DNA of 64,000 nucleotides from Chlorella sorokiniana (Eukaryota; Chlorophyta; Trebouxiophyceae; Chlorellales; Chlorellaceae), in contig CP084609.1 of NCBI GenBank assembly GCA_025917655.1, positions 2,294,001 through 2,358,000 of the forward strand, read 5' to 3'. The number at the start of each line of letters is the position of its first letter. Within the stretch, counting starts at the first letter, position 1. A model generated the notes under the pieces. The model saw only the letters and a program-made list of their open reading frames with translations. It had not been told where the DNA came from and ran no database searches. Position numbers and translations under genes: made by a program. Positions 1 through 64,000 of the stretch are shown here, one piece after another.

Positions 1-545
1 ACTATGCTTTATGCACGGCAGCCCCTCATTCGTGCCTAGGCACCCTGAAAGCGGAAAAGAGCACCTGCCTGCTGTGAATGCTGTGCGCCCTCCCAAGCCG
101 AGGGCCTGCGTCGCTCCCATCTCGGAGTGCACCGATCGGTAGGAGCCGAGCACTGCAAGGGGGCACACGCTGCCTTCACTGCCCTCGCCTGTCTCGGCCC
201 CCCATCCCGGCGCACTCAGGGTGGTCAAGCACCCTAAAGTGCTTGGTGCAACTTGAAGATATCGAAGGAGTTCGGGTTCCTGCTCCAGGGCCCCGCTAGC
301 TCCCCAGCCACGCATGCAGGCTGCCACAGCGCAGGTCAGCGAAGGAGAACGTGGTGCACCGCTTGAGCAGAAGCTTCAGATCAAGGTAAATTGCAAGGAG
401 TGAGCCGCCTCGGCGCCCACTGACTGGGCCCTGCAGGAGCCCTCGCCGCTGCCAGGGCGGCGCTGCCGCTGCACCTCCTGCGCTGCCTGCCGGCCTTGCA
501 GCAACACCCATCTGATGTGCTGTTGTTCTGCTCGACCTGCACATT
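1..545. other. 5' flanking region of the carrier gene
   Basis: No gene is supported here. The short open frames have no recognisable family sequence and no convincing splice partners. The stretch most likely holds the promoter and 5' UTR of the carrier gene that begins near 546. Confidence 0.4.
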
Positions 546-3500
546 ATGCAGCAGCGCGCGCCTGGCATGGCTGCGGAAAAGGAGAAGCGGAGTTTGACGT
601 GGGCGCAGATAACCAAGTCGCTATGTGCCGGCGGCGTGGCAGGGGCCGTGTGAGTGTGCCGGCCTCTCTGGGCCATCAGCGCCCGGTCCAGTCCAGGCAG
701 TACAAGGGAGCAACTTCCAGCATCCGTCAGCAGCTTGCTACAGGAGGCCGCAGCTGCCCGCAGGCACCGCCCAGGGTGGGCCGCCGCTCGCGATGCCGTG
801 CCGGGCACCCGCCTCACGCACTCTTGTGCTTTGTTGTACCCCCCGCTGCAGGAGCCGTACAGCGGTGGCGCCCCTTGAGCGGCTGAAGATTCTGATGCAG
901 GTGCAGGGCAACGAGAAGCTGTACACAGGGGTTGTCCAGGTGGGTGCTGCTGTCGAAGCCACCCCTGCCACCGCCCATCCACAGCCCTGCGGTTGCCCCC
1001 AGGCAGCTGAGCCGCATCTGCAGCTCTCCCAAGGAAGCGGCTGCCCGCCCGCAATCTTTGAAAGCTGCTCCAGTTAGATTCTGCACGGTTTCTGCTGCTG
1101 CGCTTCCGTGTCGTTCTTCGCTGAGCCGCACCTCCCTGGCACCATCGGCCGCCTTCGCCGTGTTGCACAGACGGCCCTCCCAACCACGCCCTGGGCCCCT
1201 GTTACCGCGCAGGGCACCATGCAAATGTTTAGGAACGATGGCATGCGGGGCATGTTCAAGGGCAACGGGCTGAACTGCATCCGGATCGTGCCCAACCAGG
1301 GTGAGGGTGTGGGTGCGGCAGCCATGTAGGCGAAGGCTATGTTCTGTGTGTGGTGCTGGTGTGTGTGTGTTGGGGGGTGGGGGGCTTGCAGGCAGTTGAG
1401 CCAGGCCAGGGTGCAGCGTTTAACTGCGGCGCACAGCAGCAGTCGGAGTGACAGGCGGGCGGCAGCCCAGAGGCAAGGTGGGGTGGCGGTTGGAAGCCAG
1501 GCAGCCATGGGGAGCAGCTGCAATACACAGCTGGGCGGATGGCTCACGACAGCGCGTCCCGCCTGTACCGCAGCCATCAAGTTCCTGACGTACGAGCAGC
1601 TGTCCCGCAAGATCTCCCACCACTTGATAGACCAGGGCGGCGACGGCCAGCTCACGCCGCTGCTGCGGCTGACGGCGGGCGCAGGTGCGTCGGCGCCGCT
1701 GAGCGCCTGCCCTCCGCGCGTGGCAGACCCCTGCGTGTGCTGCCAGCGCGTCGTTCCTGTTCTGCCACGTTGTCAGTCGGTCCTGGTCGCAACCCTGCTG
1801 CCGCCACCGTCCCATGTCCCCCTCCCTGCTTCCGCCTTTACCCCACTCTTTGGTTGTCGCCTGCCCCTGCCTTGCCAGTGCCAAGCCTTCCCTTCTTGCC
1901 TCTCCACTCGCCCCACTCGCCTCTTTCCTTGTCACCCCCCGCGCCCCACCCCCTCTTCCTTGCCACCCCCTCCGCGCCCCACTGGCCTCCTTCCTTGCCC
2001 CCCCTCCGCGCCCCACCCGCCTCTTCCTTGGCCCCCTCCGCGCCCCACCCACATCTTCGTTGCCCCCCCCGTCAACTCCCCCTCGCAGGCGCGGGCATCG
2101 TGGGCATGAGCGCCACCTACCCCCTGGACATGGTGCGGGGCCGCATCACCGTGCAGGAGGCGGGCACCGCGCAGTACCGCGGGCTGCTGCACGCCACCGG
2201 CTGCATCGTGCGGTGGGTGGCCGCCTGGGGCTGGGTTCCCTGATGGTGTCGGTTGTGGTTAGGTTGGTTGTGCTGAGGGCGCCACGCTTGGGCTGGAGGG
2301 GGGCACGGGACAGACCTGGGACATCATGCAGTGCGGACAGCTGCCACCAGTTGCACTTGCCCCCACTCTTGCACCTTGCTGCCCAGTGCTCTATCTCACT
2401 CTTCTCGCTCCCTCTCCACCCTTCCACTCCCAACGTCCGCCCTCCCCCCACACACACACTCAACGTCCTGCCCGCCAACCTGCCCCCTGCAGCGAGGAGG
2501 GCGTGCTGGCGCTGTGGCGCGGCTGGCTGCCCAGCGTGATTGGCGTGGTTCCGTACGTGGGACTTAACTTTGGCGTGTACGAGACGCTCAAGGATGTGAT
2601 CATCAAGATGTGGGGTGAGCATGGGGTGGGCCATGATTGGGTGGCCACTTGCATGGATGGGTGGTGACTGGGTCGGCGTCAGCCGCGCACGCCAGCGCCA
2701 GTTCAAGAGGTGGGAGGCGCAGGTCCAGCCCGGCTGCGGGTTGTCGAAGCACAGCGCCGCCCGGTGCTGCGTGCCAGTTCTCCAGACCTGCGGCCGCCTT
2801 GCTTCCTGCTGCGTGCGCAGGGCTGCGAGACGAGCGGGATCTGTCCATTGCTGTGCGGCTGGGCTGCGGCGCGCTGGCGGGCACAATGGGGCAGGTGGGG
2901 GCCGCATGGGAGGCTGTAACTCGTCAGCCTGCCTGCCGCCTCCAGTGCAGGCCCTTGGAAGCTTGCTGCCTTGTTCAAGTCGAGCGTGGGCTGAAGCTTT
3001 GTGAATACATTAACGGTGCAGCCAATGCAGTGCCCGACTCAGTTTGGTTCCTAGCCAGCTGATTGCTGATGCGAGTTTACGCCTGGTTGTTGCCCCCCCC
3101 CCCCCCCACCCCCCACCCACCCGCAGACACTGGCGTACCCCTTTGATGTGGTGCGGCGGCGGCTGCAGGTGTCGGGCTGGTCGGGAGCCAAGAGCCTGCA
3201 CGCAGGTGCGACGCTGCCCCCGCCCAGCCGCCGTGTGCTGCGCACCACCTCGCCGCTCGCTTGTGGCGGCAGTGACTCGCCAGCTCGCAGCAAAGGGCTG
3301 CGCGCTCGGCTGCCGCCCCAGCGCCCTCCCCCCTTGCCGCCTCTGCTTGCGGTGGCACCGCCGCTGCTGCTCCCTGTCCCTGCCCTCATCGTGCCCCCTC
3401 CTGCTGCCTGCTGTTGCCCGCTGAGCAGACCACGGACAGGCGGTGGCCTACCGCGGCATGGTGGACTGCTTTGTGCGCACGGTGCGGGAGGAGGGGATGC

Positions 3501-4175
3501 AGGTGAGGCAGGGATGACCAGGCGATCCTTGGTTTGTGCTAAGCCGCTTTGTGCTGTTGTCGCTTGCCCCCCCGCCCCCGGGACTTGCTGCCTGGCGCTA
3601 CCAGCTGCAATGTCCTTCACAGCAGCATGCTTGCGGTAGTCGCTTGCGCTTTGCAGCCCAGCCAAGCTCCCATGCTGCACCTTTTGGCCATGGCTTTCCT
3701 CCCCGTTGCACGGACAGCTGCTTGCCGCCTTCCCCCAAAAGCCCACCTTTTCAGTTCTGGCCTGCCCCTCCCTCCCCACGCACCCACCCTCCCGCCTATT
3801 CCCCTGCCCGCTCTTTGCGCGTGTCCCTCCCTCCGCAGGCGCTGTTCAAGGGGCTGGCCCCCAACTACGTCAAGGTGGTGCCCTCCATCGCCATCGCCTT
3901 TGTCACCTATGAGCAGGTGGGGGGGCGGCGGCGGTGGGCATGCGTGCTGGGTGTGCCTCTGCCTCTGCCACCCCGTAGCAGCATGTGCCGGGCGGGGCTG
4001 CCCCTGTGGGCCTCTGGGCCGGGGCGGGTTCGATGGGCGGGTGAAGCTGGATGAGCAGGAAGCACTCGGCCTGGGTGTCTGTCTCTCGCCTCTGCTGTCC
4101 ACCGCCGCGGCGCCGCCGCCCGCTGTGGCGCAGGTCAAGGAGGTGCTTGGAGCCGAGATCCGGCTGTCAGACTGA
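546..4175 (+). CDS. ADNT1: mitochondrial adenine nucleotide carrier (ADNT1-like, SLC25 family)
   Basis: Inner-mitochondrial-membrane carrier expected to exchange adenine nucleotides (the plant ADNT1 branch favours AMP/ATP). Eleven exons: 546-649, 852-939, 1213-1300, 1574-1684, 2089-2212, 2493-2614, 2821-2893, 3127-3204, 3429-3502, 3839-3915 and 4134-4175. All phases agree, giving about 326 aa, or 319 aa from the in-frame second ATG at 567. The three mitochondrial-carrier repeats each show the PX(D/E)XX(K/R) signature: PLERLK in exon 2, PLDMVR in exon 5 and PFDVVR in exon 8. ADNT1-like stretches include GWLPSVIGVVPYVGLNF and the VPSIAIAFVTYEQ end. The SLC25A42-type CoA carrier is the main alternative; the close plant ADNT1 resemblance makes it less likely. 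No frameshift was found, unlike in many neighbours. Confidence 0.88.
1905..2068 (+). repeat. C-rich minisatellite in carrier intron 4
   Basis: Several imperfect copies of a roughly 30-bp C-rich unit (core CCGCGCCCCAC followed by CTCTTCCTTG) fill the 3' half of the intron before exon 2089-2212. It also serves as an extended polypyrimidine tract ahead of the acceptor. Confidence 0.6.
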
Positions 4176-5490
4176 GGGAGGAAGGGGCGGGCGACGGCGG
4201 GTGCTGGAGCCATCAGAGGCGGCGTGGGAGGCCCCCGCCGGCGCGCTGCACGCCCTTTGTGCCCGCATCGCTTTTGGGCTGGCTGGAGCCCCCACTCACC
4301 GTCTCCGTTGGGGGCGGCGCTCCCCTTCTCTTCCTCTCCTGCCGTGTCTTCGCCCCTGCTCCTCGACCTTGTGGCAAACCCCTCCGTTCCCTGCGTGTGT
4401 GTTGCCGCCGGCTCTTTGTGTCAGCGACTCGGCACGCGCGCCTGCTCCCCCGCCGCAGCCCGTGCAGCAGCATGCCCCCGCACGCTGCGTGCGCCCTGCT
4501 CTCTCCTCCCCGTCTGCTTTACTCCCCTGTAGTGCCCCTTTCCTCCGCCGCCTGGTTTGGACCGCTCTTGCCCCGCCCCACTGGCTACTGGCCCACTTCT
4601 TGCAGCACACACCCTGCCGGCCCGCTGCCCGCCACCCAGCAGCTGGACAGGCTGAGGCGCATTCCGAGCGCCTGGCGTCGCAGGGCGGTCTCCAAGCCGT
4701 GAAAGCCCGGAGGTTCGGCCGCCAGCTCTGTGCCCGCAGCACGTTGATGGCTGGCTCCTGTGCCCCGCTTGCTTGCCCCATTTCGTGCCCCCAGCCCTTT
4801 TTTGGCCCCGCGCTTGCATCCTTCCTGAAACACACCGAGCTGCCCTGTACCCACAAACACCAACGGCTCGGCCCACCCTCGCACCTCCCTTCCTTTTGCG
4901 CGCCCGCCGCGCGGCGCGGGCGGCGACAGGCGCAATGCCGCCAGCGCCGCCGCCGCCGCGGCAGTTTTCCGGCATGTGATCACTGCACTTGAGGCTGCCA
5001 GAGGGCGATCAGAGGGCGAGGCCTTTGGCTCACGCGCAAAGGTGTCTGGCCACCAGGGGTTGGCGGCAGGCTGCCGCTGCCAAGGGGTTTGGCGGCAGGC
5101 TGCCGCTGCCAGGTACCACCCAAACCTGATACCTCCACAACCGACCCAGCCAGCAGCAATGACAAGGAGGGGCTCCCCTGTGGATGCACGACGGCGCTGG
5201 TTGTGGTTTGTTTGTTACAGAGGGGCAGGGAATCAATCAAAGAGGCTGTGGTGGTCGGCTGAGCGCAGTTATTTAGCAGCATACAAGGGCAGGGTACTGG
5301 GCGGAAGCAGATGCATGGCGGCAAAGGGGTGGATTGCTGTCAGCCGCGTGTTTCACTCAAGGGGGTCGGTTCATGCTCGTTGTATCGCTCGTCACGTGAA
5401 GCTCGAAAAAGGTGGCAGTCAGCCATGGCCGTGATGCGTGGGAAACACAGACGCCGCTGACATCGCTGGCGCTGGGCTGCCCGCGGCTGA
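4176..5490. other. convergent 3' UTRs and spacer
   Basis: No coding gene is supported between the carrier stop and the stop of the VWA gene on the other strand. It contains a near-perfect direct duplication of about 28 bp at 5055-5111 (core GGCGGCAGGCTGCCGCTGCC). The core is itself partly self-complementary, so it could form a hairpin. Confidence 0.5.
5214..5218 (-). terminator. TGTAA polyadenylation signal for the VWA gene
   Basis: TTACA on the plus strand reads TGTAA on the minus strand. It lies about 275 bp beyond the stop at 5491. TGTAA is the usual chlorophyte poly(A) motif. Confidence 0.5.
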
Positions 5491-8052
5491 TCACACTGCC
5501 ACCAGCTTCTGCAGCAGCTCCACCTCCTGCCGCAGGGTGGGGTCCCCCAGCGCCGCCGCCTCCTCCTCCACAAAAGGCAGCAGGCGGCGCAGGGCGGCCC
5601 GCGCTTGTGGCACCACACGCAGCGCTTGCGCGCCGCGCTCCCACCGATGCCCGCCGCCAAACACAAACGCAGGCGGTGCGCCGCGGGGTGCCCCCTCGGC
5701 GGAAGAGGCGCCGCGAAGGGCGGCCGTGTCCGGCGGCAGCAGCGGGCCCTCGGGCGCAGCAGGGGGCGGGGGCGGCCCCGAGGCTGGGGCTGGGGCTGGG
5801 GCTGGGGCTGATTGGGGGCAGGGCTGAAGGAGAATCCGAAGGAGAATCCGCCTCCGGCGCCCGCCACCGCCGACGCATCCCAGCCATTGACCCCGGAGCC
5901 TGCGGGCGCTTGATGGCCTCCCATTCATCGACGAGCCTGCAGGGGGCGGTACAATGGGCGGTACATTCAGGCAGAGCAAGTACGTGCAGCCGGCTTGATG
6001 TTCAGGGCGACGCCGGGCGGCAGGCCACAGGCACAGGGGGCGAGGGAGTGCCCTGTCCACCCAGCAAACTGCAATCCCGCGCTAAAAGACCCGCCCACAG
6101 CGCTGCCGCCGCCCACACAAAATCCCCTGGATCCTGGCAATTTTGTATAAAGTACAGCATCTAAGCAGCAGACACGCGCCCCCACGCACCAGCACTGCAG
6201 GGCATCCGTGAGCCGCGCCAGCAGCACCGCCTTGCGCACGCCGCTCGACTGGTAATGGGCGGCGGGGGCGCCGCCGTTCTGCTGCTGCGCAGCCGTCGCC
6301 GCCGCCGCCGCCTCGGGCGGCACCTCGACCTGCCGTACCGTGTCGTACTGCTTGCCAGACCTGCGGTACCACAAACGCATTCGCACGGTTGGCAGAGCTT
6401 GGCAGAACGAACGACGCGTTGTCCAGCCAACTGACTGCCGAGCGGGGGCATGATGGCCAGTACAGCTCATCAATGGCTGAGGAAACAAACCGAAGACCAA
6501 GACCCAACCAGCCGCCCAAACGCACCTGTCGCAGTAGCGGGCGGAGAGGCGCAGCGGCGGGGCGGTGCCCAGGTGGGTGCCGGGCGGGGGGCTGACGCGC
6601 AGCAGCACCACGCCCCCTTCACTCCCTCCTCGGTCTTGGCAGCGGGGAACAGCGTGTTGACCTGGGCAAGGGCGGGGCAAAGGGTTTGGAGGAGGCTTGC
6701 TTTGTGCAGTGGCGGCAGGCACCTCAGCGGCAAAAGCAGCGCAGCGGTACCAGGGGGCGCTGCTTTGGGGGCGTGCAGCGCAGGCCTTTGTCAGCAATGC
6801 AGTGCCCGCCTGGCAGCCTGGCGAGCGGCGCCCCACACTGGCTGCGCGCCGCTGGATGGCTCACCCGCATGATGGACCCTCCGCCGCTCAGCCGCCGCTC
6901 CTCGGCGTCAGGGCTGCCGTACACCCGCAAAATCTTCCAGCCCCCGCCGTCGCGCCCCCAGGGCGTCGCTGCCGCCGCCGTCGGCGGCGCCAGCTGGCGC
7001 CAGGCTGGCGGGGTGCACCCTGAGCTCCAGGTCGAAGACCAGCGGGGCCACCATGAAGTCAAATTCGTCCGCCAGGCGCCGCCTGAACTCGCCTGCACGC
7101 AATCAGCATCAAGACCATCAGAGGCATCTACGGATCCAGCTGCACCATCATCAGAGCAGAAGAAAGCGCTGCCGCCGACGATGCGGGCGGGTGGAGGCGG
7201 CGGCACCGCGGAGCGCGCGCTTTCAGGGGCCTCTTGGCAGCAGGGCCGCGAGGAAGCCAGGCAGAGGGCAGATGGAAAGGAACGAAAGCTGGCACAAGGA
7301 TGAGGACAGCAAGCAGGCGGCTGAGGGATCCCTGGTCCCGGGAGCAGGGCAGGAAAGAGCGGCGGCGGAGGCACCCACCCGGAGTGTGCACCGAGAAGTA
7401 GTTGGCCCCCTTCACCGCCATGATGCCCTGCACCAGCTCCGTCTGGAAGTCCAGGCCCACGCCTGGGGCAGTCAAACAGGTAGAGAAAATTTAAGTGGAC
7501 AATCAAGCGGGCTAGTAGCCAGAAAAGCAGAAGCCCGAAAGAAGCAGACAGGGCCCGCCGCACTCCTACAGGAGCTCTGTGGGAGAAAGCACCTGCGCCC
7601 CCACGCCACCGCTCCCACCACCCCCAAAGAAACACACACACACGCACACACCCACAACCACATGCCCCAACATGCTCGGCCCGCGCACCGACGATGGTCG
7701 TGTAGAGGCGGTCTGCGGCGGCGGCCTTGATGCGCGCCAGCAGGCCTCCCTCTGAAATGTCGCCGCAGTTGGCTTCCGCATCTGCAACAAAACGGGGTTG
7801 AGGGGAGGGTGGTCAGTGTGTACGTGTGTGAGGAGGGCGAGGTGGAAGGTGGGGCGGGGTGGGGTGGGTGGGTGGCTTGGCACGATGCCATTGTGCCAGG
7901 TGAGATTGGCGCTGACAGCTGGCACCGCCCCGCCTGCGGCGCGATGTGCATGCGGCAGCCGAGGTGTTCCGGCCAACCCAGATGCAGGTGGGACACGTGA
8001 GCCCCTCAGGTGTGGGCCCTGACTGACTGCAGCAGCACCCCCCCCAACCGCG

Positions 8053-8088
<36 letters not shown>

Positions 8089-11000
8089 ACCACCCCCGGC
8101 AGCTATGCCCACCTGTGAGCACGATGAGGCGGTTCTCAACGTCGGCGGGGTCGCCGTCGATGCTGCCAGGGTGGCGTGCCAGCTGGGCAAAGCCCTCGTC
8201 CAGGCCGGCCTGCAGGGGTTGGGGTTTTGGTCGGGGGAGGCACATCGCGTGGTAAAGGCAGGAGGTGCTGTGGGGGCGGCAGGGGGGTGGGGGGCGGGGA
8301 GGGGGGCAGTGTGCTTGCGCTGGCGGCAGGCCGAGCACCTGTGCCGCACAGCCCATGCAAGCATCAGCAGGGCAGAGCGGTGCTAGGTAGTCGCAACAAG
8401 CCACACATAAGAACGGCAGACAACGGCAGTGGCAGCACCGCAGGTTGTCAGCAAGGGCCCTGCCTGGAAGTTGGTGCCGCCGATGGTGCGCAGCGCGTCC
8501 ACCCCCGCCTTGATGCCAGCAGCGTCGGCGTCGCCCCACCGCCCCATGCGCTTGGGCGTGGCGGCGCGATCCGAGAAGAGCGAGATGGCGGCTGCGGCAG
8601 GCGGGCAGGGTGGGGCCGGCGGGGTGAGAGGCATGGTGAAGGCGGTGGCCTAGGAGCGCGGAGCTGCTTGTGCGCCTCGGCTGCTTGCAGCCAGGGAGCA
8701 CGTGCAGGCAAACGCTGTGCCTGTGAGCATCTCCCGGCAGAACGAGGCACACAGTGTGCAATAAAAGACGTATCACACAAAGATGCAGCACAATTGGACC
8801 GCAGCTGAAAAAACGCACCGCAGTCGTCGGGCGCCAGCCTGTCCAGCATCCCCTTGATCACATCCTTTGCCACCCCCAGCTTGGTGCGGGCAGCCTCTGC
8901 GCAACGACAGGGGGCAGGGGCCAGAACGATTGTGAGTGCGGCTGGCATTGAGGGAGCAGCGGTGGGATGGAGGGGTGAGCCCCGAGGGAGCTGAAGAGGG
9001 CAGGCTGAGAGCGCGCAGCACGGTGGCACTGTGGAGGCAAGGAGCATGGGCATCGGCTGAGCCAGCGGCGGCCGCAGCAACGGCGCATCGGTGCGGCGCC
9101 AGCCCCGGGCCCGCCCCCTGCTCCCACCCTCGGCGTCTCCCCGGGCGTGCGCCGCGCCGCCGCCGCCGCCGCCGTAGTAGTGCCCGTCAAAGGAGGAGTC
9201 CATGGAGCCCGACACATCCAGCAGGATTGTGAGGTTGAGGCGGGGGCGGCGGAAGTCGGTGATGCCGGAATCAAGGCCCACAGCCAGGAAGAGGTCCGGC
9301 GAGCCCACACCGCCCTCCTCGCCCGGACCCGCGCTTTCTTTCACGCCCACTGCTGCACCGCTGCTGCCGGAGCAGGCCTCCGGGTGCAGCAGCGGGTCTG
9401 GTGCCAGGGCCACAGAGTAGGAGGGCGCAAAGAGCTCGGTGGGGCGCGGCGGTGCCGCGGCTGCGCCCTCTTCCCTGCAATTTCACAAGGGTAGGGCAAG
9501 AGAGAATGCTTCCTTTGGGTGCTGCGTGCCTGCGGCAGAGGCTGGGCCACCTGCAAAAAGCAGCTGCTGCGGACGGCCGCGTCGGCGGCGGCAAGAGGCC
9601 CCCTGGGCGCCAGCGCACCGCCCCCAGCTCACCCTTCCACCGCCACCCAGTCCTCGGCGGGCGAGGTGTCGAAAAAGTAGTCCTGCCAAGGGGAGACAGA
9701 GAAAGAAAGGGGTGAGCAGGCGGAAAAAATGGCGCCCAGGCAGCACGGCCATCACACGGTCTCAGTGCTCAGCGCGGGCATTACTTGCATGCACAGCGTG
9801 AGCAACTGAAATGCTACCACCAGGCAGCCAAGGCTGCCGCCCACCTTGATGAGACCCTCGAAAGTGACGTCGCTGGGTAGCGGCAGCTGCCCCGCCGCCA
9901 CGTTCTCCCTGAAGTTGGCCGCATCCTGTGCGCCCCCGCCGTGAACCCAATCGCCTGATCCGGCGCCGCCGCGGCACACGCCATGGGGGCGCAGCCAGGG
10001 GCCGCGCAGCCAAACCTCGGCATGGCGCCGCCGCCAGGGGGCCCTGCTGCGGCGAAGGGCGCAGGGGAGGCGAAGCCCGCAGGGGCGGCGGGGGGCCCTG
10101 CTGCGGCGAAGGGCGCAGAGGAAAAGGCGAAGCCCGCAGGGGCGCCCGAAGGGCGCAGGGGAGGCGATGGGCGCAGGGGCGCTGAAGCCCGCAGGGGCGC
10201 CCGAAGGACGCAGAGGAGGCGAAGGCCGCAGGGGAGGCGAAGGGCGCAGAGGAGGCGAAGATCACAGGGGCGCCGAAGCCCGCAGGGGCGCCCGAAGGGC
10301 GCAGAGGAGGCGAAGCCCGCAGGGGCGCCCGAAGGGCGCAGGGGAGGCGATGGGCGCAGAGGAGGCGAAGGGCGCAGAGGAGGCGAAGCCCGCAGGGGCG
10401 CTGAAGCCCGCAGGGGCGCTGAAGCCCGCAGGGGCGCCGAAGGACGCAGAGGAGGCGAAGGCCGCAGGGGAGGCGAAGGCCGCAGAGGAGGCGAAGCCCG
10501 CAGGGGCGCCGAAGCCCGCAGGGGCGGCCACGCGCATCGGCGGCGCGGCGCCGAAGGCCATCACGGGGGCGCAGTGCCGCCCCCGCCGAAGGAAAACGAC
10601 GGCGCAGATCCACCCAAATTGACGAATCCTGCGCACAGGGAGAGCACAGAGAAGCAAGATGGGGTCGGGGCCGACAAGCGTTGCTGCTGCAGAGCGCCAA
10701 AAGCAACGGTGTCAACGAGCCGCTCACCAGGCGACCCACCCCCTCGATAACGGGGAGCCATGTCTTCTACAGCGGTTGCGTCCCAGACGTTTTCAACCTG
10801 CAAAAGGAGCAGGCTGGATGCAGAAGTAAGGGATCTGGCCCGCTGGACGGCCAAGTCCCAGCACACGGGCTGCGGCAGGCGGCAGCCCGTGTGCTGGGAC
10901 GGGCTGGTTGGGGCCTGTTGGGAGGGGCCTGGCGTCGGGGACCATCGCATCGCTAACGCTATTACGGAGAGCCTTGCAAACAATCCTACAGCGCGATCCC

Positions 11001-11161
11001 CGCCGCCAAAAGGGGTAAAGCGGCCGCTGAGTCCCAGACCTGGCGGGCACCCAAACCCCACTCACCTGCTCCTCTTCCTCCTTTTTTGCCTCCACTTCAC
11101 TTGGATCATCGATATGCTGGGGCTCCGACATCCGGCTCGCGGTGTTGAGGAGACTCTGCAT
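5491..11161 (-). CDS. von Willebrand factor A (VWA) domain protein
   Basis: Reads leftward from ATG at 11161 (or the second Met, MSEPQ). Exons resolved: 11066-11161, 10740-10797, 9845-10628 (repeat-rich), 9633-9682, 9128-9474, 8819-8896, 8464-8591, 8113-8209, 7689-7781 and 7379-7462. Several more lie to the left, with less certain borders, down to the stop at 5491. The exon 9128-9474 carries the metal-ion-dependent adhesion motif DVSGSM (DxSxS), and RLIVLT follows in the 8113-8209 exon. A conserved N-terminal region with FRENV, LPLPSDVTFEGL and DYFFDT precedes the VWA domain. The C-terminus is rich in P, Q and A. Four apparent single-base indels in G/C runs (near 10565, 9933, 6955 and 6612) break the frame. 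One intron (left of 8464) starts with GC. Partner and location are unknown; VWA proteins usually mediate protein assembly. Confidence 0.72.
8055..8088 (+). repeat. (CA)n microsatellite
   Basis: Uninterrupted CA dinucleotides inside an intron of the VWA gene. Shorter CA tracts occur in other introns of the window (for example near 26620, 39112, 43735 and 51615). Confidence 0.9.
10030..10555 (-). repeat. coding minisatellite in the VWA gene exon 9845-10628
   Basis: Tandem and interleaved copies of an 18-36 bp GC-rich unit. On the coding strand one frame reads a repeat of the type PAGFASSAPFGAPAGF. Copies differ by single bases (GGCGCC versus GGCGCCC before GAAGG), so the reading frame moves between the PAGF, PCGL and PLRA versions along the array. 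The opposite strand is also open for about 255 codons. Confidence 0.85.
10855..10900. repeat. perfect 19-bp inverted repeat (hairpin) in VWA intron 1
   Basis: The arms 10855-10873 and 10882-10900 are exact reverse complements (core CAGCACACGGGCTGC) around an 8-base loop. It lies between the first two coding exons of the VWA gene, so it would be transcribed. It could be a folded intronic RNA or the remnant of a small foldback element. Confidence 0.8.
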
Positions 11162-11905
11162 TGTTTAAGAGCTGTTCAGACTGCACTGCTGCTGCTGCAC
11201 AAACACAGAAGAAACCAGTAAACGTGTGATAGTACCAATAGGTCGACGGACTCACTGTTTTCCGCAAATGCTGACATGGCAAACTTTCCTCTGCTGCGGA
11301 AGCCGCCCAGTAGCTGCGGGTGGCATGATCTGTCGGCCCCCCAGCCTTGCTTCAGACATCTTCCCTGGTCAATCTGCAAGAACTGGGCTTTTCAGTTCAT
11401 AGGCCGACAGCAATGGTCCTTCTAAGGGCTTCGGTACCTTGACCGGTCAAAGTCTGTGCCTGCGGCGGCAGTGCGGTCAGCTGCACACGCAGGCACCCTT
11501 GCAAGTCCCATGCAAAGGCCATGCAGGCAGCAGCCTCTCTGTCGCAGTGGCTCAGGGAGAGCAAACTCACAATGAGCCAAGTTGTCCTTCCTGTCCTGAC
11601 AGTCCTGGCGGCAGGCAACCGCTGGGCCAAGTGGCCAATTGGCTTCCAAGCCACAACGCCTCTACTGCGGGCCGCTGAAAGCCCCACCTTCAAACTGTGC
11701 ACCAAGTGCCACCTGCGCGCTGCCGCTGTGCAGAACCAGTAGGCTCAGCATAGGGAATGCGGCCGTCCCTTGTGTGCGTGCGCGTTTGTCCCCGCATAGG
11801 AGTTTTTGACACTTGAGTGCCAGCTAGAGGGCAAGCACATGTCAAGTGCCAGGGCGCAGACAGTACCAGCAACAGGTCTGGACTGCACCTGAGGAGCTGC
11901 CACTG
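11162..11905. other. GUF1 3' UTR and VWA-gene promoter
   Basis: Tandem (same-strand) spacing between the GUF1 stop at 11906 and the VWA start at 11161. I see no supported gene and no clear TGTAA on the minus strand. It should hold the GUF1 3' UTR and the VWA promoter. Confidence 0.45.
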
Positions 11906-14900
11906 TCAGGGCGCCGAGCGGCCCCGCCCCGCCCTACTTGCCCCCGCCCGCATCATCTCATGGAACACCTCGCTGGGCACGTCCACGGAGCCGAGGCGGC
12001 GCATGCGCCTCTTGCCCTCCTTCTGCTTCTCCAGCAGCTTGCGCTTGCTGCAGGCGGGCGGGCGGGCGGGCGGGAGGAGAGGGGAGGGGGGCAGCGGAAA
12101 GGGTGGGGTGGCTGTGTTGGAGGGGATGGGAGGCAACTCTGCAACGCAGCGCCGCCCTGCAGCAGCACCGTCCTGTTGCAGCGCAGCCGCCCGGCGACGC
12201 ACCGGCTGACGTCGCCGCCGTAGCACTTGGCCAGCACGTTCTTGCGGTACGCTTTCAGCGTCTCACGCGCCACGATGCGGCCCCCTGCGCTGGCCTGCAG
12301 CACCACCTCGTACTGCTGGCGGTCCATCAGGTCCTGCGGTACAACAGGAGGCCCCGTGGCCAGGGGAGAGCGACTGAGAGAGGCAGAAAAGAGAGGGGAG
12401 CTGCCTGCCCTCACAGCTGCAGCAACGGGAGCCGGTGGCCGGACCAGGCGGAAACGCAGAGCCAGGCGCGAGCGCTGCGCTCGCGAACCAGTGTGCCTCG
12501 CCGCCTAGAATGACGCCGCTCCGCCCCGGCCACCTGCCAGCTGCGTGCCCCGACCTTCCCCCAACAAACACACATATCGACTCCCCTCACCCCCACATGC
12601 CTCATCCCCTCTTCCTAGTCGCCGTTTGCAGGCTGCAAGGCCCCTCTCTCCCCCCCATCCCCGCAAAACAAAACAAAACAACAAAAACGGCACGCCAGCA
12701 CCGCACCTTGAGCCGCGACGTCAGGCGGCGCCCCACCGCCTGCGCCTTGCCACGGTGCACGATGCGGGCGAGGGCGTCCACCGCCTCGCCGTTTATCAGG
12801 ATGTCCAGCCGCTGCAGGTCCGCTTGCCTGCAGGTCGGGTCCACACCGACCGCCGGTGAAGCACCGGTGGACCACCGAAGGCCACTCAACAAGGGGGCGC
12901 GTGCGGGGGCGCGCACCGCGGCATAGGTGCGGTTGCCGCCATGCCGGGGCCGCGAGGCATGCAGGCAGCGCAAAACGCAGAGCCCAACCCGCGGCCAGGC
13001 AGAGCTCCCGCCGCCGCTCCCTGCAGCCGCACCGCCAGTACAAGCCCTAGCGGCCAGCCCGCCTGCCGAGCCCTGGTCGGGGCAGCCCTGCACCCCCGCC
13101 TGCACCAACCAGAGGCGACAAAGGCAAGCAGGCGAGCCAAGAACAAGGCAGGCAGCCGCCCACCGGTAGCAGGCCTCCTCGTAGTCGAATGAGGCGTAGC
13201 CGCTGCTGACCGACTTGAGCTCGTCGTAAAAGTCGCCGCCCAGCTCCGCCAGGGGCAGGTGGTACCTGCAGGAGCGCGGGCGGGGATCGGATGGGGGTGA
13301 GCGGCAGCGGCGGCGCACCTCGGGAGCGACGGGGTGGGCGGCGCAAGGACCAGGCCTGTTCGTGCCTCCTGCTTCACAAACTGCAGAGCCAAGCTGCAGC
13401 CGCAAGTCTTGCCCAAGCCCACGTTGCAGGGCAGCAGGCAGGCCAGGCTCGCCTGAGCAGCGTGCGGCCCGCGCCCAGCACCGCATGCTCCCGCATCTCG
13501 CCGCGGCGGTCCTGGAGGGGGAAGGAAAGGCGTGGCAGTGGCAGCCAGTGAATTTTCTGTTGCACGCTGTTGGGCACCTCCACACGAGCAGTGCACTGCT
13601 TCTGCCAGCGCACATGCAACGCTGCTCAGCTGGGTGGTGGCAGCATGCAATGCCATGCCGCTGCCAGCGGAGCTGGCCCCCTTCTGGCTGCCGTCATGGC
13701 TGAGGCACAGCCGCGCGTGGCATCAGCCCACCTGGCACAGCTGCATGATGGCGCCAACGTACTGGTTGGGAGTGACCACGGTTGCCTCCACTGTGGGCTC
13801 CCAAACTGCGGAGGCGGCGGGAGCAGGGCGCGCTGTACTCTTTGCCATTCTTTGCAGGTCACGAACATGCTTGGTGAACGGGTGAGGGAGGCGACAAGAA
13901 CACAGGCTTGCAACGAGCATCATTGCAACTACCAACTGTAATTCCCCATGGCACCCACCCGCATCCACCTTGGTAACAAAATATGTTGCCAGCAGCACGT
14001 GCCTCCCTTCCCCCCCTTCCCCTCGCTCCCCCATCTTCAGAGACAACCGAATTGCTCCTCATGCACCCCGCCACCCACCCGCCGCAATCTTGGTGTGGAG
14101 CGGGAACTCGGCGGGGTTCTGCAGCTCGCGCTCCTCTCCACCCGGCAGCGCCACCCGGCACGGCACCGTGGGCGGCGTCACGATCACCGAGGCGCCGTGC
14201 TCCTGCTCCAGTCGCTGCCGGAAGACCTGCAGCGGCGGGAAGAGTGTGGCAGAAGTCGGAATTTGGGGGCGGGTAGGCGGGGAGGAGGGTTGAGTGGGGG
14301 ACAAGGGAGAGGATTGGCAAAGGGTGGGCGGTGGTGTGGAGGGGATTCGCTGCTGGCCGGCAGGGTTGCAGCGAAAAGCGGCGGCAGGGGTGCGCTCACA
14401 TCCATGTGCAACAGGCCCAGGAAACCGCAGCGGAAGCCGGCGCCCAACGCATTGCTGTTCTCCCGCTTCACCGTGACTGCAGGTTGGGTGGCAGGTGGGT
14501 GGATGGTACGAAGGAGAGCCAGCCACCTGAGCTGGCAAGTTGCCCAGTTCAGCTCAAGCCGAGCCAGACTCGCAGCGCAGGAGGGAAAAGCAGCCGGCAG
14601 GCAGCCGGGACCCGCCCGCAGCTGGCTGGAAGCCGCTCACCTGAAGCGTCGTTGAGGGTCAGCCGCTCCACCGCCCCCTGCAGATGCTCGAAGCCCGCCG
14701 CCGACAGCGGGAAGATGCCTGCGGGCGACGCAGCGGCGGCAGCAGACGCGTGAAGGGGTTGGGCCACGGGGCGGGGGCAGGGAAGCGCTGGTGGGGCGCT
14801 TGCGCAGGCCGAGCTGCCACCGTTGGGGCATGCTCTCCCTCCCTCACCCCCGCACCCCAACCACCACCGCCACACACAGTTGTCACCGTTCACACCCCAC

Positions 14901-17392
14901 CCACCCAGGTGCACAGCCCACCTGCAAACACCATGCTCTTTGCGGGCTTGAAGCCCGGCAGCGGCGGCACAGGTCGGCGGTACAGGTGCCAGGTGTCGCC
15001 AACCCGCGCCGAACGAGTGTCCTTCATCCCCACCAGCATGTAGCCGACCTGCAGCAGGGGCCCCACGCGCCTTCAGAGACCCTGGGGCCCGTGCCCTGCC
15101 AGCTGGCCTCAATCAGGTTCTGCTCCATTCAGCAACGGGCGCACATCGGCCCGACGGCGGCAGCGCACGCCTGCCTCCCGCCGCACCTGCCCCGTCAGCA
15201 GCTGGCCTGTGGGGTGGGGCTCAGGCGCAAGCAGGCCCACCTCTGCCACATCGTACTGAGAGCCTGCAGGGAAGAAAGAACGCGGACAAGGCTCAGGGCC
15301 GAGTTGCGCCGCCACACCCACTGCCGCCACCCCGCACTTCTCTGCCGCCGCCCACCCTCCCACCACCTGTGGCCGCAGCTGTTATGCGGTCGCCCTTCTG
15401 CACCCGGCCATCCACCACCTCCACCAGGCACACCACGCCGCTGCATAGGTAGGGGGATAGCATGGTGTGGTGCAGCTCGGCGTGGGACCCAAGCGTGGCT
15501 GCCCTGGACGTAGATGAAAGAGCTGCGCATCGTCGCAGCAGTGGAGCCAGCAGCAGCAGCAGCAGCAGCAGCCAAACGTGCAGCAGGCAGGCAGCCAGCA
15601 CCCACGGCCCAGCCGGCCCACCGGTACTCGTCGTGATACGCATCAAACAGCAGCATGCGCAGGTCGCCCGCGGGGTCGCCCGCGGCGGCGGCACGCGCTC
15701 AATGACGGCGGGCAGCACCGCCCCAAGCCCCAACCCTGCGAGGGGATGAGAGGGCACCACAACGAATGCGTGAGTGGCAGGGGTTGCCTGGCAAGGCTGT
15801 CGGCGGGAGCCCCAGCGTAGGTCGTTTCGAGGTGGGTTGCCGCCCGGTCTCAGGCCAAGCCCCCTGCTCTGCAAGGCCAGCAAGTCGCAGCCTCCGCAGC
15901 GCCCAGCCTTCCGTCCAGGCCTCTCCAGGCTCAGGCTTGAAGGGCGGTGCAACCAGCGCCCCGTGCCAGAGCGGCTGCCGAGCTTGCCTGTCTTGGCGGA
16001 GACGTGCAGGCACTCAGCCGGCTCTATGTCAAAAGCGTCCTGCAGCTGCTGCGCCACACGCTGCGCGGAGCGTGCGGGCGCAATAAAGGGGAAGGGCAGG
16101 ATGCGAGGAAATCGGGTGTGCAGCTTGCGGGCCATAACACAAACGGGAAGGAGCCAGCCCCATCTCCCAGATGCGGCCCTGCTCCGTCCCCATGCCCAGC
16201 ACTGGGGCGCAGCACGCGGCGCAGGGCAGGCCGCGGCGCCGTGCGGGGCGGTACGATGAGCGGTACGGCAGGCGGTACCTGCGGCTCCGCCGCCTCCAGG
16301 TCCACCTTGTTCAGCACCGGCACGATTGCCAGCCCCTGCTCAAAGGCCAGGAAGAAGTTGGCCACCGTCTGCGCCTGCACCCCCTGGCTGGCGTCCACCA
16401 GCAGCAGCGCTCCCTGGCACGCAGCCAGCGAGCGGGAGACCTGCTTTGAGCCGGGGGAAAGGGGGCAGGGCGAAGGGGGGGGGGGAGTGGGGGCCTGTGT
16501 TGTGTAAGCTGCCGTTTAGGAACAAAGAGGAGAGAGAAAATTGACCTACAACCAGTAAAAGCTAGTTTGGAGTGGAAACTAGTGAGCACAGCTTTCCCAC
16601 CTCGTAGCTGAAGTCCACGTGGCCCGGAGTGTCGATAAGATTGAGCAGGTAGTCGGCGCCCTCGTGGCGGTACACCAGGCTCACCGTCTGTGCCTGTGGC
16701 GGTACAAGACGGCGGTTTGAGTGAGAGGCAGGTCAGCCGCCGCTCTCACAAGGGACTCTGCGGACAGCTGGCAACAACTCCTTCTGCGGCAAATCCTAGA
16801 CAAACAGCTTGCAGGGAAGGCGGGGACGGGCGGGATCCAGGCCGGCGCAGGATGGCCTCCACCAGCCCCCTCCCTTGCCCCCTTCCCATTCAAAAAGTGG
16901 CCCTTTCGCTTCGTACGCTCCAGCATCAAACAACAGGCCCCCTGCCCACACCTTCACGGTGATGCCGCGCTCTCGCTCCACCTGAAGGCGATCCAGGTAC
17001 TGGGCTTGACCGCCAGCGGCGATGGCGCCCGTCGCCTCCAGCAGGCGATCCGCCAGCGTGGACTTGCCGTGGTCCACGTGGGCAATGATGGAGAAGTTGC
17101 GGATGCGTTCGGGGGGGAACTGTGTGACGGCATAGCCGCCGCGCACAAAGCCGCGAGCTGGGTCAACAGCTGGGTCGGCGGCAGCGGCGGCGGCGGCGGC
17201 AGAGGAATGCGAGGGGCGATCCTCGGCGGGCGCGGCTTGTGATGACGCCCAGCATGCCTGGCGCAACAGCCATCTGGCTTGCCGAAAGGCCACCGAGTAC
17301 GCGGGCGAGGGAGCTCCGGTCTCCACTGCCAAGCACTGCAGCGCTTGCCAGGCGGACTGTCTTCGAAGTAACCAGGACATGACCAAAATCAT
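11906..17392 (-). CDS. GUF1: translation factor GUF1 / LepA (EF4), mitochondrial type
   Basis: Ribosome-dependent GTPase that back-translocates or remodels stalled ribosomes. Seventeen exons: 16952-17392, 16601-16693, 16279-16440, 15988-16060, 15622-15735, 15367-15440, 15187-15263, 14922-15048, 14641-14718, 14400-14476, 14079-14226, 13732-13805, 13453-13511, 13164-13265, 12707-12827, 12203-12333 and 11906-12047. GTPase motifs are clear: AHVDHGKST (G1), DTPGH (G3) and NKVD (G4), with the effector RERGITVK. The LepA-specific C-terminal domain is present ([39 protein letters not shown]). Basic residues before [14 protein letters not shown] look like a transit peptide, and the sequence is closer to mitochondrial GUF1 than to plastid LEPA. 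The likely start is MILVMSW. One base seems missing from a G run near 15679, just before [13 protein letters not shown]. Two introns start with GC. Confidence 0.92.
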
Positions 17393-17978
17393 TGCGATGC
17401 GATCACCGGGTTGCGGTTTGTTCGGGCCCACTGCCGCCACGCCGCGCTCAGCGGCCACCCAAGCAGTTTGCACAAATGTTTGCCTGCATGCATGCCATGC
17501 AAACAACGTGTGGTGTACAACATCTGAAAAATATTTCGGTATGCAGAGCCCATCCATGCATGCTGGCCCTCGGACTGGGACAGACGCGAGTGCCGGCTGC
17601 CGTGCTGACTGTGGTCCACGCTTGACTTGCGTAGCAGCAGTCACAGACACTGACAGCCTGCAGTGATCATCTGAGCCTCTAATGTTGCAACACCATCACC
17701 TGCCTGGCGCCACAGGCTTGGTGCCACACGGTAAAGATGGAGTGGGTGCCTACGTGGCAGCCACATGTGCACTCCTCAAAAGTCACAAAGCCAAAACGCA
17801 GAATGTGCGTGTCAACTCGCACCAACATTTAGTTACATTTCGTTCTGCCGCCGCCCAGCACGGCCTGGCGTCTCTGCGAGGGTGGTAGAGATTGCAAGGG
17901 CTGCAGCAGCGACAACTGGAGCGACCCGCCCCGTTTCTTTTATTGCTCGTCTAACGATCCAGGCACCAGTCTAGCAAC
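17393..17978. promoter_or_regulatory. divergent promoter between GUF1 and the bestrophin gene
   Basis: About 590 bp separates the start codons of two outward-facing genes. No gene is supported inside, so both promoters must lie here. No specific motif could be assigned. Confidence 0.5.
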
Positions 17979-20900
17979 ATGCCGATGCCATCCCTTGCGG
18001 CCGGGCAGGCCGTGCTGCCGCCGCCGCGGGGCGCTGCCTGCCTGCGCGCGACCCTCCCTCACAGCCCTCGGCTGGCCCTTTCCCGGCCGGCCCAGCGCAC
18101 GCTGCGCCAGACCCGGGCGGCTGCTGGGGGTCAGGATCCGCAGCAGGGCGAGGAGAAGCGGGAGTTCCCAGCGGCGGCGGCCAACGCGCGGCGGCAGCAG
18201 ATCCAGCAGGAGAGGTCGGCGATCTGGGGGCGCATTGGCGACCTGGTGCAGGGAGACTCGGAGGAGGACGACTCGGTGCGCCGCCACACCTTCCCAGCAG
18301 CTTCCCGCTGCTGCCCGCAGCCTCCCGCCCGCTGCTGCCATGCCTGCGACCCCCTGGCAGCAAGCCCCGCCCCGCTTTCGGCCTGCCCTGGGTGGCCGCC
18401 CCTTCCGCGGTTTCGAGCAGGCTGCGCGACCGCCGCCGCGGCTTGCTTCCTGCTTTCGAAGCGCCCTCATTCTTTCTTCCTGCCCACAGACCCTGATTGA
18501 CTTGGTTGGAGATGACTTCAAAGAGGCCGACCGCAAGAACCTGCGCACCGTGCGTTGCTCCACAATGCACCATGCTGCTGCATGTGGCTGCCGCGGAGGG
18601 CAAGGCCCTCTGGCTGCCGTTCCCGGCCGTGGCGGCTTCAACGCTGACCTCTCCGGATCACGGAGCACAAGCGTGCTTTCACTTGCAGACAAGCCCCCTC
18701 CTGATCAGCGAGCCGCGCTTTCCTGCGCACCCACAGGTGTTTGACTTTGACCGCTGGCGCAAGCACCGCTCCGCGAGCCGCTACCTCCGCCACGCGCGCG
18801 CCACGTTCACCTCCCGCATCGTGAGCCACTCGACTTCCTGCGTCCCAGCCGCGGCCCCGCCTCCTCCTGCCGCTGCACGCCCCGCGCCGCCGAGCCGGCG
18901 GCCCAGCGGCCAAGGCCCAGCTTGATGTTGCTGCATGCGCTCTGGTTGTTCTCTTGGCCCAGCCCTCCTGGCCCTCAAAAGCCTGACGATGCGCCTGCTG
19001 GCACTGCCCGATGCAGCTGCAAGGCCTGGCCGCTCCGATGATTTACGTGACTGGCCTGTCGGTGGCGGTTGCCACCTGGCACTCGGCGGCAGACGTGAGC
19101 GCGGTGCTGCGCGGGGCTCACGCCCCAGCGCCCAGCCCCTGCCTGCCCGCTGCGCACGCTTGCTGTTGCCGAGCTGCGGACAGATGGACGGGTGTGATGG
19201 GTGTGACGGCTGACGGGTTGCCTGCCGCGTGTCTTGCTGGAACGGTGGTGACGGAGCGGTTGTGCTGGCCTTTGACACTGCTTTCTTTGACTTCCGGAGC
19301 TTTTCCTTCCTGCCGTGCAGCTTGGCTACACCGGACCCATCCCCGACCTCAAGATTGACTCCACCTTCTCCCTGACTTCCTTTGCCCTCTCCCTGCTGCT
19401 GGCCTACCGGTGAGCGGCGGCACGTAGGCACACCGCTGTCCGCCGCCGCCTGCACAGCCAGTCGCTGCTGCACACCCACCCCCGTCCCTGGAAGCGTGTG
19501 TCATGGGGTTGCTCGGTGTATCACGAGCATCTCACCACCCGCGGCACCCCTTGGTACTGCTCCCCACTGTGCGGTACCGCAGCACGAACTCCAGCTACGG
19601 GCGGTGGGACGAGGCGCGCAAGATGTGGGGCTCCATGGTCAACCGCTCCCGAGACTTTGTGCGCATGGTGGGCCCGCCGCCTGCGCACCCAGCCTGCCGC
19701 TGCTCTACTGCGCTCCTGCACCCTACAGCGCTGCTGTCTGCCTGCGCAACGTGTGCCTGCGTCGACGCGCCTGGCATGCTTTGCTTGGTGTGCTGGTCAA
19801 CGGCAGCGGGGCGCAGCGGGTGGCGTGGTGGTGGAGCAAGTGCCGGTCACCCTCCTTCGCTCTGGCTGTCTCGCCATACCGGTGCACACCCGGTGATAGC
19901 TTGCCCTAACAACCATCCCCTTGCCGCAGGGCCTGGCGTACATCCCCGATGACCAGCCCGGCCTGCAGGCGGGCCTGGTGCGCTGGATGATCGCCTACAC
20001 GTGAGGCTGGGCAGCTGCGCTGCGCTTATACTGACTGTTGCTGCACTCCTTGGCCTGCCTGCAATGCTGCTGCCTGCCCCATCCCCTCCCTCAAGCCCTA
20101 TCCCTCCACATTTGTCCAACCTCATCCTGCACCTGTTCGCCCCCTTGCTTCTCTTGTACGTCTTTCCCTTCACCAACCTCACCCCTTCTTATACCTGTAT
20201 CCCCCTCCCCCGCACCCGCAGCCGCGCGCTGATGTGCCACCTGCGTGACACCGACGACCTGCGGCGGGAGCTGACTGGGATCCTCACCCCGCGCGAGCTG
20301 GACGCCCTGCTGGCCTCCACCCACCGCCCGAACTACTGCATGCAGGTGGGGCCGCCGGCTGCATGCCCGCGAGGGGCGCGGGGAGGCGGCAGCAGCAGCT
20401 CCTGTGCGGCCAGCGCAGCCGCTCAGTCGGGAGGCGGTAGCAGTGGGTGGGCATCAGCTGGCGACTGCCTGGCGACGACCGCGCAGCTCCTGCTTTCCTC
20501 TCTCCTGCTTTCCTCTCGCCTCCGCCTCGACCCTGTGCTGTCACCGCTGCCACCTGTCACCACCGGCTGCCACCTGTCGCTAAACCCTGCCTCCTGTCGC
20601 CACCGCCTGCCTCCTGTCGCCACCGCTACCGCAGGTGCTGGGCGGCATCCTGCGTGAGGCCCGCCTGCCGGGCTGGACCGTGGACAATACCAAGAGCTTT
20701 GTGAACGTCAAAGCCTCCGCCTTTGTGCGCATGGATGAGCAGCTGACGGTGTTCTCGGTGCGCTGCTTTTCATCGTGTTTCAAAATGATTTGTGTTGCCG
20801 TGATCTGTGCAGCAAGTTTTGCCGTTGTTAAGCTTCCGTTAGGTGTGGTGTGGCGGATGGGCTGGGGCTGGCAGTGCCTGGGTGGGGACCGCCAGAAGCC

Positions 20901-21773
20901 CCCTCCCTCCCCAGCTAGCCTCGCAAATCTGTGAACCCCGCGCCCCCTCTCCTCCCCGCCCCCACCCCCTGCTGCAGGATGTGACGGGCGGCTGCGAGCG
21001 CATCCTGCGCACCCCCATCCCGCTCTCCTACACCCGCCACACCTCCCGCTTCCTCATCATCTGGCTCACCCTGATGCCCTTCACCCTGTGGAACACCTGC
21101 GGCTGGGCCATGGTGCCGGTGGCCTGCGTGGTGGCCTTCCTCCTCCTGGGTGAGCCCCCAGACCAGCTCCCTTGACTGCGCTGCGCTGCGCTGCCCTGCG
21201 CTGTGCTGCGCTGTGCTGTGCTGTGCTGGGGCATGGTGGGTGGGGGGCCTAGAAAGGCAGGCAGCAGGGCCCTGCACACTGAGGCGCACGGGCCGTGGGC
21301 AGGCGGGCACGCCTGCCCACTGCCATGCGCCGCATGCCGCTCGGCCCGGCTGCCCGAGGGCGGGCACAAAGCGGCGCTGCTGCGTTCGCGTTTTGATGGG
21401 TTTGGCCCTGCTCACAGCCAATGCATGCCTTCACTGCTGCAGGAATTGAGGAGATTGGGGTGTTGATTGAGGAGCCCTTCTCCGTGCTTCCCTGGAAACC
21501 ATCAGCCGCACGATCGAGACCAACGTGCGCGAGCTGGAGGCCCGGCACGGCGCGGAGGCGGCCGCGGCGCGGGCAGCCAGCGCAGGCGGGCTGGCCGGCG
21601 CTGGCGCGCTGCCCGGGCGGGTGCAGGGCTCCAATGGCGAGATCGAGGCCGCTGAGCTGGTGCGGGCGATCGTGCCGGAGGCAGAGCTGAAGAAGGAGTG
21701 GGGGCCGGAGTGGGAGGTGCTGGCGGGCACAGGCGGCCCCGCCGCTGTGCCTGCTGGCGCGGCATCCCGCTGA
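17979..21773 (+). CDS. bestrophin-like chloroplast anion channel (VCCN/BST family)
   Basis: Anion channel of the bestrophin (UPF0187) family. Plant VCCN1 carries chloride across thylakoids, and Chlamydomonas BST1-3 are proposed to bring bicarbonate into them. Exons: 17979-18275, 18490-18549, 18737-18820, 19017-19094, 19321-19409, 19583-19667, 19930-20000, 20222-20345, 20635-20757, 20978-21149 and 21443-21773. The basic, Ser/Ala-rich first 50 residues look like a plastid transit peptide. Family marks include FDFDRWRKHRS, TNSSYGRWDEARKMWG, RTPIPLSYTRHTSRFL (pore-side segment) and GIEEIGVLIEEPFSVL. In the last exon the frame must shift by one base near 21487 to continue into the expected ETISRTIETNVREL; one base appears to be missing. 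The C-terminal tail after that is long and acidic or Ala-rich. Whether it carries chloride or bicarbonate cannot be read from the sequence. Confidence 0.9.
20530..20635 (+). repeat. short tandem repeat in bestrophin intron 8
   Basis: Four or five degenerate copies of a unit like CCTGTCGCCACCG(C/G)CTG sit immediately upstream of the acceptor for the exon at 20635. Confidence 0.6.
21175..21230 (+). repeat. CTGCG/CTGTG pentamer tract in bestrophin intron 10
   Basis: About ten successive five-base units alternating GCTGC and GCTGT lie a few bases after the donor at 21150. Confidence 0.7.
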
Positions 21774-22048
21774 GCTGCCCACACTTTGCCCTGGCGCCTG
21801 GCCCTGGGCCTTGGGCCCCTCTGTCTCATCGTTCTTTTGCAAGCGACCGCTTGCTGTGCCACCAATGCCTTCCAGAATTCATCCAAGCATGCTGCTAGCA
21901 CCGAAACACTTCCCCTGCCATGCCCGCCCCATGCACCATTGGCAAACCATTCATTGCTGGCGGTTCCCCGCCAGCCCCTCGTCGGCGTCATTCTTAGAGC
22001 ACGATGCACAGCTCGGCTCCGGTTTTCCTCACATTCATCATTCCGTGT

Positions 22049-22053
22049 TGTAA
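22049..22053 (+). terminator. TGTAA polyadenylation signal for the bestrophin gene
   Basis: TGTAA about 275 bp after the stop codon, with no closer copy seen. Confidence 0.5.
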
Positions 22054-22255
22054 CTAGTGAATTGCCAGCCACGGCAGTTCTGGTTCAGTTCCAGTGCACG
22101 CCTGACACACCCTGGCCGCGATCCGCCTGCTGAGCACGCTGTGCGTCCCCCAGGTAGTTGGGCCGCGACCTAACTTGCAGCGTCAATCTCTGCCCACAGC
22201 GTTACAATTTCCGGTATTCTAGAAGCAATCGAGCCTCTCCGTAGCAACCGTAGCA

Positions 22256-23551
22256 ATGGCACGCACCCTATTTGCGGGGGCGCTTATCGCCCTGTTTCTG
22301 GTCGCTGGCTGTTCGGGTAAGGCCTCCAACGCCGCGGTGGAAGCGCAAGAGCTCATTTGACCCTAGAACAACGCCTGAACGCCCCGGCCTGGTCTGCATG
22401 TCGGTGGCAGTTGGCACATGCACCTCTCATCTACCTCCCCCGCAGGCCAGACCGACCCCATGGAGGTGCAGAGCTTCGTGAACGACATGGGACTCATCGT
22501 AAGCCGAAAATGCATACAGTCGTATCGTCGCTGGCTGGGCACTGGGGCGAGACCCTGACGCCCGCCATGCCCTTCTCTCACCCCGCTCTGTTCCCACCCT
22601 TTTCCCGCCCCCACCCCTGTCCCCCAGCTCTCCAACATCCGCGGCGTGGCCCCCGCTGAGACGCTGGCCATGCTTGACGAGATCACAGCCTCGGTCAACG
22701 CCGTGGCCAACATCTGGTGGAACGTGCGTGCCTGCACCCAACAATACGCACCCCGTGCCGCCCCCTCATAATCTGCCCTCTGCACTGCCAACAAAACCTG
22801 AGCGCGCCCTCAGGCTTCACACGCTGCTTACGTTTGAATCACCAGCCTGCCTGTGCCTCTGCCCTTTGCCCCCATCGGCCTCCTCTGCCCCCTGCTACGC
22901 CGCCGCAGATTGGCTGGTCGTCGACGGGCCAGTCAGACTGGGACAACCTGGTGCAGCAGGCCAACACCCTGGTGCAGCGCATCCAGATGACTGTGTCCAG
23001 GTGGGCGCCCCAGCAGGTGGCTGGTACCCAGCAGACAACTGAGGAAGGACCCCCTCTGCGCCCAATCAGCAAATTGTTTCCGCTTCAATTCCGTGTGCCG
23101 CACCCTGCCTGTGTGCAGCCTGCCGGAGTCCACGGGCCTCAGCTGGGGCTCAGCTTACCCTCAAGACGACATGCAGAAGGTGGCGGCGGGCATCTGCCAG
23201 GAGATTGCGGCGCTCAAGGTGCTCCATCAATCACACTGAGCTGCCGCTCCTCGCCGTGCTGTGGCGTTGCTGGGCTCATGCTCGCTGAGGGGATGTCAGC
23301 TGCAGGGATGCCAGTTTGCCATGACGAAGCTCTTGATGACCTCCTCCGTCATACCCCCCCCACCACTACTGCAGGCATACGCTGAGAAGACCTACAGCGT
23401 CCTGCTGACCATCACGGCCATGACGGCCTGCCCGGCTGCAGGCAGCGTGTCTGCCGCCTCGCTGGACGCGGCCCCCGCCCCGGCCCCTGCTGCCACGGGC
23501 GCAGAGTCCGCGGCGCCCGCACCCGTCGCCCGCCGCCTGTTGCGTGCGTGA
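22256..23551 (+). CDS. small secreted protein of unknown function
   Basis: Not recognised. Six exons join in phase: 22256-22316, 22446-22498, 22628-22723, 22909-23000, 23119-23218 and 23375-23551, giving 192 aa. The N-terminus MARTLFAGALIALFLVAGCS is a typical signal peptide, so the protein should enter the secretory pathway. The mature part is largely helical-looking (MEVQSFVNDMGLILSNIRGV, LAMLDEITASVNAVANIWWN, LVQQANTLVQRIQMTV). Two cysteines are visible in the mature region (GICQEI and TACPAA). It ends in a disordered Ala/Pro-rich tail finishing ARRLLRA. No frameshift. It could be a vacuolar, cell-wall or extracellular protein restricted to algae. Confidence 0.75.
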
Positions 23552-23615
23552 TTTTTCACTGTGAACCGGCATGAGTTTTGCTTGCATGGCTTGTGATAAA
23601 GCCATGAACACGTTT

Positions 23616-23620
23616 TGTAA
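23616..23620 (+). terminator. TGTAA polyadenylation signal for the secreted-protein gene
   Basis: TGTAA lies 65 bp after the stop at 23551 in an AT-richer stretch. Confidence 0.6.
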
Positions 23621-23867
23621 TGTTAGCGAACTACTCAAATTTAGCCGGCGAGGGGGTGGAAGTGAAGGTCCGGCGCCAGGTCACTGGGCGCTGCACAGCA
23701 GAGAGAGATGCGGGCATGGCATGGCACAGTTTAGGGTGTCTTTCAACTCTCTGCGTCGTTTGCAACAAACCAAGCGCCGCAGGAGGTCCCTCTTCGTGCG
23801 GCAAGGAGCGTTGGTTGCGCGTCACCTCGATTGCTTTGCAACCACATACATAAACTTTAGTGACACA

Positions 23868-26800
23868 ATGCGGGCAGTGGCACAAGTGCTGCCGCCATGC
23901 GGCGATGCCCGACCGCACCACCCCGCTCCACCGCAGCCTAGCGGCTGCGCGGCCCTGCGGCCCAGCCCTTGGCTTCCAGCAGAGCTGTGCAAACGTCGCA
24001 GCCGTGCAGCGCCGCGGCGCAGTAGGCGGGTGAGAGAGCGTGCTGCCACTGTCGGGCCCCCAGGGCAGTGCTGCCGCTGCCGCAGCACAGCGAACAGCCA
24101 ACACCATCGCTTGGGTCTTCCCGTCGCTTCCGTGGAGCGTCGGAACCTTATTGTTGCGCCTCCGCCTGGTGTGCCCGCCGCAGGCAGCACGCGCTGAAGC
24201 GTCAGTCGACGGCTCCGCCACCGCTCCTATCGCTGCTGCTGCCGCCGCCTCAGCACTCCCCTCCAGCCTGCCACCCAGCTGGGACCACTGCCACGAAGAG
24301 GCTTACGACGTGGTGGTGGTGGGTGCGGGACACGCGGGCTGCGAGGCAGCGCTGGCGTCGGCGCGGCTGGGCGCCAAGACGCTGCTGCTGACGCTCAACC
24401 TTGACCGCATCGCGTGGCAGCCGTGCAACCCTGCGGTGGGCGGCCCGGCCAAGAGCCAGCTGGTGCACGAGGTGGACGCTCTTGGGGGAGATCGGCAAGA
24501 TGGCAGACCGCTGGTGAGCCCCTCCCGCCGCCACCCGCTGGCTTGGAAGGAACACGCCCGTGGCGCTCTACACTGCAAGGCCCCCATGCTGTCGGAAGCA
24601 GCAAGCGGCGCCCCCACACTGGCCTGAGATGCCCCCGGCTCACGCGTCCCTGCCACGACTCATCCCCACCATCGCTGCCCCGCCGCCGCCGCCCCGCCAC
24701 CTTCTTCGCAGCTACCTGCAGAAGCGCGTGCTCAACGCGTCCAAGGGCCCCGCCGTGTGGGCCCTGCGCGCTCAGACAGACAAGCTGGAGTACGCGGCCG
24801 CCATGCGCCGCGTGCTGGAGGACACCCCCAACCTGTCCATCCGTGAGGGTGAGGGTCTTCAGCTTGTCAGCTTGTCAGAGTATTCTGCTTGCAGGCGCCA
24901 CGATGCATGCTAGCCAGCTGGCTGCAAGGCACGGGCAGGGCAGGCGGGAGCGAAAAGCCCCGGCACAGCGAGCGGTATCCTGCCCTCTCTTCCCTCCCCC
25001 AACACGCTTGAGACACATCCACACGCCCACCACACACCTCACGTTGATTTGTGCTCACACCATGCTCCACCCCCACCCCTCCACCACCCACACCTCGCTC
25101 CCAGCCCCGTCCTGTGTGCCCCCCTCCCTCCAGGCATGGTGACAAGCCTGGAGGTTGATGCCAACGACTGCGTGTGCGGCGTGACCACCTACTTTGGCAT
25201 CACGTTTCCCTGCAAGGCCGCCGTGCTGACCACCGGCACCTTCATGAACGGACAGGCGAGTTTTTTTTTTCGTTTTGGTGGGTTTGGCAGGTGTGCCGTG
25301 AGCAGCTTGATTCGAGCGGCGTTGGGTGAAGCTCAGCGCGGCTTCCTCGACCGGCAGCGGAACCGGCAGCGCTGCGCAGCAGCGGCGCAGCGGCGGAGTG
25401 TCCGCCGGCCTGCCTGCGTGGGGAGGTTCATTGCCCGCTGGCTGGAATTCACCAACTAGTTGCCAGCCCTGGCACAGCTCTGCCCTGCCAGCTGGCTGCA
25501 AGCCTGACGGCCGTCTGGTCTCCCTTCCTCCTTTCTCCCCTTTTGATTCATCACCCAACAGATCTGGGTTGGGCGCCAGTCGATGTCGGCCGGCCGAGCC
25601 GGGAGGCCGCTTCCACGGGCCTCACCGCGCGCCTGCTGCAGCTGGGCTTTGAGACCGACAGGCTGAAGACCGGCACCCCCGCGCGCGTCGACCGCCGCAC
25701 CGTCAACTTTGAGGGTGCGCGTGGGCGGCGCCGCATGCTGCCTGTGCACAGCAGTAGCCCCTGTGATGCATGGCAGCGTGGGTGAAACCCGGCAGCGAAA
25801 GCAGGGGTGGCGCGGGGTGCTGCTGGAAGGTTGAGCCGAGGCTGTGCCCTGCTCAGCCCCCGCTCGGTGGCCCTGTTCTGATTCCCAAACCCTCATTGCC
25901 GCCGCTGCACCCACCCCGCCCGCAGGTCTGGAGGAGCAGCCCGGGGACGAGGAGGTGCGCTGGTTCTCGTTTGACCCGGCGGTACACGTGCCCCGGCCGC
26001 AGCTGTCCTGCTACCTCACCCACACCACCCCGAGACCCACCGCATACTCAGGGTGAGCAGCGGCGCAGGGCAATGCGTAGTTTCTTGGTTTGTCTCTTCG
26101 GTTTGCAGGCCAGGGAACCTTCTCTTGCTTGCCGGCTTGCGCGCTGTATTGCTGCTGCTCAGCGCCAGGAGTATGCTTGAAGGGCCACGAATCTGGGCTT
26201 GGAGTTGCGTGAAGTGCCTTGCTCCTGCCTCTGGACCACACTGCTCCCCTGGCACCACCACCCTGCTGCCGCAACCGCCCTGCAAGTGTACTTCTTCTTT
26301 CCCCTTCCCGTACCGCCGCAGGACAACCTGCACGAGACGCCCGTGTATGGCGGCTGGGTGGACGCCAAGGGCCCGCGCTACTGCCCCTCCATCGAGGACA
26401 AGATCGTCCGCTTTGCCGACAAGGACAGCCACCAGGTGGGCGGGCGGCGGCGGCCGCGCTCACGAAGAAGCCCCTGGATTTCCCTCTTTCTATTTCCCCC
26501 TCCCCTGCCACCCACCGCACCCCCCCAAAACCCCATACATACTTACCTCCCCACTCCCCCCGTTCCCATCACACACACCACCATCAACCCCTCATCCGCG
26601 CGCGCCCCCCCCCCATCACATACACACACACACACTCCCCCCCCGCCCCCGGCAGATCTTCCTGGAGCCTGAGGGGCGCTCCACCCCGAGATGTACGTGC
26701 AGGGCTTCTCCACCGGGCTGCCCGAGCGGCTGCAGCTGGCGCTGCTGCGCTCGCTGCCGGGGCTGGAGGCGTGCAGCATGCTGCGCCCGGCCTATGCAGG

Positions 26801-29239
26801 TGGGCCCGGGGATGGGTGCGTGTGAACACGCACTGAAAAGTTTGTGTGTGTGTGGTGGTGGTGGCGGATAGGCACCCTCCCTCCAGAGTGCCAGTGCCAT
26901 GGAAAACAGGGGTTTGGGGGCGGTTGATTCTGGATGTGGCTCTCGCCACCTCTCCTCCTTCTCTCTCCAGCTCCGCGTCCCCCTGCCTCCATGCTGCAAC
27001 CCTGCCCTCACCCGGCCCTCCCTCGCCCCCGTCCCCCTCCCTTCCACCCCCTCGCCCATCCTCAGTTGAGTACGACTACCTTCCCGCCCACCAGTGCCAC
27101 GCCTCCCTCGAGACCAAGCGCGTTGGCGGCCTCTTCTTCTCCGGGCAGCTCAATGGTACCACAGGTGGGGCGGTGCTTGCTGGCTGTGATTGTGATGGGG
27201 GCGGGTTGGTTTGGGGGGGCGCACGTCAGGGATGGGGGGCAGGCTGGCAAGGGGCTCTGGGGCTCAACCTTGGGGCTGGCTGGCCCGGCAACGGTTGCCT
27301 TGGCCTCGGTACAGGGCGGTAGCTAGACTGGCAAGCCGGGCGTGTGCGTGTCTGCTGCTCGCTGCCCTGCTCGCCGGCCGTTGTTCCCACGAGCATTCAA
27401 GAGGCACACCTTGCCCACACGCCCTCCTCACTCGCCTGTGCCCTTCCCCCGCCCTCCCATGCCCAGGCTACGAGGAGGCGGCTGCTCAGGGGCTGGTGGC
27501 GGGGCTCAACGCTGCGCGGCGCGCCGCCGGGTTGGAGCCGGTTGTACTGCCTCGGGAGTCGTCGTACATCGGCACGCTGCTGGATGACCTGGTGACCAAG
27601 GATCTGCGGGAGCCGTACCGCATGCTGACCAGCAGGTGTGCTGCCGCGGAAGCTGCACCGCACCAGGCGTGCCCGCCGCCGTCGCCGCCCTGCCTTGTGT
27701 CCGCTCGTGCGTTGAGAGGCCCTCTGGAGCACCTGGATGGCACCTCTGAGGCAACTCGGTCAGACGGCGGCTGCTGGGCGCCATCTCTGCTGCTGTTCCT
27801 CGCGCCGCGTGCTGACCAGCTCTGTGCTGCTGATCGCCTGCACCGCCCCCTTTGTCGTTTTGTACCGCAGGAGCGAGTACCGCCTGGTGCTGCGGTCGGA
27901 CAACGCTGACCGGCGGCTGACGCCGCTGGGGCGGGAGCTGGGCCTGGTGGGCGAGGCCCGCTGGCGACTCTTCCAGGTATGCTGTGCACGCTGGGTGGGG
28001 GCTGTTGGAGGGTGGGGTCGTTGGTGTGGGTGTGGGCTTTGGACTGACTTGTCAGAAGGGCTGCCGGCAGCCACCGGCGGGCCCCAGGCTCACCGTTGCT
28101 GGCCTGCTCTCCCGCTTCCCTACCCCACCCCTGCCACCACACCACATGTCTCCCCACCCCCCCGCCGCCGGCAGGAGAAGCAAGCGTGCATCGAGGCGGA
28201 GCGGGCGCGGCTGGAGGCGACGCGGCTGGCGCCGGGCCACCCGCTGGCAGCTGCAGCCGAGGCGGCCAGCGGTCAGCGGGTCCCCGCCGCCGTCACTCTC
28301 GCCGACCTCCTGCGCCGACCGCACGTCCACTACACGCTGCTGGAGGCGCACGGCCATGGGGGGCCTGCACCGGAGGCCACCTGTGCAGCCAGCAGCAGCG
28401 CGAGCGGCAGCGGCCTGGCGGCGGTGGCTGTAGCAGGGGCGGAAGTGGGAATAGAGCATGCGGCTGGGTCGGGCGCTCCTCCCGCCCCTGCACTTGCCGC
28501 TGGGGATCTGCACGGCGCCGCCGGCGAGGCGGGTGCTGCCGCGTCTGCACCCGCTCAGCAGCGCCCAGCGCGCGCTGTGCTCACCGCCGCTGAGAAGGAG
28601 GCCGTTGAGATCGACATCAAGTATGAGGGTTTCATCCGGCGCCAGGCCAAGCAGCTGGCGGCGGTGGCGGCCAAGCACGCGCGGCGCCTGCCAGACGACC
28701 TGGACTATGGCGGGATAGAGACGCTGTCCATGGAAGCTCGCGAGAAGCTGGCCAAGTGCGAGGGGATGAGGGAGGACCGCGAGGGGGTGGTGGGGGACCT
28801 GCATGAACCTTCGGAAGTGGCCTGGGCGTTTGGGGGCCTGCATTGAGGCTGGGCTCTCCCAGCCACCACAGCCACACCCGCCCATCCCACCCCTGCCCCC
28901 TTGGGATGTGCTGGGCCAACTACCTGCGTCTCAATGTGGCCAACACCCTTGTCGTTGCCAACACCCCGCAGGATCCGGCCGCGCGACATTGGCCAGGCCA
29001 GCCGCATCGGCGGCGTGAACCCGGCCGACATCGCCAACCTGCTGGTGCACCTGGAGGCGCGGCGGCGGGGGGCTGCGCGCGCCGGCGGCGGCAAGGGCGC
29101 TGAGGCGGGCGAGGCGGGGCGGCCGCTCACCAAGAAGCAGCAGCGGAGGGCGCTGGCCGCGGTGGCGGTGGCGTCTGGGCGTGGTGGCGGCGACGAGGGT
29201 GCTGAGGAGCGGCAGCAGGAGCAGCTGGCCGCAGCATGA
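23868..29239 (+). CDS. MTO1: tRNA uridine-5-carboxymethylaminomethyl modification enzyme MnmG (GidA/MTO1)
   Basis: FAD-dependent enzyme that, with the GTPase MnmE/MSS1, modifies U34 of organellar tRNAs. Thirteen exons start at 23868-24029 (basic transit peptide) and 24184-24513. The FAD dinucleotide fold [13 protein letters not shown] is in the second exon. Family blocks follow: [79 protein letters not shown] and [16 protein letters not shown]. The exon 28175-28755 carries an Ala/Gly/Pro-rich insert of roughly 75 residues in the C-terminal domain, just before [10 protein letters not shown]. Four single bases appear to be missing in G/C runs (near 24484, 25601, 26028 and 26684), each inside a conserved motif. 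The intron after 25255 starts with GC. Mitochondrial or plastid targeting cannot be decided. Confidence 0.92.
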
Positions 29240-29386
29240 AGTCAGGGGTTGCTGGTGCGTGCACACACCCTTCTCTGAAGAAAGATCACATCAGTGGCAT
29301 GACCCTGGTCGTTACAATAGCGCGATTGCAAGGCAGCATGGGCTGAACTGCTCACTCGTGCACGCCTACGGTGGGCGTGGTGTACT

Positions 29387-29391
29387 TGTAA
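29387..29391 (+). terminator. TGTAA polyadenylation signal for MnmG
   Basis: TGTAA about 150 bp after the stop at 29239. Confidence 0.55.
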
Positions 29392-29508
29392 CGGAAAATT
29401 GAGAATGTGGAATCAAACAAGGAGTGGAACATGGCAAGATGAAATGTACAGGCAGAAGGGGAGGCATGAAATGTACTGGCAGAGGAAAAGCAGACAGAGC
29501 AGGAGGGG

Positions 29509-29513
29509 TTACA
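29509..29513 (-). terminator. TGTAA polyadenylation signal for the repeat-exon gene
   Basis: TTACA on the plus strand, about 160 bp beyond the stop at 29670 on the minus strand. It and the MnmG signal are arranged tail to tail. Confidence 0.5.
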
Positions 29514-29669
29514 AAACAATGCTGCACAGGTTGCGTGAGAGAAATTGATGCTGGTGCGGTGTCGCCACATGTGACGGTGGCCGGGAAGTTCAAAGGAAAC
29601 ATGGGCATTGTTTAAAAGCCCTTCAGTGCGGTCCCCATCAACCTGTCTCTTGGAACATCAGCCCGGGCT

Positions 29670-32600
29670 TCACTCGTCCAGCAGGGACAGCCGCAGGTGC
29701 AGGGGCTCCAGCTCCCAGGGCCCGCCCTTGTAGGCGAGCGGCAACTCGCTGCCATGCAGGCTGCGCAGCTGGGCGTCGGAAGGGCGGTCCAGCGCAGAGC
29801 TGGCCTGCCCACAGAACTGCGGCTGCAGGTCCAGGGCCTCGGGCAGCACGGCGCGGCGAAGCACAAGGGCAAGAACAGCAGCCTGCTCCAGCAGCTGCTT
29901 CTTTGCTTTCTTCAGCTCTGCAAACGCGGGTAGCAGTGCGGTGTTTGCACTGTTTGCACCTGGGGCGCAGGAGCGCTTGCTAAAAAATGCGCGCGTAGAG
30001 TTAACAAGCAGTGCCCTGGCCTGCGCTGCCAGGCCCCCTGCGGGCATGTGGTAATGCGGAAGAGCCAGCGCCACTGATGCTCACCGGTTGCATGCGCCTT
30101 GATCTCCAGCAGGCGCACGAGGCTTTGCCATTGGTCCAACTGATCAGCGGCGCCGCATTGAACTCAACAGCGTCGGCATTCCGCCGCGCGGCCATCGCCG
30201 CAACCAGCGTCAGGAGCAGGCCGTCTTGGCGCGGGTGCTCCAAAAAGCTGCGCAGCGCGTCCTCGCCCTTGGCGGCGGCTGCATATGGAAGAACAAAGAC
30301 TAGTGTTGGTTGGCTGGGTGGGGCGGGCAGCAGGTATGTTGTGGAGGTGAGGAGGGAGGGCACGACAACTGGGCGCGGCGGCAGCGCCGTTTGAGGCTGC
30401 CACTTAGCCAGGAGATGCACAGTGGGGCAGGAAAGTCCAGAACATGAGCGGGCACAAAGTTGAGGAGTCCAGTCGAGATGAGTGGGCCCCAATGCCCGAG
30501 GTAGCAGGATCTCAGCGACATGCAGAACAGGCTAGGCGGTCCACTGTCGAAAGCAGAAATCAACAGCCTGCAATGGCCACACCTTGGTAGTAGGCTGTAA
30601 GCTGGCCCTGAACCCTGTCCCAGGACCACTTTTTGTTCTTTCCACCATAAGCCCTGAGCGGCTTGATAACCTGCAGCAAACAAGACATGTTCAGCGCAAC
30701 AGGGCGTTCACAGCTGAGCTTTTAAACAAAGGGCGCAGCGGCACACAATGCAGGCTACAACGCCATGGCAGCGCAACAGTGCTTGCAGCACAGGCCAGCC
30801 CACACCTCCTGCAGCGCATCTGCCCTGCGTAGCCAGTCGTCGGCGGCATGGAACGGCGGCAAGTCTACTTTGCAGCTCTTAGCCTCAGCCTGCGGGGTGC
30901 ATCGAGGGCTTGGTAAGGTTTATAAGGGTCACAGACAGCAGGTTTAGGGAAGGGAAGTGCACCCACATGTGGGCCAGCAATGCGACCGCGCGGGCTGTTT
31001 ACAGCCCGGGGGCGCGCCCCCGCCCCTTGAACACACATCTTTTCGCATCACCCCCGCAGAAGCTACCTTCAGCTGCGCAATGAGCAGCTGCTCCTTTGCA
31101 TGGAGGCCCCTGTGGCCCTCCAGCACAGCCTTCACCAGGCCTGCATGACTTGGACGCAGGCCTAATAGCTGCACGACGGCCATATTCAACAGCTGCGTGC
31201 CTGCATGAATCACGACAAACACTTGTGTGTTGCAAGTTGAATGGGTACAGGGGAGTATCGTGAGTCGCTGGCTGCACCCCGAGTCCAGCCTGCAAGCATG
31301 CCACCCAAACACCCGGCCACATGGCAGCGCAAAAGCGTACGCATACCAGGGTGGGCAGCAGCGCGCCTGTGGTGATGAGCATGGGCGACCGCAGCTCCTT
31401 GTCCGCCTTGCGCATGACGCGGCTCTGCAGCTCCAACTTCTCAGCCATGCTTCCAAGCGTCTTGGAAGTCGAAGCGAGCGTCTTGGAAGTCGAAGCGAGC
31501 GCCTTGGAAGTCGAAGCCTGAAACTTCTTGGAGTCCGTCATGTCGGTCTCAAGGCGGTCAAGTGTCTCGCTGGTGGTCTTGTGGTTCTGGTTTGTGGTAT
31601 CCTGCACTTCCTTCAGGGTCTTATCCAGCTTCTCCAGGGTGTCAAGAATCTTATCCAACCTAGAGGGTGGGTTTGAGAGGAGGCGAGAGTGAGGGCAGGT
31701 TTGTCCAAAGCACAACACAAGAAGTGAATCCCATGTCTTCATCAGCCCAGTGGGAAGGAAAAGGCTGCCAAAGTCCGAAAGCACTGCTGTGGCAAGAGCC
31801 AGCTCCATGCATAATACAAGTCGGGCGGAGAGAGCACACCTGTCCCTCGCTGGCACGGCCGGCTGCGCCCTGCCGCTTCCTCCGCCTCGGGGATACTGTA
31901 GGACAAGGGGGCGCTCATTGCAGGAGTCAGCACAGGCCACATTTCGATCGCGCGTGCAAGCTCGCTTGTTGATCAGACAGGCGAGGCCAGGACTCCCAGC
32001 AAACGAGACGGAGAAAGCACATTTATTGCAGCGTAGAAGCACACCTGCCGCCCTCTGGCGGGACCGGCTGCACCCCTGCCGCTTCTTCCGCCTCGGGGAT
32101 ACTGTAGGACAAGGGGGCGCTCATTGCAGGAGTCAGCACAGGCCACATTTCGATCGCGCGTGCAAGCTCGCTTGTTGATCAGACAGGCGAGGCCAGGACT
32201 CCCAGCAAACGAGACGGAGAGAGCACATTGATTGCAGCATAGAAGCACACCTGCCGCCCTCTGGCGGGACCTGCTGCGCCCCTGCCGCTTCCTCCGCCTC
32301 GGGGATACTGTAGGACAAGGGGGTGCTCATTGCAGGAGTCAGCACAGGCCACATTTCGATCGCGCGTGCAAGCTCGCTTGTTGATCAGACAGGCGAGGCC
32401 AGGACACCCAGCAAACGAGACGGAGAGAGCACATTGATTGCAGCATAGAAGCACACCTGCCGCCCTCTGGCGGGACCGGCTGCACCCCTGCCGCTTCCTC
32501 CGCCTCGGGGATACTGTAGGACAAGGGGGTGCTCATTGCAGGAGTCAGCACAGGCCACATTTCGATCGCGCGTGCAAGCTCGCTTGTTGATCAGACAGGC

Positions 32601-33891
32601 GAGGCCAGGACACCCAGCAAACGAGACGGAGAGAGCACATTGATTGCAGCGTAGAAGCACACCTGCCGCCCTCTGGCGGGACCGGCTGCGCCCCTGCCGC
32701 TTCCTCCGCCTCGGGGATGCTGTAGGACAAGGGGGTGCTCATTGCAGGAGTCAGCACAGGCCACATTTCGATCGCGCGTGCAAGCTCGCTTGTTGATCAG
32801 ACAGGCGAGGCCAGGACTCCCAGCAAACGAGACGGAGAGAGCACATTGATTGCAGCATAGAAGCACACCTGCCGCCCTCTGGCGGGACCTGCTGCGCCCC
32901 TGCCGCTTCCTCCGCCTCGGGGATACTGTAGGACAAGGGGGTGCTCATTGCAGGAGTCAGCACAGGCCACATTTCGATCGCGCGTGCAAGCTCGCTTGTT
33001 GATCAGACAGGCGAGGCCAGGACACCCAGCAAACGAGACGGAGAGAGCACATTGATTGCAGCATAGAAGCACACCTGCCGCCCTCTGGCGGGACCGGCTG
33101 CACCCCTGCCGCTTCCTCCGCCTCGGGGATACTGTAGGACAAGGGGGTGCTCATTGCAGGAGTCAGCACAGGCCACATTTCGATCGCGCGTGCAAGCTCG
33201 CTTGTTGATCAGACAGGCGAGGCCAGGACACCCAGCAAACGAGACAGAGAGAGCACATTGATTGCAGCGTAGAAGCACACCTGCCGCCCTCTGGCGGGAC
33301 CGGCTGCGCCCCTGCCGCTTCCTCCGCCTCGGGGATGCTGTAGGACAAGGGGGTGCTCATTGCAGGAGTCAGCACAGGCCACATTTCGATCGCGCGTGCA
33401 AGCTCGCTTGTTGATAAGACAGGCGAGGCCAGGACTCCCAGCAAACGAGACGGAGAAAGCACATTTATTGCAGCGTAGAAGCACACCTGCCGCCCTCGGG
33501 CGGATGGCTGCGCCCCTGCCGCTTCCTCCGGCCCGGGGATGCTGGAGGGGGATGCACACCGCTGGGGTCAGAGCGGCGCGGCTTCGGCATCATCTGCCCT
33601 CTCTTGGCCAAAAGGCGAGATTATGCATCATATAAAGGGATTGCGGGCCTTGGGGATCCTGCATGCGCCTCTCAAACCCTTTAAGCACCTGTCGCCAACG
33701 CGGTCGCCGTCGTTGGCGCTCAAATAACCGTCCTTGCCGTGGTTGGGCTTGGCGAGCGGCTTGCGAGCCTGGGCCCTCTTTGGGGACACAGCCAACGCCT
33801 GGCGTTGTGGTGTCCGAGGTTTAAGCTGCTGAAAGCAGCCCAACCTCCTCGGGCGTATGCACAGCGCCCTGTTTGGGGCTGCACACTGCAT
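29670..33891 (-). CDS. unknown coiled-coil protein with tandemly repeated mini-exons
   Basis: Not recognised. Inferred exons, right to left: 33689-33891 (basic N-terminus from ATG at 33891), 33487-33541, seven 57-nt exons (33281-33337, then every 206 bp down to 32045-32101), 31840-31895, 31347-31659, 31067-31192, 30806-30889, 30583-30670, 30085-30278 and 29670-29917. Phases agree throughout except one apparent base missing within 30085-30278; allowing for it the protein is about 588 aa. Each 57-nt exon encodes a 19-residue Arg/Gly-rich unit, YPRGGRSGRGAAGPARGRQ or close variants. The 31347-31659 exon begins LDKILDTLEKLDKTLKEV and is a strong coiled coil, with three ASTSKTL repeats. The C-terminal part (LLEQAAVLALVLRRAVLPEA) is also helical. 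The first exon could begin further upstream. RG-rich repeats often bind RNA, but nothing proves that here. Confidence 0.62.
31457..31519 (-). repeat. 21-bp coding repeat, three copies
   Basis: Three tandem copies with core TTGGAAGTCGAAGCGAGCG (plus strand) encode successive S/ASTSKTL heptads in the coiled-coil exon. They extend the coiled coil by exact heptads. Confidence 0.85.
31840..33541 (-). repeat. 206-bp exon+intron tandem array
   Basis: Eight full periods of 206 bp with only a few differences per copy, bordered by diverged end units. Every unit holds a 57-bp block flanked on the minus strand by CCTACAG before and GTGTGCTTCT after, i.e. ready-made 3' and 5' splice sites, plus a 149-bp intron-like block with a candidate branch site GTGCTGACTCC about 30 bp before the acceptor. 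The end blocks are 55 bp (33487-33541) and 56 bp (31840-31895) and convert reading phase at entry and exit. Confidence 0.85.
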
Positions 33892-34995
33892 TGCGTAGAT
33901 GGCCGGCGTTGCCCGAAGTGCCTTGGACAGCAACTCGCAGAGAAACCTGTCAGATGAACGGGCAGTGGTGATTTGAAGCACGGGATATAAAACAAATGAC
34001 GGATGATCGGAAAGTCCAACGCCACCAAGCACCTGGTGGAAGTTGGTGGAAACTTGGAACTCAACTTGGCAAGGCGTTGCCGCTTATTGCCATGTGAGCA
34101 TTCCCGCAACGAACACTTAGAGGCCCCGTACACCAGCCGCCGCCGACCCGTCGACATTGCTCTCCAGCTTGTACCGCCCCTGCTTTAACCGCTGAGGAGC
34201 TGCAGGCCGCTGCCATGGAGGCAAAGGCTGCCACATATGCACCTGCACAGCAGTGATCAGCATGAACTGCGCCTCCCGCAGCAGCAGCAGCAGACGTCGG
34301 CCGCGGACTCAAGTCGGCGCACACATGGGCGGCGGCGTGGCGGGCGTGATGGACCCGCAGCAGGAGCAGCTGTCCGCAGCATGAACATCAGGGTTGCCGT
34401 TCGCGAAATTGCATTTCCTGATCATTCAAGCGGCTTAATAAAATCTTCTCAGGTGAGTTTGAGAGCCGGAGACCTGAGAGAGGAGAGACTAGGCTTGCAA
34501 TGGCGGCAGCAGAGGGGCCTCCCTGCCCTCTGCAGCTGTGCTGTGCAACCACAAGATAGATCAAATGCAACTTTTCCGCTTGTTGGCCAGACGAGCATCG
34601 AGTCAGGAGGTGGGGACAGGCCACTTGCCCCCGGGGACACTTTTGTATCCCCAGAAAGGGCAGTCGCCCTGAGACACTCCCATTGATCGCTAGCGCCAGC
34701 ACGAGGCTCCAGTGCCATTGCCAGTTGTCATTCACGGCCGTAACCGCCCTCAAAAGCCGCAGCAAGCCGGTAAGTTGCCTCGAGGGAGCAGGAGCATGGG
34801 AGAACTGTGCAGGCATAGCAAGGTTGTGAAACACACAAAGCATGATGAGTGCGTGCAAACGGGCGCCAGCGCCGTTTCCGACCCCCGAACACACACATGT
34901 GATTGCCGGGATTGCCGGGCATGCATGGCTTTGGCGGAGTGCTCCTCCCCGAGGCAGTGCTGACAGCCGTCCCAAAATGCATCTTGCAGAGCGGC
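33892..34995. promoter_or_regulatory. divergent spacer between the repeat-exon gene and the CobW gene
   Basis: About 1.1 kb between outward-facing starts. No gene is supported. At about 34350-34378 there is a 28-of-30 match to the last codons and stop of MnmG (core CAGCAGGAGCAGCTG, then CCGCAGCATGAA), perhaps a stray gene fragment. Both promoters should lie in this stretch. Confidence 0.45.
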
Positions 34996-37900
34996 ATGGT
35001 TGAAACTCGGGCGCACCGACGCCTGGACCCGCCCGCACACGGCCACGAGGAGTGCGCCGCCGCACAGCCGGGCAGCGTGGGCGAGGCTGACGGCCGCCTC
35101 CCTGTCACGCTGCTCTCTGGCTTCCTGGGCGCGGGCAAGACGACTCTTCTCAAGCACATACTTCAGAATAAGAAAGGCCTCAGGTGATGCATCCCGACTT
35201 CCAACATTGCGGTGCAGCGGGGCCTCCCGGCCCCTTGTACCAGCGAGCTTGCAGGCCGGCCGCAGCTGTGCTCTGCCAGGCTGCCCCTTGCCCGCCCTGC
35301 CCCCTTGTCAAGCCCGTCTGGTGCTTCGACCGCAGGTGCGCGGTCATCGTGAATGACATGGCGGAGCTGAACATCGACGCCTCGCTCGTGAAGCAGGGGG
35401 CCTCATCCAGGCGAGCGCACGCGCCGGCGACGCACCGCCGCTGCCTCTCTCGCGACCCACTCTTGCGCCTGTAACCCACGCCCCATCTCCGGCCAGCGTT
35501 GGATCTGCCAGAGCAGCATGCTGTGCCTGTCGCACTTGCAAGCTGCGACCGATAGCCTTCAATCGCTTCCCGCCTTGCAGACCCAGGAGCGGCTGGTGGA
35601 GATGCAGAACGGGTGCATCTGCTGCACGCTGCGAGACGACCTGCTGCAGGCAAGCGACGCTCTGTGCACCTGCCCTGCTGTGCAGCCTGGAACATCCTTG
35701 GACAGGCACACACGGCTGCATCCCACTATAACCCTGCCAACCAGCGTCCTCAGGGCCCACCGCCCGCGTTCTGTGGGGCAACCGCCCGCCCGCCTGCCAC
35801 GAGCCCGTTCCGAGCGGCACGCATCTTAAGCCTGCCGCGGCTCACGCTGCCTGCCTGCCGCCTGCGCAGGAGGTGTCGCGCCTGGCTGGGGAGGGGCGCT
35901 TTGACTACCTTGTCATCGAGTCCACGGGCATCAGCGAGCCGCAGCAGGTGGGCCCAGCTGCCCGGGCATGCACACGCGCGGGGTGGCGTGGAGTGCGGGC
36001 GCTGGTCGGGGTGGAAGCCGACGTCGGGACCCCAGAGATGGCTCCCCTATCCCCTGGCCCCTCGTCAGGGCCGTCTCGGGCCTGCGCAGCGCAGCGAGCC
36101 GACAGCGCTCGCACCAATCCCTGCAGGTGGCGGAGACGTTTGAGCTGCCGCCATCCGAGGGCGCTGAGCCTTTGAAGAAGGTGGCCGCCGCCCCCGCGCA
36201 GGCTGCCGCGCTGCATGCCTGCTCATGCCCTGCACTCCGAGTCCAGTGTTGGAGGGGAGCCAAGGTTGCGTGTTGACTAGTCCAGCCCCTGATTCTACCT
36301 CTTGAGGCAGCTGGGCGGCTCCCCTGAGAGGAGAGGCCCCGTCTCCCTCCCCCTCAACCTTGGACACTCTCCCTGACCGTCCCTACCACTGCCATGCCCC
36401 TCCCTCCCGCAGCTGGCCCGCTTGGACACGTGCGTGACAGTAGTGGATGCCGCCTCCTTGCTCCTCAACATGGCCAGCATCGAGACGGTGGCGGTGAGGG
36501 GGCGCCGCCCGCCGCCACTGCCGCCGCTGCCGTGGCGGGGGCGTCCTCTGACTGAAGCTCTTGCTGCTGCCAGCCCCCAAGCACATCCACATAAAGCTGC
36601 TCTGCCCCGCGCAACGTGGCGTTTGAGATTCCAACGTGTCACACAGCCTTGTGCTCAGGCAGTGCTGCATCCCCCACCCCGCGATGTGCCGCAGGATCGG
36701 GAGGGGCCCGAGGCTGCAGGAGGCGAGCGCAACGTCGCAGACCTGCTGCTGGACCAGGCCCGCCGCAGCTATGGCTCTCCCTGTCCCCTCTGCCGCTGCA
36801 CATTTCTCGCCTGCTGTCGCCGCTCCAGCGCTGCTGCTGCTTTCCTCCCCTGCCTTGTCCAACAGCAGTGGGCAGACTGAAGGTGTCTTCAAGAATTGCC
36901 GCGGGCTCTGCATGCTCAACCTTCCTCCCTGCACGCCTTACGCGTCCTGTCGCCCTCTGCAGATCGAGTTTGCGGACGTCATTGTGCTCAACAAAATCGA
37001 CTTGGTCACCGCAGAGGGTGAGCAGCGCACCCTTCCAGGCGCCAAGCAGCAGTTAACCTTGGACCACCTCAAAACTGACGTGGCTGGCGCACCCCGTGCC
37101 TCACCCCCGGCCCATTGCCTCCGCGCCTGCCCCTGCAGAGGCAAGGCGCCTGTCAGCCTTCCTCAGCAAGCTCAACCGCAGCGCCGCCATCCTGCCCGCC
37201 ACCAACTCGGAGGTCTGTTGCCATGTGCTGATCCGCGGCGGCTCACGCGGCTTTGCCTGGAGTCTTGCATTGGCCTTCTGTGCTGTTTTGATGTGGTTAC
37301 TGCCGCTGGCTGTGCAACGAGGGGCGATGTCACACTGCTTGTCTCTGGCAAGCTGCCAGCGGCTGCAATTTGCAGACAGGCAGGCCTGTCTGAGCACGGG
37401 CAGGCCCCCCCCACCCCCTCCCGCACCCTGCCCATCATCACCTCCTCAATCTCCCTGCCCACACGCTTGACCCCACTCTGCGCAATTGCCTCTCAAGCCC
37501 GCAGGTCGACCTGTCAGAGGTTGTGGGCACTGGCCGCTTTGACATCGAGAAGGCAGCAGAGGTGAGGGTGGGACAGGGTGCGCGCATGCAACGCAGGCTC
37601 ACACTAGCCACCGAGCACCGCGCGCCCAGCACTTGCAGTCCTCATGTGGTAAGGCCCCCTTGGCATGCCTCCATTCCACAGGACCCCCTACACCACTGCC
37701 ACTTTACCTTCCGACACTTGCCTCTCCTTGCTGCCCCCTGCTGTGCAGGCTGCGGGTTGGCTGCAGTCGCTGCAGGAGCCGCCCACGCCTGAAACGGAGG
37801 AGTACGGCATCTCCTCCTTTGTTTACCGGTGAGGTGCCAACTGTAACGTATTTGCATGGGCTGGCGGGTGGGACTGGGGTTGGAGAGGGGTGCGCGAAAG

Positions 37901-39889
37901 GGCTCTGGGTGCGTTTGAGGAGGGGCAGCCGGCAGCATGCTTGCGCTGCCCATAGCTGAGAGGAATCAAGGGCCCTGCTCATGACTTGTGGTGGATGCCC
38001 ACGGTCAGGGGAGGCCGCACGTCACTTGCACTTGTTATACTGTTAATGAGACCACCTGCTACCATCCCCCACCCCGCAGCGCGCAGCCCCTTCCACCCAG
38101 GCCGCCTCTGGCGCTTTCTTCGGCAGTACTGGGCGGTGCAGCAGGTGCAGGAAATGGAGGAGGGCGCAGGCGAGGAGGACGTGGGTGGCGATGCGGAGGA
38201 TGCTGAGGGGGAGGAGGGGGCAGGTGCACTGTGCCCGCTCTGGGACACCGCATGAGCTGACCAGTGGCTGCCTGCAGGTCGCCGCTGCTGCTCGCTGGCT
38301 CTGCGCTGCCCTGAGTTGTAGGCCGCAGACAGCGTTTCCGAGCTGTCTTTCTCAATACCAGGCCACGTGCTGTCCTGCCAGGGGTGGTGGTGATTGGCGA
38401 GGACGTCACCGCTGACGAGGCGGAGCGGCGGCAGGCCGCCATGCGCCGCCGGTTCGGCCAGGTGACACGCTGAGCGCATCGGCCCACCTGGCCTGCCCCT
38501 GCCTGGCACAGCCTTGAGGGAAGGAGGGCAATGGTGTGACCGGTTCCTCGTGTGCCCTTGCAAAGGAAGAAGAGCCTTGGCCTTGTCTTGCTGCTGCAGC
38601 TGGCTGAATCATTGCCTCCATCCTGTTCTTCTCTGCCAAACATTCGATGCAGGTTCTGCGGTCCAAGGGCTTCATGTGGCTGGCTGGCCGCAACGACATG
38701 AGCGGCGACTGGAGCAGCGCTGGGGCGGTGATGCGAGTCAGGTGCGGCGACGGCCTGCAAGGCGCTCCACTCAGACATCACCAGCCTACCCTGAGCCAGC
38801 CAGCCAGCCTGCGCAAACTTTCAAAGCTCCTGCCAGCCGGGGTGTTGGAGGGTGTGGCGCTAAGTCTCCAGCTTCAATCGCACTGTGGCGTTATACTGAC
38901 GCTGGCGCCTTTGCCTGCTTGGCCCTCCCTATGCAGCGTGGGCGGGCCCTGGTTTGCCGCCATTCCAGAAGAACTCTGGCCAGATGTCGACGTAAGTGTC
39001 TCAGAGCAAACTAGATGGATGCATGGTGCAAATAACCTGCCTTGCGAAATAAACCAATGCCCCAACCCTCCCCCTCTCCCCCTTTCCCCCTTCCCCCACC
39101 CCCACCCCCCACACACACACACCTCTGCAGCCGGACAAAGTGAAGGAAGACTTTGAGCCGGGCACGGGGATCGCCGCCAGGAGCTGGTGTTCATTGGCAT
39201 CGGGGTGAAGGCAAGCAGCGGCGGGCGGCGTCCTGGGGGCGGGGGCAGGGGGTGGGGGCCACATCTGTGGATGAGTTGCAGCCCTGCCTGGTATGTGTTG
39301 CATGATGTTCTGCACGTGTATTGCCCTGCCACCCTCCGTGACACAAAACTACCACACACAGAACACCACCACTATTCTTCCTGCGCAGCGGAAGGAGCTG
39401 ACGGCAGCGCTGGATGGCTGCCTGTGCAGCAAGAAAGAAATGGAGGTAGGGTGCATCTGCATTGTGCTGTTGTTTTGCAAAGCTGCAGCGTGGCGGCAGC
39501 CTGGATGACCATGCAAGACGGTGCTGCGATTGATCGGCTGTTGCTTGCGTGTGTGAGCGTGGCTGCGTACCCTGGCCCTCTCGACTCAAGAACCTCGCCT
39601 GTCGGGCTGCTGCCACTGCGCTTCTTGTCCAGGCTGCCGCTGAGTTGGACAGCGCTGGGTTTGTGGACTGGCCCGGGGTGGAGGTGGAGGAGGTCACGGA
39701 CTCAGAGGCGGAGGGGGAGACAGCGAGGAGGAGGACGAGGAGAGGTTGCAGGAGCGGGCGGCGCAGGAGCTAGCAATGAGCCTCAAGATAGAGCAGCCGG
39801 GCGGCGATGCGGCGGCTGACGAGGAGGTGAAGGCGGGGCCCGCAAAGCGACAGAGCTCTGGTGCGCGCCGCGCGGCCGCCTCCGCCTAG
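34996..39889 (+). CDS. CobW/COG0523 GTPase (ZNG1-like metal chaperone)
   Basis: G3E-family GTPase; ZNG1-type members hand zinc to client enzymes such as methionine aminopeptidase, while others serve cobalamin or nitrile hydratase. About 18 exons, starting 34996-35183 and ending with the stop at 39887-39889. Seen: Walker [10 protein letters not shown], switch region [16 protein letters not shown], the metal-binding CICC in [11 protein letters not shown], Walker [11 protein letters not shown], the base-specificity motif NKID, and the CobW C-terminal domain ([38 protein letters not shown]). The tail is acidic then basic. Three introns start with GC (after 35410, 35649 and 39210); the one after 36757 may also. 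Three single bases seem missing in G runs near 35396, 39166 and 39713; allowing for each restores the family sequence. The metal specificity is not readable. Confidence 0.88.
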
Positions 39890-40545
39890 CCCCGCCCAGC
39901 CGGTGCGCCTGGTTGTGTGCTATGCGTGCTGCCGCCTGCAGCTGGTGTGCCTGTTCGTCTCCTCTGCTACAGTTTGCATCCCTGCAAACGCCCTGTTGAC
40001 CTCCCTCCATGTCCCTCTTGCATGCAGCAAAGCGTAAGGCAGCGCCATGGAAACAGCAGACAGGCAGAGACAGGGCTGCTGGCGCAGGGGGCCGCAAGCG
40101 TCGGGCAGGCACGGAGAATGCAGAAGCAAGCCATGAGCCGGCGCGGCGGCAAAGGCGCTCGTCCTGACACCAAGCCTCTCCACCTCGCACACAATCTTCT
40201 GTCCTTCCAGTCCAGTCGAAGTCGTCTCCCTCCATCAAGCTCTTGCCATGCCGAAGAGCGACCCCGCTGCTCAGCTGCCACCCTGCCATTTAGCTGCGCT
40301 CATTAGAAAACTTCTGCGGCATCAGACCACAGGAATAACCATGGCCCAATTGTTGGCCAGCCACGCAAAAAATACAAAAAGAAGCGGCCCAGATCAACGT
40401 CGCCGGGCAGCCGGGAACCGCGCTGCACAACTGCTGCTGCTCTGGTAGCCCTGCCGGAGGCGGCTGTTACTGCCCACGCTGCTGACAGCCGCCCCCTCCA
40501 GCAGGCGGCCGTCTCAATTGTCTGCGCTCATGATTTTCCTTTTCT
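39890..40545. other. convergent spacer between CobW gene and glyoxalase gene
   Basis: No gene is supported between the two stop codons. No TGTAA occurs on the plus strand until 40609, inside the last intron of the glyoxalase gene. The CobW 3' UTR may therefore overlap that gene, or it may use another signal. Confidence 0.4.
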
Positions 40546-43500
40546 TCACTTCTGCTCAAGCTCTTTCAGGAAGTCTTCGTTGTCCACAAACACGATCTTG
40601 TAGCCGTCTGTAAAATTTGGCAGAAAGCGGCAGGGCATCCCAAGCCGTTGGAAGCGAGAGCGTGGCGTTGGCATGCTGGAATCTGGACAGCCCGCACCCT
40701 GTTCTCGGCAGCGCGCAGCCGGCCGGCATCAGAGCACCCTTAACAGGACGAAGGGGTGCTTGGACGTGCCCTTTGCCTGCCCCTGGCACCCCCGCATCCC
40801 ATCGGCCTTGCTGCCATGCAGCAACTCGCGTTGGTGCAGTGGGAAGAACAAGTTTTATTCCCACAATCCCCACCTCACACAGCCCCCCCCCGCCCCCACC
40901 CCACCCCCCACCCCCACCCCCTACACAAGCACCCACCTGGGTCTGTGCAGGCGAGGATCTTGGTCCCGATGCCCGGCACGGGTCCTGGGTCCCGCGTCAC
41001 CTTCCCTCCTGCTGCCTTGATCTGGTCCCCCGTCTTGTAAACATCCTGCGAGTGGAGGTGGGTGCGTGTGTGTGATGTGGTGTAATTTGCGCGTGGGGGG
41101 CTGAGGGACGGTCGGCGGTGATGATGAATGGTTGCAGCGGCAACGACAGCGGCGGCAGCGAGTGTGGGCATGCTCTGCCTAGCCGGCCTTTGCGGCTTGG
41201 CCTCTACCAGTCCAGCAGCGCTGTTCCCAACCACTCAGCCCAGCCTGGGTGCAACTCAAAGCTGTGGGCTTGCCTTGGTGCTGATGGCGACCTGTGCGTA
41301 AGCATCGCCCTTGGAGTAGCTGTCAACACCGTAGTTGTAGGTCTGCAGCCAGGAGGGCAGGCACAGAGGGCAGGATGTGTGTGGGGGGCAGGAGGGTGCC
41401 GGGAGGGATCATGCAGCAGGACAAGGCACCCAAAACAACGGGTGGCGCGAGGGCAGCAGCACAGTCATGCTGGGAGGCCGTCGCCATGCCTGCACCAAGG
41501 CGAAGGGTGCAGTCGGGCAGCCAGGAAGCTTACCAGCTCAAACACGGTGTTGCTCTCTTCAGGGCCGTAGCCTGGAACAAGAAGGGGGAGGGCGATGGTG
41601 AGAGCATAGAAGCGTGTGGTTGTGATGATGAGGAGAGTGTTTGCAAGAAAGGAGCTGACCCCCTTCACCTGCCCACCGCAGCTGTACCCAGCGTAGCCAT
41701 AAGGAGGCAGCGGGCTTGCGGCGCTGGGTGCGACCGAACTGCTGCTCTCAAAGGCTGCCGATTGTGGCAGCGCTGACCGCATTACTGCTGCGTGCTGCTG
41801 TTAGGCGGTACGGCCTCAACACCGCTGCGGTACGCACCCAGGAAGGCCAGCATGTACTTGTACTCCGGGTTGTCGCGGGTGCGCAGCAGCTTCATGCCCA
41901 GCACCTCTGCGGTACAACAGCGGTGCAGCACGGGTTGGAGGAGGATGGGTGGGGGAATGGGGACTGGGCTGAGAGACAGCCTGGCAAGAATGATTGCACA
42001 GCAGTCACAGCAGAGCAGCGAAGCACAGCCCACGCTAGAGCTTTTGCACACTCTCGGCACAGGCATTTCCGCCCACCACAAGCAACTCACAACACATTCA
42101 GCCACGCACGTCTGCCGAGCGCATAGACACCCGTGCCGCTAACAAAGCAACTAACTAACGCTGACGAGGCAACTCGGTAGACCCATCCACCTGTGTAGAA
42201 CTTGATGCTCTTGTCCAGGTCACCGACACGCAGCATGACCTGCAGCGGGCACAGCGGGCACAGCGTGTGACCAGCCCGCTCAGCAGGCGCAGCACGGAAC
42301 ATGTCATGTTGGCGCCTGACGGCCCCCTTCAACCCCTTCGTTTGCTGCTGGAGTCCTTACTGCCGGCGCGCCCCAAAAAACACCCATGCCCACCACCCCC
42401 AATTTGCGACCCCGCGCAGGCACACAACAACATACAAAATTCCCACCACACCCCACCACACCCGCCCAGGCCCCACCTGCGCCAGTGGCTCCGGGATGTC
42501 GCCCTGCCGCTGGATCAGCTCAAACTTGTAGCCCGTTGGGTCCTCCACAAATGCAATCACGGTGCTGCCGCCCTTGACGGGGCCCGCCTCACGCGCAACC
42601 TTGCCGCCTGCAAAGGGCAGCGGCAGCGGCAGTGGGCTTGAAACTAGAGCGGGGCGGGACCTTCATATGCCGACCGCTACTTGGCGCAAAGCTGCTGGGG
42701 CCTGTGTAAGCCGAGCTGCTGCCGCAGGCTGCTGCTGAAACTGCCCAACACAACCGCAGGAAGAGCTTCGGGATCATCACAAACTGGGCCAACAACCAGA
42801 ATTTGAGCATATGGGCCGTCCACTCCACCGCTGCGCTCCCAGCCACTCCCCTTCCCAGCTCCGCACATCACAGCCACCCAGCTGACAAAGCCCACCTGCT
42901 GCCTTCACCGCTTCGACCATCTTGTCGACGTCAGCGGCGGCGATCCCAAAGTGACCAAAGCCCTCCCCCAGATCGTAGCTGGACTTGCCGTAGTTGTAAG
43001 TCTGGGGGAAGAAAAGAGGTATGAAAAGGAAGGAGGGCCAGCATGTGTGTCCAGGCGCAGCGATGGCAGCTCACGCAGCGTCCTGCCTGCACCACCTGCC
43101 CACCCGGCCAACGCCTCATGCAACCCAGCTCTTGACCCCACAGGCCGGAGTTGCAGAGCCGCCGCTGCGGTTGCACCCCTTGCGCATATCGCGAGCGCAG
43201 TCAGGCTGCTGTGCCATGGCAGCGGTTGTGCCTGCGTGCGCGGGCCCGGCGGTACCGTCAGCTTCTCACCAGCTCCATGGCAAAGTGGGTCTCCTCAGGG
43301 CCGTATCCTAGGAAGGCGTTGGAGTACTTGTCGTCCGGGATGTCGCGGTACCGCAGCAGCTTCATGCCGAAGCTGCGGGGAAGGCGGCAGCGAAGGGGGT
43401 GAGCCGCGGCAGCGAGCAGCGGCGGAAATGACCTGAGGGCACAGAGGCCTGCCTGCCAGACTGGCCGCAGTGCAGCGCCTGAGCGAGCAGAGGGTTCAAG

Positions 43501-44041
43501 GCCAAGCCGGGGCAGGCCCCAGACCCGGTGGGCGTTCCCTCAGCTGCATGAACCAGCTGGCCGTAGCCAGTAGAGCATGCAGCCGATGCCCGGTAGGCCC
43601 CCACCCCTCCCCCGGGGGCGTCTAACTACCCGCACTCCAGCTGGCGCCGCCGCAGATTGCACTGCAATGCGGACGCCGACGCCTCCGGGCGCCCCCCGCC
43701 TCCCGGGCCCGGCTGGTGCGCGACCCCCCCCCACACACACACACACACACCGGGCCCCCGGTCCCCCGCTGCTTCCTTCCCTTTCCCCTAAAAACCTCCG
43801 CCCGAGACGCACCAGTCCTGGTAGTACTTGATCGCCTTATCCATGTCGCCCACACGGTACACAGCGTGCAGCATGCGGCGCTGCAGCGTAGTTGGGGCGG
43901 GGAGGGACAGGCTGCATGTGAGCAGCGAGCGACTCACAAACGCAGGCGGCGGCAAGACGGGAAGCGCGTGCGCATCGCCACACAAGCACCCACCTCATCC
44001 TGCTTCAGCCAGTCAGCGCTGGCCGTAGGAACTGCCGCCAT
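40546..44041 (-). CDS. GLO1: lactoylglutathione lyase (glyoxalase I), two-domain
   Basis: Converts the methylglyoxal-glutathione hemithioacetal to S-lactoylglutathione. Eleven exons, all in phase: 43994-44041, 43813-43880, 43270-43372, 42896-43001, 42477-42607, 42191-42239, 41838-41906, 41534-41571, 41274-41342, 40937-41045 and 40546-40607. The product is 283 aa, the usual plant length. Domain 1 keeps the four metal ligands expected of GloA enzymes: His in [10 protein letters not shown], Glu in FAMELTYNYG, His in GFGHFGIAA and Glu in GYKFELIQR. Domain 2 ([32 protein letters not shown]) has lost most of them, as in plant enzymes, so one active site is likely. A basic stretch upstream (about 44150-44280) could hide a transit peptide exon. 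The intron left of 41274 starts with GC. No frameshift. Confidence 0.94.
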
Positions 44042-44532
44042 CCTGCAGGAACAACGTCGGGTGCAATGAGGGACGGGTGACCGGCTGACGCGGCGAGGCA
44101 TGAGAGACAGCGACGGCAAGAGACGGTCTGACAGCGCCGCCGTGACTGGGCCCCTGCAAAGGGGGCCAGCGGGCAATGTCGCGCCTGCTGGATGATCGCT
44201 GCGCGGGGGATGCCTTGACGAATGGCCGGACGCCAGTCCAAGAGGCGAGCTTGGCAGAGTGCACAATCGAGCGAGCCTGCATATCACGATCTGGCCGCCA
44301 GCCCCGGCCTAGTGTGCGAACAACGTGGTAGAACGCTAATTGCGCCTGCAGACAGGTCAAGAAGTCTGCAGGCTTGCTGGAAAGGGGCCAAGCTGGGGTT
44401 GTTTTGCAGCACGCATTTGTCTTCCGCATCCCAACTTGCCAAAGAGCTACATTGTCATTGCAGCGTCACGTGAGCGATCTTGCGGCCAGATTCAGCTTCC
44501 CTGCTCACCGGCCTCCCCACTCGCTACCACCC
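44042..44532. promoter_or_regulatory. divergent promoter between GLO1 and CCB3
   Basis: About 490 bp between outward-facing starts. A minus-strand frame here (MQARSIVHSAKL...) resembles a transit peptide and might be an unrecognised first GLO1 exon. Confidence 0.45.
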
Positions 44533-45342
44533 ATGTCGCTGCTGCTGGGCGCTCCACCCCTTACACCGTTCGTAGCAGCAGCCCGCAATCCAAGCAGCCG
44601 GCGATGGCGCCCGACACTGGCCGCCGCCCAGCAGCGCTCGCAGCGGAAGGCGGGAGCGGCGCCAGCCCCCGCGCTTGCGGCCGCGGCTGCTGCCCTCGCG
44701 GCCAGCCCGGGCGCAGCGCTGGCTGCGGCAGCGGCGGCCGACCCGCAGGCGGCGTCGGTGGCGCAGGCGGCGTTTGAGCTGGCGGCTCTGGACAGCAAGT
44801 CGGCAGGCAGCCTCTCGCTGGTGCTCAAGCCCGTCCTCAGCCTCGCCTCCCTGCTCATGATTGTGCGCATCGTGATGAGCTGGTACCCAGAGATCGACGG
44901 CAAGCAGCTGCCCTGGTCCATCGCCTTCAAACCCACGGGTGAGCGGTGGGGATGAGGCTGCCGCCGCTTGTTGGGAGCGGAGGCCGCGCCTGCACCGGCC
45001 GCCCTGCACGGCCGGCCTTACGGCAGGCGGACGGTTGCCCAACATCAGCATGGCTTGCATGTGCCGAAGGGGTGTGGGTGAATGTCTCTGCATCATCTGG
45101 TGCAGCCGGCAAGCCACAGCTGTCACGCTGCACAACGCGCCATGCACCCCGACCGGTTTCCCAATGCACCCTCCGCCCCTCTCGCCGCAGAGCCCCTGCT
45201 GGTGCCCACGCGCAAGCTGGTGCCGCCATTCAACGGCCTGGATGTCTCGCCCATCGTGTGGGTGGCACTGCTCAGCTTCCTGTCGGAGATCCTCACCGGC
45301 CCGCAGGGCATCCTTTCCCTCATCGCCCGCAAGGGCATCTGA
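44533..45342 (+). CDS. CCB3: YGGT-family protein, cytochrome b6 haem-maturation factor CCB3
   Basis: Two exons, 44533-44938 and 45191-45342, giving 185 aa. CCB3 belongs to the CCB pathway that attaches haem ci to cytochrome b6 in the chloroplast; the bacterial relative is YggT. The first 100 residues are Ala/Arg-rich and look like a plastid transit peptide. The mature part has the family pattern of two membrane spans: VLSLASLLMIVRIVMSWYP with the SWYP turn, then IVWVALLSFLSEILTGPQG. Between them EPLLVPTRKLVPPFNGLDVS matches plant CCB3 closely. Another plastid YGGT paralogue (YLMG1) is the alternative; the SFLSEILTGPQG ending favours CCB3. Confidence 0.83.
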
Positions 45343-45374
45343 CGTGGCGACAAGCTCCTGACCTTCACACGCTG

Positions 45375-45379
45375 TGTAA
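45375..45379 (+). terminator. TGTAA polyadenylation signal for CCB3
   Basis: TGTAA 33 bp after the stop codon. Confidence 0.55.
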
Positions 45380-45826
45380 GAATCCTGCCGAGGTTGACCT
45401 CTGGTATCAAGAGCACACTAAGTGTGGATTCACAGACACAGATTCAAACAGGACCCAGGAGGGATGGAAACACTGTGTTGGGGGCTGCCTCCCAGCGACC
45501 AGGTTTGCCAAAACCTGGACAGCCTGCCGCAGCAGCGCATTGGTGCGGCGTCACGCCCTCCAGGCCTGCTGCAGCCGTGCTCTCAGGCTGAGCTTCCAGC
45601 AGGCACCCCACGACAGCTGTGCAGCCTGACTTGACTAGAAGCATTGGCAGACAGCCTTTGCTGATGCCACAACCTCGCTGTGGCAACGGGTCCCCCGGGA
45701 CAGGTTGGCCTGAGCCAGTCAGGGCCGCGGGCAGGGTCTATGCAGCGGGTCTTTTCCCATACCACCACTCCACCCTCCTCCACACACACACACACTGGTT
45801 TCTTTGGTACTGAGGCAACGCCCTGT

Positions 45827-45831
45827 TTACA
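45827..45831 (-). terminator. TGTAA polyadenylation signal for ribosomal P2
   Basis: TTACA on the plus strand, 90 bp beyond the P2 stop at 45921. Confidence 0.55.
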
Positions 45832-45920
45832 AGGGTAGGCAGGGGTCATGCGGTGAAGCGGCAAGCAGCGGCGGTGTGCGGCTGTCGCCGCGCTGCGCCG
45901 CTGCATGCTTGGCTTCACGC

Positions 45921-47317
45921 TCAGTCGAACAGGGAGAAGCCCATGTCCTGCAGCGGCGGTTGCCCAAGGGGAAAGAGTTGAAGTTAGTGACGAGGGACTT
46001 GAGATCAAGGCCGCCGTTGCCAGCCCTTGGCAGGAGGGCCAACGGGACAGAGCAAGGTAGAAGCTGAGTGGAGGATTACGGTGCAGCCGGGGGTGCAGGG
46101 TAGGGAGAGAGTCGTGCGTTCTTCCCCGCCCGGCATCACTCTACTGGCAAGATACCAGTCGTCAGCGGCTGTTGCCCCAGCGCTGCCTCTCACCTCATCC
46201 TCCTCCTCCTCCACCTTCTCCTCCTTCTTCTCCTCGGCGGGGGCAGCCGCGGCGCCGCCAGCAGCACCGCCAGTGGCAGCCACAGCACCGCCAGAGGGCA
46301 CGGAGGCCAGCTTGGAGGTGCCGGCGGCAATCACCTGCAGCATGCGAGGTGGCGCCATGCATGCTGATGAAGAGCGGCTTAGAGGGGCGTGCAGCGTGCG
46401 AGAGGCACCGATGAGGCAGCCTCCCGCAGCTTGACCAGCGTGCTTTGTCGACTCAACAAAGACAGCCGCGTTTCGCCGCTCGAAGAGGCGCTCCAGGCTG
46501 AGGCTGAGTGCTGCGCTGCGCCCCATCTTCCGTCACTACCAAGGGCTCGGTTCGCACCGCGGCGGCTTGCCCGTGACAGCTGCATGGGCCTGAGCTGGCG
46601 TGCCCCAGCCAAAACGCCCCAGGCCACCAGCCGGTGCTGTGCATCGTCTCTGCAGCTGCAGCCCACCTCGTTGATGTCCTTGCCCTCCAGCTCAGACAGC
46701 AGCTTCTGCACGCGCTCAGCATCGGCCTCGACGCCGACTGGCGGGGGAGGAGAGGGGCCAGATGACGCAGGCTGTGAGCGCAAGGTTGGGCAGCCCGGCA
46801 GGCCACTGCCCCTTGGCGATAGATCAACTGCGGCATGAGCCGCGTCGTGGTACGCTGGCAGAACGACTCCTGCGCTGCCGGGCAGGCCTGCTAACAGGGG
46901 CGCGAGGTGGCCGGCAGATTCCCGCAGCTCCTCGCAGCGCTCACCAGACGACAGGATCTTCTTGATGTCGGCCTCGCTGGGGGCAGCGTTGCCGCCCAGG
47001 GCAGCCAGCAGGTAAGCAGCAATGACCTGCAACAGACGCAGGCAGCAGCAGGGGCCCAGGGGCGGCGTGCTCAGGGGCGGCAGGCAGAGCCTCTGATGGA
47101 CTCGTGCTCCCCGGCGCGCCGCGGCTGGTTTCATTTCCTGTACACTGGCTCGTTGCTGCTATCGCTGAACGTCTGCCGCTGACCCGCCCCCACCGCAGAG
47201 GCGGGGAGGCATGCAGCATGCAGTCCTACGCCCGCCGTGAAGGCTGCTGCAGACATGCTGCAGTCGGCAACCGTCGCTGCCAGAGCCAAGCCCTACGCCG
47301 AACATGCCCACCTTCAT
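45921..47317 (-). CDS. RPP2: 60S acidic ribosomal stalk protein P2
   Basis: Cytosolic ribosomal stalk protein that recruits elongation factors. Five exons: 47312-47317 (six bases, Met-Lys), 46945-47026, 46667-46737, 46194-46334 and 45921-45947, giving 108 aa in one frame. The N-terminal dimerisation region reads [20 protein letters not shown] and continues [17 protein letters not shown]. An Ala/Gly hinge follows, then the charged [14 protein letters not shown] and the universal C-terminal tail DMGFSLFD. P2 rather than P1 because of the [10 protein letters not shown] start. The start codon is inferred from plant P2 proteins, which begin MK or MR before the same block. Confidence 0.95.
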
Positions 47318-47706
47318 TGTGCACTCGATGCTAGAAGCAATTTAAGGCTAAAAGCCGGCTACTAGTCAACCGAGGCAGGTTCCAGAGGGACGGACTCGGC
47401 CTGGGAGGGCGCTAAGAGCCTCCCAGGTGGCCGGGAAGAAACTCGCCGGGGACGCGTGGCGGGTCCCTGGGCAACTCGAAACCTCGGCCGACTTGCAGGT
47501 TGTCATCGGCTCGATCCGTGTGTACGACCCGATTTTCGTTGTTTTGGCACGCGGGTTAACTTCCCAGCTGCCGGGGGTCAGGACAAGCAGAGGAGAGCCT
47601 CGTCAGCCGTGAGCATCATCGAGCAACCTGAAAAGCTAGAGACTTATCTGAGGCGCTCTGGCGCCAGCGGTTGAACCTCCCGGGCAAGCCTTGCGCAGCT
47701 GTCGCT
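47318..47706. promoter_or_regulatory. divergent promoter between P2 and the ADIP gene
   Basis: About 390 bp between outward-facing starts, with no supported gene. Expected to drive strong P2 transcription on one side. Confidence 0.5.
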
Positions 47707-50700
47707 ATGGAGCCGGCGATTGACGGCGCAGAGCTCACCGAGGTGAGCAGTTGGAGTGATCGGGCAAACAGCAGTGCCTTGGCAGGCATTGTTCATGCCT
47801 GGTGGGTGCCCCCCCCGCTTGGCTGCCGCCGGCTGTCGACGCCCGCCGCTGTGCGGCCCTGCCCTGCAGGCATTTGCTGGCCCAGAGCTGGTGGAGGGGC
47901 AGTATGCATCAGAGGACACTCTACACAGCAGCGCTGCTTTCTTGCGCAACACGCTGAGAAGTGAGCAGGCAGCACTGCCAGGCGGACTCGCCTAAAGGAG
48001 AGGCGGCTGGCGGGCATGCCACGACCGCCTGCCCTGCCGCTGCGTGGCCCCGCACATTCACAATCAACCGCTGCAGCCGGCACTCCCCGTCGTCGGCTGC
48101 AGCGCTGCAAGCACAGCATTGCGGCAAGCAGTATCGAACCACCCGCGCTGCGCCGCCTGGCTCGCCCCGCGCAGGCAAGGGCTTCTGCGCCGACCTCAAC
48201 CTGCTGTCGGCTGACACGGCAGACGTGGTGGCCACGTGCAACACATTCTACACCCTGCTGCTGCGGCACGACCGGGATGAGACCTTCAAGGGCCAGCTGA
48301 AGAACGGTGCGGCGGCAAGCGCAGCGGGGTGGCGCAGCAGGGGACATGCCACCGTGTGCAGGCGCCTCCGCCGCTTGGAGCCGCCCGAGCGACCCTTGCG
48401 CTGTGCGGGCTGCCCGTGCAGCCTCCGCGGTGGCGCGTGCTGCGCTGATGGCCGCATGCTCGCGCCCCGCCTGCTCTGCAGAGATTGCTGGCTTGCGGCA
48501 CACGATGGAGGGGGTGGCACGGGAGAAGGAGCGGCTGCTGTCGCGACTGGAGGCCAAGGAGCGGGAAGTCGGCGGCCTGGCCACCAAGGCGAGCCTGAGC
48601 GGGGATGGGATGCGCTCAGCGGGCGCAGCGGGCAGTATCGGGGCGCGTCGTGAAGCGCGGGCTCCGCCCTACAGCCTTGTGCGGCAGCCGCGGGCCCCTG
48701 GCGCTGGCGCGCCAAACCCGCCACGCCCTCGCTTCTAGCCCTCTCTGCACCCGCCTCCCTGCCTTGCGGCTGACACATGCCCCGACACTCCTTTCCACCC
48801 CCTCCGCCGCCGCTTCAGGTCAAGCTGACAGAGGAGCTGCACCGGGACGAACTCAAGGCAGCCCGCAAGGAGGCCGAGGAGATGCAGAAGAAGGTGCGCA
48901 GCCGGCCCGCAGTTCACAGCAAATGCAGCTCTGTCCAGCAGCTCGACTGGCCAGAGCAAGCGGGCAGGCTGAGTCTGCGGTGCTGCGTCTGGGTGCTTGG
49001 TTGCCGCGACTCTGTGGCTGCTCCGCAAGCCGCACCGCGGATGGATGGCAGTAGGACCTCCTTGCCCTTCTTCGCCTCTTCCCTTGGCTCTCGTTTGTTG
49101 GATTGGCAAAGCTGCCTCGCGTCGCCGACCCCATGACTGCCAGCCCTGCCTGGCTGCAGGTGTCTGGGCTGGAGGGGCGGCTGAAGCAGTTCCAGCACGA
49201 GCTCAAGCGGCGGGAGCGGGAGTTTGAGCGCCTGCAGGAGCGGTGAGCGCCTGCCGCCGACCGCGGCCGCCCCTCCAGCGCGCGCATTGTCGCGGCCTGG
49301 GGGTGCGGCTTTGGGGCGGGCTGGCAGGCAGGCAGGGTCGGGAGTGAGCCGGGTGGGGGAAGGCTGACGCTCGGGACCGCGCGGCGAGCAGCCAAGGCAA
49401 GGGCCAGCGGCGGCGGCTAGCAGAAAGGCTGCGCTCCCCGCGCTCCCCGCGCTCCCCTGCCGCTTCACTCACCCAACCTTGGTCTCCCAGCTTGCCCAGC
49501 TTGCACATGCTCCCATGCAACCCCTCCCCCAGGCTCTCCCACCACCTGGCGGACAAGAAGCGCAGCGAGAAGGCGGCGCTGGACATGGCCGGGAAGCTGA
49601 CGCAGCAGCTGCAGGTGGGCTGCGGCCAGCTGCGGCGCGGTGGCAAGGGGTGGAGGTGGCGTCCTCTCCCAGGAGTTGCTTCGGTTGGCTTGCTGGCAGG
49701 CGGCCCGCCCAAGGCAGAGATTTCCAAGGCACTTAAAAAAGCGCGCAGCTTGCCAATGGCCACAACCTCCTCCCCCGCCCCTGAATCAGGCCGGCCCTCC
49801 GGCGCGCGCGCGCGCGCAGCGGCGGCGCCGCCGCGCTGCGCAGCGACGAGGGGCTCAAGGCTGTGGTGGCCGCTTACGAGGCGAAGCAGTCGGAGCTGGG
49901 GAAGGAGGTCCGGGACCTGAAGGCCACCCTCGCCTCGCTGCAGGTGGGCCCATGGCCCCGCCTCCCCCGCCCTGCACCAGCCCCGGACTTTGTGCCGCCG
50001 CTGCCGGCGCCCCGCGCTGCGTGCACCCGGCACCGGATGCCCCCGCCCTCCCCGCTGCTGCCTTGTGCACCTCAGTTCATCCCCGCACACACCATTTTTT
50101 GTTCACAAACCGCCCTTGCACACGCCAGAAACCCCCTCCTTGCCCCACGCCCACACCTGCACGCTCGACATTGATTCTTCCTGCCTACCGCCTCCCCCAT
50201 GCAGGCGGAGTACAAGGATGCGCTGAACCGCCAGGTGGCCCGCCAGGCCCAAGACGCCGCCAGCAGCGCCGCCGACGCCGCCGCCGACCAGGCCTTCCTG
50301 CAGAGTGAGCGGCGGCGGGTCCCTGGACACCCCCCACCTCTGCCGCTGCCTCCCACCCACCAACCTACAGCTGCCACGCGCCTCTGGGGCCCCACCCGGC
50401 CCCAGCCCTGCGGCATTAAGGGCTCCTGCCTTGTCGCGCCCCGCCCTGCTACTGCCCTCCCGCCATCCGCTTGCCCTCCCGCCTTTGTTCTGCGCCTTGG
50501 CACCCTTGGGACCCACCTGGCCCCTCCTCTGCCACCATTCGCCCTCCTGCCCTCCCACCATCCACCCTTCTGCCCTCCCACATCTGCCCACCCACCATCC
50601 ACACCCCCTTGCCCTCCCACCTCTGCCCACCCACCATCCACACCCCCTTGCCCTCCCACCGCTGCCCACCCACCATCCACACCCCCTTGCCCACCCACCA

Positions 50701-52632
50701 TCCACACACCCTTGCCCTCCCACCATCCACACCCCCTTGCCCTCCCACCGCTGCCCTCCCACCATCCTTCCAACCCCTTCCCCAACCCTCCCCCCTTCTC
50801 CAAAACACTCACAGGCGTGCCGTCTCTGAGCGAGGAGGAGCTGCGTGCCGAGCTGGCCGCCCGCTCCAAGAAGCTGCAGCGCCGCGCCGGCAGCCTGGCC
50901 TCGGCGGCGGCGCGGGAGGAGGACTGCGCAACGCAGGGCGAGCGCCGCCTGTTCCAGGACCTGCAGACGATGCGGGTGGGCTGCCGCCGCGTGTAGCATG
51001 GGTGGCCCGCCGCCTGCTTGCCGCAAAGCCTGCCGCTGGGCTCCCTGTTTGTCGGGTTGAGCGTGTGTGTGGGCTGCTGCTATGGGCAGCATGGCACGCG
51101 CCGGCTCGTCTCCCGCGGGTGGTGCGCCATGCGCCATCGCAGCCGAGACCGCTTCCCGCTCGGCCAGTTGCCCAGCTCTGGATTGCCCTCGGCCAGGAGT
51201 GCCTGGGCTCTCCTGGCTTGTCTCACATCCGTCGCACCCCCTCCCCCTTTCCAGGGCGTGGTGGCTGACCAGGAGCGGCTGCTGACTGCTGTGCTGTCCT
51301 CCCTGCGCTCCTCGCACAAGGTGGGACGCTGTGTGTGAGGGGAAGGGGAAGGGGTGCATGCTGGGCACGCTGGGCGGCTGCCGGGATTATGCACACGGGA
51401 GAGCGCCTGGGTCGTTCTTAAAGGCAGCCCGGCTGGTTGAGCAGGCAGCCCGTAAGAGCAGAGCAGGGGCGGCAACGTGGCGGCCACCGACTTTAAGCGA
51501 CCAGACGGCATCGCCCCTGCGGCGAAGAGCCCCCGCCTGCATGGCGCCCCTCGATGCTGCAACCTGCCTGCTGCGCCCCACGCCCCACCCTGCTGTGCCT
51601 GGCCCCCACATACGCACACACACACACACACACACATTCACACACACACACCGCCCCCACCCGCCCCCTAACACACACACCACACACCATCCAGGCCAAG
51701 GAGGCGCAGCACCAGGCAGACATGCGGCGCATGGCGCAGCACTACCAGGCGCAGCTGGCGGCGGCCGAGGGCGAGATCCAGGCGGCCAAGACGGAGCAGG
51801 CGGCGGCGGCGCAGAGCGAGGTGGATGCGCTGCGGGAGCAGCTGCTGGAGGTGAAGGGGTGCTGCAGCAGCGGGCGGAGGCGGAGCTGGCGGCGGCCCGG
51901 GCCGCGGGAGAGGCAGCCGCCGCGCAGCTGCGCCAGCAGCTGGGCGCGGCGCGAGCCGCGGCGCAGGAGGCCGCGGCCGCAGCGGAGAGGCGGGCGGGTG
52001 AGGCGGCGGCGCTGCAGGCGGAGCGGGAGGCCGAGCTGGAGGCGCTGGCGGCTCAGCAGGAGGCAGAGCGGGAGGCGTTGGCGGCGCAACAGGAGGCGGC
52101 CGCCGCGGCGCAGCGCCGCTTCGAGCTGCTCAAGAAGAACTATGAGGTGGGTAGCCTTGCTGGATGGGGCAGCAGCTGCGGGGGAGGGCTGCCCAATGTC
52201 GGCCAGCTGCAAACTTGCTCTGCAACCATCCGCGGCCAGCAGGCTGCCGGGCGGCTGCGCTCGCCCACCCCAGACCCCCTCTCTCTCCTGCCTTCCCTCC
52301 CGCAGGCCCTCATGCGCCAGTATGCACCCGGTGTGGGCGCCGGAGTTTTCCTGGAAAGGGCTGTTTCACGCAAGGCGGCAGGTGGGTGGCTGCCACTGCA
52401 GCCGACTGCTGCGTTGCTGCCCCACCCAGATTGCTGCTCGACCTCCTTCTGTGCTTGGGAGCTTGCCGGCTTGTGTCAGCCTCGACCGCTTGAGTGAGCC
52501 AGTAAGAGCTTGTGCGGCCTGTTGCGTCACATCGTCTGTCCCGCCGCTGCAGAGCTGACTGAGCTGGAGATGCAGGAGGCTGCCGCCGCAGCGACAGACA
52601 GCATCCCTGCGGCGGTGTCGCAGCGCGCATAG
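47707..52632 (+). CDS. ADIP / Msd1-SSX2IP family coiled-coil protein
   Basis: Relative of the afadin- and alpha-actinin-binding protein (ADIP), SSX2IP and fission yeast Msd1, which anchor microtubule minus ends at centrosomes or spindle poles. Exons 47707-47742, 47870-47960, 48175-48306, 48482-48588, 48819-48893, 49160-49242, 49533-49614, one near 49862-49943 with an uncertain start, 50205-50304, 50815-50975, 51255-51320, 51695-52146, 52306-52381 and 52553-52632. The conserved N-terminal domain reads ADLNLLSADTADVVATCNTF then LLLRHDRDE, followed by a coiled coil (RLEAKEREVGGL, LKQFQHELKRREREFERLQE) and an Ala/Glu/Gln-rich helix in exon 51695-52146. One base seems missing from the G run at 51856-51859, after LREQLLEVKG. 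The intron after 48588 starts with GC. In an alga the likely site is the basal body or spindle pole. Confidence 0.8.
50550..50780 (+). repeat. CCACCATCCACACCCCCTTG minisatellite in an ADIP-gene intron
   Basis: Five to seven imperfect copies of a 20-36 bp C-rich unit lie between the exons ending at 50304 and starting at 50815. The complementary strand is a G-rich tract. Confidence 0.8.
51614..51652 (+). repeat. (CA)n microsatellite in an ADIP-gene intron
   Basis: Two CA runs joined by TTCA just upstream of the acceptor at 51694. Confidence 0.85.
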
Positions 52633-53108
52633 CGTGACCTCTGGCGGCCCATTCCTCGTGGCCCACCTCTCGCTTTTGCGCGTGTCTGCAACCTTGGCGT
52701 TGCGGCCAGCAATCCCCACCCCCACCTCCTCCGTCTCCTTCCCCAACTTGACCAGCTGTTTTAGACTTTTGGCCCCTGCTGCTGCGACTCGGCAGCCGCA
52801 CCATGTACCTTCCTTGACTCCCTCTTCTCTCGTGACCAATTGTGACTGGCTGCCAGGCACGGCAGGGCTTGTGAATGCATTGCATGATTCGCTGATGAAG
52901 GCGTGGGCCGCTGTTCAGGCGGGAGGGGAAGAGCGGCACGCCGCCTGCCAGCTGCACCAGGCCGATCGGTTTGGGTGGGGGTGCTGCTTGACAAGCGTTC
53001 AGCGCAACTCAACCAAGAGGGGAAGAGCACCCAAACGACTCACAGGGTGATGATGGTGCAGTGAAGCTTGTCAATGCGCAGCAGGCGAGTGCAGCACCGC
53101 CGCAGCTG
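52633..53108. other. convergent spacer between ADIP and YjbQ genes
   Basis: No gene is supported. It holds the two 3' UTRs. No clear TGTAA is seen on either strand. Confidence 0.4.
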
Positions 53109-54726
53109 TCAGCGGTACGTGCCGTACTTGCGCCCGTCCGCCCGCTTCTGCCCCTGCACCGTGATCACCAGCCGCCGCGGCCCGCCGTAATTCCTGCGCA
53201 GCACATGCGCAGGGCGATGTTGGGAAGCTGCCAGGCAGCTGCCAGGCTGGCATGGGCGCGTCGTGCACGAGATGGTTGCCTGGCTGCAAGCACGGGCCCG
53301 GGTACCTCCTGCTCCCCAGATCCACAGCATGGCTGCCCCGGTGACCGCTCCCCTTCCCCTTCCTTTCTTCCACACACAAACAAGCCAAGCGCTCGAAGAC
53401 AGCCATTGCCCTGATCTGCCCCCACCCCCACCCATCACCCATCCACCCCACCTGTGCTCATTCAAGTAGATGCCCTGCCAAGTTCCCAGCGCAAGGCGGC
53501 CGTGCTGCACCGGCACCTGCAGCGAGGCGCCCATCAGGGAAGACTGCAGAGCAGGGTGGGTGGGTGGGGGAGGAGGGCGGCACAGAGGGGGATGGTGAAA
53601 GAGGGAGGTGTGAGAGGGTTGGGCCGTGAACAAGCGCTTTGCTTGCACATGGAGTGGATAGGTTGAGGGGCCAGTGGTGGAGAGCCAGGCAGTGTGAGTG
53701 GGCTGCTGGGCATGTGTGCATGCCAAGGGGCAGGCTCAGGCCATGCCGACCGCCCGCAGCCGCCCCACGCGCCTTCACGTGCGCTGCAGGACACGGGACG
53801 GAGAGCACACCCATGCAGCGGCTTCAACAGATGGGCAGCAGACAGCAGGCGGGCCCCGGCAGGCTCGTTTGCCACAACACAAACATGCCTGATGACTGCT
53901 GTGCTGCGGTTTGCTGCAGAGCCGCAGCGGCTGTCATCGCTGCGGTTGCAGCGTCACAGTGCTCAAGGTGTGCCAACCTGGCATGTCGTCCGGCCCTTCA
54001 TCATCATGCCGGTACCGCACTTGGTTGCCCTCTGGCGCCAGCCGGTCCAGGCTGTCAGCAAGGTCCAGCGGCACATCTGCAGGGAGAGCCGGGCCAGGGG
54101 AGATGAGCAGGAAGCACAGCGATCAATGTTGAGCAGGCAGTGTGCATTGGCCGCAGTCGCGGCAGCAAGGGAAGTTGCCAGGTGTGACAGTCGTGGCCGC
54201 CGCGGCAAACCCCCTTTCCCCCTCCCCACACCCTACTCTCCACTAACCCCCATTTCATGTCCCATCCCCAAGCCCCCCGCCTCTCCCCCCGCCCCCTGCC
54301 CGCTGCAAACCTGGGCTGGCATTTTCGTTGATGGTGAGGGAGCAGCTGGTGTGTTGCACAAAGAAGTTGGCCATCCCCACCTCAAACTCCGCTAGCTCCG
54401 GCAGCTGCGAATGATGTGGCAGTGACACAACAGGCAGGGTGTTCGCTTCTTCAATTGCAACACACGCTCCTGGCAGCGCCAGAGAGGACCGGGCGGCACG
54501 CACCTGCTGCAGCAGCTGTCGCGTGATCACGTGGCAGCCGCGGGAAAGGGGCGGCAGCTCCACCACTTTTTGCAGCCTGCAGGTGGGCACAGCGAGCAAG
54601 CGGGTCAGGCGGGCACGGTCAACAGGGGTGGGCGCCAGCACCGGCAGAAAGAGGAGCCGCGGCGGCTCACCATTCCGTGGGTTGCACAGCTGCTCCCGTC
54701 GCTTGCGTCTCGGCTGCAAGCGGCAT
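53109..54726 (-). CDS. UPF0047/YjbQ family protein
   Basis: Small widely conserved family; bacterial YjbQ has weak thiamine-phosphate synthase activity, and the true role is unsettled. Seven exons: 54671-54726, 54504-54576, 54311-54404, 53978-54076, 53773-53783, 53452-53543 and 53109-53193. Together they give 169 aa with every phase matching. Family motifs are [20 protein letters not shown], the acidic [19 protein letters not shown] and the C-terminal ITVQGQK. The codons for AHVK come from an 11-nt micro-exon (53773-53783), whose downstream intron starts with GC; without it the frame does not close. No transit peptide is obvious, so a cytosolic location is likely. No frameshift. Confidence 0.9.
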
Positions 54727-55296
54727 CAATTGCTTGAACCATGTCAGCTGGCGAGCAAATGCTGCAGGGCAGAGCTGCAGGGTTTCGGCAGTCACCTGCT
54801 TGGACTATATGGCGGATGCCACGGCGGTGCATTCTCATGCCGTTTGCATCTATCATCGCTTTGGCAGGTTTGCAGGCTGTACCACGAGAGCCATGGGCGA
54901 AGCAAGCCGGCAGTGCCGCCACCCGACTGCAACCGGCTATTCTTGTAGTCGAAGTGGCCATGGAGGAATTCATGAGTTTAATGTCCGTTCACATGCCGCG
55001 GGCAGGCCGGGAGGGCTTCCTGTGAATGGCGACTGCTCTGCTGGCAGCCTGATGTCAAGTGGGAAACCTTTGTTTGGAGGGCTACTGGTAGCATACGCAA
55101 GAACTGCTTGATCGCCCCAGGGGGATGCACTGTTCAATTCAGCGCTTGACCCGAAACTCGGTCAAAGCCTCTTGTGGAACCCCCTCCTGTCGCACTGGGT
55201 CTCGCAAATCGACACTGCAGCGGAAATTGATCGCAGAGCGGCACTCCGCACAGCGGCCGGTGAAGCCCTTTGCCTGCTGCAGCCAACAGCGCGGGG
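54727..55296. promoter_or_regulatory. divergent spacer upstream of the YjbQ gene and the long unknown gene
   Basis: About 570 bp with no supported gene. It is somewhat less GC-rich than its surroundings, as expected for two promoters and 5' UTRs. Confidence 0.45.
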
Positions 55297-58200
55297 ATGG
55301 CGGCAGAGGCGCAGCTGTCTGCCGCGCAGGGAGCCAGCGCAGCACAGCCGCTGCTGCCGGTGCACCTGCAAGCCGCTGTGCATCGCGCGCTCAGCGACCT
55401 GCAGGCGCAGCGGCTGCTGTACCCGCAGCAATGCGCGGCGGCTGAGGAGCTGGGTTGCTGCGACCGAGAGCAGGCTGAGAGGTGGGCGGGCCATCCTGTT
55501 GCTGCGCTGACCATCCTGTTGATGCGCTGGCCAGCCTGCACAACCGCAACAGCATGCCAGGTTTCTCGGCGAGGTTCCCGTGCGCTCAGCTTTCGTCCCC
55601 TCCTCACGCAGGCGCACGCTGGCCGCCCTCGGTGGTGGGTTTGGCTACGCCGCCGCCCGATCAGAGCTGGACGATGCGCACAGAGCATCCAAGGCCCTGG
55701 CGCGGCAATGGAGCAAGAGAAGCGGAGATCGGGCGGGCGTGGCGGCAGCGGCGGCCTGGTAGGAGCAGCAGCTGCTGCTTCTGCGGGTTCCAGCCCAGAG
55801 GCCCGTGTTCGATATGTGGAGCAGGTCCACAGATCGCGGCCATACTCAAAGTAACCTGACATGCATGCCTCCCCCACCTGTCTGCCATGCAGGCCTGCAG
55901 AGATACCAGCACTAACTGCATCCCAGGCAGCTTGGGGGAGTTGATGACCTCTGGGGCAGCTTTGAGGCCTTCTCAGCCGCTCTGGCGGCTGAGGTGGACC
56001 GCCGCATCGCAGCCGCTCGCCTGCGCCCCGCAGCCGCACCTGTGCGGCGCACGCGGCAGCCCGCTGGCTCTACCGCTGCGAGGGAACAGCTGTTGCGCCT
56101 TGAGCGGCGGCAGCCCTTGGGCAGCTTGCAAGCCGAGGGCGGTGCCCAGCCAGCAGCGGCGACGGCTGCGCCCAGCGCTGCTCGCAAGCGGGAGCGCTCG
56201 CCCAGGCCCACTCAGCAGTTGGGCCCTGCCTTAGCAGCCCCTGCAAGTGTGCAGGGGCGGTGCAAACGCGGCAACGCGGTTATGCCACCTGCTGCCCCTG
56301 CACGCCCCCTGTCGGGTCTCCGGCCAGCAAGCGGCGACGCCCGCACGTCGCGTTCGGCACGCGCTGCGGCGCCGCGGCCGCGCAGCCAGAGGCCGGTGAA
56401 GCTGGAAGCTGAGCAGGCGCCCTCGCCGCCGCAGCTGCCCCCGTGCAGCCAGCCCCGGAGGGTCAGGGCCGGCTAGGGGGCGTGACCGCGGCTGCCGCAG
56501 TTGCGGGAGACCGAGCCGACGCTCAGCCAGACCTGCTGCGCTTGCTGGCAGCAACGTTTGCAGCACCTGCCTGTGAGGAGCCGCCCTGCGGTGCAGCCTG
56601 TGCGGCAGGACAGGCTGACGGGCAGGCGACTTTGACGTCACAGCTGGCAGCACCGGCGCCTCGCAACTCCAGCAGCTGCTTGCCGACCTCACGGCCGCAC
56701 TCAACAATCTGCCTCAGCTGCAAGCGGACCTTGCCAGCGATGGTGACAGCGGCACCCGCCCTGCGCTGGCATGCCAATCCAGCCGCGCCCGCCTGTCGCC
56801 AGTGCTGGAGCGGCACGGAATACAGGCGGCCGCTGTCCGGGACGCAGGCAGCCTGCTGCAGGCAAGCGCGGGTGGGAAGCAGCTGCTGCGCATGCATGGG
56901 CTCAGGGTTGGGTTTGCAAACTATGGCTGGTTCTGGAACACAGCCCAACCCCAGTGTGGCGGTGCCGCAAGCTCTGTTTGTTTTGTGGACACGGCCAAGC
57001 AACCTGGGCGCCAGGCCTTCCACTGTCTTCTGCTTGCCATCCTCACAGTTTGTGTGTGTGTTTCGGGGTTGCAGGCCGTGTTAGACCGCATGGACGCCAT
57101 TTCTGCAGATCCCCACCAGCCGCCTGCAGCAGCCCAGGCTGCTCAGGAAGCTGTGGCAGGCCCACCCCTGCCCGTGCACAGCCCGGGGTTGCAGCGGCCC
57201 CAGCAGAAGCGGCCCAAGGACCAGCCGCGGCTCCTCCCGCACCCGAGCTGCGCCGCGGCGCGCGCGCTGTGCAATCGGTTTGACCAGCTGCTGCACAGCA
57301 GCGGCAGCGAGCTGCGCGAGGTGCAGCGCCAGCTGGCGGCGGCCAAGCAGGCAGAGGCGGCGGTGGGGCGCATCCGGGAGGCGGCGCTGGAGGCTGCAGT
57401 GCAGGGGGCAGAGGCAGCGGCGGCGGCATGCACAGCTGCACACCCGGCTTGCAAGCAGCACGACAAACCGCATGCTGGGCTGGCCGACCAAGGAAGAGCT
57501 GGCCCCGCTGTGCTGGCAGAGGCTGCAGCAGCTGCACCCATGCCGCCTGAGGAGCCTCCTGCCGCCACCCAACACAGCCACGAGCAAGGGACAGCAACAA
57601 GCATCAGCGGCAGCCCGGGCGGCTGCCCGGCGCATCAGCTTCTGGCTGCGGTGGCGTCTCCACAGCCAGACGCCGAGCCGCAGCCAAAGGAAGGTGCACA
57701 GGCGCAGCCGCCAGCTGGCGCCACGGCAGCCACAGTTGAAGCGGCTGCAGATGAGCCGGCGCTGGGCTGGCCGGCAGCCTGCCAGGGAGCGGCGCCTGCA
57801 GCCTTAGCTGGCTTGCCAGCCTGGCCCGGCGCCCTGCAGGGCCTGCTGCCGCCATTCAATGGCCCCGTGCCTGCGCCTGTCCCTGTGCAGCCAGCAGCGC
57901 TGCCCACCCAGGCGTTCGTGACGTACCACGGCCAGGCGCTGATGTCAGCGCCAGGGTTGACCTGGCAGCCGCCGGCGCTGCAGCAGCCACAGCAGCGGCA
58001 TGAGGCGGCGCCTGAACAGCCTGATGTTGCAGTTTGTGAGGGTCTCGCGTCCCCCTCATGCAGTGTCAGCACCGGCGCCAACAACGTAAGCGACGGCGAC
58101 TGCGCCAGCAGCAGCAGTGCGGAGGGGGTGGCGCTGCAGCCCGAGGCAGTTGCTGCCGCGGGGTGCGCGGAAGACGAAGAGGGTCTGGTGGCGGCGGCGG

Positions 58201-60769
58201 GGTCTCAAGCGCTGCTGGATGAGATGGCAGAGCTTGCGATCAAGCAATACAAGCAGGTCGGTTTCATCGCAGTGTGTGTGTGTGTGCTCCCCTGCTGGCT
58301 CCATCTTCAGCCTGACTGTACTGCTTGCATGGACGGTAAACCTGGTTCTTGCCTATCATGCTGCTGCAGCATGCCGCAGCTGAGGAAGCGCTGGACGGTG
58401 GAGCCGCCTGGGATGCCGCTGCCCGTGCCATGTCTGGCAGCCTGACCCCTGCGCACGACGCGGCACCCAGCTCTCGCCGCACAGCTGCGGAGGAGCAGCA
58501 GGCAGAGCACCCCGCTGCAAGCGCAGAAGCGCTGCTTGGCGAGCAAGCTTCATGCGCAGAGGCGCAGCCCGGCGTCGCCGTGCCGCTGCCTGCGGCGTTG
58601 GGTGTGCCCCCCGCCCGCCGCCTTACAACCCGCTGAGGGCCGGCGCTGCGGCGGCGCAGAGGGAGCGTGATGCCGCCGCCTGGCGCCAGCTGCGAGAGCG
58701 GGCAGACAGGCTGGTTCTGTGGCACGAGTACGCGTCGGCCCTGGGAATCGGCGGTGAGGAGATCGAGCAGGAGAAGGAGCAAGGGGAGCAGCCGCACGCG
58801 CTGCAGCTGCCCCAGCCGCCGCCGGCAGAGGCAGCTCTTGACCCCACCGCTGAGCGCCTGTCGCAAAGGGCACAGCTGTGCAGCGCCAGCACTCCTGTGC
58901 CAGCCTGCGATGAAGCTGGCCAGCAGGCACAGCGCAAGTCGCTGTGGCGGCCTGCGGGGACAGGCCCTGGCACGGAGCGTGCCCCAGAGGCGGCCAGCGG
59001 CAACAGCGAGCCCGCCACGCCGCCGCCGCCCGGCTCGGCTTGGACGGGCGAGACCGTACCGCCTGCTGGCAGCAGCACATCAAGCCCCAGCAGCGAGGGC
59101 GGCAGCTCGCCGCTCAGCTCCACCAGCGACGGCAGCGGCAGCAGCCAGCTGAGCGGCGGCGCCAGCGGCGGCAGCAGCATTGGGGTGGCGGGCAGGTGGG
59201 CCCTCCATTCGACTCGTTGGCCTTTCTGCTGGCATCACGCAGCGTCCCAACGATCCGAAAGGCAGCCTGTTTGAAACAATCTTCCCCCTTAGCCCACAGG
59301 CACAAGGCACGGGCGCTGCGGTACCGCCTGCTGCGCCGCCAGCTGGAGCTGGCGACCGGCCTGGCCTGCAGCGACTGCAGCCTGCTGCGCTCCGCGGGTG
59401 GCGGCAGCCCGTCCCTCAGCCACTGCAGCGACATCGGCGCCAGCGAGGGCCCCTGCGCCTGTGACAGCCTGCCCACTGGTTGGGCAGCTGCCCCCGAGCC
59501 TCGTCGCCGCCGCTGCAAGGCCACCCTGTCCGCCTCGCTCCTGCCAGCCCCTCACAGCGGCTGCGTGCTGCGCCAGTAGCCGAGGCGGGGCCAGAAGCGA
59601 CACCCTGGCCGGAAGCAGAAGAGGCAGAGGCAGAGGCTGAGGCAGATGCTGAGGCTGAGGCTGAGGCTCACCCTGCTGGGGCAGCATGCGCCGTGTCTGC
59701 GGCGGCTTCCCAGCACCCCCTCGCCGCCCTCCACCGGTGGGACCCATCACCTGCCTCGCGGATCACCTGTCAGATGCAACCACCTCCACCGCAGGCACGC
59801 CTGCCAGCGGAGGCAGCCTGGCGGAGCGCTTGACCTTGATGAGCAGCAGCTGCTCCACGCTGGGCACGCTGGGCGCAGCGGGCAGAGCAGCGCACGCACA
59901 CACCGCCGCTGGCGCCGCCACGGCGCTTGCGGGCAGCAGGCTGCCGCGCGCGGCGGTGGCCAGCGCTGCGGCCCAGGGGGCAGCGGCGCGCAGGGGGCGC
60001 CGCTGGCCGCATGCGCAGCTCGACAGGCAGGGGCAGAAGCGGCCACTTTGAAGCTGCGCAGCGGCCCGTCTGCGGGCACAGGCCCATACAGCACAGGCGC
60101 TGCAGCTGCAGCTGTGATTTGCACCACCGCCGTGAAGACGTCGACGGTCCCGCCTTCAACGCCTTTGGATGCTGCTGTCAATGTCAGCGTGAGGGCAAGC
60201 AGCGGCAGGGGCCTGGCGGCGCTGCGCGCACTCAAGGAGCGGTTGGCGGCGGGCGCCGGCCGGCCGGCCGGCAGTAGTCGATCGCGCTTTCGTTTATATG
60301 TTTGTCAAACCGAGGCTCTCAATCTGGCTGCTTGCAAGCGTCACATTTGCCTTGAGGCAGGGACGTGCCAGGCTGGGTGTAACAGTGGCCTTTGCATCAA
60401 CGGATCTCGCCAGCAGGGAACCGCCTGCTTTGCATGTGAGGCGACGGCATCAACCCAAGTAGGGCCGGCCATCCTGCGTGCCGCTGCCGCCAGCTGCCGG
60501 CAGGCCTGCTTCAGAACGCGCGCTGCCCCGACACCACCTCCCACCTGCAGCACGTGCAGCGGGCGGCTCAGCTGGCCGCTCGGCTCAGCTCAGCCCATGC
60601 CGGCGCCCGCAAGGATCCGGGTGCTGTGGCCAGCTGGAAGGGCCCCGATGCTGCTGGCCAGGGCAGCACCGCCCAGCTCTGCCGCCTCCCTGCCCCTTCA
60701 CGCATCCACGCAGGCAGCGCATCCGCGGCGGCAGCGCCCTGCGAGCCCACCAGAGCTGGAAGTCGCTGA
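55297..60769 (+). CDS. long low-complexity protein with coiled-coil segments, unknown
   Basis: Not recognised. Exons supported by phase: 55297-55481, 55612-55758, 55927-56861, 57075-58256, 58370-59195 and from 59300. The 3' portion is uncertain and the stop at 60769 is a guess. The protein would exceed 1,400 residues, very rich in Ala, Gln, Pro and Ser. The N-terminus is the best ordered part ([40 protein letters not shown]). Coiled coils include [20 protein letters not shown] and [21 protein letters not shown] helical segment [20 protein letters not shown] lies in exon 58370-59195, and an EAEAEA run near 59630. At least three one-base frame changes in or near G/C runs are needed (near 56450, 56630 and 58609). 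The intron after 56861 would start with GC. A ciliary or cytoskeletal scaffold is possible, but that is speculation. Confidence 0.5.
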
Positions 60770-61248
60770 CTAGAGACCAGAGCGGGTACTTGAAGGTGGC
60801 GGGGCGGTTGCGCTCGAAGAAGAGGTGGCCCAACCAGGCCGCGCCGTAGCCCAGCGGCGGCAGCGCCAGCAGCAGGCTCGGGCGCGCGTGAGCGCCGCCG
60901 CCGCCGCCACCGCCACCACCGCGCTTGTGCCCGCAACGTGCAGGCGCCGGCAGGTGCGATTGGCGTGCTCGCCTGCGCCGCGGCGGCAGCATCCCAGAAG
61001 GGGGTGAGTGGCTTCCGGTGAAGGCAATGCAGAGAGCAGCAGTGGCAGGGCGCTATGTGTGGGGCTCCCCTCAGCCATCCCAGTGCGAGGGCTGCAGTGG
61101 GCATGCCAGCACCAGCGCTCCGCCGCTGGCGGCGGCGGTAGCTCTACCGCCACTCACCCAGATAAAAGGGGTAGAACTGCTGCCGGCTGCGGAAGCGGGT
61201 GCTGCCCGGCGGGTGCGGAATGCGCACGTACTGAGGGTTCGCCACCAT
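60585..61248 (-). CDS. DUF962 / Mpo1-like membrane protein
   Basis: DUF962 proteins include yeast Mpo1, an ER dioxygenase in phytosphingosine breakdown (alpha-oxidation of 2-hydroxy fatty acids). Exon 1 is 61158-61248, exon 2 runs 60585-60972; about 159 aa if no further intron is used. Family motifs are [17 protein letters not shown], then a hydrophobic Ala/Leu stretch and [20 protein letters not shown] followed by [15 protein letters not shown]. The conserved histidines (GEH, RLH and GHLFFE) proposed as metal ligands are present. A base seems missing from the G run at 60880-60882, between the two hydrophobic halves. The last 45 or so residues after DFQLWWARR are not family-like, so an unseen intron (donor in CTGGTGGGC) may give another end. 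The 3' part overlaps the opposite-strand gene. Confidence 0.78.
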
Positions 61249-61815
61249 ACTGCAGCAGGCTCCCGCTATGTAGCGCGGGCTGGCGGCGGCGCCTGGAGAG
61301 GCGTCCGCGGCAGGTGTCGGCGGGTCCCGGGCGTAAAAAATTATCGTAAGGGCTCCGGGGGATAACTTGCAGCGATGCTGGCGCTGGGTTGGAGAGGGAA
61401 GTCGTGGGGTGATGGGCAACAGCGAATTCTGGAGGTACAGCAGGAGATTGCAGCCTCGTTCAATGTGGTAGTGGTGATGAAGCCGCTGACATTACAACAA
61501 TCCGCCAATGCCTGCGGTCCCTGTACTTCACCGGCGCTGGAAAGGGACACGCTGCCGCTGCCACTGGACGAGCCCCCGCTGGCGACATTGTGCGCAGCAA
61601 CATGACTCCCCAGCAGTGTGCGAGGCGGGTTGCTGCAGCTGGATGCCTTGAAAACCCAAGCCGCAGCACTTGTATATAAAACCCCAAACCTCACACTGGC
61701 GTGTCATGGTGCAGCGGTGGTGCGGCAGCGATGCCTTGAAAGGACGGAATCCTCTTCTTGGCAGGTGGACAGTCCAGATCATTACAGCTCTCTGGGAAGA
61801 CACGATCCACGGCGC
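61249..61815. other. DUF962-gene promoter and mS23 3' UTR
   Basis: Same-strand spacing with no supported gene. TTACA at 61782-61786 and 61492-61496 (TGTAA on the minus strand) are candidate poly(A) signals for the mS23-like gene. Confidence 0.45.
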
Positions 61816-63267
61816 TCAGCTGGACGCTCGCCTTGCCGGCGCGGTCCGTCCAGCAGCGCCCCCTGCCCTGCCGCCCGCCGGCTGCTGCTGCTGCGGCTGC
61901 TGCGGCTGCTGCTGCTGCGGCGGCCCCTGTGTCCAGCGCCGAGGCGGCGCCGTGTTCTGCTGCTGGAAGAGGTCTCGGGCGTGCTGGCGCACGGCGTCGG
62001 CGCCGTGGCGGGACACGTACTGCCGCAGCGCCTCCTGAAGGTGCAACTCCTCCTCAGCCTGCCACGAAAAGGGGGAGTGGGTGGTTAACCAGCGGTCTAT
62101 CGCCGTCGCTTCCGCTTGAGACCCGAGCGAGGGAAGCCGGCTGTTCTGTGCAACTCTCATACACCCACCCACCTGTATCTGGTCGATGACGCTCTGCCGC
62201 GCTGAGCCCGACACCGCTTCAGCCTGCTTCCGCTGCGCCGCAAACTCGCGCTCAGTCTGCAGATCGCAGCGCAGCACGGGAGGGGTGGCTCCGCCACGCC
62301 TGCTCGCATGCTGCACGCACCCTCTGGCTGGCCACCCCACACGCACATACCGCTACTGGGCTTGAGCTGACCAAGTTCGTAGGCCGCTGCCAGCCGACCT
62401 GCCACCCAAGCCCCATGCACGACCCTTCCTGCGTCGCACCGCGGCCCCAAACCGTCCCTTGCCCCAGCTGGCCTCCGGGCCCGCATCGGGCTGCATCCCT
62501 GCGCCGCCACCCCAGACCCGCCGCTGCGCCCCCACCTGCGCGTAGGCCGCCTGCTTGCTGAGGCCCTTGGACTGCATGAGATCCAGCTGTCGCAGCGCGA
62601 AGCGGCGGCCCGTGGGCGGCTCGAAGCTGGCGAGGTCAATGGGCTCCAGGCGAGCCTGCAGGCGCAGCGAGGCAGCGTGCAAGTGAGCTGGGGCCCAGGT
62701 TTGGGCTACAGCGGCCAGCAGTGCTGATGCCTGCCTGAAACAGGGTGCAAACACAGCGATGTGCGCTGCCCCGGGGTGGGGATCCTTCCCAAAGGAACCG
62801 GAAAGACGGAGCTTGCAGCGTGGGCCGTGCCGCCTCCCTCGGTGCTGAGTTCAAAGTGCGTTTGCCCCATCGAATGCTATTGCGTTATGCGTTTCTTCCC
62901 ATCTGCGTCGCCCTGCTGCTCCCCCACCTGCGGGTTCTTGCGGTAGTAAGTCTCCAGCAGCTCGTCTTCAGGATACTCGATCTTGGGAGGCCGCCCCTTG
63001 CGCAAGCGCGTGAGCGGCAGCGGCGGCGTCCTGCACAGCTCGTGGCAGGGGCCAGCGGTCAGTACTCAGTAGGCTCTGTGCTGCTGTTCAGGCTTGGCTG
63101 GCGGCACTGACGGATCTGACAGCGTGCTGGCAGGCAGCACAGTGAGGGGCAGGCTGCTGCGGCCACCCACTGCCGCACCTAAGCAGCGCCGGCATCCACA
63201 GCGGCATCTCCATCACTCCCGCCGCCACCAGCGCCTGGGTGTACTTGACGATGTCGCGCTTTGACAT
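61816..63267 (-). CDS. mitochondrial small-subunit ribosomal protein mS23-like
   Basis: Five exons join in phase: 63179-63267, 62928-63030, 62536-62655, 62173-62256 and 61816-62058, giving 212 aa. The start MSKRDIVKYTQALVAAGVME resembles the start of plant mS23. Other shared blocks are KIEYPEDELLETYYRKNP, EPIDLASFEPPTGRRFALRQ and the helical end AEEELHLQEALRQYVSRHGA. The tail is an added Gln/Pro-rich run (PQQQQPQQPQQQQP) not known from plant homologues. The role would be structural in the mitoribosome small subunit. The match rests on remembered plant sequences, so another mitoribosomal or assembly protein is possible. No frameshift. Confidence 0.66.
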
Positions 63268-63522
63268 CGGGACTGCCTGCTGCTGGTTCGGGCGCTGTTG
63301 CGAGGGTGGGGGCAGCTGAGGGGAGAGTTGATCGGGCTAGAGTGTCTGAGAGGGGTAGGGCATGATATTCGAATTGTATGAGGCGGTTCAACGCCCTGTT
63401 GCGCCCGGGGTTTGTCCGCTGGCACCGGTGGAAGGGCAAGGAATAGGATGGAAACACTGCGCCCTTGAGCACACTCTCTGCCTATCTTGGCAATTCATCT
63501 AACGGTCTCCCAAGGTTGGCAT
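63268..63522. promoter_or_regulatory. short divergent promoter between the mS23-like gene and the unknown ORF
   Basis: Only about 255 bp between outward-facing starts. No motif could be assigned. Confidence 0.4.
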
Positions 63523-63900
63523 ATGCCCATTGTTGGAGGCCCACTGTCGCTCCAGTTCCCAGCCATGACGGGCACCGTGCCTTTCTCCAACGACGGCAGC
63601 TTCATGGAGCTTTTTCAGAAAATGCAAGCTGCTCAAAAGGCGGCAGAACCGGCGAAAACCGGCGGGAGCCCCGCTGTTGACGGCGATTCGCACCCGCCTC
63701 CGCCGCCGCCACCAGGCAGCGTGGATGCTGAAGAGGAAGCCAAGCCTCAGACATCTGCAGACGCTCAGACAGATCGGGCAGGAGGTGGGTTCGAAACTGA
63801 TTGCAAGCAACCTGATGCACCAATCGTGGTTGCACAGCGGAAAGATGCGACGCTCCATCGCAATGCTGTGCCGCCTAGCGTTCCCGAGCCTGCTCCCTAG
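63523..63900 (+). CDS. unknown short acidic protein or first exon of a gene cut by the window
   Basis: An open frame from ATG at 63523 to TAG at 63898-63900, 125 aa. The start MPIVGGPLSLQFPAMTGTVP leads to a helical SFMELFQKMQAAQKAAE, a proline run (PPPPPPP) and an acidic/polar tail. I recognise no family. A good donor (GGAG then GTGGGTTCG) lies at about 63785, so the real gene may splice onward beyond the window. Its position opposite mS23 across a compact promoter supports a real gene. Confidence 0.45.
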   Translation: MPIVGGPLSLQFPAMTGTVPFSNDGSFMELFQKMQAAQKAAEPAKTGGSPAVDGDSHPPPPPPPGSVDAEEEAKPQTSADAQTDRAGGGFETDCKQPDAPIVVAQRKDATLHRNAVPPSVPEPAP

Positions 63901-64000
63901 ACCTGCGTCGCCAGAGGTTCAGGCTCTGCAGCTGGCTGGCACGCTGTACAGGTGCTGCCAGCGACTCCCCGCAGCAGCAAGCCGCGGCGTCGGACTCGGC

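Follow-up and report, generated by a model that had tools for sequence, protein, structure and literature searches.

A minus-strand gene in the analysed window, a 64,000-nt stretch of Chlorella sorokiniana DNA, carries a tandem array of exon-plus-intron units; it belongs to a small paralog family, one member of which holds the homologous exon and intron in single intact copy. We lean towards the explanation that the gene is protein-coding and that a symmetric 57-nt exon was amplified together with its intron, its copies now being spliced as mini-exons. According to this proposal, a single pre-existing 57-nt exon and its downstream intron would have been amplified by unequal exchange or slippage, probably with a three-unit step included. 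Each copy would be recognised through a strong donor and a pyrimidine-rich acceptor of its own, and splicing of the copies in succession as mini-exons would insert about 19 residues per copy. These residues are predicted to form a basic, disordered repeat that separates the transit-peptide-like N-terminus from the coiled coil. The protein thus probably contains a short repeat, and its copy number can vary with the frame left intact, provided that the two end copies of odd length are handled in the same way. Judged from the DNA, use of the array as coding mini-exons in the mRNA appears somewhat likelier than the contrary.

Gene model

The gene can be drawn on the minus strand from 33891 to 29670 as an exon e1, the array, a coiled-coil exon and five more exons; C8-C1 denotes comparison of the window's gene with its C1 paralog.

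33689..33891, minus strand: e1, proposed first coding exon, 203 nt, phase 2 out, MQCAAPNRAL...GDRVGD
33554..33607, minus strand: a0, possible degenerate extra unit; its first bases resemble those of the C1 57-nt exon; end approximate
33487..33541, minus strand: r0, first array copy, 55 nt, 2 nt below unit length
32045..33337, minus strand: r1-r7, seven putative 57-nt mini-exons from TRF and boundary reading, homologous to a single exon plus intron of the C1 paralog
33337-33281, 33131-33075, 32925-32869 and 32719-32663, minus strand: putative 57-nt mini-exons r1, r2, r3 and r4
32513-32457, 32307-32251 and 32101-32045, minus strand: putative 57-nt mini-exons r5, r6 and r7
31840..31895, minus strand: r8, last array copy, 56 nt, with one G fewer in a G run
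31347..31659, minus strand: coiled-coil exon, LDKILDTLEK..., phase 2 in; coil judged from sequence, with a match in the C1 paralog
31067..31192, minus strand: exon c2; C8-C1 pS 0.466, pN 0.266
30806..30889, minus strand: exon c3; C8-C1 pS 0.436, pN 0.411, little constraint
30583..30670, minus strand: exon c4; C8-C1 pS 0.559, pN 0.267
30085..30278, minus strand: exon c5, with a net 1-nt frame clash in its second half
29670..29917, minus strand: c6, last exon, with stop codon, from the gene model and paralog comparison

The first 50 residues of e1 include 12 K/R and zero D/E, a composition from which we infer a transit-peptide-like leader and possible targeting. Over its final 30 nt, e1 can be aligned to the C1 paralog; only one of the eight mismatches falls at a third position, so the phase-2 frame is not favoured there. 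The coiled-coil exon contains a 21-bp repeat in three copies at 31456-31517. The window is high in G+C and has many short introns and GCAG acceptors.

Structure of the array

TRF detects a 206-bp period at 31825-33548, with 8.4 copies and 96% matches, and on the minus strand nine copies (r0-r8) are recognisable. In r1-r7, seven blocks of 57 nt lie between an upstream CCTACAG and a downstream GTGTGC and are each followed by 149 nt. The first-pass annotation, which had described seven 57-nt exons with 149-nt introns at a 206-bp period, is thus borne out by TRF and by the exact boundaries. Its picture of an array of identical-length units holds for these seven but not for the ends, where r0 has 55 nt and r8 56 nt. 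The 57-nt blocks do encode a 19-residue unit, but the GGR form quoted for it is the product of only one of r1-r7; YPRGGGSGRGAAGPARGRQ is encoded by four and HPRGGGSGRGAAGPARGRQ by two. The repeated blocks are therefore symmetric (3n) in seven of the nine copies, and the 55- and 56-nt copies, whose summed length is a multiple of 3, keep the frame only jointly. Upstream of r0, the acceptor of a0 is lost (CTTTTGG), and the MAFFT alignment of a0 with C1, judged by eye, is weak.

Among r1-r7, variation is confined to 4 of the 57 columns in the exon and 6 of the 149 in the intron. The blocks r1-r3 and r4-r6 differ at only 2 of 618 bases; the latest expansion therefore probably duplicated a block of three units. 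The genome (38.8 Mb, 15 contigs) was searched for the unit and the intron: all matches to a 104-nt unit query (9/9) and, at E<=10, to the full 149-nt intron (8/8) lie inside this array, both counts being lower bounds. Introner-type elements place near-identical intron sequence at many unrelated loci, and a dispersed element of this type was rejected, since all the matches were confined to the array.

Paralogs in the genome

The part of the gene from the coil to the end has paralogs on C1 and C3 of the same genome. A profile of the seven units, run over both strands of four paralog loci (37 kb, with a 2-kb overlap between two of them), found one significant place, L048 4585-4763 (E=3.6e-6), directly upstream of the coiled coil of the C1 paralog; the two remaining matches at E<=5 had E=0.41 and 4.2. 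The exon there, L048 4575-4631, is also 57 nt long, aligns gap-free from column 11 with 33 of 47 bases identical, and has its AG and GT in the same places. The intron, with 78 of 118 aligned bases identical, comes close to the exon in similarity; it has 39 gap columns, compared with none in the exon. Taken alone, the exon match is weak (35/49 bases, against 32/49 in the best unrelated locus of those compared). The start of the next C1 exon resembles a second, degenerate copy, so that within one genome nine copies in the window's gene stand against one intact and one apparently degenerate copy in the C1 paralog. Because this paralog has the same exon and intron at the same place, it is well supported that the ancestor carried the exon plus intron and that the window's gene multiplied a pre-existing unit. 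The single intact copy, with its equal exon length and homologous intron, also supports the earlier suggestion that a whole exon-plus-intron unit was tandemly duplicated.

Gene-wide, C8-C1 divergence is pS 0.498 and pN 0.299 over 316 codons, and for c5a pS is 0.477 and pN 0.098; C8-C3 divergence over four exons (165 codons) is pS 0.600 and pN 0.314. The counterpart of c5 in C1 has one open frame across query positions 1-68, whereas in the window it extends across 1-52 only, and the clash amounts to 1 nt relative to c6. A functional full-length protein is therefore uncertain, and the clash may reflect a decaying gene or a base error. The C3 paralog shows a similar clash in c6, which is missing from a metagenome version (P0001), making single-base errors or strain differences plausible.

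Homology searches

The spliced coil-to-c5 protein yielded nothing at E<=0.001 among 3482 candidates. A three-paralog profile, scored against the 8000 candidates with most shared words only, returned two metagenome proteins at E<=0.01, matching by eye the C3 and C1 paralogs. No Pfam model passed its threshold: the highest-ranking, ATG17_like, aligned to the coil at E=0.00046 with 20.2 bits, 43 being required; the sole match in the PDB had E=1, and Rfam gave nothing for 28000-36000 up to E=0.5. A protein scan of viral contigs found 83 pattern stretches with no relative among them, a pattern search of a genome-contig collection had 0 matches, and a 20-base pattern had one viral-contig match. The coil-region query matched one metagenome protein, P0003, identical across 14% of the query. 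Along its 129 residues P0003 shares 97.7% identity with the window; it corresponds to the last part of the coil exon plus the intron that follows, and starts at an ATG within the coil.

Reading frame of the repeat

Translation of the unspliced array was rejected, as stops close it in all six frames (7-9 per frame on the gene strand, 10-11 on the other). Spliced as proposed, e1, r0 to r8, the coil exon, c2, c3 and c4 form a single open frame that is 441 codons long and free of stops. An open frame and matching phases prove little here, since the unit is open in all three frames, 29 other AG..GT choices exist and the array can be skipped in frame: AG..GT pairs giving open 3n exons number 30 on the gene strand, including the pair first chosen, and 9 on the other strand. 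The out-phase of e1 and the in-phase of the coil exon are both 2 and join without the array with 0 stops, so the phases are compatible with the array, with its absence, or with an altered number of 57-nt copies, and we rejected openness or phase match as proof of a frame. Leaving out r0 alone or r8 alone introduces 7 or 8 stops and leaving out both introduces none; if r0 is instead entered at an acceptor lying 20 nt further upstream, which makes it 75 nt long, and r8 is omitted, the coil frame is again restored. The first-pass annotation had all phases matching from e1 through the array to the coiled coil, which is correct but equally true with the array left out, and it had taken copy-number change or exon skipping to be frame-neutral, which applies to the 57-nt copies but not to the loss of r0 or r8 alone.

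The evidence on the frame itself is divided. In frame 0 (Arg/Gly), 9 of the 14 mismatches between the C8 and C1 exons in columns 11-57 fall at third positions (P=0.0065); with all 57 columns counted, the figure is 12 of 23 (P=0.014), three frames having been tried and the P values being uncorrected. The exon has pS 0.65 and pN 0.18 in this frame, compared with 0.26/0.33 and 0.16/0.37 in the other two and with the gene-wide 0.498/0.299. Codon usage was scored with a table built from 22 protein-kinase loci totalling 2046 codons (30 were returned, 5 with listed stops were left out, and another 3 of the 25 kept were removed because they contained stops); true-frame windows have a mean of 0.401 per codon (sd 0.190) and open wrong-frame windows of -0.301 (sd 0.225). 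Frame 0, at -0.047, lies well below the true-frame windows, whereas frame 1 (acidic, IPEAEEAAGAQPVPPEGGS), at 0.327, falls among them; the third frame scores 0.014. In the C1 exon no frame stands out, and the acidic one scores 0.013. The proposed Arg/Gly frame, of YPRGGGSGRGAAGPARGRQ type, is thus favoured by the positions of the substitutions and disfavoured by codon usage, which prefers IPEAEEAAGAQPVPPEGGS, and it has to be called contested.

Splice sites and alternative explanations

Splice signals were scored with 14 donors and 15 acceptors of the paralog family, mostly equivalent introns of the three paralogs and few of them independent. An identical strong donor is present in all nine copies; it scores 11.5, compared with a family mean of 9.8 and with 3.1 for the next GT in the unit. 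The assigned array acceptor is the best AG within the unit and scores 4.1, the r0 acceptor 2.4 and the coil acceptor CCCTCTAG -1.4, against a family minimum of 6.8; all 15 family acceptors are GCAG. These weak acceptors would be explained if the exon-plus-intron unit had been multiplied but e1 were spliced straight to the coil, leaving the array as a minisatellite with decoy donors inside a removed intron. The in-frame, stop-free junction of e1 and coil would permit this, the end copies are no longer 3n, and all frames of the unit are open anyway. The same strong donor across nine copies, the frame-0 third-position bias and the exon alignment free of gap columns, with 39 in the intron, argue against it, as does the C1 paralog, which keeps the 57-nt exon with identical boundaries and no array. 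We regard this explanation as unlikely, although it deserves to be taken seriously. The acidic Pro/Ala repeat could be the product of the array if r0 and r8 were both skipped, which leaves 0 stops, or if r8 were skipped and r0 began at the acceptor 20 nt upstream, the 75-nt r0 likewise rejoining the coil frame. Besides the codon usage, the single G by which r8 differs would fit this use, since it lies in a G run and could be a base error. Yet third codon positions of this frame account for only 3 of the 14 differences from the C1 exon, the frame's dS (0.32) is below the gene-wide value (0.82), and in the C1 exon it scores no better than the others; we consider it improbable.

An explanation to which we attach a still lower probability is that the gene is decaying and that the array expanded within a pseudogene or an untranslated 5' region, any translation starting downstream, for example at the ATG at 31808 or inside the coil. 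The frame clash in c5 points in this direction, and so do an unspliced in-frame reading from 32042 to 30999, the ATG at 31808 in the coil frame, and the start of P0003 at an ATG within the coil. On the other hand, the low pN relative to pS gene-wide and in c5a indicates selection, albeit past selection on the pair rather than its present state, and the lack of the C3 clash in P0001 makes errors or strain differences a plausible source of such clashes. Finally, since the routes with both end copies in and with both out rejoin the coil in frame and the use of one only gives stops, we can conceive of a frame switch, in which joint inclusion of r0 and r8 would yield the basic Arg/Gly repeat and joint skipping the acidic Pro/Ala repeat. 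We give this very little credence; if true, the joint use of r0 and r8 would pick between two linkers of opposite charge from one DNA array.

Relation to known systems

If spliced as mini-exons, as we favour, the array would be a very compact satellite-like sequence, with a 206-bp unit, that doubles as coding exons. It would test how the spliceosome handles seven near-identical donor/acceptor pairs in series, and protein length might vary with array length between strains. The paralog with a single intact exon makes the before and after of exon amplification legible within one genome. Tandemly repeated exons are already known from worms, fish, spiders and humans, and the window's gene belongs to this kind, with an unusually small unit. 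For tandem exon-plus-intron units in green algae, we found no case in the open-licence literature searched, which is a weak statement. Davis et al. are said to have described in 1988 tandemly repeated exons in Schistosoma mansoni, with 81-base repeats in the transcripts; the likeness lies in the repeated exons, in a different organism and with 81 bases against 57 nt here. The units of the spider flagelliform silk gene are far larger than 206 bp. In that gene, which encodes a different protein, the introns between exons are highly similar to one another (PMC3522626).

A likeness is also seen in piccolo b of teleost fish, one of two paralogs, in which one exon with frame 0 at either end was amplified 8-16 times, the other paralog keeping the ancestral structure, and unequal crossover was proposed (Nonet 2012, PMC3484663). 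In both cases one exon is amplified in one paralog, with the ancestral state in the other. The zebrafish exons measure 702-1350 bp, encode a zinc-finger domain and have RNA support, whereas those described here are 57 nt long, near-identical and known from DNA. LPA kringle IV-2 is described as a coding VNTR whose unit holds exons and introns and which gives many protein isoforms; its unit is 5.6 kb and its polymorphism demonstrated, in contrast to the 206-bp unit of our array, known from one genome. Minisatellite expansion has altered gene structure between recent human paralogs, one repeat type having 57-bp and 69-bp units readable in two frames (De Grassi and Ciccarelli 2009, PMC2812944). 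Those repeats are located inside exons or where exon meets intron, unlike the exon-plus-intron units here.

Schistosome micro-exon genes are described as having short exons of 3-81 bp, mostly multiples of three (PMC10526429), a size range into which the 57-nt array exons fit. Their products are secreted, with a signal peptide in most members; the leader here looks transit-peptide-like by composition only. Micro-exons are reported to make up as much as 75% of the coding sequence in some of these genes, with no minimum stated (PMC4015677), compared with 510 of 1766 nt (29%) for the array exons in our model.

Repeats and frame clashes in the gene family

In the C3 paralog, a related gene on another contig of the same genome, a separate tandem repeat lies within the coiled-coil exon itself (L049 4964-5202; period 62-63 bp, 3.8 copies), and the 62-bp copies of this repeat shift the frame. 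Set beside the exon+intron array of the window, this in-exon repeat makes it seem that the gene family acquires repeats by two different routes. The coiled-coil exon of the window gene (31347-31659, minus strand) contains a 21-bp repeat in three copies at 31456-31517, which is a third repeat type within the same family.

Exon c5 (30085-30278, minus strand) shows a 1-nt frame clash against the C1 paralog, and exon c6 of the C3 paralog is also frame-clashed. The latter clash is absent from P0001, a related metagenome protein. Taken together, these observations hint at indel errors of the assembly or variation among strains.

Further partial copies of the family were located on the two paralog-bearing contigs:
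C1:1147636-1147788 (L055/L066), partial family copy interrupted by an internal stop; it lies downstream of the C1 paralog at a distance of about 4 kb
C3:3974812-3974964 (L057/L067), partial family copy

The seven-unit array profile had no significant match in either L066 or L067.

Other tandem repeats in the window

Two further tandem repeats were detected by TRF:
10051-10528, 18-bp period, 26.2 copies; this period would be compatible with keeping a reading frame, were the repeat coding
50547-50767, 39-bp period, 5.4 copies
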